This document shows positions 1-52,825 of a stretch of 52,825 nucleotides of DNA, piece by piece (position 1 is the first letter of the stretch; every line of letters starts with the position of its first letter). The stretch is from Halorhodospira halophila (GTDB taxonomy: Bacteria > Pseudomonadota > Gammaproteobacteria > Nitrococcales > Halorhodospiraceae). Under the pieces are notes generated by a model. It had not been told where the DNA came from, did not search any database, and worked only from the letters and a program-made list of their open reading frames with translations. The stretch covers positions 1 to 52,825 of the forward strand of contig NZ_NHSN01000033.1 in the NCBI RefSeq assembly GCF_016653405.1, written 5' to 3'. Position numbers and translations under genes: made by a program.

Positions 1-179
1 GCCGGCGGGGCCGCGGCGGGCGCCGGTGCCGGCGCAGCATACGCCGGCTGCGGCTGCGGCGGCGGGTTGGGCGCGTTGCGCGTGATCCGGACCGACTCCT
101 CGCCCTCGGCGATCTCAATCTCGTGGACGCCGGACTCGTCGAGCAGCTCGATAAGACGTTTGATCTTGCGAATATCCAT
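1..179 (-). CDS. accB: Biotin carboxyl carrier protein of acetyl-CoA carboxylase, N-terminal part (runs off the window)
   Basis: This is the first 59-60 codons of AccB, the biotin carrier subunit of acetyl-CoA carboxylase, which makes malonyl-CoA for fatty acid synthesis in the cytoplasm. The visible part starts [20 protein letters not shown], the usual AccB N-terminal helix. It then has the short [13 protein letters not shown] strand region and enters the Pro/Ala-rich linker. The biotinyl domain with its Lys would lie beyond base 1. The ATG at 179 lies 20 bases downstream of the aroQ stop on the same strand. The aroQ-accB order is common in gammaproteobacteria, where accC normally follows. 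Confidence 0.93.
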
Positions 180-199
180 AGATCGACGAAACCCTGTAT

Positions 200-646
200 T
201 CAGGCCTGCCCGCCCATGCGCCGGATGGCTGCACGGACCGCAAATTCATAGCCGTCCGCGCCGAGGCCGGTGACCACCCCCTCGGCGATGTCGGACAGAA
301 AAGAGTGTTGCCGGAACGCCTCGCGGGCGTGGACGTTGCTCAAGTGCACCTCGATGAACGGCAGCGCGACAGCGAGCAGCGCGTCGCGCAGACCGACGCT
401 GGTGTGCGTGAGGGCCGCGGGATTGATGACGATGAACTCGACGCCCTCGTCCGCCGCGGCGTGGATTCGATCGATGAGCTCGCCCTCGTGATTGGACTGG
501 GCGCTGTGCAGCTGTACATCGGCCGCATCGCAGATGGACCGCAAGCGGGTTTCGATGTCCTGAAGCGTCAGCCGTCCGTAGCGTTCCGGCTCGCGGGTTC
601 CCAGCCGATTCAGATTGGGCCCGTGGATTAACAGCAGCTTAGGCAT
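200..646 (-). CDS. aroQ: 3-dehydroquinate dehydratase, type II
   Basis: Converts 3-dehydroquinate to 3-dehydroshikimate in the shikimate pathway; cytoplasmic dodecamer. The 148-residue product has the full type II signature. It has the N-terminal [21 protein letters not shown] motif carrying the catalytic Arg and Tyr. It then has [12 protein letters not shown], the [17 protein letters not shown] substrate loop, and the [14 protein letters not shown] segment with the catalytic His. Length matches the family (about 145-150). It sits just upstream of accB on the same strand and is probably co-transcribed with it; dsbD ends 187 bases upstream. Confidence 0.96.
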
Positions 647-833
647 CTGACGCGCTCACCCGACTCGCACCGTCCGCGATTCTGACTGAGCGCCGAAAGA
701 TTGTCCAGTTTTACGGCGATCGCAACACATTCGCCGCCGTTTCCCCGGGGATGGCTGCGACGTATTGCCCGCGCCGACCGGCGCTGAACCCTGCCGGCCG
801 GCGCGGATTCCAAAGGAGCCGCGGGCCGGCCGA

Positions 834-2663
834 TCAGCCGCCGAAGGCTTCGCGGGTGCGCTCAGCGAACGCCTCGGCATCCTTGAAGCCGGCCACCCGA
901 TGCTCCGAGCGCTCCTCGCCCTCGCCGTCATAGAAGAGGATGGCCGGAGGCAGATAGACGCCGTACGCCTCCATCAGCTCGCGGTCCGCGTCGCTCATGT
1001 CGGTGACGTCGATGCGCACCTTCTCGGCGCCCTCAAGGGCCTCCTGCACCCGCTCATCCGGGAGCGTGCGTTCCTCGAGCTGGACACAGTAGACGCACCA
1101 CTCGGCCGAGAAGTCGATGACCACCGGCCGGCCATCCTCGCGGGCCTCGGCGAGCAGCGCCTCGAGTTCGTCGAGGGTCTCGACGTGGTGCCACTCCTCC
1201 AGCACGCGAGCCCGGGCCTGGGCGTACGGATCGCCGGTGATCCCGACCCAGGGCCGCAGCGGATCGCCGGCACCGGTAGCCGCCCCCAGGACCTGCGCCC
1301 CGCCGGCCACCGCCAGCAGAACGGCCAACGTGGCCCCCGCCGCCCGGATGGGCAGCGAACCGCCCCCACCACGGCTGCGCAGCAGGCGCCAGACGAGCCA
1401 CGCGGCGGCGGCCAGCAGCAGCGCCGCCCAGCCGGCCAGCACCAGCCAGTCCGGCATCAGACGGGCGGACATCCACCAGGCCACCCCCAGGAAGATGAAG
1501 CCGAAGACCTGCTTGACCGACTCCATCCACGGCCCGGAGCGCGGCATCCAGCGCCCCGCGGCCGTGCCCACGGCCAGCAGCGGTGCCCCCATACCCAGCG
1601 CCATGACATAGAGCGCCCCGGCACCGAGGACCACCTCGCCGGTGTTGCCGATGAACGCCAGCGCGGCTACCAGTGCCGGCCCTGAGCACGCGCCGACAAT
1701 CAGCGTGGAGAGCACACCCATGGCCGCCACTCCGGCCGTCTGCCCGCCCGGCAACCGGCTGGAAGCGGCCTGCAGCCGGCCCTGCACCGAGGCCGGCATC
1801 TGCAGGTTGTAAAGCCCGAACATGGCCAGCGCCAGGGCGACGAACAAGGCACTGAAGGCCACCGTCACCACCGGCCCCTGCAGGTCGGCCTGGATGGCGC
1901 GCCCGGAGAGCCCGGCCAGGGCGCCGGCCAGCGCGTAGGTAATCGCCATGCCTTGGACGTAGACGAAGGACAACCAAAGCGCGCGCCCGGTACCGGGCCG
2001 GCCTCCGCCGGGCTGACTGCCGACGATCAGCCCCGAGAGGATCGGGATCATCGGGTAGATGCAGGCGGTGAAGGCGAGCAGCAGCCCGGCGACGAAGAAT
2101 CCCCCGAGGATGGCCCAGAGGTTGCCGCCGCCGAGCAGCGCCTGCAGGTCCCCCATGGGCCCCTGACCACTGCCGGCCCCGCCGGCGGGGCCGCCGGAGC
2201 CATCACTGTACTGCACGGCACCGGAGCCGAGGTCGGCCTCCAGGCTGCTTGGCGGGTAGCAGAGGGAATCGGGCTCGTTGCAACCCTGGAACTCGGCGTA
2301 GAGCTGCGCCCCCTCGCCGATCGGCTCCGCGGTCTCCAGGTGCACCTGCAGCGTGCCCCGGTAGATGACCACATCGCCGAAGAACTCGTCGGAGAACGAC
2401 TCGCCGCTCGGGTACGCGACCTCGACGATCTCGTTATCACCGTCGCGCAACTCGAAGTCGAAGGCGTGGCGGTAGAGGTAGTGGTCCTCAGCCACGTCCC
2501 AGCGTGCGACCAGGCGATCCTCGCCCACCTGTTCGACGGTGAACGGGAAGATCTCCTGCTGATCCACCATTCCCTGTGCCGGGGCGGCCGCAATCAGCAG
2601 ACCCAGCGCCAGCCACAGCGCCGCGATCAGACCGCCTCGGTCGTAACGCATCCTGCCCTTCAT
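834..2663 (-). CDS. dsbD: Thiol:disulfide interchange protein DsbD
   Basis: Moves electrons from cytoplasmic thioredoxin across the inner membrane to periplasmic reductases such as DsbC and the cytochrome c maturation proteins. The 609-residue product shows all three modules. A signal peptide covers residues 1 to about 31, followed by a periplasmic alpha domain with the redox pair C-N-E-P-D-S-L-C. A multi-pass core follows, with Cys in FTACIYPM and VGACSGPALV. The C-terminal thioredoxin domain carries WCVYC near residue 523. The start is preceded by AGGAGGG about 10 bases upstream. cutA ends 14 bases upstream, so cutA-dsbD is probably one operon, as in enterobacteria. It would support cytochrome c biogenesis for the multiheme proteins in this window. 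Confidence 0.95.
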   Translation of the reverse strand: MKGRMRYDRGGLIAALWLALGLLIAAAPAQGMVDQQEIFPFTVEQVGEDRLVARWDVAEDHYLYRHAFDFELRDGDNEIVEVAYPSGESFSDEFFGDVVIYRGTLQVHLETAEPIGEGAQLYAEFQGCNEPDSLCYPPSSLEADLGSGAVQYSDGSGGPAGGAGSGQGPMGDLQALLGGGNLWAILGGFFVAGLLLAFTACIYPMIPILSGLIVGSQPGGGRPGTGRALWLSFVYVQGMAITYALAGALAGLSGRAIQADLQGPVVTVAFSALFVALALAMFGLYNLQMPASVQGRLQAASSRLPGGQTAGVAAMGVLSTLIVGACSGPALVAALAFIGNTGEVVLGAGALYVMALGMGAPLLAVGTAAGRWMPRSGPWMESVKQVFGFIFLGVAWWMSARLMPDWLVLAGWAALLLAAAAWLVWRLLRSRGGGGSLPIRAAGATLAVLLAVAGGAQVLGAATGAGDPLRPWVGITGDPYAQARARVLEEWHHVETLDELEALLAEAREDGRPVVIDFSAEWCVYCVQLEERTLPDERVQEALEGAEKVRIDVTDMSDADRELMEAYGVYLPPAILFYDGEGEERSEHRVAGFKDAEAFAERTREAFGG

Positions 2664-2677
2664 CGGCTTACACCCTC

Positions 2678-2998
2678 CTACCGGGTTTCATCGCGTATCC
2701 AGTCCAGGAAGCCTGCCAGGCCCTTTTCGATGCCGACCGCGATGACCTCTGGAAGTTCATACGGATGCCGCTCCACAAGCATCCCCTCCAATCGGGTGTA
2801 GGCAAAATCCGATGTCTTGATCACCAACAGGCACTCGGTCTCCGCCTGCGCCTCTCCCTCCCAGTAGAAGACGGAGGTCACCCCCGGGACGATGTTGACG
2901 CAGGCGGCCAGCCGCGCCTCCACCACCTCGCCGGCGAGCCGGCGGGCGGTCTCCTCATCGGGGCAGGTGCACAGGACGACCAGTTCTCGACTCGACAT
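2678..2998 (-). CDS. cutA: Divalent-cation tolerance protein CutA
   Basis: Small trimeric cytoplasmic protein linked to copper and other divalent-metal tolerance; its exact activity is unsettled. The 106 residues show LVVLCTCPDEETARRLA, the LAACVNIVPGVTSVFYWEG core and the KTSDFAYTRLEGMLVERHPYE stretch, all typical of CutA1. An upstream in-frame start at 3058 exists. The ATG at 2998 is preferred because AGGAGGTG lies a few bases upstream and the protein then has the normal N-terminus MSSRELVVL. It lies directly upstream of dsbD and divergent from groES. Confidence 0.94.
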   Translation of the reverse strand: MSSRELVVLCTCPDEETARRLAGEVVEARLAACVNIVPGVTSVFYWEGEAQAETECLLVIKTSDFAYTRLEGMLVERHPYELPEVIAVGIEKGLAGFLDWIRDETR

Positions 2999-3103
2999 GG
3001 CTGCACCTCCTCGGTCGTTGAACAGGGGTTGAATTCTACCATCGGCGTCCTCATCCACCGGGTACCGGCAGGGAACGTCACCCGAAGCAGGTGTCGGAAG
3101 CCC

Positions 3104-3131
3104 TTGACGGAGAAGAACCGAACGATATGAT
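3104..3131 (+). promoter_or_regulatory. Sigma70-type promoter of groES-groEL
   Basis: TTGACG at 3104-3109, a 16-base spacer and TATGAT at 3126-3131 give a near-consensus housekeeping promoter about 100 bases upstream of groES. Its -10 hexamer overlaps the first base of the CIRCE operator. Bound HrcA would therefore be expected to block RNA polymerase. Confidence 0.75.
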
Positions 3132-3157
3132 TAGCACTCACGGTTACCGAGTGCTAA
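3131..3157. promoter_or_regulatory. CIRCE operator (HrcA binding site)
   Basis: A perfect inverted repeat: TTAGCACTC, nine bases, GAGTGCTAA. This is the exact CIRCE consensus bound by the heat-shock repressor HrcA. It lies between the promoter and groES, in the standard position for HrcA control of chaperonin genes. hrcA itself is not in the window. Confidence 0.95.
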
Positions 3158-3232
3158 CAGCTAGCAGGCCGCGGGAAGCGCGGCGAACCAGATCCCAGAG
3201 TCCACGACCAAAGAGAGAGGGAGAGAGGACCG

Positions 3233-3523
3233 ATGAGCATCCGTCCCCTGCACGACCGAGTGGTCATCCAGCGCCTTGAAGAAGAGCGCACTTCCCCGGG
3301 CGGCATCGTCATCCCGGACACCGCGGCCGAGAAGCCGATGAAGGGCAAGGTCATCGCTGTCGGCAACGGCAAGATGCTCGACAACGGCGAGCGTCGCCCC
3401 GTCGAGGTGAACGTCGGCGACCAGGTCCTGTTCGGCAAGTACGCCGGCACCGAGGTCAAGATCGACGGCCAGGATTACCTGGTGATGCGCGAGGACGACA
3501 TCATGGCCGTCTTCGAGGGCTGA
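3233..3523 (+). CDS. groES: Co-chaperonin GroES (Cpn10)
   Basis: Heptameric lid of the GroEL folding chamber; cytoplasmic. The 96 residues begin [20 protein letters not shown], contain the mobile loop [15 protein letters not shown] and end with [14 protein letters not shown], the normal full-length GroES. GAGAGGA precedes the ATG. It is followed 75 bases later by groEL under the same promoter and CIRCE element. Confidence 0.98.
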
Positions 3524-5251
<1,728 letters not shown>

Positions 5252-5288
5252 GCCGTCCGGTTCCCGGCGCCCTGACGCCGCAACCGAA

Positions 5289-5321
5289 CCCCCGTCGGGC
5301 CTCGCCCGGCGGGGGTTTTTT
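5289..5321 (+). terminator. Rho-independent terminator after groEL
   Basis: The 12-base arm CCCCCGTCGGGC pairs with GCCCGGCGGGGG across a three-base loop, with one G-T pair. Six T residues follow. It lies 37 bases after the groEL stop and closes the groESL operon. Confidence 0.92.
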
Positions 5322-5414
5322 CATGGCTACGGGGGCAGCTTGCGAGGCGGCCGCCAGCGGCCCAAACTACGCTCCCGAGCCGCCCCATTCACCCGAAAAG
5401 AGCACGGATCGCCG

Positions 5415-6380
5415 GTGAGCGAGAAGAAAAAGCGCCGCAAGGGCAAGAAGAAAAAACCGCCGACCAACATTTTCCACCCCGCCTACTGGCCGACCTGGCT
5501 CGGGCTCGGGGTGCTGCGCCTGCTCGCACTGCTGCCCATCCCACTGATCGGCCGGCTCGGGGACGGGCTCGGCATGCTGCTCTGGGCGGTCGTGCCGAGC
5601 CGGCGTCACATCGTGCGCACCAATCTGGGCCTGGCCTTCCCAGAGCTGGGCACACGGGGACGGCGCCGCCTGGAACGCGCCCACTTCCGCTCGGCCGCCC
5701 GCGGCATGCTGGAGGGCGCACTGGCCTGGTGGGCACCCATCAACCGCCTGGCGCCCTACTACACCATCGATGGCCTGGAGCACCTAGAAGCGGCCCGCGA
5801 GGGCGGTCGCGGGGTTATCCTGCTGGGGCCGCACTACACCAGCGTAGAGATGTGCGGGAAGATCATCGGTGCCCACGTGGCAGATTTCTACCCGGTCTAC
5901 AAGCCGGCCAAGGACCGCGCCTTCAACACCGCCATGGTGCGCGCGCGCCGCACCGGCGTGGTCGATGTGCTGCCCAATACCGACATGCGTCGCATCCTGC
6001 GCGTGCTGCGTGAAGGCAACGTCGTCTTCTACGCCCCGGACCAGGACTTCGGCCGCCAGGGTTCGGTCTTCGCGCCGTTCATGGGCGTCGAGACCAGCAC
6101 CCTAACCATGACCGCGCGCCTGGCGCGGAGCACCGGCGCCCGGGTGGTGCCGCTGCACTGCCGGCGCCTGGCCGGCAACCGCTGGCACGTCTTCCTGGAG
6201 CCGGCGCTGGAGCCGTTCCCGACGGGCGACGACGTCGCTGACGCCACGCGGATCAATTCGGTCATCGAGGCTCAGGTGCGCGACGCCCCGGAGCAGTACC
6301 TGTGGCTGCACCGCCGTTTCAAGACGCGCCCCGACCCGGACGCCCCCAACCCGTACGCCCGCGCCGGGCGCAGGGACTAG
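5415..6380 (+). CDS. Lipid A biosynthesis lauroyl/myristoyl acyltransferase family protein (LpxL/HtrB-like)
   Basis: Inner-membrane acyltransferase that probably adds a secondary acyl chain to the lipid A precursor. The product (321 residues from the GTG at 5415) has a very basic N-terminus (SEKKKRRKGKKKK) and one membrane segment around LGLGVLRLLALLPIPLIG. It carries the catalytic H-X4-E motif in GPHYTSVEM and the conserved FYAPDQDFGRQGSVFAPFMG region. A longer reading begins at a TTG at 5340. The GTG is favoured because it gives the usual family length, though no strong ribosome site decides it. Which acyl donor and position it serves cannot be told. Its stop overlaps that of the convergent folK inside the palindrome GACTAGTC. 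Confidence 0.88.
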   Translation: MSEKKKRRKGKKKKPPTNIFHPAYWPTWLGLGVLRLLALLPIPLIGRLGDGLGMLLWAVVPSRRHIVRTNLGLAFPELGTRGRRRLERAHFRSAARGMLEGALAWWAPINRLAPYYTIDGLEHLEAAREGGRGVILLGPHYTSVEMCGKIIGAHVADFYPVYKPAKDRAFNTAMVRARRTGVVDVLPNTDMRRILRVLREGNVVFYAPDQDFGRQGSVFAPFMGVETSTLTMTARLARSTGARVVPLHCRRLAGNRWHVFLEPALEPFPTGDDVADATRINSVIEAQVRDAPEQYLWLHRRFKTRPDPDAPNPYARAGRRD

Positions 6381-6865
6381 TCGGCCAGGGGCACGGAACG
6401 ACGGATGGAGGGGTGGCCGGTGAAACCGGCCCAGAGATCGCGGAAGCACTCCCCGTTGACCGGGTGCCGGGCCTCGGGGGCCAGCTCGGCCAGGGGGCGG
6501 AGGACAAAATCGAAGCGGAGGATCTCATCCCGGGGCAGGGTCACCGGATCGCCCTCGAGGACTGCATCCCCCCACAGCAGCAGATCCAGATCCAAGGTCC
6601 GCGCGGAGAACTTCTCGCCGGCCCGATGCCGGCCGTGGGCATCCTCCAACTCGCGCAGGGTATCCAGGACGTTCTCCAGCGGCTCCTCGGCCCGGAAGCT
6701 CGCCACCAGATTGTAGAAGTCCTCGCCCTCGAAACCCACCGCTGCGGTCTCGTAGACGGTGGAGAACACCATGTCCGGCCAGCGCGTGCGCAGCTCCGCC
6801 ATGGCGGAGCGGATGTTGCGGTCGCGGTCGATGTTACTGCCGATGCTCAGATACGCCTGTCTCAA
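6377..6865 (-). CDS. folK: 2-amino-4-hydroxy-6-hydroxymethyldihydropteridine pyrophosphokinase
   Basis: Transfers pyrophosphate from ATP to 6-hydroxymethyl-7,8-dihydropterin in folate synthesis. The chosen TTG start at 6865 overlaps the folB stop (TTGA), implying translational coupling. It gives 162 residues, the normal HPPK length, and begins LRQAYLSIGSNIDRDRNI. An upstream in-frame start would add 28 residues with no family character. Visible motifs are the SIGSN pterin site, FYNLVASF, the RTLDLDLLLWGD metal/ATP site and LPRDEILRFDFVLRPLAE. It ends convergently with the acyltransferase gene, the two stop codons overlapping. Confidence 0.93.
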   Translation of the reverse strand: MRQAYLSIGSNIDRDRNIRSAMAELRTRWPDMVFSTVYETAAVGFEGEDFYNLVASFRAEEPLENVLDTLRELEDAHGRHRAGEKFSARTLDLDLLLWGDAVLEGDPVTLPRDEILRFDFVLRPLAELAPEARHPVNGECFRDLWAGFTGHPSIRRSVPLAD

Positions 6866-7218
6866 ATCCGCTCGCCTCGCTCGATGGTCACGCCCACATC
6901 GTCCGCGCCGCGCAGCGCGCCGGGCTTGCTCACCGAAAGCCGCAGCCACGCCACGCCGAATTCGTCGCGAACGATCTTCGCCACTTCCTCGGCCAGCGTC
7001 TCCACGAGCAGGAACTCACTCTCCCCGACGAACCCAATGATCCGCTTGCCGATGGCCTTGTAGTCGAGGGCGTCGTCGATGGAGTCGGTCGCTGCAGCCC
7101 GGGCGATATCGGCGGACATCTCTAGGTCGATGCGCACCCGCTGGTGGATGCGCCGCTCCCACTCAAAGATGCCGATAACGGTCTCGACCTGCAGGCCGCG
7201 AATGAAGACGGTATCCAT
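6862..7218 (-). CDS. folB: Dihydroneopterin aldolase
   Basis: Cleaves 7,8-dihydroneopterin to 6-hydroxymethyldihydropterin and glycolaldehyde, the step just before FolK. The 118-residue reading from the ATG at 7218 starts MDTVFIRGLQVETVIGIFEWE, the family N-terminus. It contains the LDYKAIGKRI and LVETLAEEVAK segments and ends in VTIERGERI. Ten extra in-frame residues upstream do not belong to the fold. It is the first gene of a coupled folB-folK pair and is divergent from the membrane methyltransferase-like gene at 7371. Confidence 0.94.
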   Translation of the reverse strand: MDTVFIRGLQVETVIGIFEWERRIHQRVRIDLEMSADIARAAATDSIDDALDYKAIGKRIIGFVGESEFLLVETLAEEVAKIVRDEFGVAWLRLSVSKPGALRGADDVGVTIERGERI

Positions 7219-7370
7219 GGCCGCCCAGTCTCCGTCCGCAGCTGGCAAGTTGCAAGCCGGCCCGCCGGGGCGCTCCCAGCAACAACCCGCAGTAGGCAGT
7301 TCCGGCTAGAAGCCACCCGGCGACGATGGTACGCTTCCGGCCATTTCCGACACCCGGCTGGCAGAAGCGC

Positions 7371-7940
7371 ATGAACCTCCATCCCAAGAGCCTTTACAAC
7401 TCCGTCGTCCATGAGCGGCACAAGGCGCGCCAGGCGCTCGGCATCCTGCTGCTGATCGTCATCGTCGTCGTCAGCGCCCCCACCGTAGGCTGGCTCTACG
7501 CCTTGGGCGCGGTCATCGCCGGCGCCGGGATCGTGTTCCGGCTGTGGGCGGCCGGCTACCTAAGCAAAGACAAGGAACTGGCCCAGGACGGCCCCTACGC
7601 CCTGGTCCGCCACCCGCTGTACGTGGGCAACTTTCTGATCATCGGCGGCTTCCTCATGGCTGGCCAGGTCCTGTGGCTGGTTCCGGTCGCCCTCGCCTTC
7701 GCCATCCTCTACTACCCGCCGGCGATCCAGAAGGAAGACGCCAAGCTGCGCAAGAAATTCCCCGAGCAGTGGGAGCCGTGGCATGCCAAGACCTCGGCGC
7801 TGATCCCCAATCTCAACCCGGATCGCCCGCTGAACGTCACCAGCTGGTCGTTCCGCCAGAGCCTCCAGCCCAACGGCGAGCCGATCATCGCCACGCTGCT
7901 GACCATCGGTCTGATCATCATGGGGCTGCGTCTCGGCTGA
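7371..7940 (+). CDS. Isoprenylcysteine carboxyl methyltransferase (ICMT)-family membrane protein
   Basis: Integral membrane protein of 189 residues with about four or five membrane segments. The motif GPYALVRHPLYVGNFLIIGGF is the hallmark of the ICMT/PEMT methyltransferase superfamily, where the R-H-P residues help bind S-adenosylmethionine. The later EDAKLRKKFPEQWEPW segment matches the family C-terminal E...W pattern. The bacterial substrate is unknown; prenylated proteins are not expected, so a phospholipid or small lipid is more likely. The ATG at 7371 is chosen over an upstream one because the residues before it have no family character. The kinase-like gene begins 12 bases after the stop. 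Confidence 0.8.
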   Translation: MNLHPKSLYNSVVHERHKARQALGILLLIVIVVVSAPTVGWLYALGAVIAGAGIVFRLWAAGYLSKDKELAQDGPYALVRHPLYVGNFLIIGGFLMAGQVLWLVPVALAFAILYYPPAIQKEDAKLRKKFPEQWEPWHAKTSALIPNLNPDRPLNVTSWSFRQSLQPNGEPIIATLLTIGLIIMGLRLG

Positions 7941-7952
7941 CGCCCCGCAGCC

Positions 7953-8645
7953 ATGGCCGAGCCCCCCGCCGACGCGACGCCCCCGCTCACCGAAGAGCGC
8001 ATCGCCGCCCTGCTGCGCAGCGGCGGCGATGCGCCTCGGGGGACCACCGCCAATCAGAGTCAGGTCCATATCTTCGCGGACCACGACCCGCCGCTGGTGA
8101 TCAAGACACCTCGACCCGGGCTGGCGTATGCGGCCAGCCGCTGGGCGATCCGCCGCGAATACCGCATCTACCAGCGCCTGGCGGGCGTACCCGGCATCGC
8201 CCACTGCTACGGCCTGTACGCAGGTGCGTGGCTGGTCCTGGCGTACCAGCCGGGGTGGAAGATCCGCTTTCCCTACGTGCGCACACCGGATGCTGCCACC
8301 CCACACCCCGCGGTGGTCGGCCTGCGCCGGACCATCGCCGGCATGCACGCGCGCGGCGTGGCCCACGCCGATCTCAAGCGCCACGACAACATCATCCTCA
8401 CCCCAGAGCACGAGGCGGTGGTGATCGACTTCGGCACCGCCCTGCTGCGCGACCCGGATCGCCGCGGCGGGCCGCTGTGGCGCTGGGCGGCGCAGCAGGA
8501 CTGGAACGCCTGGGCCCGCTACGGATGGGGCAAGGATCCGGCCCGCATGCCCCCCGCCGTCGCCCGGCTGCAGCGACGAACGGTCATCGAGCGCGTGGCC
8601 AAGGGGCTGCGCCAGCTGGGCCGCCTGGGCCGCCTGGGCCGCTGA
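7953..8645 (+). CDS. Small protein-kinase-like protein (RIO/lipopolysaccharide-kinase-like fold)
   Basis: A 230-residue protein with the core of a eukaryotic-type kinase fold. It has a candidate ATP lysine in LVIKTPRP (Lys51), a Glu in the following helix (RREYRIY), the catalytic loop HADLKRHDN (138-146) and the metal-binding IDFG (158-161). The loop resembles RIO-type and WaaP/KdkA sugar kinases rather than Hanks kinases. The substrate cannot be told; the neighbouring membrane methyltransferase might hint at a cell-envelope role. The C-terminus is a repeated LGR sequence encoded by a DNA tandem repeat. ORF spacing suggests co-transcription with the gene upstream. Confidence 0.75.
   Translation: MAEPPADATPPLTEERIAALLRSGGDAPRGTTANQSQVHIFADHDPPLVIKTPRPGLAYAASRWAIRREYRIYQRLAGVPGIAHCYGLYAGAWLVLAYQPGWKIRFPYVRTPDAATPHPAVVGLRRTIAGMHARGVAHADLKRHDNIILTPEHEAVVIDFGTALLRDPDRRGGPLWRWAAQQDWNAWARYGWGKDPARMPPAVARLQRRTVIERVAKGLRQLGRLGRLGR
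8616..8642 (+). repeat. Three perfect tandem copies of a 9-base unit at the end of the kinase-like gene
   Basis: CTGGGCCGC is repeated three times without a mismatch and encodes LGRLGRLGR at the extreme C-terminus of the kinase-like protein. In-frame slippage would lengthen or shorten the tail by three residues. Confidence 0.9.
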
Positions 8646-8684
8646 GACTGGACACCGCCCCGCCCCGGCGCCGAAACTGCGGGC

Positions 8685-11540
8685 ATGGATGCCCTACCCG
8701 ATTCCCTGCACGAGCTCGCCGAGCGCCACCTGGCCACCCTGCACGAGGCCGGGGCGGTGCCCGACGACGAACGCATCACCGCCAGCCTGCCCCGGGTCGT
8801 CGCCGCCAGCGACTTCGTCGCCCAGGCCGTCGCCGAACGGCAGCCGGAGCTGCTCCACGACCTGGCCGAAAGCGGCGACCTATTCACCGCTTACGGCGAG
8901 AGCGGACACCGGCAGCGCCTGCGCCCATGCCTCGACGCCGCCACCGAAGAGGCCGAGCTCTACCGCGCCCTGCGTCGCTTCCGGCGCCGCGAGATGGTGC
9001 GCATCGCCTACCGCAGCCTGGCCGGCTGGACCGGACTGGAAGAGACCCTGGAGGAGACCAGCGACCTGGCCGAGGCGTGCATCGATCTGACCCTTGGCTG
9101 GCTCCACCGCGCCCTGTCCGAGCGCTGGGGCTCCCCGCGCAGCCCCGACGGCGATCCCCAGCACCTGGTGGTGCTGGGCATGGGCAAGCTCGGCGGACGC
9201 GAGCTGAACTTCTCCTCGGACATCGATCTGATCTTCGCCTTCCCCGAGACTGGGGAGACCGACGGCAACCGGCCACGCAGCAACGACGAGTTCTTCGTCA
9301 AGCTCGGCCGACAGCTCATCGGCGCGCTCAGCGAGATCACTCCCGACGGCCAGCCCTACCGCGTCGACATGCGCCTGCGCCCCAACGGCGACGCCGGCCC
9401 CCTGGCCCTGCCTTTCTCCGCCGTCGAGACCTACTACGAAAGCCAGGGGCGGGAGTGGGAGCGCTACGCCATGATCAAGGCGCGCTGCGTCGGTGGGGAT
9501 TACACCGCCGGCGACGAGCTGACCCGCAGCCTGCGCCCCTTCGTCTACCGCCGCTACCTGGACTACGGGGCCCTCGAGCAGATCCGCGAGATGAAGGCGA
9601 TGATCGCCCGCGAGGTGCAGCGGCGCGGGACGGCACGCAATATCAAGACCGGCCTGGGCGGAATCCGCGAGGTGGAGTTCGTTACCCAGGCCTTCCAGCT
9701 GATCCGCGGCGGCCGCGATCCGGCGCTGCGCTCGCGGCGGCTGATGACCACCCTCGAGACCATCGCCGATCAGCAGCTGCTGCCCGAGCACGCGGTCGAG
9801 GAGCTGCGCGGCGGCTACCGGTTCCTGCGCCGGGTCGAAAACGCCGTGCAGATGCTCGCCGACGAGCAGAGCCACACCGTGCCCGAGGACCCCATCGGCC
9901 GTACCCGGGTGGCACTGGCCGCCGGTTACGACGACGCCGACACCTTCGAGGCGGAGCTCGAAACGACCCGGCGGCACATCCACGACCACTTCGACCAAGT
10001 CTTCGCCGCCCCGCAGGCCGAGGACGCCGAGGGCGACGAGGACCCCGCCGAGTTGCTGTGGAACGGCCACCTGGACCCCGACGAGGCCGCCGAACGGCTT
10101 CACGGTCTTGGCTTCCCCGAGCCCGGACACCTCGCCCGACGCCTTGAGCGCCTTCGCGAGGGCGCCGAGGTGCGCGCGCTGTCGGCCCGCGGCCGCCACC
10201 GCCTGGACCGGTTGATGCCCCTGGTGATCAACGCCTGCGTGCGCGCCCGCCGCCCGGATCTGGCCCTGGAGCGGATCCTCGACCTGATCGAGACGGTGGC
10301 CCGGCGCACCGCCTACCTGGCCCTGCTGGTCGAGCACCCCATGGCGCTCTCGCAGCTGGTCCAGCTCTGCGACGCCTCGGCGTGGGTGGCGCGCTTCCTG
10401 GCGGCACACCCGCTGCTGCTCGACGAACTCCTCGACCCCCGCACCCTCTACGAACCCCTCGGGCGCGAGGCCCTGGAAACGGATCTGGACAGCCGCCTGC
10501 GGCGCATCGCCGAGGATGACCTCGAGCAACAGATGGAGGCGCTGCGCCAGTTCAAACAGGCCAACCAACTCAAGGTGGCGGCCGCCGATGTCTCCGGCGC
10601 CGCACCGCTGATGGTGGTCAGCGACTACCTCACCCAGATCGCCGAGACCGCCTTGGAGCGAGCGGTATCCATCTGCCGCGCCCACCTGGTCCACCGCCAC
10701 GGCCGGCCCATGTGCACCGATGACGGCAAGCGCCGCGAGGCCGGGTTCGCCGTGGCCGGCTACGGCAAGCTCGGCGGCCTGGAGCTGGGCTACGGATCCG
10801 ATCTGGATCTGGTCTTCCTCCACGACAGCCGCGGCGAGGCGCAGCATACCGACGGCGAGCGGTCCATCGACAACCAGGTCTTTTTCGCCCGGTTGGCCCA
10901 GCGCGTGGTCCACGTCCTCAACACCGTCACCCCCGGGGGCATCGTCTACGAGGTCGACACCCGACTGCGCCCGTCGGGCAATGCCGGACTGATGAGCACC
11001 ACCCTGGACGCCTTCCGCCAGTATCAGCACGAGGGTGCCTGGACGTGGGAGCACCAGGCCCTGGTGCGGGCCCGCGGCGTCGCCGGCGACCCCGGACCAC
11101 GCGAGGCGTTCGAGCGGATCCGCGCCGAGGTGCTCTGCCAGGGACGCGACACAGCGGCGTTGCGCGAGGCCGTCGCCGGCATGCGCGAGCGCCAGCGCAA
11201 GGAGAAAGGCAGTCGCCGCGCCGGGCGCTTCGACCTCAAGAACGACCGCGGCGGGCTGACCGATATCGAGTTCATCGTCCAGTACGGCGTCCTCGACGCC
11301 GCCCACGACCACCCAGAGCTGACCCGCTACCCGGACAACATCCGCTTGCTGCGCGAGCTCGCCCGGGCCGGTCGGCTGGACGAGGCGGACGCCAACCGCC
11401 TGGCCGGCGCCTACCGCGCTTACCGGCGCCGCGTCCACCAGCTCGCCCTGCAGGATCAGGACGCCGCGGTCGACAGCGAGGAGCTCGCCGACGAGCGGGC
11501 GGCCGTAAGCGGAATCTGGGAGCGGATCATGGAGGGTTAA
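8685..11540 (+). CDS. glnE: Bifunctional glutamine synthetase adenylyltransferase/deadenylylase
   Basis: Adenylylates glutamine synthetase in nitrogen excess and removes the AMP in nitrogen limitation, under control of PII (GlnB) and glutamine. The 951 residues contain two nucleotidyltransferase domains. The N-terminal deadenylylase copy has GMGKLGGRELNFSSDIDLIF near residue 165. The C-terminal adenylylase copy has GYGKLGGLELGYGSDLDLVF near residue 692. Each has its G-K-L-G-G and S-D-x-D motifs intact, separated by the helical linker, and each is followed by an EVDTRLRPSGNAG-type segment. Length matches proteobacterial GlnE. It begins 39 bases after the kinase-like gene. Confidence 0.97.
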   Translation: MDALPDSLHELAERHLATLHEAGAVPDDERITASLPRVVAASDFVAQAVAERQPELLHDLAESGDLFTAYGESGHRQRLRPCLDAATEEAELYRALRRFRRREMVRIAYRSLAGWTGLEETLEETSDLAEACIDLTLGWLHRALSERWGSPRSPDGDPQHLVVLGMGKLGGRELNFSSDIDLIFAFPETGETDGNRPRSNDEFFVKLGRQLIGALSEITPDGQPYRVDMRLRPNGDAGPLALPFSAVETYYESQGREWERYAMIKARCVGGDYTAGDELTRSLRPFVYRRYLDYGALEQIREMKAMIAREVQRRGTARNIKTGLGGIREVEFVTQAFQLIRGGRDPALRSRRLMTTLETIADQQLLPEHAVEELRGGYRFLRRVENAVQMLADEQSHTVPEDPIGRTRVALAAGYDDADTFEAELETTRRHIHDHFDQVFAAPQAEDAEGDEDPAELLWNGHLDPDEAAERLHGLGFPEPGHLARRLERLREGAEVRALSARGRHRLDRLMPLVINACVRARRPDLALERILDLIETVARRTAYLALLVEHPMALSQLVQLCDASAWVARFLAAHPLLLDELLDPRTLYEPLGREALETDLDSRLRRIAEDDLEQQMEALRQFKQANQLKVAAADVSGAAPLMVVSDYLTQIAETALERAVSICRAHLVHRHGRPMCTDDGKRREAGFAVAGYGKLGGLELGYGSDLDLVFLHDSRGEAQHTDGERSIDNQVFFARLAQRVVHVLNTVTPGGIVYEVDTRLRPSGNAGLMSTTLDAFRQYQHEGAWTWEHQALVRARGVAGDPGPREAFERIRAEVLCQGRDTAALREAVAGMRERQRKEKGSRRAGRFDLKNDRGGLTDIEFIVQYGVLDAAHDHPELTRYPDNIRLLRELARAGRLDEADANRLAGAYRAYRRRVHQLALQDQDAAVDSEELADERAAVSGIWERIMEG

Positions 11541-11640
11541 AGGCGCCTTCGCGCCGGCAGCGGGCGGCATCGGCCGGGCAAGTATGGCAAACTGCGGCGC
11601 TGCACCCAGGTCCCGATGACTACCGACGGAGATTCATTCC

Positions 11641-12561
11641 ATGTCCTTCGCCGATCGCGACGGTTCCATCTGGCTCGATGGTGAGATGCTGCCCTGGCGC
11701 GAGGCCCGGGTCCACTGCCTGACCCACACCCTGCACTACGGCATGGGCGTCTTCGAGGGGCTGCGGGCCTACACCACCGATCAGGGGCCGGCGATCTTCC
11801 GCCTGCACGAGCACACCCGGCGGCTTTTCAACTCCGCCAAGATCCTCGGCATGGAGATCGCCCACACGCCCGAGACGATCAACCAGGCATGCATCGACGC
11901 GGTCCGCCGCAACGGCCTGAGCAGCGCCTACATCCGGCCCATGTCGTTCTACGGCTCCGAGGGCATGGGGCTGCACGCCGACGGCCTGCGGACCCACACC
12001 ATGGTGGCGGCCTGGCACTGGGGCGCCTACCTCGGCGACGAGAGCCGGGAGCGGGGCATCCGCGTGCAGACCAGCTCCTTCACCCGCCACCACGTGAACA
12101 TCGCCATGTGCCGGGCCAAGGCCAACGGCAACTACATGAACTCGATGCTCGCCGTGCAGGAGGCCGCCCGGGCCGGGTGCGACGAGGCGCTGCTGCTCGA
12201 CGTGGACGGCTTCGTCTGCGAGGGCTCCGGCGAGAACTTCTTCATGGTCCGCGACGGCGTGCTCCACACCCCGGCGCTCACCTCGGCGCTTGAGGGCATC
12301 ACCCGGGACACCATCCTGCGCCTGGCCGCCGAGGAGGGCATCGAGGTGCGCGAGCGGCGGATCACCCGCGACGAGGTCTACATCGCCGACGAGGCCTTCT
12401 TCACCGGTACCGCCGCCGAGGTCACGCCGATCCGCGAGCTCGACGGCCGCACCATCGGCCCCGGGCACCGCGGACCGATCACCGAGCGGCTGCAGTCGCG
12501 CTACTTCGCGGCGGTGGAGGGACGCGACCCGGCACACACCGACTGGCTCACCTTCGTCTGA
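11641..12561 (+). CDS. ilvE: Branched-chain amino acid aminotransferase
   Basis: PLP enzyme interconverting Leu, Ile and Val with their 2-oxo acids, the last step in their synthesis. The 306-residue class IV aminotransferase has the N-terminal signature LHYGMGVFEGLRAY. The PLP lysine lies in CRAKANGNYMNSML, followed by DEALLLDVDGFVCEGSGENFF and the EVTPIRELDGRTIGPG cofactor loop. GGAGATTCATTCC precedes the ATG. glnE and ilvE are separated by 100 bases, so it probably has its own promoter. Confidence 0.95.
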   Translation: MSFADRDGSIWLDGEMLPWREARVHCLTHTLHYGMGVFEGLRAYTTDQGPAIFRLHEHTRRLFNSAKILGMEIAHTPETINQACIDAVRRNGLSSAYIRPMSFYGSEGMGLHADGLRTHTMVAAWHWGAYLGDESRERGIRVQTSSFTRHHVNIAMCRAKANGNYMNSMLAVQEAARAGCDEALLLDVDGFVCEGSGENFFMVRDGVLHTPALTSALEGITRDTILRLAAEEGIEVRERRITRDEVYIADEAFFTGTAAEVTPIRELDGRTIGPGHRGPITERLQSRYFAAVEGRDPAHTDWLTFV

Positions 12562-12581
12562 GCCTGGCAGCGGTCACCGCC

Positions 12582-13181
12582 ATGCCGGAACAGCCGCACT
12601 TTGTCTGGCACCAGACCCGCATCCGCCCCGAGGACCGCGCCGCGGCCCTCGGGCAACGGCCCGTGGCGGTCTGGCTGACCGGCCTCTCCGGCTCCGGCAA
12701 GTCGACCCTGGCCAACGCCCTGGAGCACGCCCTGCATGAGCGGGGGCGCCACAGCTTCCTGCTCGACGGCGACAACATCCGTCACGGGCTCAATCGGGAC
12801 CTGGACCTCTCCGCCGCCGGGCGGCAGGAGAACATCCGCCGCATCGGCGAGGTCACCCGCTTGCTGCTCGATGCCGGCCTGATCGTGATCACCGCCTTCA
12901 TATCGCCTTATCGCGAGGACCGCGCCCGGGTGCGCGAGGCCATCGGCGCCGAACGCTTCCTGGAGGTCCACGTCCGCGCCCCGCTGGCCACCTGCGAGCA
13001 GCGCGACCCCAAGGGCCTCTACGCCCGCGCGCGGCGCGGCGAGCTCCAGGGGATGACCGGCATCGACGACCCCTACGAGGCGCCGGACGACCCGGACCTG
13101 ATCATCGACACCGACCGGGACAGCGTCGAGACCGCCACCGCACACCTCCTGCAGGCCCTCCAGCAGCGCGGGGCGATCTAG
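12582..13181 (+). CDS. cysC: Adenylylsulfate (APS) kinase
   Basis: Phosphorylates APS to PAPS in sulfate activation. The 199-residue protein has a P-loop in [18 protein letters not shown], then LLDGDNIRHGLNRDLDLS, the AGLIVITAFISPYREDR substrate segment and KGLYARARRGELQGMTGIDDPYE. All are diagnostic for CysC. A second APS kinase domain lies in cysNC at 20161-22074, so this is a stand-alone paralogue. It ends five bases before the SLC13 transporter gene, suggesting a sulfate uptake/activation unit. Confidence 0.95.
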   Translation: MPEQPHFVWHQTRIRPEDRAAALGQRPVAVWLTGLSGSGKSTLANALEHALHERGRHSFLLDGDNIRHGLNRDLDLSAAGRQENIRRIGEVTRLLLDAGLIVITAFISPYREDRARVREAIGAERFLEVHVRAPLATCEQRDPKGLYARARRGELQGMTGIDDPYEAPDDPDLIIDTDRDSVETATAHLLQALQQRGAI

Positions 13182-13185
13182 CGCC

Positions 13186-14952
13186 ATGGGCTGGGAGGCG
13201 TACCTGACGGCCGCCGTCGTCGTCGCCCTGCTGACCACCCTAATCACAACGCGCCTGGCTCCGGACATGGCCTTCCTCGGGGCGGTGACCGTGCTCCTGG
13301 TCAGCGGCGTGATCGGGCCCAGGGAGGCCTTCGAGGGCCTCTCCAACCCCGGCGTGCTCACCGTGGCCGCGCTCTACGTGGTGGTGGCCGGCATCCGCGA
13401 GACCGGCGGGGTCCAGTGGGTCAGCACCCGCCTGCTGGGTCGCCCGCGCTCCCTGCTCGATGCCCAGCGCCGGCTGACCCTGCCGGTGGCCGGCTTCTCG
13501 GCGTTCCTCAACAACACCCCGGTGGTGGCCATGCTCATCCCGGCGGTGGGGGATTGGGCACGCAAGCACAACCTCGCCGAGTCGAAACTCCTCCTGCCGC
13601 TGTCCTACGCCGCCATGCTCGGCGGCACCTGCACGCTCATCGGCACCAGCACCAACCTGGTGGTCAACGGCGCGCTGGAGCAACGCACCGGCGAGGGGCT
13701 GATGCTCTTCGAACTCGCTTGGGTCGGCATCCCGGTGCTGATCGTCGGGCTGGCCTTTATGTTCGCCACCAGCCGCTGGCTGCTCCCGGATCGCCGACCG
13801 GCGGCGGAGACCCTCGAAGATCCGCGCGAGTACACGGTCGAGATGATCGTCGAGCCCAGCGGGCCGCTGGTCGGCCGGACCATCGAACGGGCCGGGTTGC
13901 GCCATCTGCCCGGCTGCTACCTGATGGAGATCGACCGCGGCGGCGAGATCCTGCCCGCGGTCTCGCCCCGGGAGAAGCTGCGCGCCGGCGACCGCCTGGT
14001 CTTCGTCGGCGTGGTGGACTCGGTGGTGGAGCTGCAGAAGATACGCGGCCTCCAACCGGCCACGGATCAGGTCTTCAAGCTCGACGGCCGCCGCTCCGAC
14101 CGCCGGCTCGTCGAGGTGGTGGTCTCCGAGACCTGCCCGGTGGCCAACCGGACGGTCCGTGACGGCCGCTTCCGAACCCGCTACGACGCCGTGGTCATTG
14201 CCGTCGCCCGCAATGGCGAGCGGGTCGACGGCAAGATCGGTGACATCGTCCTGCGCCCCGGCGACACCCTCCTGATCGAGGCCGGCGAGGGGTTCGTCGA
14301 GCGCCAGCGCAACGCCCGCGACTTTCTGCTCGTCCGCGGCATCGAGGGCTCCGCCGTGCCGCGCCACGACCGGGCTTGGCTGGCGCTGGGGATCCTCGGC
14401 GTGATGCTCGGGGTCGTCGGCGTCGGATGGCTAAGCATGCTGGAGGGGGCACTGGCTGCCGGCGCCGCGCTGCTGGCCACCCGCTGCATGACGCTCAACG
14501 CCGCGCGGCAATCGGTGGACTGGTCCGTGATCCTGACCATCGCCGCCGCTTTCGGCATCGGCGCGGCGATGGACCAGACCGGGCTGGCCGCCGTCATTGC
14601 CGGGGGCCTCCTGCAGCTTGCCGGCGAGGTGCCCTGGCTCAACTTGGCAGTTGTCTACCTGGTCACCGTGCTCTTCACCTCCGTGATCACCAACAACGCG
14701 GCGGCCGTTCTGATGGTCCCCATCGCCGCGTCCGTCGCCGCGGATCTGAGTGTCAGCGTGGTCCCCTTTGCCGTGGCGATCATGCTAGCCGCCTCGGCGA
14801 GCTTCGCCACCCCCATGGGCTACCAGACCAACCTGATGGTTTACGGCCCCGGCGGCTACCACTTTACCGACTACCTGCGCGCCGGCCTGCCGCTGAACCT
14901 GGTCACCGGCGCCGTAGCGCTGGCCGTGATCCCGTGGGTGTGGCCCTTCTGA
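13186..14952 (+). CDS. SLC13/DASS-family permease with two TrkA-C domains
   Basis: Inner-membrane transporter of 588 residues. It has about five or six N-terminal membrane segments and a soluble insert of two TrkA-C (RCK-C) domains at about residues 210-380, recognisable from EPSGPLVGRTIERAGLRHLPG and VGVVDSVVELQKIRGL. The C-terminal membrane half follows. The family signatures FSAFLNNTPVVAMLIP and TSVITNNAAAVLMVPIA mark the two substrate/Na+ hairpins. Members of this architecture often carry sulfate. Its position five bases after cysC supports sulfate, but dicarboxylate or another anion cannot be excluded. Confidence 0.85.
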   Translation: MGWEAYLTAAVVVALLTTLITTRLAPDMAFLGAVTVLLVSGVIGPREAFEGLSNPGVLTVAALYVVVAGIRETGGVQWVSTRLLGRPRSLLDAQRRLTLPVAGFSAFLNNTPVVAMLIPAVGDWARKHNLAESKLLLPLSYAAMLGGTCTLIGTSTNLVVNGALEQRTGEGLMLFELAWVGIPVLIVGLAFMFATSRWLLPDRRPAAETLEDPREYTVEMIVEPSGPLVGRTIERAGLRHLPGCYLMEIDRGGEILPAVSPREKLRAGDRLVFVGVVDSVVELQKIRGLQPATDQVFKLDGRRSDRRLVEVVVSETCPVANRTVRDGRFRTRYDAVVIAVARNGERVDGKIGDIVLRPGDTLLIEAGEGFVERQRNARDFLLVRGIEGSAVPRHDRAWLALGILGVMLGVVGVGWLSMLEGALAAGAALLATRCMTLNAARQSVDWSVILTIAAAFGIGAAMDQTGLAAVIAGGLLQLAGEVPWLNLAVVYLVTVLFTSVITNNAAAVLMVPIAASVAADLSVSVVPFAVAIMLAASASFATPMGYQTNLMVYGPGGYHFTDYLRAGLPLNLVTGAVALAVIPWVWPF

Positions 14953-15014
14953 GCCGACCTCACGCCGGCCGCCCTGTCCCAACGCCCGCCGCTCGCTGGT
15001 CATATACTGGCCCT

Positions 15015-15428
15015 ATGACCACTCGCAAGATCGGCACCGCTTCGGCCCCTTTGCCGGCGGGCCCCGGTGATGCGGCCCTGCTCAGCGCTTTCAACGACAT
15101 CCTGGTGCCCGCAGCGGACTGGTTCCAGCCGGACCTGGTGCAGGTCTCGGCCGGCTTCGACGCACACCAGTTCGACCTGGCCCTCAACGCCACCTTCGCC
15201 GGCTTCGGCGCCCCGACCGGTGTGGTACAAGGGATCGCCGACCGGCACTGCGAGGGCCGACTGGCCTTTGTGCTGGAGGGGGGCTACCACCTGGAAGCCC
15301 TCGCCGGCGGCGTCCGGACCGTCCTGGAGGTGCTCGCCGGCGCCCCGCCCCCGATCCCCAGGGAGTGCGGCCTGCAGGGGGTCTCCGAGGCGGCGGCGTT
15401 CCATCTGCCGGGCTTCGCGCAGGACTGA
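15015..15428 (+). pseudogene. Truncated histone-deacetylase/acetoin-utilisation-family protein (C-terminal third only)
   Basis: The 137-residue reading matches only the last part of class II-like bacterial histone deacetylases. It has APLPAGPGDAALLSAFNDI, then FQPDLVQVSAGFDAHQFD, which holds a conserved active-site Asp, and LAFVLEGGYHLEALAGGV. The first two thirds of the domain, with the catalytic His pair and the other zinc ligands, are absent and no trace lies upstream. The first residues MTTRKIG could be the original N-terminus, which would make this an internal deletion rather than a simple 5' loss. It borders the decayed island to its right and is probably non-functional. Confidence 0.75.
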
Positions 15429-15439
15429 ATCCGCTCCTG

Positions 15440-15540
15440 CGCACCGGGTAATTGGCGGGACTCAGAATAGGCTCAATGAGGCCGTGGCTTTCAGCCACGG
15501 AATTCAGCCCCCTTGGAGACCCGCATACTGGGCGGTTTAC
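15440..15540. mobile_element. Probable IS200/IS605-type end remnant with subterminal hairpin
   Basis: CCGTGGCT at 15482-15489 and AGCCACGG at 15493-15500 form a perfect 8-base stem with a 3-base loop, followed by GAATTCAGCCCCCTTGG. Such small imperfection-free hairpins, often with this GTGGCT/AGCCAC core, are the strand-specific ends recognised by IS200/IS605-family TnpA. No tnpA or tnpB gene and no second end are visible, so this is at most a remnant or a tiny non-autonomous element. The limits given are approximate. Confidence 0.5.
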
Positions 15541-15632
15541 AGCGGTGCCTTGCGAGCGGTCCCGCATACGACACTCTTCCGGGCTGCCCGGGGGATCGCC
15601 CACCACTTGACCCCTCGCCCGCCAGAGGCGCG

Positions 15633-16421
15633 TTAGCGCCCAGACCGACGCGTGGTTGCCGAGTAAAAGAGCAATGTCCCTTCCAGTGCGAGCAGGCAAT
15701 CCCAAGGGTTAGTGGTAAGATCCCCGGAGTACCCCGCACCCTGGTTTGGGCCTCCAGCCATATCCGGGGCAAACTGACCTGGCAATTGGTCTGTCTGGGC
15801 ATCCGGGACGCTAGCTCCAAGCAGGGCCGCATCCAGCGCTGTGTCGTGGACTCGCTTGTGCAGGCAATCCACGACCATCTGCCCAAAGCCGAAGAGGTAG
15901 CTACCGCTTCCCTCATTGCCGCCCGTCTCGAGCAACGGCGGAAAACGGCGCCAGTCAGCGGTCAGCGTGTAGCACGCATCCAACCACTGCACGAGCTCTT
16001 CGGGAAGCTCTGCACGGCAGAGACGCAGTAGCTCCAGCTTGCGATCGTCGCCGGGCTTTTCTGAAAACCCGTACCGCTTCAATAAGGCACGGACGTCCTG
16101 AATAGATTGGCGGAAGAATTCCAGGCGGGCGTCCTCGGTTGCCTCGATCGTTTCCAGGATCTTCCGCGCTCCCGATTCCGCCGACCCGGGGTAGAAGCCC
16201 GAACGGGCGCCCCAGGGGGCGAGCAGCGGCGTCGGCCGATATTCCTCCAGAAAGAACCGCTTCAGTTCCTCCGCATCCAGCCGGCTCTCCAGGACGAACT
16301 GCTCGTTCTGCCAGCAGCCGCGGGCCTCCGGATCCGCCTGCTCGACGACCAGGCGCAGAATGCCCAGGGCCTTGAGGTAACTCGCCAGAGGGACCGGCGT
16401 GCAGCCGGAGAGGACAAGGCT
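15633..16421 (-). pseudogene. csx17: Truncated type I-G (I-U) CRISPR protein Csx17 (Cas8-like), N-terminal part
   Basis: The reading from about 16421 carries the Csx17 N-terminal signature LVLSGCTPVPLASYLKALG, then LRLVVEQADPEARGCWQNE, FFLEEYRPTPLLAPWG and NPWDCLLALEGTLLFYSA. Csx17 is the large-subunit (Cas8-like) protein of the Cascade complex in type I-G (formerly I-U) systems. Full proteins are roughly twice this length or more; here the match stops at about 15650 and a stop follows eight codons later. There is no start codon at the normal N-terminus. The frame is instead continuous with the small protein upstream (16661). Non-functional as Csx17. Confidence 0.8.
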
Positions 16422-17931
<1,510 letters not shown>

Positions 17932-17957
17932 AGGAAAGGACCGAAGAGGTGCCAATC

Positions 17958-18335
17958 ATGGCTACCCAAGCGCCGCAAGAAGCCGACCCGGACCGCCGTG
18001 TCCTGACCGAAGCCGTGACCAACGCCGCCGATCTCCTCGGTTTGTCCAACCGCCAGCTCGCCGAGGTGATTGGCGTGAGTGCGTCGACCGTCTCGCGGAT
18101 GCAAAGGGGGGCCTACCACCTCCAGCCCGGCACCAAGGCGTGGGAGCTGAGCCTGCTGCTTGTCCGGGTGGCGAGGTCGCTCGGGGCGATTTGCGCTGGC
18201 GACGAGCGGGTCATGCGCCAGTGGATGCAACACCCCAATCACGATCTGGGTTGTGTACCGTCAACCAGGATTCAGCACGTGGACGGCCTCGTGGAAGTCG
18301 TCGACTATCTTGATGCCCACCGTGCCGTGCTTTGA
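17958..18335 (+). CDS. Antitoxin of the Xre/MbcA/ParS (DUF2384) family
   Basis: The 125-residue product begins MATQAPQEADPDRRVL. It has an N-terminal helix-turn-helix (SNRQLAEVIGVSASTVSRMQ) and the C-terminal DUF2384 toxin-binding part (DERVMRQWMQHPNHDLGCVP, then VDGLVEVVDYLDAHRAVL). Such antitoxins bind and inhibit RES-domain toxins and repress their own operon. GAAGAGGTG precedes the ATG at 17958. An upstream in-frame start at 17883 runs through the putative operator and is rejected. The toxin gene starts within a few bases of the stop. Confidence 0.88.
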   Translation: MATQAPQEADPDRRVLTEAVTNAADLLGLSNRQLAEVIGVSASTVSRMQRGAYHLQPGTKAWELSLLLVRVARSLGAICAGDERVMRQWMQHPNHDLGCVPSTRIQHVDGLVEVVDYLDAHRAVL

Positions 18336-18340
18336 ACGCC

Positions 18341-19120
18341 ATGCCTCCAACGCTGACACTCCACACCGAAGACCTTCTCCAAGAAGCCGCGCCCCGCAGT
18401 GGCTGGGTGTGGCGGGCTGTTGAGAGCCAGCACTACCCCGCCACGCGGAGACTCGTCAGAAGCCATTCCGATCAGGAGCGCCTGGAGGCCCTTCTGGAGC
18501 AGAGCAAGCCAGCTTACCCGGCGGGCACCGAACAGCTGGACTACCTGCTCAAGACCCCTTTCCGCTATCGCCCCCCCAACCCCAACGGCAGCCGTTTCCG
18601 CCGACCGTTCTCGCCTTACGGTGTGTTCTACGCGGCTGAAGCGATCCACACGGCCCTGGCGGAGTTCGCCTTCCACCGCTTCCGGTTCTTCTTCGTCTCC
18701 GAGGGCACGGAGCCTCCGGCACAGGAGGCTCAACTGACCGTCTTTTCAGCAGGCTACCGAACCTCACTGGGCCTCGACCTCACCGCCGGCAATCTGGCTA
18801 CGCATCGGGCCCTATGGACCGATCCGACCGACTACTCCGCGACGCAGTCCCTCGGAGAAACAGCGGCCCAGGCCGGAATCGGGGCAGTACGCTACGAATC
18901 TGTGCGTGCCCCCGGGACAGACGACCAGGGCCGTGGCGCGGGGCGCAACGTCGGGATCCTCGACCCGGCGGTGTTCCAGCCACGGCACCACTGCTCGCCG
19001 CAGGCCTGGTATCTGTACCTGGGCGAACAGGAGGCCAACGCCCGTCGAGCATTCGCCAACCCGGACGAGCAGCTAACCTTTCCGAAGACCGTCTTCCAGA
19101 TGCCCGGCCCGGCCGGATAG
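18341..19120 (+). CDS. RES-domain toxin (probable NAD+-consuming enzyme)
   Basis: The 259-residue product contains the RES domain: FRYRPPNPNGSRFRRPFSPY with the conserved Arg, GVFYAAEAIHTALAEFAFHR with the conserved Glu, and a later Ser in DYSATQSLGETAA. Characterised RES toxins such as MbcT and Res degrade or phosphorolyse NAD+ and stop growth unless bound by the DUF2384 antitoxin. The ATG at 18341 is used; a TTG at 18332 overlapping the antitoxin stop is an alternative. No disruption is visible, so the pair looks functional although it sits at the edge of a decayed CRISPR/defence island. Confidence 0.87.
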   Translation: MPPTLTLHTEDLLQEAAPRSGWVWRAVESQHYPATRRLVRSHSDQERLEALLEQSKPAYPAGTEQLDYLLKTPFRYRPPNPNGSRFRRPFSPYGVFYAAEAIHTALAEFAFHRFRFFFVSEGTEPPAQEAQLTVFSAGYRTSLGLDLTAGNLATHRALWTDPTDYSATQSLGETAAQAGIGAVRYESVRAPGTDDQGRGAGRNVGILDPAVFQPRHHCSPQAWYLYLGEQEANARRAFANPDEQLTFPKTVFQMPGPAG

Positions 19121-19243
19121 ACGACGCGACACGCTGACCCGGAACGGACACCATAAGGACATGGCCATCGGCTCTGACGCGACCGCCGAGCGATCCTTTA
19201 CAATACTCGACCAACGCGGGCTTTCGGTCAGGTGATCAAGGGT

Positions 19244-20158
19244 ATGGAGATCAGCGAGGCACGGCTCACCCACCTCAAGGAGCTTGAGGCGGAGAGCATC
19301 CACATCATCCGCGAGGTCGCCGCGGAGTTCGACAACCCGGTGATGCTCTACTCCATCGGCAAGGACTCCTCGGTGATGCTGCGCCTGGCGCTCAAGGCGT
19401 TCTACCCGGGCAAGCCGCCCTTCCCCCTGATGCACGTGGACACCACCTGGAAGTTCCGCGAGATGATCGCCTTCCGCGACCGCATGGCGCGCGAGTCGGG
19501 CATGGAGCTGATCGTCCACATCAACCAGGAGGGCGTCGAGCAGGGCATCGGGCCGTTCAGCCACGGCTCCAAGGTGCATACCGACGTCATGAAGACCCAG
19601 TCGCTCAAGCAGGCGATGGACCGGCACCGCTTCGATGCGGCCTTCGGCGGCGCCCGCCGCGACGAGGAGAAATCCCGCGCCAAGGAGCGCGTCTACTCCT
19701 TCCGCGACCGCCACCACCGCTGGGACCCCAAGGGGCAGCGCCCGGAGCTCTGGCAGCTCTACAACGGCCGCGTCCACAAGGGCGAGAGCATGCGCATCTT
19801 CCCCCTGTCCAACTGGACGGAGCTGGATATCTGGCAGTACATCTATCTGGAGGACATCCCCATCGTCCCCCTCTACTACGCCGCCGAGCGCCCGGTGGTC
19901 GAGCGCGACGGCACCCTGATCATGGTCGACGACGAGCGCATGCCGCTGGAAGAAGGCGAGCAGCCGCGCTACGAGAAGGTCCGCTTCCGCACCCTCGGCT
20001 GCTACCCGCTCACCGGCGCGATCCGCTCCGAGGCCGATACCCTGCCGGAGATCATCCAGGAGATGCTGCTCACCCGCACCTCCGAGCGGCAGGGGCGGGT
20101 CATCGACCACGACTCGGCGGGGTCGATGGAAGAGAAAAAACGCCAGGGGTATTTCTGA
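19244..20158 (+). CDS. cysD: Sulfate adenylyltransferase subunit 2
   Basis: Catalytic subunit of ATP sulfurylase, making APS from sulfate and ATP together with CysN. From the ATG at 19244 the product starts [20 protein letters not shown] as expected; a GTG at 19232 would add four residues. The PP-loop [13 protein letters not shown], the [15 protein letters not shown] motif and the C-terminal [21 protein letters not shown] are intact, giving 304 residues. cysNC begins two bases after the stop codon. Confidence 0.96.
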
Positions 20159-20160
20159 TC

Positions 20161-22074
20161 ATGTCCCACGCCTCCGATCTGATCGCCACCGACATCGAAG
20201 CCTATCTCAAGCAGCACGAGCACAAGGATCTGCTGCGTTTTATCACCTGCGGCTCGGTGGACGACGGCAAGAGCACCTTCATCGGGCGGCTGCTCCACGA
20301 CTCGGCGCTGGTCTACGAGGACCAGCTGGCCGCGGTACGCCAGGACTCGAGTCGCTACGGCACCACCGGCGACGACGTGGACCTGGCGCTGCTCGTCGAT
20401 GGCCTGCAATCCGAGCGCGAGCAGGGCATCACCATCGACGTCGCCTACCGCTACTTCTCCACCGACAAGCGCAAGTTCATCATCGCCGACACCCCGGGCC
20501 ACGAGCAGTACACCCGCAACATGGCCACCGGTGCCTCGACGGCGCAGCTGGCGGTGATCCTGGTCGACGCCCGCCACGGGGTGCAGGTGCAGACCCGCCG
20601 GCACAGCTACATCTGCGCGCTGCTGGGCATCCGCCATGTCGTGCTGGCCATCAACAAGATGGATCTGGTCGACTGGGATCAGGGCGCGTTCGAGCGCATC
20701 CGTGACGAGTACACGGCCTTCGCGCGCCGGCTCGGCATCCCCGACGTGCGCTGCGTGCCGCTGTCTGCGCTTAAGGGCGACAACGTCGTCCACCGCAGCG
20801 AGCAGATGCCGTGGTACGACGGCCCGACGCTAATGGAATTTCTGGAGACGATCGAGGCCAAGGCCGACCGTAACCTGCGTGATCTGCGCCTGCCGGTGCA
20901 GACCGTGATCCGCCCCTCCCACGACTTCCGCGGCTTCGCCGGCACCCTGGCCGCCGGCACGGTCCGCCCCGGTGATGAGGTCGTCGCCCTACCCTCCGGG
21001 CTGCGCAGCCGCGTGGAGCGCGTGGTCACCTACGACGGCGACCTAGACGTGGCCTTCCCGCCGCAGTCGGTGACCGTCACGCTGGCCGACGAGATCGATA
21101 TCTCCCGCGGCGACGTCCTCGCCAGCCCACGGCGACCGGCGACGGTGGACGACACCCTGGATGCGCGCATCGTGTGGATGGCCGAACAACCCCTGCTGCC
21201 CGGACGCCAGTACGACATCAAGCTGGGCACGGCCACCGTCCCGGCGGTGGTCGAGCGCATCCACCACCGCATCGACGTCAACACCCTCGAGCACCACCAG
21301 GCGGAGGAACTCGGGCTCAACGAGATCGGCCTGTGCCGCGTCCAGCTCTCGGCGCGGGTGCCGTTCGACCCCTATGAAGAGATCGCCAACACCGGTGCGT
21401 TCATCGTCATCGACCGGATGAGCCTGCACACCGTCGGCGCCGGCATGGTCACCCGCGCCGCCACCGAGGCCGCCGGCGCCGAGACCGACGTGCCGCGCCG
21501 CCAGCTGGCGCTGAGCAAGGCCCAGCGCGCCGGGCAGAAGGGCCAGCGGCCGTGCATCGTCTGGCTCACCGGCCTGTCCGGCTCGGGCAAGTCGAGCCTG
21601 GCCAACGCCCTGGAGCAGGCACTGTTTCGCCGCGGCTACCACAGCTACCTGATCGACGCCGGCAACGTCCGCCACGGCCTGAGCCACGACCTGGACTTCA
21701 GCCGGGACGCCCGGGCCGAGAACATCCGCCGCATCGCCGAGACGGCCACCATGTTCGTCGACGCCGGGCTGATCACCGTCTGCGCCAGCCTCTCGCCCTA
21801 CCGCGACGACCGCGCCATGGTCCGCGAGCGGGTGGAGCCCGGCGAGTTCATCGAGGTGTACGTGGACGCCCCCATCGAGGCGTGCCGCGCTGCGGACCTG
21901 GACGGCCTCTACACCCGCGCCGACGCCGGCGAGATCCAGGGGCTGCCAGGCGTGGACATCCCCTACGAGGCGCCGGAGCAGCCCGAGGTCCACGTCGATA
22001 CGGTGGCGGAGGATCTGGAGACCTCGGTTCGCCGGATCCTTGCCGCCCTGGAGGAGCGCGGGGTGCTGCGCTAG
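20161..22074 (+). CDS. cysNC: Bifunctional sulfate adenylyltransferase subunit 1 / APS kinase
   Basis: A fusion of 637 residues. The N-terminal GTPase part (CysN) has [18 protein letters not shown], the switch motif [19 protein letters not shown] and [10 protein letters not shown], followed by the beta-barrel domains. From about residue 460 the CysC domain begins, with [31 protein letters not shown] and [21 protein letters not shown] hydrolysis by the first part drives APS synthesis by CysD, and the second part phosphorylates APS to PAPS. It is translated right after cysD. The window also holds a separate cysC. Confidence 0.96.
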
Positions 22075-22090
22075 CCCGCCCCGCGCCTAC

Positions 22091-23551
22091 CTACCCTTTG
22101 AGCACGCCGAGCGGACGCAGCCGGGCCACCCGGCGGCCGATGCCGGCGTGGGCGACCACGTCCACCACGTCGGCCACGTCCTTGTAGGCCTCGGCCAGCT
22201 CCTCGGCCACCGTATCCCGCGACGAGGCGCGCACCTCGATGCCGGCGGCGGCCAGCTCGGCATCCAGGTCCCGCCCCTTGGCCGCCCGCTTGGCCTGACG
22301 GCGGCTTAGCCGGCGCCCGGCGCCGTGGGCGCAGGAGCCGAAGGTCTCGGCGTAGGCGCCCTGGGTACCGAGCAGGACGTAGGAGTAGCGGGTCATGTCG
22401 CCGGGCAACAGCACCGGCTGCCCCAGCCCGCGCAGGTCCTCGGGCAGCTCCGGATGCCCCGGCGGGAAGGCGCGGGTGGCCCCCTTGCGGTGGACGCACA
22501 GCTCGCGCTCCTCGCCGTCGATCCGATGGCGCTCGAACTTGGCGATGTTGTGCGAGACGTCGTAGACCAGCTCCAGGTGTGCGGTCTCGCCGAGGACCTC
22601 GGCGAAGACCTGGCGCACTCGCTGGGTCATGGCCTGGCGGTTGACGTAGGCGAAGTTGGCGGTGGCCTGCATGGCCCCCAGGTAATCCCGGGCGGCGGAG
22701 CAGCTCAGCGGCGCACAGGCCAGCTGTCGGTCGGGCAGCTCGATGCTGTTGCGCCCGGTGATCCGCTCCATGGTCACCAGGAAGTCATCACAGACCTGGT
22801 GGCCGAGCCCGCGCGAGCCAGAGTGGATGAGCACGGTCAGCGTCCCCGCCTCCAGCCCCAGGCGCCGGGCAGCGGGCTCGTCGTAGACGGCGTCAACGCA
22901 GCCGATCTCGATGAAGTGGTTGCCGGAACCGACGGTGCCCACCTGATCCCGGCCGCGCTGGATGGCCCGATCGCTGACCGCCTCGGGGTCCGCACCGGGC
23001 AGCCGGCCACCGTCCTCGATCCGCCCCAGATCCGCGGGCTCGCCCAGCCCCACCTCGACGGCCCACTCCGCCCCCTCGCGCAGCAGCCGGCGCATGTCCC
23101 GGTTGCGCAGCAGGGTATCGCTGTACCCCCGCCCCACGCCGGCCGGAATGCGCTCGAAGAGCCGATCCATCAGGCGCGGCAAGTGGGTGCCGAGCTCCTC
23201 GGCACGCAGGGGCGTGCGCAACAACCGGACCCCACAGTTGATGTCGTAGCCCACACCTCCGGGCGAGATCACGCCCCCCTGTGCCGGATCGAAGGCCGCC
23301 ACGCCGCCGATGGGAAAACCGAACCCCCAGTGGATATCCGGCATGCCGATGGAACGACCCACCACCCCGGGCAGGCAGGCCACATTGGCCACCTGGCGGA
23401 CGGCCTCGGTGTCGCGGATATCCTCGATCAGGGCGTCGCTGGCGAAGATCAGCCCGTCGACCTGCATGCGCCCCTGCCGCGGCAGCCGCCAGCGGCACCC
23501 GTTGAGCCGTTCCAGCACCAGGCCATCGGTAGCCTCGATGTGTTTCGCCAT
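22091..23551 (-). CDS. rtcB: RNA-splicing ligase RtcB
   Basis: GTP-dependent ligase joining 2',3'-cyclic phosphate (or 3'-phosphate) and 5'-OH RNA ends. The 486-residue protein carries the metal-site motif GGVGYDINCGVRLL, the GSGNHFIEIG and HSGSRGLGHQV motifs, and the guanylylation segment GSCAHGAGRRLSRRQA with the nucleotidyl-accepting His. The ATG at 23551 has GGAGGCGGGC directly upstream. A longer reading to 23611 adds 20 residues without family character. It converges with cysNC; no RtcR regulator gene is next to it. Confidence 0.95.
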   Translation of the reverse strand: MAKHIEATDGLVLERLNGCRWRLPRQGRMQVDGLIFASDALIEDIRDTEAVRQVANVACLPGVVGRSIGMPDIHWGFGFPIGGVAAFDPAQGGVISPGGVGYDINCGVRLLRTPLRAEELGTHLPRLMDRLFERIPAGVGRGYSDTLLRNRDMRRLLREGAEWAVEVGLGEPADLGRIEDGGRLPGADPEAVSDRAIQRGRDQVGTVGSGNHFIEIGCVDAVYDEPAARRLGLEAGTLTVLIHSGSRGLGHQVCDDFLVTMERITGRNSIELPDRQLACAPLSCSAARDYLGAMQATANFAYVNRQAMTQRVRQVFAEVLGETAHLELVYDVSHNIAKFERHRIDGEERELCVHRKGATRAFPPGHPELPEDLRGLGQPVLLPGDMTRYSYVLLGTQGAYAETFGSCAHGAGRRLSRRQAKRAAKGRDLDAELAAAGIEVRASSRDTVAEELAEAYKDVADVVDVVAHAGIGRRVARLRPLGVLKG

Positions 23552-23892
23552 GCCCGCCTCCTCAACGGTTGCTGCCGTGCCCCGTGATCCCGGGCCGATC
23601 CCAGCCCCCAAGGTCGCATGCCCGGCCAGCCTCGTCCTCCCCCCTCCGCAAGGTTAGACCCTCGGGCGCGCACCATGGCGGTGCATTCGCCCCGGGGCGG
23701 TGCCCCCGCATCGGGCGCGCGGACCGGGCTGACCGGGACGACCCGGCTGCCTCGGCCCGTAACTGACTGTTTCCCCATGCCTCGCCGACCTGGCCCGCGT
23801 CTTGCTTGTGGTACAGGCAGCGGCAGTATCGACCGCGAAGGGCTACGGCTCGGAGGATCCGGCCCGACGCGTCACCGCAGACAATCTGGCCA
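23552..23892. other. Intergenic region between rtcB and the guanidine riboswitch
   Basis: No convincing gene is seen. Open frames on both strands here have no recognisable domain and read through Pro/Arg-rich low-information sequence. The region should hold the rtcB promoter (minus strand) and that of the guanidine operon (plus strand). TTGCTT at 23802-23807 followed by AGTATC around 23825-23830 is the only candidate for the latter, and it is weak. Confidence 0.4.
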
Positions 23893-24000
23893 AAAGGGCG
23901 ACTAGGGTTCCGTCCGCTCATCCGCGGGGCCTGGTCCGAGAGTCGCCGACCTCTCTCAGGGGGGTTACACGGAGGGACAAAAGCCCGGGAGATCGCGATC
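23893..24000 (+). promoter_or_regulatory. Guanidine-I riboswitch (ykkC class)
   Basis: The conserved blocks of the ykkC aptamer occur in order: ACTAGGGTTCCG at 23901-23912, CTGGTCCGAGAG at 23931-23942, TACACGG at 23966-23972, and GGGACAAAAGCCCGGGAGA at 23974-23992. This class binds guanidinium and switches downstream genes on. It lies about 50 bases upstream of an operon whose gene content is the classic guanidine-import and -degradation set, which independently supports the call. A GC-rich stretch after the aptamer (to about 24040) may form the expression platform; I could not resolve its fold by eye. Confidence 0.95.
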
Positions 24001-24046
24001 GATGCTCCCGCTTTGTACCCAACGGCAACCCCGAGGGAGAGATCCC

Positions 24047-25138
24047 ATGAGCCGCAACCAGCACCCCCTGCGCCAACGACTCACCCACCTGTGTGCCGCC
24101 GCGGCCCTGTTTAGCACCGCCGCACTGCCCCTGGCCGCCTCGGCGGATGAACGCGACTCCTTCCGCATCGCCTGGAGCATCTACGTCGGCTGGATGCCCT
24201 GGGACTTCGGCGAGGCCGAGGGCATCGTCGACAAGTGGGCGGACAAGTACGACATCGAGATCGATGTGGTCCAGATCAACGACTACATCGAGTCGATCAA
24301 CCTCTACACCGCTGGGTCCTTCGACGGCGTGACCCTGACCAACATGGACGCCCTGACCATCCCGGCGGCCAGCGGTGTCGACACCACCGCGCTGATCGCC
24401 GGCGACTTCTCCGACGGCAACGACGGCCTGGTGCTGAAAGGGACCGACGACCTGGCCGACGTCGAAGGGCAGCGCATCCACCTGGTGGAGCTGTCCGTCT
24501 CCCACTACCTGCTGGCCCGTGCCCTGGACTCGGTGGGGCTGAGCGAGCGGGACGTGCAGGTGGTCAACACCGCCGACGCCGACATCGTCGGTGCCTTCCG
24601 CTCGGACGACGTCCGCGCCGCCGTGGCGTGGAACCCGCAACTGGGGGAGATCCGCAACCACGAGGACGCCCACGTGGTGTTCGACTCCTCGGACATCCCC
24701 GGCGAGATCATCGACCTGCTCGGCGTGCGCACCGAGGTGCTGGAAGAGCACCCGGAGCTCGGCAAGGCACTGACCGGGGCCTGGTACGAGATCATGGACG
24801 TCATGTCCGGCGACGATGCCGCCGGTGAGGCTGCCCGCACCGCCATGGCCGAGGCGGCCGGCACCGATCTGGCCGGCTACGAGGCGCAGCTCGCCTCCAC
24901 CACCTTCTTCTACGACCCCGCCGAGGCGGTGGACTTCGTCACCAGCGAACAGCCCGCCGAGACCATGGAGAACGTCCGCCAGTTCGCCTACAAGCACGGG
25001 CTGCTCGGCGAGCGTGCCCCCAGCCCCGACTTCGTCGGGATCGAGCTGGCCGACGGCTCCACCCTGGGCGATGAGGCCAACGTCCAGTTGCGCTTCACCG
25101 ACCGCTTCATGCGCAAGGCCGCTGAAGGCGAGCTGTAA
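24047..25138 (+). CDS. ABC transporter substrate-binding protein, guanidine uptake
   Basis: Periplasmic binding protein of 363 residues (NitT/TauT-like fold). It has a signal peptide ending near AAALFSTAALPLAASA and the ligand-pocket-type segments IAWSIYVGWMPWDFGEAEGI and GSFDGVTLTNMDALTIPAAS. GAGGGAGAG precedes the ATG at 24047. The genomic setting, directly behind a guanidine-I riboswitch and ahead of the carboxylase genes, indicates guanidine or a close derivative as ligand; sequence alone would suggest only the nitrate/sulfonate/taurine class. First gene of a tightly packed seven-gene operon. Confidence 0.87.
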   Translation: MSRNQHPLRQRLTHLCAAAALFSTAALPLAASADERDSFRIAWSIYVGWMPWDFGEAEGIVDKWADKYDIEIDVVQINDYIESINLYTAGSFDGVTLTNMDALTIPAASGVDTTALIAGDFSDGNDGLVLKGTDDLADVEGQRIHLVELSVSHYLLARALDSVGLSERDVQVVNTADADIVGAFRSDDVRAAVAWNPQLGEIRNHEDAHVVFDSSDIPGEIIDLLGVRTEVLEEHPELGKALTGAWYEIMDVMSGDDAAGEAARTAMAEAAGTDLAGYEAQLASTTFFYDPAEAVDFVTSEQPAETMENVRQFAYKHGLLGERAPSPDFVGIELADGSTLGDEANVQLRFTDRFMRKAAEGEL

Positions 25139-25197
25139 CGCCCCGCCCGGGGCGGATCAGCCCGCCCCGGGCCCCATCGGCAGCAGGAGCGTCATCC

Positions 25198-26022
25198 ATG
25201 AAACGCCTGATCAACCGCCACCCGGGCCGGGTGGGAGGGGTCGCCTTGGCGATGCTCCCCTTCGTCCTCGCCCTGGTCGCCTACACCATCGCATCGTCCC
25301 AGCGCCTGGCCGAGAACCCCAACGACCCGGTGCTGCCGTCGCTGATCACCCTGACCGAGTCCTTCCTGCGCCTGGCCACAGAGCAAAGCCGGCGCACCGG
25401 CGAGGTGCTGCTGTGGCTGGACACCGGCGCCAGCCTGACCCGGCTCGGGCTCGGCGTGGCCCTGGCGGCCGCCGCCGGCCTGCTGGTCGGCATCCTCAAC
25501 GGCTCGCTGCCCTACGCCCGGCGCACCTTCTCCCCCTTCGTCACCGCCGTGGCCATGATCCCACCGCTGGCGGTCCTGCCCATCCTGTTCATCGCCTTCG
25601 GCGTCGGCGAGCTGGCCAAGGTGATGCTGATCGTCTTCGGCATCGCGCCGTTCATCATGCGCGACCTCCAGCAGCGGGTCGAAGAGCTGCCCCGCGAGCA
25701 GCTGATCAAGGCGCAGACCCTGGGCGCCTCCACCTGGCAGATCGTGCTGCGGGTGGTCCTGCCGCAGACCCTGCCGCGGCTGATCGACGCCACACGGCTG
25801 AGCCTCGGCGCCGCGTGGCTCTTTCTCATCGCCTCGGAGGCGATCGCCGCCACCGAGGGGCTCGGCTACCGGATCTTCCTGGTCCGGCGCTACCTGGACA
25901 TGGAGACGATCCTCCCCTACGTGGCGTGGATCACCCTGCTCGCCTTCCTCATCGATCTGACCCTGCGCGGCGTCAATCGCTGGCTCTTCCCCTGGTATGC
26001 CGGAAGGAGCGCCCGCTCATGA
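25198..26022 (+). CDS. ABC transporter permease, guanidine uptake
   Basis: A 274-residue inner-membrane protein with about six membrane segments. The permease EAA loop appears as EQLIKAQTLGASTWQIVLRV followed by LPQTLPRLIDATRLSLGAAW, which docks to the ATPase. It belongs to the TauC/SsuC-like group. An SD-like AGGAG lies before the ATG, and the stop overlaps the start of the ATP-binding gene (ATGA). Confidence 0.9.
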   Translation: MKRLINRHPGRVGGVALAMLPFVLALVAYTIASSQRLAENPNDPVLPSLITLTESFLRLATEQSRRTGEVLLWLDTGASLTRLGLGVALAAAAGLLVGILNGSLPYARRTFSPFVTAVAMIPPLAVLPILFIAFGVGELAKVMLIVFGIAPFIMRDLQQRVEELPREQLIKAQTLGASTWQIVLRVVLPQTLPRLIDATRLSLGAAWLFLIASEAIAATEGLGYRIFLVRRYLDMETILPYVAWITLLAFLIDLTLRGVNRWLFPWYAGRSARS

Positions 26023-26759
26023 GTGCCACCATCCGCCTGGAGAACGTCTGGAAGTCCTACGGCCAAGACGTCGTCCTGGAGAACCTCTCGCTGGAGGTCG
26101 CCGCCGGCTCCTTCGTCACCCTGGTGGGGGCCTCGGGCTGCGGCAAGACCACCTTCCTCAAGATGCTCCTCGGCGAGGAGGCGCCGAGCCGCGGCCGCCT
26201 GCTCATGGACGAGGCCCCACTGCCCGGCGAGCCCGGTCCGGACCGCGGCGTGGTCTTCCAGCGCTACTCGGTCTTCCCGCACCTGACCGCCGTGCAGAAC
26301 GTGCTCCTCGGCCTGGAGCTGGCCGGCGCCCCGTGGCTGGGGCGGCTCTTCGGTGCCGCACGGCGCAACGCCCGGGCCGAGGCGGTGGCCGCGCTCGAGT
26401 CGGTGGGCCTGGAGCAGGCCCTGGACAAGTACCCGCCGGAACTCTCCGGGGGCATGCAGCAGCGGCTGGCCATCGCCCAGACCCTGATCAAGAACCCCCG
26501 GGTGCTGCTCCTCGACGAGCCCTTTGGCGCCCTCGACCCGGGCATCCGGCAGGACATGCACGCCCTGGTGCAAAGCCTGTGGCAGCGCACCGGGGTCACC
26601 GTCTTCATGGTCACCCACGACCTGCAGGAGGGCTTCACCCTCGGCAGCCGGCTGCTCGTCTTCGACAAGGTCCGCCACGACCCCCACGCCCCCGAGGCCT
26701 ACGGGGCCCAGATCACCTACGACATCCCCCTCGACCGCAACGCGGAGGATTCCCCATGA
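26019..26759 (+). CDS. ABC transporter ATP-binding protein, guanidine uptake
   Basis: Cytoplasmic ATPase of 246 residues. It has Walker A GASGCGKTTFLKML, a Q-loop in VVFQRYSVFPHLTAVQN, the signature LSGGMQQRLAIAQ, Walker B VLLLDEPFGALD and the switch His in VTHDLQEGF. The reading is open far upstream, but the ATG at 26019, overlapping the permease stop, gives the normal N-terminus MSATIRLENVWKSYG. Its own stop overlaps the next start (ATGA), so translation is coupled across the operon. Confidence 0.93.
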   Translation: MSATIRLENVWKSYGQDVVLENLSLEVAAGSFVTLVGASGCGKTTFLKMLLGEEAPSRGRLLMDEAPLPGEPGPDRGVVFQRYSVFPHLTAVQNVLLGLELAGAPWLGRLFGAARRNARAEAVAALESVGLEQALDKYPPELSGGMQQRLAIAQTLIKNPRVLLLDEPFGALDPGIRQDMHALVQSLWQRTGVTVFMVTHDLQEGFTLGSRLLVFDKVRHDPHAPEAYGAQITYDIPLDRNAEDSP

Positions 26760-27493
26760 GCACCCCCTCGCTGCCCCCGGAGCGCATCGTCTACCAGGAG
26801 CACGTACCGGGCGCCCGCTACGCCTCGCTGATCCTCCGGCGCGGCTTCGCCCTGCGCCTGACCGACGCCGACGGCACCGCCAACGCCGCGGTGCTGCTCT
26901 ACAACCCGCACAACCTGCTCGAGCGCTACAACGCCCCGGACACCCTCAAGGGGCAGCACACCGCGCGGCTGACCGCCGGCCACATGCTCTACTCGGACAT
27001 GGGCCGGGTGATGCTCTCAATCACCGCCGACAGCCTCGACTGGCACGACCCGATCGGCGGCATCAGCGACGCCGACGCGGTGCGCGGCACCTACGGCCAG
27101 GCCCGCTACCAGGAGCGGCTCAACGACTTCCACCGCAGCGGCCGCGAGCTCTTTCTCATCGAGCTGGCCAAATGGGGGCTGGGACGCGCCGATCTGCTCC
27201 CCAACGTGAACTTCTTCAGCAAGGTCCAGGCGGATGAGGCGGGCAACCTGCGCTACCGCCCCGAACACAGCCACGCCGGCGCCCGCGTGGACCTGCGCGC
27301 GGAGATGGACACCCTGATCATCCTGCAGACCGCCCCCCACCCCATGGCCCCGGGCCCGGAGTACGCCCCCGGCGCGGTGGATCTGACCGTCTATCGGGCG
27401 GAGCCGGTGGCGGCGGAGGATCCGTGCCTGGTCAGCCACCCCGAGAACGCCCGCGCCTACGCCAACACCGCCGCCTACCACAGCCAGGAGTAA
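26756..27493 (+). CDS. Urea-amidolyase-associated protein UAAP1 (carboxyguanidine deiminase subunit)
   Basis: A 245-residue DUF1989-family protein with the UAAP1-type segments [40 protein letters not shown] and [24 protein letters not shown]1 and UAAP2 of guanidine operons together form the carboxyguanidine deiminase (CgdAB), which converts the carboxylase product to allophanate and ammonia. The assignment of activity rests on that published work and on the gene order here. The start overlaps the ATPase stop by four bases. Confidence 0.9.
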
Positions 27494-27498
27494 GCGCC

Positions 27499-28149
27499 AT
27501 GACCGGCATGAACCTCGTCGAGAGCCCGCTCGATCCCTGCGACGCCCTCTCCCGCGTCACCGTCCCCGCCGGCGAGCCGTGGCTGGGGGAGCTGCGCCGC
27601 GGACAGACCCTGCGCATCGTGGACCTGGAGGGCAACCAGGCCGCCGACACCCTCTTCTACAACCTCGACAACCCGCGCGGGGAGCGCTACAGCGCTGTGG
27701 ACACCGTCCGCGAGCAGGGCAACGCCTACCTGAGCACCGGCAGCTGCCTGCGCTCCACCGCCGGGCGGCCGATGCTGACCATCACCGCCGACACCTGCGG
27801 ACGCCACGACACCCTGGGCGGGGCCTGCGCGGCGGAGTCGAACCAGGTGCGCTACGCCCTGGACAAGAAACCGATGCATAACTGCCGGGACAACTTCCTC
27901 ATCGCCCTGGCCGAGAGCGACTACGGCCTGGGCAAGCGGGATATCGGCCCGAACATCAACTTCTTCATGAACGTCCCGCTGACCCCCGAGGGCGGCCTGA
28001 GCTTCCAGGACGGCCTCTCCGGGCCGGGCAAGTACGTCGAGATGCGCGCCGAGATGGACGTCCTCGTCCTGCTCTCCAACTGCCCGCAGCTCAACAACCC
28101 GTGCAGCGACTACAACCCCACCCCCCTCGAGATGATCGTCTGGAAGTGA
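27499..28149 (+). CDS. Urea-amidolyase-associated protein UAAP2 (carboxyguanidine deiminase subunit)
   Basis: A 216-residue DUF1989 paralogue of the gene before it. It has [75 protein letters not shown] and [14 protein letters not shown]. The Cys/His-rich [11 protein letters not shown] and MHNC stretches are candidate metal-binding residues. It starts five bases after UAAP1 and ends five bases before the carboxylase, so the three are translated as a unit. It is the second subunit of the predicted CgdAB deiminase. Confidence 0.9.
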
Positions 28150-28154
28150 CCGCC

Positions 28155-31100
28155 ATGTTCAGCAAGGTCCTGATCGCCAACCGCGGCGCCATCGCCTGCC
28201 GGATCCTGCGTACCCTGCGCCGGCTGGGCATCGCCTCGGTGGCCGTCCACTCCGAGGCCGACCGCCACTCCCTGCACGTGCGCCAGGCCGACGAGGCCAT
28301 CTGCATCGGCCCTGCGAGTGCCGCCGAGTCGTACCTCAACCACGAGGCCATCCTCGCCGCCGCGCGGCAGACCGGCGCCGAGGCCATCCACCCGGGCTAC
28401 GGCTTCCTGTCGGAGAACGACGCCTTCGCCGAGGCGTGCGAGGCGGCGGGGATCGCCTTCATCGGCCCGACGCCGCAGCAGATGCGCGACTTCGGCCTCA
28501 AGCACACCGCCCGCGCCCTGGCCGAGGCCAGCGACGTACCGATGCTGCCCGGCACCGGGCTGCTGGGCAGTGTGACCGAGGCGGTGGCCGAGGCCGAGCG
28601 GATCGGCTACCCGGTGATGCTCAAAAGCACCGCCGGCGGCGGCGGGATCGGCATGCAGCTCTGCCACGACGCCGCCGCGCTGCAAGAGGCCTACGACTCG
28701 GTGCGCCGCCTGTCGGCGAACAACTTCTCCAACGACGGCCTCTTCCTGGAGAAGTACGTCGAGCACGGCCGCCATATCGAGGTGCAGCTCTTCGGCGACG
28801 GGCAGGGCACCGTCATCGCCCTGGGCGAGCGCGACTGCTCGCTGCAGCGGCGCAACCAGAAGGTGGTCGAGGAGACCCCCGCCCCGGGCCTGGATGCGGA
28901 GACCCGCCAGGCCCTGCTCGACGCCGCCGAGCGGCTGGGCCGCCAGGTGGCCTACCGCAGCGCCGGGACCGTGGAGTACATCCTCGACGCCGACACCGGC
29001 GCCTTCTACTTCCTGGAGATGAACACCCGGCTGCAGGTCGAGCACGGCGTCACCGAGGCGGTCACCGGCATCGACCTGGTGGCTTGGATGCTCGAGGCCG
29101 CCGCCGGCACCCTGACCGACCTCGCCGCCCGCCGCCCCGCGCCCCGCGGCCACGCCATTCAGGCGCGGGTCTACGCCGAGGATCCCGGCAAGGGCTTCCA
29201 GCCGTGCACCGGACTGCTGACCGAGGTCCGCTTCCCGGAGACGGCCCGCATCGAGACCTGGGTGGAAGGCGGCAGCACGATCACCCCGCACTACGACCCG
29301 ATGATCGCCAAGCTCATCGTCCACGGCACCGACCGGGCCGACGCCCTGACGCGCCTGCGCAAGGCCCTGGCCGAGACCGCCCTGCACGGCGTCGAGACCA
29401 ACCTGCCCTACCTGCGCGCCATCGCCGCCGACGCCACCTTCGCCGCCGGGCGGGCCACCACCCGCTACCTGGACACCTTCGCCTACCAGCCGGCGAGCAT
29501 CGACGTCCTCCAGCCGGGCACCCAAACCACGGTGCAGGACTGGCCCGGGCGCGTGGGCTACTGGGAGGTCGGCGTCCCGCCCTCGGGCCCCATGGACGCG
29601 CTGGCCTTCCGCCTGGGCAATCGGATCGTCGGCAACGCCGAGCAGGCCGCCGGGCTGGAAATGACCGCCAGCGGGGCCGACCTGCGCTTCCACACCGAGG
29701 CCACCATCGCCCTGACCGGCGCAGCCATGGCCGCCGAGCTCGACGGCGCCCCGGTGCCGTTCTGGCAGGCGGTGAGCGTCCCGGCCGGAGCGCGGCTGCG
29801 CCTGGGCACCGCCGAGGGCCCCGGGGTGCGTACCTATCTGCTCGTGCGCGGCGGCATCGACGTCCCCCGCCACCTGGGCAGCCGCGCCACCTTCACCCTG
29901 GGGCGCATGGGCGGCCACGGCGGCCGCGCCCTGCAGACCGGCGATGTGCTGCACTTCGGCCCGGCGCCGGAGCACCCGCCGACCCCTCTGCCCGCCGAGG
30001 CCATCCCCGCCCACGCCACCGAGTGGACCGTGCGCGCGGTCTACGGCCCCCACGGCGCGCCGGATTTCTTCACCGAGGCGGACATCGAGCGCTTCTTCAC
30101 CACCGCCTGGCAGGTCCACTACAACTCCAGCCGCACCGGCGTGCGCCTGATCGGACCCAAGCCCGAGTGGGCGCGAGCGGACGGCGGCGAGGCCGGCCTG
30201 CACCCGTCGAACATCCACGACAACGCCTACGCCATCGGCACGGTGGATTTCACCGGCGACATGCCGGTGATCCTCGGCCCCGACGGGCCGAGCCTGGGCG
30301 GTTTCGTCTGCCCGGCGACCATCGTCAGCGCCGACCTTTGGAAGGTGGGGCAGCTGCGCCCCGGCGACCGGGTCCGCTTCCAGGCCGTCGACGCCGCCAC
30401 CGGGCAGCGCCTGGCCGAGGCGCAGGAAGCGGCCATCGCCGCCGGCCAGCCGGCCGACCCGCCCCTGCCCGCCACCAACCCGGGCCGGGTCGATCCGGCC
30501 CGCGCCCCGGCGAACGCCACCACGACCCCGGTCTCGGTGACCTACCGCAGCGCCGGGGAGCGCTACCTGCTGGTGGAGTACGGCCCCATCGTGCTCGATT
30601 TGAACCTGCGCTTTCGCGTCCAGGCCCTGCTCGAGTGGCTGACCGAGCAGGCCATCCCGGGGATCCTCGAACTCACCCCCGGCGTGCGCAGCCTGCAGAT
30701 CCACTACGAGCCCCGGCGCCTGCCCCAGGAGCGGCTGGTGGCGATCCTCGAGCAGGCCGAGGGCGAGCTGCGCGATCTCTCCGAGGCCGAGATGCCCTCG
30801 CGCATCGTCCACCTCCCGCTGGCCTGGGACGACTCCCAGACCCGCCTGGCCACGGAGAAGTACATGCAGTCGGTGCGCGCCGACGCCCCCTGGTGCCCGG
30901 ACAACATCGAGTTCATCCGGCGCATCAACGGCCTGCCCGACGAGGCCGCGGTCAAGCGGACGGTCTTCGACGCGGCCTACCTGGTCATGGGCCTGGGCGA
31001 CGTCTACCTCTCCGCGCCCCTGGCCACGCCGGTGGACCCGCGCCACCGACTGGTGACCACCAAGTACAACCCGGCGCGGACCTGGACGCCGGAGAACGCG

Positions 31101-31757
31101 GTGGGCATCGGCGGCTCGTACCTGTGCATCTACGGCATGGAGGGGCCCGGCGGCTACCAGTTCGTGGGCCGGACGCTGCAGATCTGGAACCGCTACCACG
31201 TCACCCCGGCCTTCGAGAAGCCGTGGCTGCTGCGCTTCTTCGACCAGATCCGCTTCTATGAGGTGAGCGAGGCAGAACTGCTGGAGATGCGTGATGCCTT
31301 CCCCCGCGGCGGCCTGGCGCTGGAGATCGAGGAGACCACCTTCTCGCTGCAGCGCTACAACCGCTTTCTCACCGAGCACCAGGCCTCCATCGAGGCGTTC
31401 AAGACCCGCCAGCAGGAGGCCTTCGAGGCCGAGCGCCAGCGCTGGATCGCCAACGGCCAGGCGGATTACGACGCCGAGAGCGAACCGCCGCCGCCCGCCA
31501 CCGAGGGCGTCGAACTCGCCGCCGACGAGCAGGCCGTCAACGGCCACGTGCACGCCAACCTGTGGTCGCTGCAGGTGCGCGAGGGCGAACGCGTGGAGGC
31601 CGGCCAGACCCTGCTGGTGCTCGAATCGATGAAGATGGAGATCCCCATCTGCGCCGAACAGGACGGCACGATCCGCCGCCTGCTGTGCAACGAAGGGGCC
31701 CAAGTGGCCCCGGGGCAGACCCTCCTGACCCTGAGCAGCGACGGGAGCACGCCATGA
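28155..31757 (+). CDS. Biotin-dependent guanidine carboxylase (urea carboxylase family)
   Basis: A 1200-residue single-chain enzyme. The biotin carboxylase domain covers about 1-450: [36 protein letters not shown] and [19 protein letters not shown] KipA/KipI-like carboxyltransferase part covers about 470-1060: [20 protein letters not shown] and [15 protein letters not shown]. The C-terminal biotinyl domain carries the acceptor Lys in [12 protein letters not shown]. The family carboxylates urea or guanidine with ATP and bicarbonate. The ykkC riboswitch and the UAAP pair argue for guanidine as the physiological substrate. The stop overlaps the allophanate hydrolase start (ATGA). Confidence 0.92.
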
Positions 31758-33544
31758 CCCCGCTGACCGTAACCGAACGGCTGGCCGCCTACCGGGACGG
31801 CACCCTGGATCCGCGCAGCGAACTGCACCGGGCCCGGGCCGCCGCCCTGGCCGACACCCACCACAGCTGGATCCACGTGCTGGACGAGGCGCAGCTGGCC
31901 CCCTACCTGGACCGCCTGGAGGGGCTCGACCCGGCGTCGCTGCCGCTCTACGGCATCCCCTTCGCCATCAAGGACAACATCGACCTGGCCGGCGTCCCTA
32001 CCACCGCCGGCTGCCCGGACTACGCCTACACCCCGGCGGAGTCCGCCTTCGTCGTCCAGCGGCTGATCGACGCCGGGGCGGTGCCCCTGGGCAAGACCAA
32101 CCTGGATCAGTTCGCCACCGGCCTGGTGGGCACGCGCTCGCCCTACGGCGCCTGCCCCAACGCCTTTCACCGGGACTACGTCGCCGGCGGCTCCAGCTCC
32201 GGCTCGGCGCTGGCCGTCGCCCTCGGCCAGGTCCCCTTCGCCCTGGGCACGGACACCGCCGGCTCGGGCCGGGTGCCGGCGGCGTTCAACAACCTCATCG
32301 GCCTCAAGCCCACCTGCGGGCGGCTGAGCACCCGCGGCGTGGTCCCGGCGTGTCGCAGCCTCGATGCGGTCTCGATCTTTGCCGGCACCGCCGCCGACGC
32401 GGGGCGGATCCTCGCCGTGGCTGGCGCCTACGACGACGCCGACCCCTACGCCCGCGCGGATCAGCCGCCGACCCTGGGGCCAGGGCGGATCCCGGCCCAC
32501 GGCTTCCGCTTCGCCGTACCCCCGGCCGAGCAGCGCGCCTTCTTCGGCAACGCGCACACGCCGGCGCTCTTCGAACGGGCCGTTGCACGCCTGCAGGCGC
32601 TCGGCGGCGTGCCGGTGGAGCTGGACTTCAGCCCCTTCCTCGAGGCCGCGCGGCTGCTCTACGAGGGCCCCTGGGTGGCCGAGCGCTACGCCGCCATCCG
32701 CGCCTTCATCGACCGCCAGCCGGAGAGCCTGCTGGCGGTCACCCGCACGATCATCGGCGCCGGCAGAGAACCCCGGGCCGCCGACGCCTTCGCCGCGGCC
32801 TACCGCCTGCAGGCCCTGCGCCGCCAGGCGCAAGCGGCCTGGCAGCAGGTGGATCTGGCCATCACGCCCACCGCCGGCACCCTCCCCAGCCAGGCGGCGG
32901 TGGCCGCCGAGCCCGTGGCCCGCAACAGCGAGCTGGGCTACTACACCAACTTCATGAACCTGCTCGACTGCAGCGCCGTGGCCGTGCCCGCCGGATTCCA
33001 GGACGAGGGCCTGCCCTTCGGGGTCACGCTCTTTGCCCCGGCGTTCTACGACACCGACCTGCTCGACCTGGCGGCACAGCTCCATCAGACCGGCGTCGAC
33101 ACCCTGGGCGCCACCGGCCGGCCGCTGCCGCCGAGCGAGCCGCCGCCCCCCGATCCGGGGCACGCCGTGGAGCTGGCCGTCTGCGGCGCCCACCTCAGCG
33201 GTCTGGCACTGAATCACCAGCTCACCGAGCGCCGCGGCCGCCTGCTGGCCACCATGCAGACGGCGCCCCGCTACCGGCTCTACGCCCTGCCCGGCGAGGC
33301 GCCGCAGCGCCCCGGACTGATCCGCGACCGGCGGGAGGGCAGCGCCATCGAGGTGGAGGTGTGGAGCCTGCCGGCCCAGGAAGTGGGCGCCTTCATCGCC
33401 GGCATCCCCGCGCCGCTGGGCATCGGCCGGGTGGAACTGGCCGACGGGCGCTGGATCCCGGGCTTTCTGTGTGAGGCCGCCGGGCTCGAGGGCGCCGAGG
33501 AGATCACCCACCTGGGCGGGTGGCGGCGCTACGTGGGCGGCTGA
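31754..33544 (+). CDS. atzF: Allophanate hydrolase
   Basis: Hydrolyses allophanate to ammonia and CO2, the last step of the pathway. The 596-residue protein has an amidase-signature domain with the catalytic Lys in [19 protein letters not shown] and the Ser pair in [15 protein letters not shown], then [15 protein letters not shown]. The C-terminal domain of about 130 residues ([37 protein letters not shown]) is typical of AtzF/DUR1,2-type enzymes; it is reported to act in decarboxylation of the intermediate. The start overlaps the carboxylase stop. Last gene of the guanidine operon. Confidence 0.93.
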
Positions 33545-33597
33545 GGCGGTGGTACCATGCCGGCGTTCAACCACCCGCAGACGCCGAAGGGCCTGCC

Positions 33598-34713
33598 GTG
33601 CGAGTCCTGTATCTGTTCGACACCACCGACCGCGCCGAGAGCGAGAGCGTCATCGAGATGGCCAGCCACGGCGTGGTGCCGACCATCGTCTGCCAGCCCG
33701 ATGCGCCCATGCGCAGCCGCTTCGAGGCGGCCGGGCTGGAGGTCATCCCGGTGCGCATGCGCAGCAAGGCCGACCGCGCGGCCATCGCCACGCTGCGCCG
33801 CCTGCGGCGGGAGCGCACCTTTGACCTGGTGCACGCCTACTACAAGATCGCCCTGACCAACTACAACCTGGCGGCCATGGGTCTACCGCGGCTGCCGGTG
33901 GTGGCCTACCGGGGGATCATCGGCAACCTCAGCTACTGGGATCCGTTCTCCTGGCTCTCGTTCCTCGACCCGCGCATCGAGCGCATCGTCTGCGTCTGCG
34001 AGGCGATCCGCCAATACTTCCTGGATAAGCCCTTCCTGCCCGGGACCCGGCTCTTTCGCCCGGAGCGGGTGGTGACCATCCACAAGGGCCACCGCCCGGC
34101 CTGGTATCAGCAGCCCGATGCCCAGCGACCGGCCGATCTCGCCATCCCCGAGGGGGCGCCGGTGATCGGCTGCGTGGCGCGGATGAAAAAACGCAAGGGC
34201 ATCGTCGAGCTGATCCGCGCCTTCGAGCAGATCCCCGCCGAACACAACGCCCACCTGGTGCTGATCGGGCCCATCGAGTACCCGGCCATCGAGCGGGCGG
34301 CGGCGGCCAGCCCGGCGGCGGAGCGGATCCGCATCACCGGCTTCCGGGCCGACGCGCCGAAGATCGCCGGCGCCTTCGACATCGCCACCCTGCCCTCGTT
34401 ACGCCGCGAGGGGCTGCCGCGGGCGATCATCGAGGCCATGGCGCAGGGGATCCCGGCGGTGGTCTCGGACTCCGGCGGGAATCCGGAACTGGTGGAGGAC
34501 GGCGTCAGCGGCCGGGTGACCCCGGCAGGCGACGTGGCCGCCCTGGGCGAGGCCCTGCACAGCCTGGTCGCCGATGCGCAGCTGCGCGCGCGGATGGGCG
34601 CGGCGGCCCACGAGCGCATCGCCACACGTTTTACCGTCGAGCGCACCGCCCGCGAGACCCTGGCCCTCTACGCCGACGTGCTGGGCACACGCGAGGAGCG
34701 CCCGGCGCACTGA
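33598..34713 (+). CDS. Glycosyltransferase, GT4 (GT-B) family
   Basis: A 371-residue cytoplasmic or membrane-associated glycosyltransferase. Starting from the GTG at 33598 gives MRVLYLFDTTDRAESESVIE; the longer reading from 33520 overlaps allophanate hydrolase and has no family sequence. The C-terminal Rossmann domain has GCVARMKKRKGIVELIRAFE and the nucleotide-sugar E-x7-E motif in REGLPRAIIEAMAQGIPAVV, followed by SGGNPELVEDGVSGRV. Donor and acceptor are unknown. It stands 53 bases after the guanidine operon and seems functionally unrelated to it; an envelope polysaccharide role with the nearby Wzz-like protein is possible. Confidence 0.85.
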   Translation: MRVLYLFDTTDRAESESVIEMASHGVVPTIVCQPDAPMRSRFEAAGLEVIPVRMRSKADRAAIATLRRLRRERTFDLVHAYYKIALTNYNLAAMGLPRLPVVAYRGIIGNLSYWDPFSWLSFLDPRIERIVCVCEAIRQYFLDKPFLPGTRLFRPERVVTIHKGHRPAWYQQPDAQRPADLAIPEGAPVIGCVARMKKRKGIVELIRAFEQIPAEHNAHLVLIGPIEYPAIERAAAASPAAERIRITGFRADAPKIAGAFDIATLPSLRREGLPRAIIEAMAQGIPAVVSDSGGNPELVEDGVSGRVTPAGDVAALGEALHSLVADAQLRARMGAAAHERIATRFTVERTARETLALYADVLGTREERPAH

Positions 34714-34772
34714 GCCCGGCGCGGGGCAGGCGCCGGGGCCACTGCACCCCGACACCGCCCCGCGGACGATCC

Positions 34773-34862
34773 TCAGCGCCCCCCGCCGCCCTCCGGGGCG
34801 TCGATCATCTCGTCGTGCTCCTCGGATGCGCTCGCCGATCAGCGGGTAGAACGCCGAGCGGC
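34773..34862 (-). pseudogene. Possible remnant of a BCCT-type betaine/choline transporter
   Basis: On the minus strand, directly below the outer-membrane protein gene, the sequence reads RSAFYPLIGERI in one frame. It then, shifted by two bases, reads ASEEHDEMIDAPEGGGGR followed by a stop. The first phrase resembles the conserved R-x-A-F-Y-P-L-x-G-x-x-I stretch of BCCT osmolyte transporters; the second looks like an acidic C-terminal tail. This could be the two ends left by an internal deletion. The evidence is a short match from memory, so this is tentative. Confidence 0.3.
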
Positions 34863-35465
34863 TTAGAAGTTCGCCCGACCGCCGACCGTCAGGGTCTCCA
34901 TGGTGTCCCGCGCGCCGTAGTCGGTATTGTCGTACTCGACGAACAGGGCCGCGTCGCGGCTCACATGGAACAGCGCATTGACCGTGGTACCGCTGGCGTC
35001 ATCCAGAAGCGTATCCCCCTCGTCCCCGGTGAACAGGGACCGCGCCTCAAGCCCGACCTCCAGGCGGTTCAGCCGCTGTCGGAAACCGATCCGTGCCCCA
35101 AGCTCGTACTCGCTGCTAACCCCCTGACGATCCGCGTACTCCAGGGCCGGCGCGACGTAGATGTCGGCCTCCCGAGTGACCCCGTAGCGGAAACCGAGGG
35201 CGATGGCGCCGTATTCCGCGTGCGTTTCGGACCGAGAATGCCCGATACGCGCATCCTGATGGCGATAGAGACCCTCCACGAATACATGGCGGTGTAGCCA
35301 GGCGGAGGCGCGCAGATCAACACCTTCGAAGTCTTCGGAGAACCCGTAATCGGTCACCGAATAACCCACCTGGACCCAGTTGTAGTTGACCCCCGCCATC
35401 CCCGCAGCCGGCGCCAGGGCCAACACGGCGGCCATCAGGTACGAGCGGATGCTGTGAGGACGCAT
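34863..35465 (-). CDS. Small outer-membrane beta-barrel protein
   Basis: A 200-residue exported protein with a signal peptide (MRPHSIRSYLMAAVLALAPA, cleaved near AGMAG). About eight alternating beta strands follow, and it ends in Phe (VGGRANF), the outer-membrane sorting signal. It resembles YfaZ/OmpW-sized porin-like proteins. Acidic residues dominate the loops, as expected for a halophile. GAAGGAG precedes the ATG. The substrate or role is unknown. It is divergent from the Wzz-like gene. Confidence 0.75.
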   Translation of the reverse strand: MRPHSIRSYLMAAVLALAPAAGMAGVNYNWVQVGYSVTDYGFSEDFEGVDLRASAWLHRHVFVEGLYRHQDARIGHSRSETHAEYGAIALGFRYGVTREADIYVAPALEYADRQGVSSEYELGARIGFRQRLNRLEVGLEARSLFTGDEGDTLLDDASGTTVNALFHVSRDAALFVEYDNTDYGARDTMETLTVGGRANF

Positions 35466-35640
35466 GAGGGGCTCCTTCTTCGCCGGGTTCGGTCAGTCAG
35501 CTTGCTAACCGGCGTATCGGCGGGCCAGCGGGAATCCTGAGGGCACGATCCGACCGGAAGTAAACCTGATCGCCTTGCTGTTAGCGGCCGTTCGTTGTAG
35601 CTTCCGCGCATATCCCTGACACCCGATCCCACCAAGGCCC

Positions 35641-36678
35641 ATGAACGAACAGAACACCCCCGGCACCCGGCCTCCCAGCCACCGCGGCGATGCAAACTTC
35701 CCAGAGGAGTCACGCCGGGTCCCGGATGACGAGATCAGCCTGATCGACCTGTGGCTGGTTCTGGTGCGGCGGCGCTGGTGGCTGTTCGGCATCGCCCTGA
35801 TCGTCTTCGCGCTGGGCACCACCTACGCCCTGCTGCAGAAACCGAGCCAGGCCTACACCACCACGCTGGAGTTCGCCGCCAAGGATGAGGAGCCGCTGAT
35901 CTCCTCCGACGCTGTCATGGCCCGCCTGGAGCGGGTGGTGCTGCCGGAGCTTAAAAGGCGGTTTGAGGCGGAGCACGAGGTGGGGGCACCGTCCATCGAG
36001 ATGGACCGCGTCGAGGACTCTCGACTCTTGGTCCTCGAGAGCAGTGTCAGCGAGGATCGCCTGCCCCGGGTAGAGGCCCTCCACGGCGCGGTCCGGGACT
36101 GGTTCCTATCAAGCCAGGACTCTGCTTACGACCGGAACCGCTCCCGCTTTGAGCGTGACCTCGAGCAAGTGGAGGAGCGCCTGGCGTCGGAGGTTTCGGG
36201 GATCGAAGAGGATCTCGCTGCGACCCGCGATGAGCTGGAACGCGCCCGCGCCGAACGTGAGCGGCTGCAGGAGGCGCGGGGCCGTCTGCAGGAGGATCTG
36301 GAAGACGAGAACCTTGCGGAACAGTCCGAGGATTTGCTGCGTATCCGACTGGAAGCGGTGCGCGAGGACCTCTCGATGGCCAATTCGGAAGTGCGCGAGC
36401 TACAGCGGGTCATTAGCGAACTGCGCACGGAACGCCGGGAGACGGTCCAGGAGCTGAGCATCGACAAGGCGGAACTTGAGGATAGGCTGGCCGACCTCCA
36501 GGCCCCTGACGCGCCTGCCACCGCTGCGGAAGGCGATATTGAGGACGCGGGCGCCAGCCTGATCATGGCCCTGTCCGCGGTACTCGGCGGCATGCTGGGG
36601 ATCTTCGGCGCCTTCTTCCGGGAGTTCCTGGCCCATGCACACCAGGCGGCTACCCGGACGGGACTGGAAGGCGAATAG
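35641..36678 (+). CDS. Wzz/chain-length-determinant-like inner-membrane coiled-coil protein
   Basis: A 345-residue protein with the Wzz layout. A cytoplasmic start is followed by EISLIDLWLVLVRRRWWLFG leading into the first membrane segment (about 37-65). A periplasmic part with a long charged coiled coil covers about 165-295 (EQVEERLASEVSGIEEDLAA, then ERARAERERLQEARGRLQED). A second membrane segment lies near the C-terminus (SLIMALSAVLGGMLGIFGAF). Such proteins set polysaccharide chain length or partner with export channels. A candidate promoter is TTGCTG (35575) with TAGCTT (35598). No polysaccharide polymerase or flippase is adjacent. Confidence 0.8.
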   Translation: MNEQNTPGTRPPSHRGDANFPEESRRVPDDEISLIDLWLVLVRRRWWLFGIALIVFALGTTYALLQKPSQAYTTTLEFAAKDEEPLISSDAVMARLERVVLPELKRRFEAEHEVGAPSIEMDRVEDSRLLVLESSVSEDRLPRVEALHGAVRDWFLSSQDSAYDRNRSRFERDLEQVEERLASEVSGIEEDLAATRDELERARAERERLQEARGRLQEDLEDENLAEQSEDLLRIRLEAVREDLSMANSEVRELQRVISELRTERRETVQELSIDKAELEDRLADLQAPDAPATAAEGDIEDAGASLIMALSAVLGGMLGIFGAFFREFLAHAHQAATRTGLEGE

Positions 36679-36714
36679 GCGGCTGGCGCCGGCTCCTCTC
36701 CGCGCGCCAGCCTA

Positions 36715-36746
36715 CTGCCGGCCCGGCGCTGACGCCGAGCCGGCAG
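36715..36746. terminator. GC-rich hairpin between convergent wzz-like gene and pioC
   Basis: CTGCCGGC and GCCGGCAG are perfect 8-base arms, with a further GGCG/CGCC pair inside. It sits between two convergent genes, 36 bases after one stop and 21 bases from the other. No T-run follows on either strand, so it may slow or end transcription only with help, or act as an mRNA-stabilising stem. Confidence 0.4.
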
Positions 36747-36767
36747 CCAGGGCGAGCTGCGAGGCAG

Positions 36768-37088
36768 TCAAGCCGGCGCGAAGACGTCGCACCAGCCGTC
36801 GCCGTTGACCAGGACGTCGGCGAAATCCGGGTGGGAGCATTCGCCGTAACCGTCCTCGACCTCCCCCTCCCAGAACCGGCAGTCGGCGCACCGCTGCCCG
36901 GACTCGTAACGGGCGTGGTCCTCCGCATCCGCCGCATCGCTCACGTAGTCGTGGGCGTGGCCGTCGTCGGCCTGCGGCATGGCGGTGGCTGTGCGCTGGT
37001 GCACCAGCGCACTGAGCGGGATGGCGGCGGCCGCCAGCGTCGTGGCCTGCAGCAGCCGGCGGCGGTTGGGATCGATGGCGTCAACCAT
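36768..37088 (-). CDS. pioC: High-potential iron-sulfur protein, PioC-like
   Basis: Periplasmic [4Fe-4S] electron carrier that in Fe(II)-oxidising phototrophs passes electrons from the outer-membrane conduit towards the reaction centre. From the ATG at 37088 (GGAGGAG upstream) the product has 106 residues. A Tat-type signal ([20 protein letters not shown]) is followed by the mature HiPIP with its four cluster Cys in [12 protein letters not shown] and GWCDVFAP. The [20 protein letters not shown] stretch closely recalls Halorhodospira/Ectothiorhodospira HiPIPs. It is the last gene of the pioABC-type operon. Confidence 0.9.
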
Positions 37089-37153
37089 CTTTTTCTCCTC
37101 CATGGCTCTCTCTCCCCGTCGTGTCGCAGTGCGCCCGCGCCCAGTCAGGCCGG

Positions 37154-39178
37154 TCAGAAGGTGTACCCCACCGAGCCGACCACCATGTGGGCCGTGTAGT
37201 CGTAGTTGTCGCGGCCCATGAGCACGTAGTCGTCCATCTCATCCACCGGACCGGGCCCGAAGCCCAAGGCCCAGTTGTCCTCCTCGAAGCGCTGGCCCAG
37301 GTAGGCCAGGCGGTAGTGGAACTGTTCCGAGGCCCGGTACTTGCCGTAGAGTTCCAGCTGTGTGAGCCGGGTGGTCAGCGTCGGGTAGTCGGTGTCCTGG
37401 GCGCGATCGAAACCGATGTCGACATCGGTGCTGGCGTAGAGCACCTCCGCGCCCAGGGACCAACGCTCGTCCTCGGTGACGGTGGCCTCCGTCCCCAGCC
37501 CGACGGTCAGCGTCTCCTCGTCCTGGAGCAGGCTGCGCTGCTCGCCGGCGAGCTGCCGCTCCCCGTCGTCCCAGGTGACGAAGCCGTAGCCGGTCCACTG
37601 CTCGGTGGGGAAATAGTCCAGGGACAATGTGTAGGAAGCGCGGTTGCGCTCCTGCAGCCCCATATCCGAGTCGGTGAAGTCGTCCTCGCTGTAGGTCAAC
37701 TCCGCGCCCAGGGCCAGCTCGGGGATCACGCTGTAGGTGCCGCTGACGCCCAACTGGGTCTGTTCCAACTCGGCCAGGTGGTAGACCTCCGCGGGCAGGA
37801 TGGTGGCTGCCTCGGACGCCGGACCGACGTACTCGGCACCTTCGCGGTAGAGCCTGCTGGCGAACACGGTCCCCTCCAGCTGGGGAGTGATCCGGCTGCG
37901 CAGCCGCGTGCGGAAGGTATCGTCCCGGGTGCTGCCGTCGGTGAAGTCGCGGTCGGTGTAGCGGTGCTCGTAGCCCAGCACCAGGTTGGAGCGCGCCGGC
38001 AGGCGGATATCCGCGTCGACGTCGGCGATGTGCCGCGTCCAGCCGTGGGGCCGCGTCCGGTCTTCCAAATCATCCTCCGTGAAGTACTGCGGCGTGCGGT
38101 TGTCCCGGTCGTCGTAGCGGTAGCTGCCGCGCACCTGCAGACGCGGATGGAAGCGGTGCGTCCCGCGTAGGGTTGCCCGGGTGGTGTCGATGCGCCCATC
38201 CAGCGACGAGGGCAGGTCGTCGTCGTCTTCAACGAAGCGTTCATCCTGCAGCGCACGGCCCAGCTGCAGGTCGGCGCTGACATTCGTCCCCGGCTGGATG
38301 GCGTAGGCGCCAGAGGCGAAGACCTGGTGGTAGAGGTTGTCGGGCTCGCGATAAACCTCGCCAAAATAATCCGGGTCACCGGGTTGAGCCGGATCTTCTA
38401 CAGTTAGTACCTCATCCGCGAGTTGCTGGAAGCTGGAAAGGTGGTAGCCAATACGGCCCTGTAGCTGATCACCTCCGTATTCCAGGCTCACGCGGTATTG
38501 ATCCGTGCGCTGATCGATCGGCACGGGGATTTGCAACCCGGTATTTGTAAAGCCGCCAGGATCCGGGGTTTCTACACGGCCGAACCGATAGGCGTCGGTC
38601 TCCTCCCGGCTAAAGGAGAAGTTCGCTCGCCAATCGTCAGTCAGGTGACCCACGGCATCGAAGGCAAGACGCTCGCGGTGGCGCTCCACCTTCCAGTCGC
38701 GCAGCAGTTCCGGGCTGTCCTCGAAATCATCGACACCGTCCCATCCGTCGGGGAGCGAGAGCCGGTCGGTGCCGTCACTGCGCAGGGGGCTCTGCACGTC
38801 GCGGTCGTAGAAGCGCGGGCGTTCGTCGTACTCCAGGGAGAACCCGTAGGTTCCCTGGACGCCGTAGCGACCGCGCAGGCGGCGGGAGTCGAGCCCGAGG
38901 TCCCGCCCCTCGAGGCGGCCGTAGCGGGCGTCTTCATCGCCCTCGCCGCGGTAGCGCAGGTCGAGGTGGGCCTCCGGGTAGAAACCCTCGTCCACCGGCC
39001 CGGTATAGCGGCGGAAGTGGTAGTTGTCCTCGCTCAGGTAACCGACCCCCAGCCACAGCTGCGAGCTGGCCGGGCCGACGAAGGTGGCCGAGGACTCCGG
39101 CGTGCCCGCGCCAGCGGCGGCGGGCAGGCCGAAGGCCGTCAGCACCAGGGCGCTGCTCAGGGCGCGCTGCTTGGTCAT
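37154..39178 (-). CDS. pioB: MtrB/PioB-family outer-membrane beta-barrel protein
   Basis: A 674-residue exported protein with a signal peptide ([20 protein letters not shown]). A long series of alternating amphipathic strands follows (for example [20 protein letters not shown] and [20 protein letters not shown]), ending in VVGSVGYTF with the C-terminal Phe. This is the MtrB/PioB barrel that sheathes a periplasmic multiheme cytochrome and lets electrons cross the outer membrane. The N-terminal CXXC found in Shewanella MtrB is absent, as in PioB-type proteins to my knowledge. GGAGGGAATC precedes the ATG at 39178. It lies 37 bases after pioA and 65 before pioC. Confidence 0.88.
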
Positions 39179-39215
39179 GATTCCCTCCTCCTTCTGCTTC
39201 TGTGCCGCCACCGCT

Positions 39216-40184
39216 TTACGGATGAGGCCGGAAGCTGTCGCCGCCCGGGTGGTTGGAGCCGTGGATGTCCGAGTGGCAGTTCAGACAGCCGCGGCCGAGG
39301 AACTCCGCCCCGTCCGCCCAAGGACCACTGGTATCGAAGTCATGCGGATCCATTCCGGGATGAGGTCCTGGGCCAGCCCCATGCTGATGACACGACTGGC
39401 ACAGCTGTGTGGTCCGCGCCTCGAGCAGATTGGGATGCACCGAGCCGTGGGGGTCGTGGCAGTTGGTGCAGTCCTCGCGGACCGGCATGTGCTCCCACAG
39501 GAAGGGGCCGCGGTACTCGGCGTGGCAGTTGTAGCAGGTCTCGTTGACCTGGCCCTCGCGCAGGAGACTCTCGCCGCCGGTGCCGTGGGGGTTATGGCAG
39601 TTGGTGCAGGTCACCTGCCCCTCCTCCACCGGGTGGTGGTGGGGGCGGTTGAAGTCGACGCGGCGCTCCTGGTGGCAGCTGGCGCACAGCTGCAGCTCAT
39701 TCTCGGTGTGCAGCAGGCGCTCGTTCTCGCCGTGCATGTTGTGGCAGTCGACGCAGGCCATGTCCTGGAACTCGTGGGCGCCGCCGTGCCAGTGCATGCG
39801 ATCGCCCCCGCTGTGGCAGTCCAGGCAGGTCTGGTTGGCCTCATCGGTGCTGATGTCCTCACCGATCTGGTAGAAGTGCTCCCAGCCGTCGCCGTGGCAC
39901 TGGTAGCAGTAGTTGCCGTCTTCCGGCGTCTGTCCCGCCGGGGTGCGCGGGTCCGAGGCGACGGCGTGAGGGGTCTCCTCCATGCGACCGATGTGCGCGC
40001 GCAGGTCATCGACCCGGCGCTCGGCCATCACCGGCGAGAGGCCACGCACCTCCTCGACAAACTCTTCGATCTCTTCGGGGTCGAGGTCTTGAGCCGGGGC
40101 CGTGGCGGCGAACAGCAGCAGTGCGAAGAGGGCCGCGACGCCGCCGGCCGAGATCGCAAGCCGGTTGAGTGGTTGTCTGAACAA
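39216..40184 (-). CDS. pioA: Periplasmic multiheme c-type cytochrome, MtrA/PioA (DmsE) family, nine hemes
   Basis: A 322-residue cytochrome that threads into the PioB barrel and carries electrons across the outer membrane. After a signal peptide (VAALFALLLFAATAPAQ) there are nine CXXCH motifs. The first is at residue 93 (CYQCH) and the last near 300 (CLNCH), in the family context CYNCHAEYRGPFLWEHMPV and HGSNHPGGDSF. MtrA and PioA have ten; here the one nearest the N-terminus appears to be missing. The start is a TTG at 40184 with GGAGGAGGG six bases upstream. First gene of the operon, downstream of a sigma54-type promoter and an FNR-like palindrome. Confidence 0.9.
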   Translation of the reverse strand: MFRQPLNRLAISAGGVAALFALLLFAATAPAQDLDPEEIEEFVEEVRGLSPVMAERRVDDLRAHIGRMEETPHAVASDPRTPAGQTPEDGNYCYQCHGDGWEHFYQIGEDISTDEANQTCLDCHSGGDRMHWHGGAHEFQDMACVDCHNMHGENERLLHTENELQLCASCHQERRVDFNRPHHHPVEEGQVTCTNCHNPHGTGGESLLREGQVNETCYNCHAEYRGPFLWEHMPVREDCTNCHDPHGSVHPNLLEARTTQLCQSCHQHGAGPGPHPGMDPHDFDTSGPWADGAEFLGRGCLNCHSDIHGSNHPGGDSFRPHP

Positions 40185-40203
40185 GGCACCCTCCTCCCCT
40201 TCG

Positions 40204-40233
40204 GTGCAGGTTTGATCGTTATCAAACCTGCAC
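40204..40233. promoter_or_regulatory. Perfect FNR/FixK-type box inside a 13-base-arm palindrome upstream of pioA
   Basis: TTGAT-CGTT-ATCAA at 40212-40225 is an exact FNR/FixK/Anr consensus. It is embedded in a longer perfect inverted repeat with arms GTGCAGGTTTGAT and ATCAAACCTGCAC. Its centre lies about 35 bases upstream of the pioA start codon. It is close to the predicted sigma54 transcription start, a position suited to blocking transcription or to forming a leader hairpin rather than to class II activation of pioA. Confidence 0.8.
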
Positions 40234-40234
40234 T

Positions 40235-40251
40235 TAGCAAAAGGCAGGCCA
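40235..40251 (-). promoter_or_regulatory. Sigma54 (-24/-12) promoter of pioABC
   Basis: Read on the minus strand, TGGCCTGCCTTTTGCTA has GG and GC separated by exactly ten bases, with TGGC and TTGC around them, close to the sigma54 consensus. Predicted transcription would start near 40226, leaving a leader of about 40 bases before pioA. A sigma54-activator gene is divergently encoded next door. Confidence 0.7.
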
Positions 40252-40350
40252 GGTCAAACGGGCCGCGATCAAAGCCCCGCGATTCCGGGAGTTCAGCGGG
40301 AGGCCGGGGTTGCGGACGGGGGGTCGGCGGGGCCTGCCAGCGGTCAACGG

Positions 40351-40378
40351 CTGCGCAGCCTGGTCGCAGCCTGCGCAG
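40351..40378. promoter_or_regulatory. Tandem palindromes, candidate upstream activator sites for pioABC
   Basis: CTGCGCAG occurs at 40351-40358 and again at 40371-40378, 20 bases apart. The first copy is extended to GGCTGCGCAGCC. They lie about 100-130 bases upstream of the -24/-12 element, the usual place for dimer sites of NtrC-type activators with a Fis-like DNA-binding domain. The likely ligand is the regulator encoded at 40510. Confidence 0.6.
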
Positions 40379-40425
40379 CGCCCCCCCGGTGGTCGGCGGC
40401 TCGCCCTTGTGCCATGGTGACTGGG

Positions 40426-40439
40426 TTGATTAATGTCAA
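40426..40439. promoter_or_regulatory. Second FNR-like half-consensus site upstream of the regulator gene
   Basis: TTGAT-TAAT-GTCAA differs from the FNR consensus at one position. Its centre is about 78 bases upstream of the regulator start codon, so it could activate the two-component genes with a start near 40474. No clear -10 hexamer is seen there. Confidence 0.45.
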
Positions 40440-40509
40440 ATCATAAAAAGCAGGGCACGCTGCGCCCACCAGGGCCAGACACGCCCTGCCGGGCGCCGGG
40501 AGGAGAGGC

Positions 40510-41874
40510 ATGCGCGGATGCGTTCTGGTCGTGGATGACCACCGGGAGATCGTCTACGCCGTCCGGCGGCTGCTGGAAAGCCGCGGCCTGGAGGTGATCA
40601 GCGCCGCCTCGGCCGCCGAGGCCGAGCCGCTGGTCGCACGGGCGGATGCGCTGATCCTCGACATCCAGCTGGAGCAGGACAACGGCCTGGCGCTGCTCCA
40701 GCGCCTGCGCAGCGCCGGGGACGAGACCCCGGCGCTGGTGCTGTCGGCCCACACCTTTCCGGACAACGTGGTGGAGGCCAGCAAGCGCGGCGCGCTGCAG
40801 ATCCTCGCCAAGCCCATCGAGGCGGAGGCCCTGGTGGCGGCGGTGGAGGAGGCCCTGAGCCAGACCCCATCCGGTACCGAGGCCTCCGGGCTGAGCGCCG
40901 AGGCCCACGAGGTGCTCGGTACCTCGGCGGCGATGATGGAGGTCTTCAAGGCGTTGGGGGTGGCCGCGGCCAACGACCTCAACGTCCTGCTCACCGGCGA
41001 GACCGGTGTCGGCAAGGAGGTCTCGGCGGAACTCATCCACCGCCACTCCCACCGCGCGCACGGGCCGTTCGTGGCCATCAACTGCACCGCCATGCCGGAG
41101 AGCCTGCTCGAGGCGGAGCTCTTCGGTCACGCCAGCGGCGCCTTTACCGGCGCCAACCGGGCCGCCGAGGGCAAGGTGGAGGCAGCCACCGGCGGCACCC
41201 TGTTCCTGGACGAGATCGGCGACATGCCGCTGGCCTTCCAGGCCAAGCTGCTGCGCTTTCTGGAAGACAAACGCTTCTACCGCCTGGGGGAGTCGACCCC
41301 GCGCCAGGCCGATGTGCGGGTGATCGCCGCCACCAACCGCCAGCTCCTCGGCGCGGACGCGGGTCAATTCCGCAGCGACCTCTACTACCGCCTGGCGCAG
41401 ATCCCGGTACACATCCCGCCGCTGCGCGAGCGACTTGAGGACGTCCCGTCGCTGATCGAGGCCTTCATCCAGTCGGCCAATCAGGAGATGGACCTGGATA
41501 TCCACGGCATCACCCCGGCGGTGCGCCGCCAGGCCCAGGGGCACGGCTGGCCGGGCAACGTCCGCGAGCTCAAGAACGCCGTCTACCGGGCCGCGGCCAA
41601 GCGGCAACGCGGGCTGATCGACAGCCTGGAACTCGCCACCGGACAGGGCGAGCCGACCGGCGACGGCGACTTCGAGGCGGCGCTGGACGGCGCGCTCGAC
41701 CGCGCGCTCCACCAAGGCGAGCTGCCGGAGCTGCTCAACGAGATCGAGCGCCGTGCCGTGCAGCGGGCGCTGAAGCATTACAACGGCAACAAGAGCCGGG
41801 TGGCCGAGGCCCTGAACGTCTCGCGCAACACGCTCCGCGCGCGGTTGCAGGCCATGGAGGAGACGACGGAGTGA
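40510..41874 (+). CDS. Sigma54-dependent response regulator (NtrC family, Fis-type HTH)
   Basis: A 454-residue activator. The receiver domain (1-115) has acidic residues in VVDDHRE, the phospho-acceptor Asp51 in ALILDIQLE and Lys101 in ILAKPIE. The AAA+ domain has Walker A GETGVGKE (163-170), the sigma54-contacting GAFTGA loop (210-215) and Walker [13 protein letters not shown]. The C-terminal Fis-like helix-turn-helix reads [20 protein letters not shown]. It must therefore act at -24/-12 promoters; the best local one drives pioABC. It is coupled to the kinase gene by a 4-base overlap (GTGA). Confidence 0.95.
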
Positions 41875-43349
41875 GGTGCTGGCTGCCGCGCAACATGGCG
41901 GTACGCCTGGGTGCCACCTTCCTGCTGGTGACCCTGCTGGTGGCGCTGCCACTGACACTGTGGTTCGACCACTACGCCCGGGGCATGATCGAGGCCGCCG
42001 TCGAGCGGGCCGTCGAGGGGGCGGACGCGCGCATGATCCTCGACGCCGCGGTGGTCTCCGAGGCGTTCGACCGGGTGCGCGGCCTGGCAATCTTGGTGGT
42101 CGGCCTGAGTGCGCTGCTGGCCGCCGGCATCGGCGCCCTCATCGCGGCGCGCTGGCGGGCACGGATGCGCGGTATCGTCGAGCAGGGCCACCGCCGCGCA
42201 CGGCGCGCCCAGGGCGGTGGCGAGCAGCCGGCGCGCTGCCCGGGCAGCCCCCGCCCCAGGCCGGGCGAGGACGAGCTCGACACCGTCGAGCGGCAGCTGC
42301 TCAACACCGTGGACCAGCTGGGGCGTTCGCAGTGGCTGCTCGACAGTGTCGAGGACATGGTCATGTTGGTCGATGCCCACGGCACCATCCGCCACGGCAA
42401 CGCGGCCATCGGCACGCGCTGCGCCAGCTGCCCGGTCGCCGACTGCCAGGGCGCCAGCGTGCCGGACATCCTCGGCAACGGGCTATGGCTGCGCATCCGC
42501 AACGGCATCGAGCGCAGCGGGTCCGGCACCTTCGAGCAGGAGCTCCCGTTCGAGGGGCGACATTGCCCCGCCCTGGTCTCCTACCGGGTGTTGGGTGAGC
42601 TGATCCTGATCAAGATCACCGACCTGAGCGAATACCGCAGGCTCCACGAGCATCTGGAGAAGCTCCAGGCCCTATCCACGCTGGGGGAAATGGCCACCGA
42701 GCTGGCCCACGACATCAAGAACAGCATCGTGCCGGTGCGCCTGCTCTGCGAGGTCGCCCCGCTGGAGACGGAAGACCGGGAGGCGATCTTCCGCTCGCTG
42801 GATCACATCCACGAGCTGGTCAACGATTTCATGGCATTCGGCTGCGGGCGCAGCAGCGAGCGGCGCAGCGGCGCGCTAACCGAGATCCTGCAGAGCTGGA
42901 CGACGGTGCTGCGCAACGAGGCCCAGACCAAGGGTGTGAACCTGAGCGCGGAGATCGCCGACGCCCCGGTGGAGCTGCCCGGGGGCTTTCGCATCGTCTA
43001 CGCCAATCTGGTGCGCAACGCCGTCCAGGCCGTGCCCGCCGGCGGCCGGGTGCAGGTGGATGCCCGTGTGGATGAGCGCGGCACGCTGGTTCTGGAGGTG
43101 ACGGACGACGGCCCGGGCATCCCACCGTCGCTGCGCGAGCGGCTGTTCGAACCCTTTGCCACCAGCCGCACAGACGGCACCGGGCTGGGGCTGGCGCTGG
43201 TCCGGCGCTACGTGGAGGAAGCCGGCGGCGAGGTCGCCTGCGACTCGACGCCCGGAGCCGGGACCACATTCACGGTGCACTGGCCAGGGGCCGGCGAAGC
43301 AACGGGCCGCTCACCGACCCCGTACCCAGGCCAGGCCTCGCCCGCCTGA
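41871..43349 (+). CDS. Sensor histidine kinase with cysteine-containing PAS domain
   Basis: A 492-residue inner-membrane kinase (GTG start overlapping the regulator stop). Two membrane segments (about 10-31 and 70-95) flank a short periplasmic loop. A cytoplasmic PAS-like region starts near 155 (LDSVEDMVMLVDAHGTIRHG) and contains C184-X2-C187-X4-C192 and a further Cys232. The phospho-acceptor His280 is in EMATELAHDIKNSIVPVR. The ATP domain has NLVRNAVQAV, DDGPGIP and GTGLGLALVRRYVEEAGGEV. The signal is unknown; the cysteines suggest metal, Fe-S or redox sensing. It presumably phosphorylates the regulator upstream. Confidence 0.93.
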   Translation: MRCWLPRNMAVRLGATFLLVTLLVALPLTLWFDHYARGMIEAAVERAVEGADARMILDAAVVSEAFDRVRGLAILVVGLSALLAAGIGALIAARWRARMRGIVEQGHRRARRAQGGGEQPARCPGSPRPRPGEDELDTVERQLLNTVDQLGRSQWLLDSVEDMVMLVDAHGTIRHGNAAIGTRCASCPVADCQGASVPDILGNGLWLRIRNGIERSGSGTFEQELPFEGRHCPALVSYRVLGELILIKITDLSEYRRLHEHLEKLQALSTLGEMATELAHDIKNSIVPVRLLCEVAPLETEDREAIFRSLDHIHELVNDFMAFGCGRSSERRSGALTEILQSWTTVLRNEAQTKGVNLSAEIADAPVELPGGFRIVYANLVRNAVQAVPAGGRVQVDARVDERGTLVLEVTDDGPGIPPSLRERLFEPFATSRTDGTGLGLALVRRYVEEAGGEVACDSTPGAGTTFTVHWPGAGEATGRSPTPYPGQASPA

Positions 43350-43534
43350 TCGCGGCGCCTGCGGTTGCACGGGCCACTTGCCGCGCATAGGCTCGGGGTC
43401 CACCCGGAACGCCCCACGGCCCATCCACCGTGCCACTGCCACGAGCGCCAGCCCATGAGGATGCACCCGCCCCTATCCGCCACCCCGATGCTGGTCCCCG
43501 GGGCGCCGCAGCGGACCGAAGAGGCAGCCTGCTC

Positions 43535-44107
43535 ATGAGGGGGTGGCGGCCAGCCGTCTGGGTCTGCTTACTCGTGGCCTGCGGCCCGGCCGGCGCCGGG
43601 GATGAGCGATCCTACGGCGGCGTGCTGGACGACGGCTGGCGGGTGGCGGTGGCCACCGGCACACTCGAGGTGGCCGACGGCACAGAGACCGGCACCGCGC
43701 ACACCCTGGCCCTAGCCAATGGCGCCCACGTGATCAACGACCGCGGGCGGTACTGGGACTTCGAGGTCGGCCTGGCCTACACGCAGACGGCCTCGCATCC
43801 GGAGGGCGCCGGCGGGGCGTCGGTGCAGGCCAACCAGACCGACATCTATTACCAGGCGCGGCGACTGCTCGGTGAGTCGCCCTGGTTCCTCGGCTGGCAC
43901 GTGGCACTGACGCGCACCAGTATCCAGCCGGCAGACGACGCCTCAGACCGCGATCTGGGCTTTACCGGCGGCGTCATCGCCGGCTACCGCGGCCCGGGCC
44001 GGTTGGGTGTACAGGTCGAGGGCCTGCTCACCGACCCGGAGCCCGACGGTCTGTCGCTGGGCTACGAGACACGGCAACTGCGCGGCGGCATCGTCCTCCG
44101 CTTCTAG
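43535..44107 (+). CDS. Small outer-membrane beta-barrel protein of unknown function
   Basis: A 190-residue exported protein. Its N-terminus MRGWRPAVWVCLLVACGPAG is a signal sequence, with LVAC as a possible lipobox and AGAG as a possible signal peptidase I site. The rest is alternating strands rich in Gly, Tyr and acidic residues, ending RGGIVLRF, with the C-terminal Phe of outer-membrane barrels. A lipid anchor on a barrel would be unusual, so cleavage after AGAG is favoured. The ATG at 43535 has GAGGCAG upstream; longer in-frame readings lack a signal sequence. It lies 185 bases after the kinase gene. I do not recognise the family. Confidence 0.65.
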   Translation: MRGWRPAVWVCLLVACGPAGAGDERSYGGVLDDGWRVAVATGTLEVADGTETGTAHTLALANGAHVINDRGRYWDFEVGLAYTQTASHPEGAGGASVQANQTDIYYQARRLLGESPWFLGWHVALTRTSIQPADDASDRDLGFTGGVIAGYRGPGRLGVQVEGLLTDPEPDGLSLGYETRQLRGGIVLRF

Positions 44108-44111
44108 AAGA

Positions 44112-44197
44112 TGTCGCCTCCGGGCGACACGCCGGTCACAACCCAATTCAGCAGGTTACGGCACTACCCCACCTTGCGGTGTCGCCCTCAGACGACA
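44112..44197. promoter_or_regulatory. Two copies of an 18-base palindromic element upstream of a sigma54 promoter
   Basis: TGTCGCCTCCGGGCGACA at 44112-44129 and TGTCGCCCTCAGACGACA at 44180-44197 share TGTCG-N8-CGACA with several more matching positions. They lie about 180 and 112 bases upstream of the predicted start of the acidic-protein transcript, fitting enhancer sites. The first copy can also form a hairpin just after the barrel gene stop and may double as its transcription end. Confidence 0.5.
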
Positions 44198-44273
44198 TCC
44201 GACCGCTGCACGCGGTGGGCCAGACCCACCCACGAAGCGCGCAGGTCACTGATCGGAAGGGGTTTTGGTCATG

Positions 44274-44291
44274 TTGGCACGCACCGTGCTT
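44274..44291 (+). promoter_or_regulatory. Sigma54 (-24/-12) promoter of the acidic secreted protein gene
   Basis: TTGGCACGCACCGTGCTT has GG and GC ten bases apart with the near-ideal TTGGCACG block at -24. Predicted transcription would begin near 44300, 60 bases before the start codon at 44360. Confidence 0.7.
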
Positions 44292-44359
44292 GGTGAGTGG
44301 GCGAGTGATCGAGGTTGATCACGACGGGCAACCCAAGCAATCCAAAGCGGAGGTCACGT

Positions 44360-44605
44360 ATGCAACACAAGCACTGGATCGCCGGTCTCCTGGCCCTGAT
44401 GGTCGGTATGGGTTCCACCGCCGCCATGGCGTTCGACACCGAGGGCGAGGCAGACGACCAGTGGGAGGAGCCGGCTGACGACGGCTTCGAGGATGACGGC
44501 TTCGACGACGACGGCCTCGAGTTCGAGGAGCAGGACGACGAGATCGATCCCTGGGACGAGGATGCCGACGACGCCGATGCCGGCGATGAGGAGCTTGACT
44601 GGTAA
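44360..44605 (+). CDS. Extremely acidic small secreted protein, unknown family
   Basis: An 81-residue protein. A clear signal peptide (MQHKHWIAGLLALMVGMGST, cleaved after AAMA) is followed by a 57-residue mature part in which 32 residues are Asp or Glu and none is Lys or Arg. It includes a short repeated DDGF/DDGL motif and Trp residues near both ends. GGAGG lies just upstream of the ATG, and a strong terminator follows, so it is a single-gene transcript under a sigma54-type promoter. A periplasmic cation or metal-binding role is a guess from composition only. I recognise no family. Confidence 0.75.
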   Translation: MQHKHWIAGLLALMVGMGSTAAMAFDTEGEADDQWEEPADDGFEDDGFDDDGLEFEEQDDEIDPWDEDADDADAGDEELDW

Positions 44606-44639
44606 AGGCTCCGTGTAACCCCTATCGGGCTCTCTATGG

Positions 44640-44676
44640 GGAGGCCCCATCCAGGAGGGATGGGGCCTCCTTTTTT
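44640..44676 (+). terminator. Rho-independent terminator of the acidic protein gene
   Basis: GGAGGCCCCATCC pairs perfectly with GGATGGGGCCTCC (13 bases) around a 5-base loop, followed by six T residues. Confidence 0.95.
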
Positions 44677-44698
44677 ATGGACGGCGGCACGACTAGTC

Positions 44699-44735
44699 AA
44701 AAAAAACCCCGGACCCTGGGGGGTAGGATCCGGGG
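44699..44735 (-). terminator. Rho-independent terminator downstream of engB (minus strand)
   Basis: Read on the minus strand, CCCCGGA and TCCGGGG form a 7-base stem with a larger loop, followed by a run of eight T. A second inverted repeat, CAACCCGG/CCGGGTTG at 44743-44770, lies between it and the engB stop at 44838 and may add to termination. Confidence 0.75.
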
Positions 44736-44837
44736 CAACAGCCAACCCGGCCTTGGGGGGAACCGGGTTGTGTGCGCCACGCTAGAGAGGAGGTTGTGGA
44801 CCGCACATCAGCGACGCTCACTAGGTGCGACCATCCG

Positions 44838-45458
44838 TCACGCCGAAGAGTTCCCCACCGCGAACCACGCATCGAGGACCTCCGTCAGCTCATCGATCCC
44901 CTCGCCCTTGAGCGCCGAGAACAGCTGCACGCTCGGCAGCGTGACGCCGGCCTCGGCGGTGGCCCGCTGCACCGCCTGCAATCGGTTGCGTGCGGCGCCG
45001 CGCTTGAGCTTGTCCGCCTTGGTCAGCACCCCGTGGAGCACCAGCCCGGCATCGGCGCACCAGCGCAGCATCTGCAGGTCCAGCTCGGTGGGCGCGTGGC
45101 GGACATCCATGATCACCACCACGCCGTAGAGCGCCTGGCGGTTGCGCAGGTACTCGGGCAGGGCCTGCTCCCAGCGCCGCTTCACCGCCTGGGGCACCTT
45201 GGCGTAGCCGTAGCCGGGCAGGTCGATGAGTCGGCGGGTCTCGTCGAGGTCGAAGCAGTTGATCGTCTGCGTCCGCCCCGGGGTGCCGCTGGTGCGTGCC
45301 AGCTTGCGCTGGCCGGTCAGCGCGTTGAGGACGCTGGACTTGCCCACGTTGGAGCGCCCGGCGAAGGCCACCTCGATCCCCTCGTCCGGCCCGAGGTCCG
45401 CCGGGGTGGGCGCGCTGAGCCGGAATTGCGCCCGCCGGTAGATACGGTCTGCTGTCAT
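44838..45458 (-). CDS. engB: Ribosome-biogenesis GTPase EngB (YsxC/YihA)
   Basis: Essential GTPase for assembly of the large ribosomal subunit. The 206-residue product from the ATG at 45458 has G1 FAGRSNVGKSSVLNAL, G2 in TSGTPGRTQ, G3 DLPGYGYAKVP and G4 TKADKLKRG. The G1 and G3 motifs are the EngB signature. AGAGG precedes this ATG; an in-frame GTG at 45476 is less likely. It is divergent from the cytochrome c4 gene, as is common in gammaproteobacteria. Confidence 0.95.
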   Translation of the reverse strand: MTADRIYRRAQFRLSAPTPADLGPDEGIEVAFAGRSNVGKSSVLNALTGQRKLARTSGTPGRTQTINCFDLDETRRLIDLPGYGYAKVPQAVKRRWEQALPEYLRNRQALYGVVVIMDVRHAPTELDLQMLRWCADAGLVLHGVLTKADKLKRGAARNRLQAVQRATAEAGVTLPSVQLFSALKGEGIDELTEVLDAWFAVGNSSA

Positions 45459-45542
45459 GCCTGCCTCTTGTGTCACGATTCGGTCCTTTCATGGTTTCAT
45501 AGGCAGCGCGAATCGTCGCCGGTCTGCGCGTGGCCGGACAAA

Positions 45543-45571
45543 TTGACGCTTGCGGACGCTGCTGCTATAAG
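45543..45571 (+). promoter_or_regulatory. Sigma70-type promoter of the cytochrome c4 gene
   Basis: TTGACG at 45543-45548, a 17-base spacer and TATAAG at 45566-45571 form a near-consensus promoter 68 bases upstream of the cytochrome start codon. Confidence 0.75.
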
Positions 45572-45638
45572 TGGCAGCGTTCTGCGTCCAAGGTACGCAC
45601 AAGGAAAGCCCACTCCATTAGCGGAGCGAACACAAGTC

Positions 45639-46283
45639 ATGCACAAGCGCACCCTGACCGGCTTTACGGTCGCCGCCCTCGCGCTCGGCGCGACCACCGC
45701 CCAGGCCGAGGTCGACCTGGATGCGGGCGAGCAGCTGAACAACGAGGTCTGTCTGGCCTGCCACGGTGTCACCGGTGTCAGCGATGTCCCCGAGTGGCCC
45801 AGCCACGCTGGGCAGCACAAGGACTACATCGTCTACCATCTGGAGCTTTTCCGGGACGAGAACCGCTGGGACCCGGAGCTCCTGATGACACCCAACGCCA
45901 CCGAGCTCTCGGATGAGGACATCCGCAACGTGGCGGCCTGGCTCGAGAAGCAGGACCCGCCGCCGGCACAGGACGTGGACGAGGAGCTGGCCGAGCAGGG
46001 CCGTGAGATCTACCACAGCGGCATCGGCGAGCGGAACGTGCCCTCCTGCGCCTCCTGCCACGGGCCCAACGGCGAGGGCATCAAGGGTGGCCAGTTCGCC
46101 GCGGTGGCCGGTCAGCAGGAGGTTTACCTCAACGATGCGCTGACCGCGTTCAAGAATGAGGACCGCGCCAGCGACCGCAACCGCATGATGCGCGACACGG
46201 CCGGTCGCATGACCGAGGAGGACATCGAGGCCGTCTCCGCCTACATGGCGAGCATGACGCTCCTCGACGACGACGACGAGTGA
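45639..46283 (+). CDS. Diheme cytochrome c4
   Basis: Periplasmic electron carrier of 214 residues with a signal peptide (MHKRTLTGFTVAALALGATT, cleaved after AQA). Two class I cytochrome c domains follow: CLACH near residue 37 and CASCH near 130, each followed by a Met-bearing segment (ELLMTPNATELSDEDI and RNRMMRDTAGRMTEEDI). Cytochrome c4 accepts electrons from the bc1 complex and feeds oxidases or, in phototrophs, the reaction centre. The protein ends in a DDDDE tail. It has its own promoter and terminator, so it is monocistronic. Confidence 0.92.
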   Translation: MHKRTLTGFTVAALALGATTAQAEVDLDAGEQLNNEVCLACHGVTGVSDVPEWPSHAGQHKDYIVYHLELFRDENRWDPELLMTPNATELSDEDIRNVAAWLEKQDPPPAQDVDEELAEQGREIYHSGIGERNVPSCASCHGPNGEGIKGGQFAAVAGQQEVYLNDALTAFKNEDRASDRNRMMRDTAGRMTEEDIEAVSAYMASMTLLDDDDE

Positions 46284-46321
46284 TCGCAACGCCTCGCTGT
46301 CCCGACCAGGTCACGGATAAG

Positions 46322-46363
46322 CCCGCCTCTCCCCCGCATCCGCGGGGGTAGGCGGGTTTTTTT
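46322..46363 (+). terminator. Rho-independent terminator of the cytochrome c4 gene
   Basis: CCCGCCT and AGGCGGG flank an inner CCCCCGC/GCGGGGG pair, giving a stem of about 15 base pairs with one mismatch and a 4-base loop. Seven T residues follow. Confidence 0.93.
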
Positions 46364-46411
46364 ATACCCGGCAGGAACGACGCCACTCCGTCGCCCGAGG
46401 CTTCGGCACCC

Positions 46412-47245
46412 ATGACCAACATCTCCTACCGTCTGCGCGAGGGCGTCTACGCCACCCTCCACCCGACGCTCTCGCCCGAGGCGCCGGCCACCATCCGGGT
46501 GGTCAGCTACAATATCCAGAACGCCATCGCCACCTCGCGCTACCACCACTACTTCACGCGGGGCTGGAAGCACGTGCTGCCCGACCGGCAGCGGCAGATG
46601 AACCTCGAGCGCATCGGCGGCTGGATCGAGCCCTACGACCTGGTCGGGCTGCAGGAGGTGGACGCCGGCAGCTTCCGCACGGGCTTCATGAACCAGGTGG
46701 AGCACCTGGCCTACAAGGCGGATTTCCCCTACTGGTACATCCAGACCAACCGCAACATGGGTCGCCTGGCACAGCAGAGCAACGGCCTGCTGGCCCGCTA
46801 CCGCCCGGCGGAGATCCGTGAGCACCGCCTGCCCGGGCTGATCCCCGGGCGCGGGGCACTGCAGATCCGTTTCGGCGCGGGCAGCGAGGCGCTGAATGTC
46901 ATCCAGGTGCACATGGCCCTGGGCCGGCGGACCCGGATCCGGCAGATGGACTTCCTGGCCGAGCTGGTCAACGCCCACCGGCACGTGATCGTCATGGGCG
47001 ACCTGAACTGCCGGACGGACAGCCCGGAGCTCGACCGCCTGGGGCGGCGCACCGACCTCTCCGAGCCCATCCACGGGCTGCACACCTTCCCCAGCTGGCG
47101 CCCGCGCCACAACATCGATCACATCCTGATCAGCTCCACGCTCCGGGTGCAGCGGGCCCGCGTGCTGGAATATCCCCTCTCGGACCACCTGCCCATCGCC
47201 ATGGAGCTGGGCCTGCCCGAGGCAGTCCGGCTGCCTGCGGCATAA
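46412..47245 (+). CDS. Endonuclease/exonuclease/phosphatase family protein
   Basis: A 277-residue metal-dependent phosphodiesterase-fold protein. Motifs run in the usual order: VVSYNIQNAI with the conserved Asn, LVGLQEVDAG with the metal Glu, VIVMGDLNCRTDSPEL with the Asp/Asn pair, and the C-terminal RHNIDHILIS and LSDHLPIAMEL with the catalytic His. No signal peptide is seen. The fold covers nucleases, sphingomyelinases and phosphatases, so the substrate cannot be told. Confidence 0.87.
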   Translation: MTNISYRLREGVYATLHPTLSPEAPATIRVVSYNIQNAIATSRYHHYFTRGWKHVLPDRQRQMNLERIGGWIEPYDLVGLQEVDAGSFRTGFMNQVEHLAYKADFPYWYIQTNRNMGRLAQQSNGLLARYRPAEIREHRLPGLIPGRGALQIRFGAGSEALNVIQVHMALGRRTRIRQMDFLAELVNAHRHVIVMGDLNCRTDSPELDRLGRRTDLSEPIHGLHTFPSWRPRHNIDHILISSTLRVQRARVLEYPLSDHLPIAMELGLPEAVRLPAA

Positions 47246-47311
47246 CGCGCAGGGGTTTGTTGCCGCCCGCGGAACTGTATTACGCTCCCGCGTCAAGTTC
47301 CGACGGGGAGC

Positions 47312-48679
47312 ATGGCCATGACGGATTTGCGGCAGTCGATCCATGGAGAGTGGGGATCGCGGTGGGCCTTCATTCTGGCGGCAACCGGCTCCGCCGTGGG
47401 CCTGGGCAACATCTGGCGCTTCCCCTACGTCGTCGGTGAGTACGGCGGCGGCGCCTTCATCCTGATCTACCTGGCCTGCATCCTCGCCATCGGCATCCCG
47501 GTGATGATGGCCGAGATCCTCATCGGCCGCCGCGGCCGCCAGAGCCCCATCAACACCATGCGCGCCCTGCCCGCCGAGTACGGCGGCGGACGCTGGTGGC
47601 AGATCCTTGGCTGGCTGGGGGTCTGCGCCGGCTTCCTGGTGCTCTCCTTCTACTCGGTGGTGGCGGGCTGGTCGCTCGCCTACGTCCCCTACACCGCCAC
47701 CGGCACCTTCACCGGCGCCGAGACCAGCCAGGTGGAGGAGGTGTTCGGCAACCTGCTGGCCAGCCCGTGGCAGATGCTCTTCTGGCACACCCTGTTCATG
47801 GGGGCCACCGCCTACATCGTCCTGCGCGGGGTGCAGAACGGCCTGGAGCGCGCGGTGCGCCTGCTCATGCCGATCCTCTTCCTGCTGCTGCTGGTGATGG
47901 TCGGTTACGGCATGGGCGCCGGGGCGTTCGTCGAGGCGATGGACTTCATGTTCTCGCCGGACTTCAGCGCCATCGGCGGCGATGCGGTGCTGGTGGCGAT
48001 GGGCCAGGCCTTCTTCACCCTCAGCCTAGGGCTTGGCGCGATCATGGCCTACGGCTCGTATCTGTCCAAGCGCTCCTCGATCCCCGGCAACAGCGGGCTG
48101 ATCGCCGGCGCCGACACGGTCATCGCGCTGCTCGCCGGTCTGGCCATCTTCCCCATCGTGCTGGCCGCCGGGCTCGATCCGGACAGTGGGCCGGGCCTGG
48201 TCTTCGTGACCCTCTCCTACGGCTTCGGGCAGATGCCGCTGGGCGCGCTGTTCGGCACGCTGTTCTTCCTGCTGCTCTCCTTCGCCGCGCTCACCTCGGC
48301 GATCTCCATCATGGAGCCGGCCACCGCCTACTTGGTGGAGACGCGCGGCTGGAGGCGGCCCAAGGCGGCCGCAGCGGTGGCTGCCGCGGCCTGGCTGGTG
48401 GGCATCGGCTCGCTGCTGGCATTCAACGTCTGGGCCGGGTTCACCATCGCCGGGCTGAACTTCCAGGAGCTGGCCGAGTACCTCTCCACCAGCATCATGC
48501 TGCCGCTCGGCGGTCTGCTGATGGCGGTGTTCGCCGGCTGGGTGCTGCCGCGCAGCGTCACCGGCCAGGAGCTGGCGCTGCCCGGGTGGCTGTACCGGAC
48601 CTGGCTGGTGCTGGTGCGCTACATCGTGCCGGCAGCGATCCTGGTGGTCTTCGCCAACAGCCTCGGGCTGCTCGGCTAG
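47312..48679 (+). CDS. Sodium-dependent transporter of the NSS (SNF) family
   Basis: A 455-residue inner-membrane protein with about 11-12 membrane segments and the LeuT-fold signature GSRWAFILAATGSAVGLGNI followed by WRFPYVVGEYGGGAFILIYL at TM1. The later ALTSAISIMEPATAYLVE segment matches the Na+-site TM8. Family members take up amino acids or related osmolytes with Na+. GGGGAG precedes the ATG at 47312; a second ATG lies two codons on. Confidence 0.92.
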   Translation: MAMTDLRQSIHGEWGSRWAFILAATGSAVGLGNIWRFPYVVGEYGGGAFILIYLACILAIGIPVMMAEILIGRRGRQSPINTMRALPAEYGGGRWWQILGWLGVCAGFLVLSFYSVVAGWSLAYVPYTATGTFTGAETSQVEEVFGNLLASPWQMLFWHTLFMGATAYIVLRGVQNGLERAVRLLMPILFLLLLVMVGYGMGAGAFVEAMDFMFSPDFSAIGGDAVLVAMGQAFFTLSLGLGAIMAYGSYLSKRSSIPGNSGLIAGADTVIALLAGLAIFPIVLAAGLDPDSGPGLVFVTLSYGFGQMPLGALFGTLFFLLLSFAALTSAISIMEPATAYLVETRGWRRPKAAAAVAAAAWLVGIGSLLAFNVWAGFTIAGLNFQELAEYLSTSIMLPLGGLLMAVFAGWVLPRSVTGQELALPGWLYRTWLVLVRYIVPAAILVVFANSLGLLG

Positions 48680-48739
48680 CCCGTGGGCGCCGGAGCCCGG
48701 CTCCGCCGGGCCACGGGATGAACGGACACCGCGCGGCGC

Positions 48740-49270
48740 CTAGGCGCTGCCGCGGTGTCGCTCTTTCAGGCCCACGTAGTGGTTGGCGGAGTAGCGCAGG
48801 TGCTCGCGCTCGGCGTCGGTCAGCTCGCGCACCGGCTTGGCCGGGTTGCCCAGGTAGAGGTAGCCCCCGGGCAGCTCCTTGCCCGGCGGCACCAGGGCGC
48901 CGGCCCCGATGATGCTCTCGGCGCCGACCACGGCCCCATCGAGGATCACCGAGCCGATCCCCACCAGGCAATGATCGCCCACGCGGCAGGCGTGGATCAC
49001 CGCCTTGTGGCCCACCGTCACCTCGGCCCCGATCAGCGCCGGGAAGCCGCCGGGGCAGTAGGGACCGTCGTGGCCCACATGGACCACCGCGCCGTCCTGG
49101 ATGTTGGTGCGCGCACCGACCTCGATGCGGTGGACGTCCCCGCGCAGGACGGCCGTGGGCCAGACCGAGACCTCCTCCTCGAGGGTCACGTCGCCGATGA
49201 CCAGGGCCGTGGCATCGACCCAGGCCCCGGGACCGAGCTGCGGGCGGATGCCTCCGAATTCGCGGATCAT
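48740..49270 (-). CDS. Gamma-class carbonic anhydrase-like hexapeptide protein
   Basis: A 176-residue left-handed beta-helix protein. Repeated hexapeptides are visible (VDATALVIGDVTLEEEVSVW, then ARTNIQDGAVVHVGHDG) and the metal-site His residues lie in VVHVGHDG and VTVGHKAVIHAC. It matches the YrdA/PaaY/CaiE group and gamma-carbonic anhydrases; activity is often undetectable in this subgroup, so the CO2 hydration role is uncertain. It starts 16 bases after gor on the same strand and is probably co-transcribed. Confidence 0.9.
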   Translation of the reverse strand: MIREFGGIRPQLGPGAWVDATALVIGDVTLEEEVSVWPTAVLRGDVHRIEVGARTNIQDGAVVHVGHDGPYCPGGFPALIGAEVTVGHKAVIHACRVGDHCLVGIGSVILDGAVVGAESIIGAGALVPPGKELPGGYLYLGNPAKPVRELTDAEREHLRYSANHYVGLKERHRGSA

Positions 49271-49286
49271 GTCGGCTCCCGTTTGA

Positions 49287-50648
49287 TTACAGGGTCACCA
49301 GTTCCTCGGCGCTGGTGGGGTGAATGGCCACCGTGTTGTCGAAATCGGCCTTGGTCGCCCCCATGCGCACCGCCACGGCGAAGCCCTGGAGCATCTCGTC
49401 GGCGCCCTCGCCGAAGAGGTGCACACCGACCACCCGCTGCTCGGCACCGACGGTCACCAGCTTCATGGCCGTGCGCCGCTTCACCTCTTGGGGGGCCAGG
49501 GCGTAGTTCATGGGGAAGAAGCGGGTCTGGTGGCAGGTGACCTGGTCGGCGCCGTAGGCGGCCTCGGCCTCCGGCTCGGTCATGCCCACGGTACCCAGCG
49601 GCGGGTGGGTGAAGACCACCGACGGGATATCCCGGTAATCCAGGCGGCTATCGCTCCGGCCGGCAAAGAGCCGATCGGCCAGGCGCCGCCCGGCGGCGAT
49701 GGCCACCGGGGTGAGTGGGAAGTCGTTGCCGGTGACATCACCCACGGCCAGCACCGAATCCACCTCGGTGCGCTGGTAGTCGTCCACCGGGATGGTGCCG
49801 TCGGCCCGTGGGGTGATACCGGCACGCTCAAGACCCAGGCCGCCGGTGGCGGCGTCGCGGCCGATGGCCCAGATGACGGTATCGACGCCCTCGATGCGCC
49901 GGCCGTCCTCGGCCACCAGGGTGTGCCTGCCGTCCGCCTGGCGCTCGCAGGCGGCGGGGACGAAGTGGGTGCGCAGGTCGAAGCCGTCCACCTCCAGGCT
50001 CTCGGCCAGGGCCTCGCGCAGCAGCGGGTCGAAGCCGCGCAGGGGACCATCCCGACGCACGGTCAGCGTGGTCTCGGTGCCCAGGTGGTGCAGCACGCCG
50101 GCCAGCTCCACGGCGATGTAGCCGGCCCCGACGACCACGGCCCGACGGGGCTGCTCACGGAGTTGAAAGAAACCGTCGGAGTCGATGCCGTGCTCGGCCC
50201 CGGGGATCTCCGGCCGGCTCGGCCGCCCGCCGGGGGCGAGGAGGATGTAGCGCCCGTGCAGGGCCCGGCCGTCCACCTCGACGGTGTGGGCGTCACGCAG
50301 CTGCCCGGTTCCCCGGTAGAGCTCGATCCCGGCACGCTCGACGTTGGTGGCGTAGATCCCGTTGAGCCGCTCGACATAGGCGTCGCGGGCCCGGCACAGG
50401 GCCGCCCAGTCGAAGCCGGGGGCCTGCCCCAGGCTGAAGCCGAAGTCGGCGGCGCGCTCGAGCGCGGCGGCCGTCTCGCTGGCGTACCACATGACCTTCT
50501 TGGGCACGCAGCCGACATTGACGCAGGTGCCACCGAGCCGGTCGCGCTCGACCATGGCCACGCGGGCCCCGTGAGCCGCAGCGCGACGCGCCGTGGCCAT
50601 GCCACCGCTGCCGCCACCGATGACGATCAGATCGTACTCGTCCGTCAT
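49287..50648 (-). CDS. gor: Glutathione-disulfide reductase
   Basis: FAD- and NADPH-dependent reductase keeping glutathione reduced. The 453-residue product from the ATG at 50648 has the FAD motif [19 protein letters not shown], the redox-active [13 protein letters not shown], an NADPH-type fold [16 protein letters not shown], and the C-terminal [11 protein letters not shown] with the catalytic His-Glu pair. CGAGGAGGGTCC lies upstream of this ATG; the 60 extra in-frame residues upstream are not family sequence. Length matches E. coli Gor. It is divergent from the oligopeptidase gene. Confidence 0.95.
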
Positions 50649-50762
50649 GGACCCTCCTCGAAAACCGGCATCGGGCGAACCCCCCGCTCCCCCGGATCCG
50701 GTGCAGGGATCGTTCGCCGCACGCGTGCTAGAGTGTAACGCGTCCGCTGCTGAGGTGGTGAT

Positions 50763-52823
50763 ATGTCGCAAAACCCGCTGCTTGACGATCACTTGCTGCC
50801 GCCGTTTCCACGCATCCGCGCCGAGCATGTCGAACCCGCTGTGGAGACCCTCATCGAGGGCAGCCGCGAGGCCCTCGAGACGGCCCTAGCAGCCGGCCCG
50901 CCCTACACTTGGGAGGGCCTGATGCTGCCCCTGGAGGAGGCCGACGACCGGCTGGCCCGGGTCTGGGCACCGGTCGCCCACCTGCACGCCGTGGCCGATT
51001 CGCCGGAGCTGCGCCAGGCCTACAACGCCGCCCTCCCGGCACTCAGCGCGCACTACGCCGAGCAGGGCCAGGATCCGCGGCTCTACCGGGCGATCCACGA
51101 TCTCTCGGAACGCGCCGCTGCGCTGGGCCTGGATCCAGCGCAGCGCAAGGTGATCGCCGACACCCTGCGCGATCTGGAACTCGCCGGTGTGGGGCTCGAA
51201 GAGCCGGCACGCAGCCGGTTCCGGGCCAACGCACAGCGCCTGGCCGAGCTCGGTGCCCGCTTTCAGGAGAACGTGCTCGACGCCACCCAGGCCTGGCACC
51301 TGGACGTGGACGAGGCGGCACTGGCCGGATTGCCCGGCTCGGCCCGCTCCATGGCCCGCCAGGCGGCGACCGAGGCCGGCGTCAGTGGCTACCGCCTGAC
51401 CCTGCAGATGCCCAGCGTGCTGGCCGTGCTACAGCACGCCGAGGACCGCGAACTGCGCCGCGAGGTCTACACCGCCCACGCCACACGGGCCTCCGACGCC
51501 GGCCCCCACGCCGCGCACTACGACAACACCCCGGTGATGGAGGAGATCCTGCGCCTGCGCGCCGAGCAGGCCGATCTGCTTGGCTACCCCAGCTACGCCC
51601 ACCAGGCCCTGGCACGGCGCATGGCCGACTCCCCCGAGGAGGTGCACGGCTTCCTCACCGATCTGGCCGAGCGCGCCCGCCCACGCGCCCAGGACGAGTT
51701 CGACGAGCTGCAGCGCTTCGCCTACGAGCGCGACGGGATCGATCACCTGGAGGTCTGGGACGTCCCCTACTACAGCGAGCGGCTCCGCGAGGAGCGCTTC
51801 CAGCTCTCCGACGAGACGCTGCGCCCGTACTTCCCGGCCGAGCACGTGGTCGAGGGGCTGTTCACGATCGCCGAGCGGTTGTTCGGGGTCCGCTTCCGGC
51901 TCCGCAACGACGTCGAGAGCTGGCACCCGGATGTCCGCTATTACGAGCTGCTCGATGCCGACGGGGCCGCGCGCGGCGGCCTCTACGCCGACCTCTACGC
52001 ACGCACGGGCAAGCGCAGCGGCGCCTGGATGGGCGAGTGCTGCAGCCGGCGCCGCCGCGGCGACGGCGTTCAGCCCCCGGTGGCCTTCCTGACCTGCAAC
52101 TTCATGCCCACCGCCGAGGGTGAGCCAGCGCTGCTGACCCACGACGAGGTGGTCACCCTGTTCCACGAGTTCGGCCACACCCTGCACCACCTGCTCACCC
52201 GCCAAGACTGGCGCCCGGTGGCGGGGATCCACGGGGTCGAGTGGGATGCGGTCGAGCTGCCCAGCCAGCTGCTGGAGAATTGGTGCTGGGAACGCGAGGG
52301 GCTGGATCTGCTGGCCGCTCACCACCAGACCGGCGAGCCACTCCCGCAGCCACTGTTCGAACGGCTGCGGGCCTCCCGCGACTTCCAGGCCGGGCTGCAG
52401 ATGCTCCGCCAACTGGAGTTCTCACTGTTCGATCTGGAACTCCACCAGCGCCGGGACGCCCCGGAGGCGGCCGGCATCCTGAGCACCCTTGAGGATGTCC
52501 GCCGGCGCGTGGCGGTGGTCCACCCGCCGGCCTGGCAGCGCTTCCCGCACAGCTTCGCGCACATCTTCGCCGGCGGGTACGCCGCCGGCTACTACAGCTA
52601 CAAGTGGGCGGAGGTGCTCTCCGCGGACGCCTTCGAGCGCTTTCGCGAGGAGGGGCTGCTCGAGCGCAGCGTGGGCCAGTCGCTGGCCGAGAACATCCTG
52701 GAGATGGGCGGTGCGGCCCCGGCCCGGGAGCTGTTCCAGGGCTTCCGCGGCCGGCCGCCGAGCATCGAACCGCTGCTACGCCAGAGCGGACTCAGCGACG
52801 ACCCGGCCCCCTCCCGCGGGTAA
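50763..52823 (+). CDS. prlC: Oligopeptidase A (M3 metallopeptidase)
   Basis: Cytoplasmic zinc peptidase that degrades short peptides, including cleaved signal peptides. The 686-residue protein is complete, ending three bases before the window edge. It starts [20 protein letters not shown] as in PrlC. It has the zinc motif [16 protein letters not shown], the third ligand region [20 protein letters not shown], and the substrate-binding [29 protein letters not shown] precedes the ATG. Confidence 0.95.
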
Positions 52824-52825
52824 TC

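Follow-up and report, generated by a model that had tools for sequence, protein, structure and literature searches.

The probable electron conduit locus and the divergent regulator gene

What controls the pioA-pioB-HiPIP genes of Halorhodospira halophila, whose products probably carry electrons across the outer membrane? How electron-uptake conduits are regulated is known for very few organisms. The presence of MtrAB with an adjacent HiPIP in Hrs. halophila is already in print, and the section of that paper on MtrAB-HiPIP clusters does not mention regulation (PMC8877833). We analysed the window, that is, the whole of a 52,825-nucleotide stretch (contig C33 of a 2.86-Mb genome, G000), and compared it with the other genomes of the genus. 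Our main reading, to which we give a probability of roughly 0.75 from sequence comparison, is that a sigma-54 promoter and the adjacent NtrC-family regulator control pioA-pioB-HiPIP. The genes concerned, with the motifs in their products, are as follows:

36768-37103, minus strand: HiPIP, pioC-like (PF01355, E = 7.1e-21)
37154-39178, minus strand: pioB/mtrB outer-membrane barrel (PF11854, E = 1.8e-130; TIGR03509 above cut-off)
39216-40184, minus strand: pioA/mtrA-like multihaem cytochrome (TIGR03508, 235 bits; cut-off, 192)
40510-41874, plus strand: NtrC-family response regulator (receiver, PF00072; sigma-54 AAA+, PF00158; Fis-type HTH, PF02954)
41137-41154: intact GAFTGA motif of the regulator
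41785-41847: HTH stretch of the regulator
41871-43349, plus strand: histidine kinase with PAS domain (PF02518, PF08448)
42420-42446, plus strand: C-x2-C-x4-C motif of the kinase PAS domain

The 325 bp between the divergent pioA and regulator genes hold the promoter, palindromes and boxes described below. The regulator has all the marks of a sigma-54 enhancer-binding protein (an AAA+ domain with GAFTGA, a receiver and a Fis-type HTH), which confirms the first-pass annotation in its claim of an NtrC-type activator with an intact GAFTGA loop just beyond the promoter region. It is NtrC-like rather than NtrC (GlnG), because it scores below the NtrC equivalog cut-off (TIGR01818, 392.8 versus 558.6 bits). 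Among the five orthologues that we read from the genus, the HTH stretch is almost identical. In G000 and in two other genomes of the genus, G003 and G002, the regulator gene directly adjoins pioA in divergent orientation. Two more, G006 and G001, both possess the regulator: in G001 its gene lies on a different contig from pioA, and in G006 another gene stands between the two. Across 12 genomes of the family, a regulator orthologue (60% identity or more) and pioA were both present in six and both missing in four, with one alone in two (Fisher one-sided, 0.045); the exceptions, G005 with only the regulator and G011 with only pioA, are both incomplete assemblies. A search for rpoN in G000 gave a single match (PF04552, 1.7e-70).

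The cysteine motif of the kinase PAS domain is kept in G003, G002 and G001 and is changed to CPCSNRC in G006. This C-x2-C-x4-C motif hints that the kinase may sense a metal or redox signal.

A predicted sigma-54 promoter element conserved within the genus

The sigma-54 consensus, TGGCACGNNNNTTGCW, has 12 defined positions. The first-pass annotation had described a GG-N10-GC promoter facing pioA, and we recovered it:

40251-40236, minus strand: -24/-12 (sigma-54) promoter element TGGCCTGCCTTTTGCT (GG, ten bases, GC; 10/12 to consensus)

Transcription from this element is predicted to start near 40225, about 12 nt after the -12 GC, giving a predicted leader of ~41 nt before the pioA start codon, a TTG preceded by GGAGGAGGG. 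Across the window the pattern shows no enrichment (62 matches at ≤3 mismatches versus 80.5 expected), and window-wide scoring is therefore useless alone; the window's own match, taken singly, is only moderately improbable. Comparison within the genus is more telling. The best GG/GC match in the 200 nt before pioA scored 10/12 in G000 (shuffle P = 0.0175), 10/12 in G003 (P = 0.0075), 12/12 in G002 (P = 0.0005), 11/12 in G006 (P = 0.0005) and 11/12 in G001 (P = 0.001). Nine genomes of the genus were compared, and pioA was found in these five only; the remaining four gave no match to it. The combined P of 1.4e-9 over the five is smaller than it should be, because the species are related and because three start codons were picked from likely ribosome sites. 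With GG-N10-GC in good consensus context (10 to 12 of 12) in five of five pioA upstream regions, the predicted -24/-12 element is well supported by conservation.

Outside the genus the element becomes rare. In G010, which belongs to another genus of the family, the match upstream of pioA reaches only 8/12, and the G011 contig starts inside pioA. Among 78 loci with a pioA homologue, 76 had enough upstream DNA for scoring, and seven of these have a match of at least 10/12, against 1.0% of control windows; leaving out L007, L008 and L015, the count is 4/73, including L064 and L076. Sigma-54 control is thus no general property of this cytochrome family. As a side observation, genes for an NtrC-type kinase and regulator stand beside mtrA-like genes in four distant lineages (L052, L064, L072 and L076); upstream of the cytochrome gene, L064 and L076 have a 10/12 element, L052 scores 8 and L072 has none.

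Twin palindromes upstream of the promoter

Two copies of one palindrome lie upstream of the -24/-12 element:

40371-40378, no strand assigned: distal palindrome CTGCGCAG, candidate activator site, start at -142 (counted from the final base of the -12 GC)
40351-40358, no strand assigned: proximal palindrome CTGCGCAG, candidate activator site, start at -122 (counted in the same way)

They are 20 bp apart, start to start, and the nearer copy is 101 bp from the -24 GG, so that the pair stands where it had first been placed, ~100 bp upstream. Single copies of CTGCGCAG number eight in the window versus 2.8 expected, and GCTGCGCAGC occurs 64 times in G000, the nine genomes of the genus having 35 to 74 copies each; we rejected the single palindrome as a signal since it is too common. 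At 20-bp spacing, the exact pair is found a single time in the 2.86 Mb of G000, at pioA, compared with 0.07 pairs expected from the palindrome density of the window and 0.005 from composition alone. It also occurs once in G003, at pioA, and once in G001, elsewhere. For the other six genus genomes there is no exact pair among the matches listed, all of which have two mismatches. Because two-mismatch pairs are numerous in every genome, we counted only pairs that are exact or correctly placed; the control for the pair search, in which the word is reversed, tests a different word and does not make a fair comparison.

In G000 and G003 the exact pair sits at identical positions, -142/-122 from the -12 GC (pair P = 0.002 each), within intergenic regions that are only 64% identical (183/285 aligned bases). 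G002 has CTGCGCAG exactly at -139 and CTGAGCGG at -118, a 14/16 pair (P = 0.002). Upstream of pioA in G001 there is no pair (P = 0.90), only a TGCGCA core at -138, as in G002 (the core is at -141 in G000 and G003), and G006 has neither the pair (P = 0.84) nor the core, though its -24/-12 element is present. The conservation that the first-pass annotation had called for is therefore mostly there, in all five same-genus pioA genes for the promoter and in part for the palindromes: paired sites, in phase and with conserved spacing 80 to 200 bp upstream, are seen in G000 and G003, as a near-copy in G002, as a core in G001 and not at all in G006. Conservation moderately backs the palindromes as the putative enhancer of the regulator, and each is a probable activator site.

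The palindromes might instead serve another protein, or the regulator's own gene, and have no part in activating pioA. They do sit between divergent genes, the pair is missing at pioA of G001 and G006, and the G001 pair is located at a different gene. We nevertheless consider this unlikely, because the distance from the pair to the pioA promoter is equal in G000 and G003 whereas that from the palindrome end to the regulator ATG differs (132 and 94 nt), and because G002 keeps a near-copy at -139/-118.

The exact pair of G001 (Halorhodospira abdelmalekii) precedes a TorF-like outer-membrane gene, named by eye (L113:5068-5118, on G001:C7); it lies just downstream of another -24/-12 element (11/12), which is not a classic enhancer position. 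An Ectothiorhodospira locus (L009) has a 13/16 pair at -241/-219 (P = 0.006), which we did not count as support because the distance is different.

FNR-type boxes at the predicted start and before the regulator gene

The first-pass picture of a sigma-54 promoter with twin enhancers driving pioABC is supported for the promoter and the nearby activator and is incomplete, since it missed two FNR-type boxes, the first of which is the strongest single motif of the region:

40212-40225, no strand assigned: perfect FNR-type box TTGATCGTTATCAA (TTGAT-N4-ATCAA exact), over the predicted sigma-54 start
40204-40233: perfect 30-bp dyad around the first box
40426-40439, no strand assigned: second FNR-type box TTGATTAATGTCAA (9/10), before the regulator gene

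With one such box over the predicted start, sigma-54 and enhancer are probably only half of the control. FNR-type boxes with at most one mismatch number four in the window versus 0.16 expected, and perfect boxes are rare genome-wide (three in G000 and three in G003, one of each at pioA). Counted from the -12 GC, the box starts after 11 bases in G000 (perfect), nine in G003 (perfect) and 20 in G001 (9/10); two boxes of 8/10 are present in G002, at +10 and +25, and none was found near the start in the 200 nt upstream of pioA in G006. The best box in those 200 nt has P = 0.0005 in G000 and in G003, 0.0245 in G002 (where it is located upstream of the promoter), 0.57 in G006 and 0.0135 in G001.

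All 14 bases of the second box recur in G003, and its distance to the regulator gene downstream is 71 nt (G000) or about 33 nt (G003); at ~33 nt, activation from -41.5 would be impossible unless the message were leaderless. A weak -35/-10 pair (TTGTGC, 18 nt, TAATGT), recognized by eye, overlaps this box in both genomes.

Each of the nine genus genomes encodes a single CRP/FNR-family protein whose recognition helix reads ETVSR or ETISR, and all nine proteins have a CxxC...ALFG N terminus; the boxes are likely to be read by this FNR-type protein. Aligned with A. fischeri FNR, the G000 protein (L120:967-1740) matches two N-terminal cysteines and the Cys122 equivalent, whereas the third N-terminal cluster ligand is replaced by Ala. 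The four-cysteine set is thus incomplete, and FNR-like oxygen sensing cannot be assumed. The proteins read from the genus keep CxxC and the Cys122 equivalent, and those of the eight other genomes likewise show Ala at the third N-terminal ligand position.

Could this FNR-type protein activate pioA from a sigma-70 promoter, as FixK does in Rhodopseudomonas palustris, with the sigma-54 match secondary or a relic? A perfect box near pioA in G000 and G003, the single protein with a suitable helix in each of nine genomes and the activation of R. palustris pioABC by FixK in photoferrotrophy (PMC3050613) would all fit. The geometry does not. In G000 the centre of the first box falls at about +6 relative to the predicted start, and for it to be a class II site, centred near -41.5, transcription would have to begin ~7 nt within the pioA reading frame; G003 has kept this TTG and its ribosome site. 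G006, moreover, keeps the -24/-12 element without an FNR-type box near the start. A sigma-70 scan of 40100-40600 gave 0 matches versus 0.0 expected and hence has little power. We regard FixK-like activation as quite unlikely.

Since the position of the first box excludes the standard FNR activator role, and since a CRP/FNR protein bound there would, by geometry, cover the start, we infer a repressor or a gate. Whether such a protein does repress or gate the promoter seems to us an evenly balanced proposition; the second box may act likewise on the regulator gene. This FNR-type element at the start is, in our view, the most interesting part of the finding and the least tested.

That the dyads are instead RNA structures or chance, the palindromes forming one hairpin (arms 40350-40362/40367-40379, 92% complementary) and the 30-bp dyad a leader hairpin (arms 40204-40216/40221-40233, 100%), is highly improbable despite the over-representation of CTGCGCAG, because Rfam gave no match in 40100-40600, the palindromes lie upstream of the predicted start, G003 keeps only the 14-bp FNR core and not the 30-bp dyad, and G000 and G003 each contain the exact pair a single time, at pioA.

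Of the perfect boxes elsewhere, one precedes an ArsR/rhodanese-like gene (by eye) in both G000 and G003, with matching surroundings (L133:698-711 and L135:1478-1491), and another of G000 sits inside a coding frame.

Proposed regulation and relation to known systems

What the comparison shows is the elements themselves, how far they are conserved and the families to which the genes belong; from these we infer a start site, phosphorylation, binding and looping for the sigma-54 reading as follows. The pioA-pioB-HiPIP genes would be transcribed from the sigma-54 promoter; the neighbouring histidine kinase would sense a redox or metal signal and phosphorylate the NtrC-family regulator, which would bind both palindromes, ~130 and 150 bp ahead of the start, as paired dimers and open the sigma-54 complex through looping. 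A more tentative extension, which we think somewhat less probable than not to be right as a whole, is an opposed logic in which the Cys-cluster PAS kinase and the sigma-54 activator turn expression on, while the FNR-type protein, with its altered cluster site, holds the pioA start and the activator promoter off. The conduit would then be expressed only with the FNR-type signal relieved and the kinase signal present.

The known counterpart for the first part is glnA/NtrC, an NtrC-type sigma-54 promoter with paired upstream sites. The present locus resembles it in its -24/-12 element, two palindromes 100 to 150 bp upstream in helical phase, a GAFTGA response regulator and a single rpoN. It differs in its target, which is an outer-membrane electron conduit, in the FNR-type box over the start and in a regulator that scores under the NtrC equivalog cut-off; CTGCGCAG is presumably not the NtrC site. 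The arrangement is thus an ordinary, textbook promoter on an unusual target.

The known counterpart for the second part is R. palustris TIE-1, which shares a PioA/PioB/HiPIP-type operon with a CRP/FNR-family box upstream. Its two FixK boxes are found at -44.5 and -137.5 relative to a transcription start that precedes pioA by 177 nt, and FixK activates pioABC in photoferrotrophy and represses it in other phototrophic conditions (PMC3050613). There the -44.5 box is in an activator position, with a sigma-70-like -10 and a 177-nt leader, whereas here the box is over a predicted sigma-54 start with a predicted leader of ~41 nt. FNR-family input to pio is therefore already known, but at another position. 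The literature that we searched, in which coverage of subscription journals is thin, yielded no sigma-54/NtrC-type control of a Pio/Mtr conduit, and the mentions of RpoN in the papers examined concern nitrogen fixation, not pio.

If correct, the sigma-54 reading would give the MtrAB/PioAB-type conduits of extremely halophilic purple bacteria a concrete regulator, promoter and operator that can be tested, and would tie a cysteine-bearing sensor kinase to electron uptake; with the FNR-type box, it would also mean that a single start site can receive both sigma-54 and FNR-type inputs. The opposed logic, if true, would be a form of phototrophic electron-uptake control unlike the class II activation by FixK in R. 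palustris.

Haem-binding motifs of PioA

The naming of pioA in the first-pass annotation agrees with the TIGR03508 family, and the barrel and HiPIP of a PioABC/MtrAB conduit are present; the cytochrome departs from the decahaem type, as its product in the window has nine CXXCH motifs, not 10. The part of PMC8877833 that deals with MtrAB clusters of Halorhodospiraceae/Ectothiorhodospiraceae describes MtrA as a 10-haem protein. Nine CXXCH motifs are found in the PioA/MtrA proteins of Halorhodospira and Ectothiorhodospira (the window; L007 to L010, L087 and L088). Among the 78 homologue loci, 70 have 10 motifs and one has 11; the other low counts are nine in L032 and four in L015 and L037 (a contig end truncates L015). 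Alignment of 18 sequences shows that the motif absent from G000, G003, G002 and L007 to L010 is the N-terminal-most haem site, with the other nine kept; L032 has CPECP at this site. A HiPIP gene adjoins pioA in the window and in L009 and L010.
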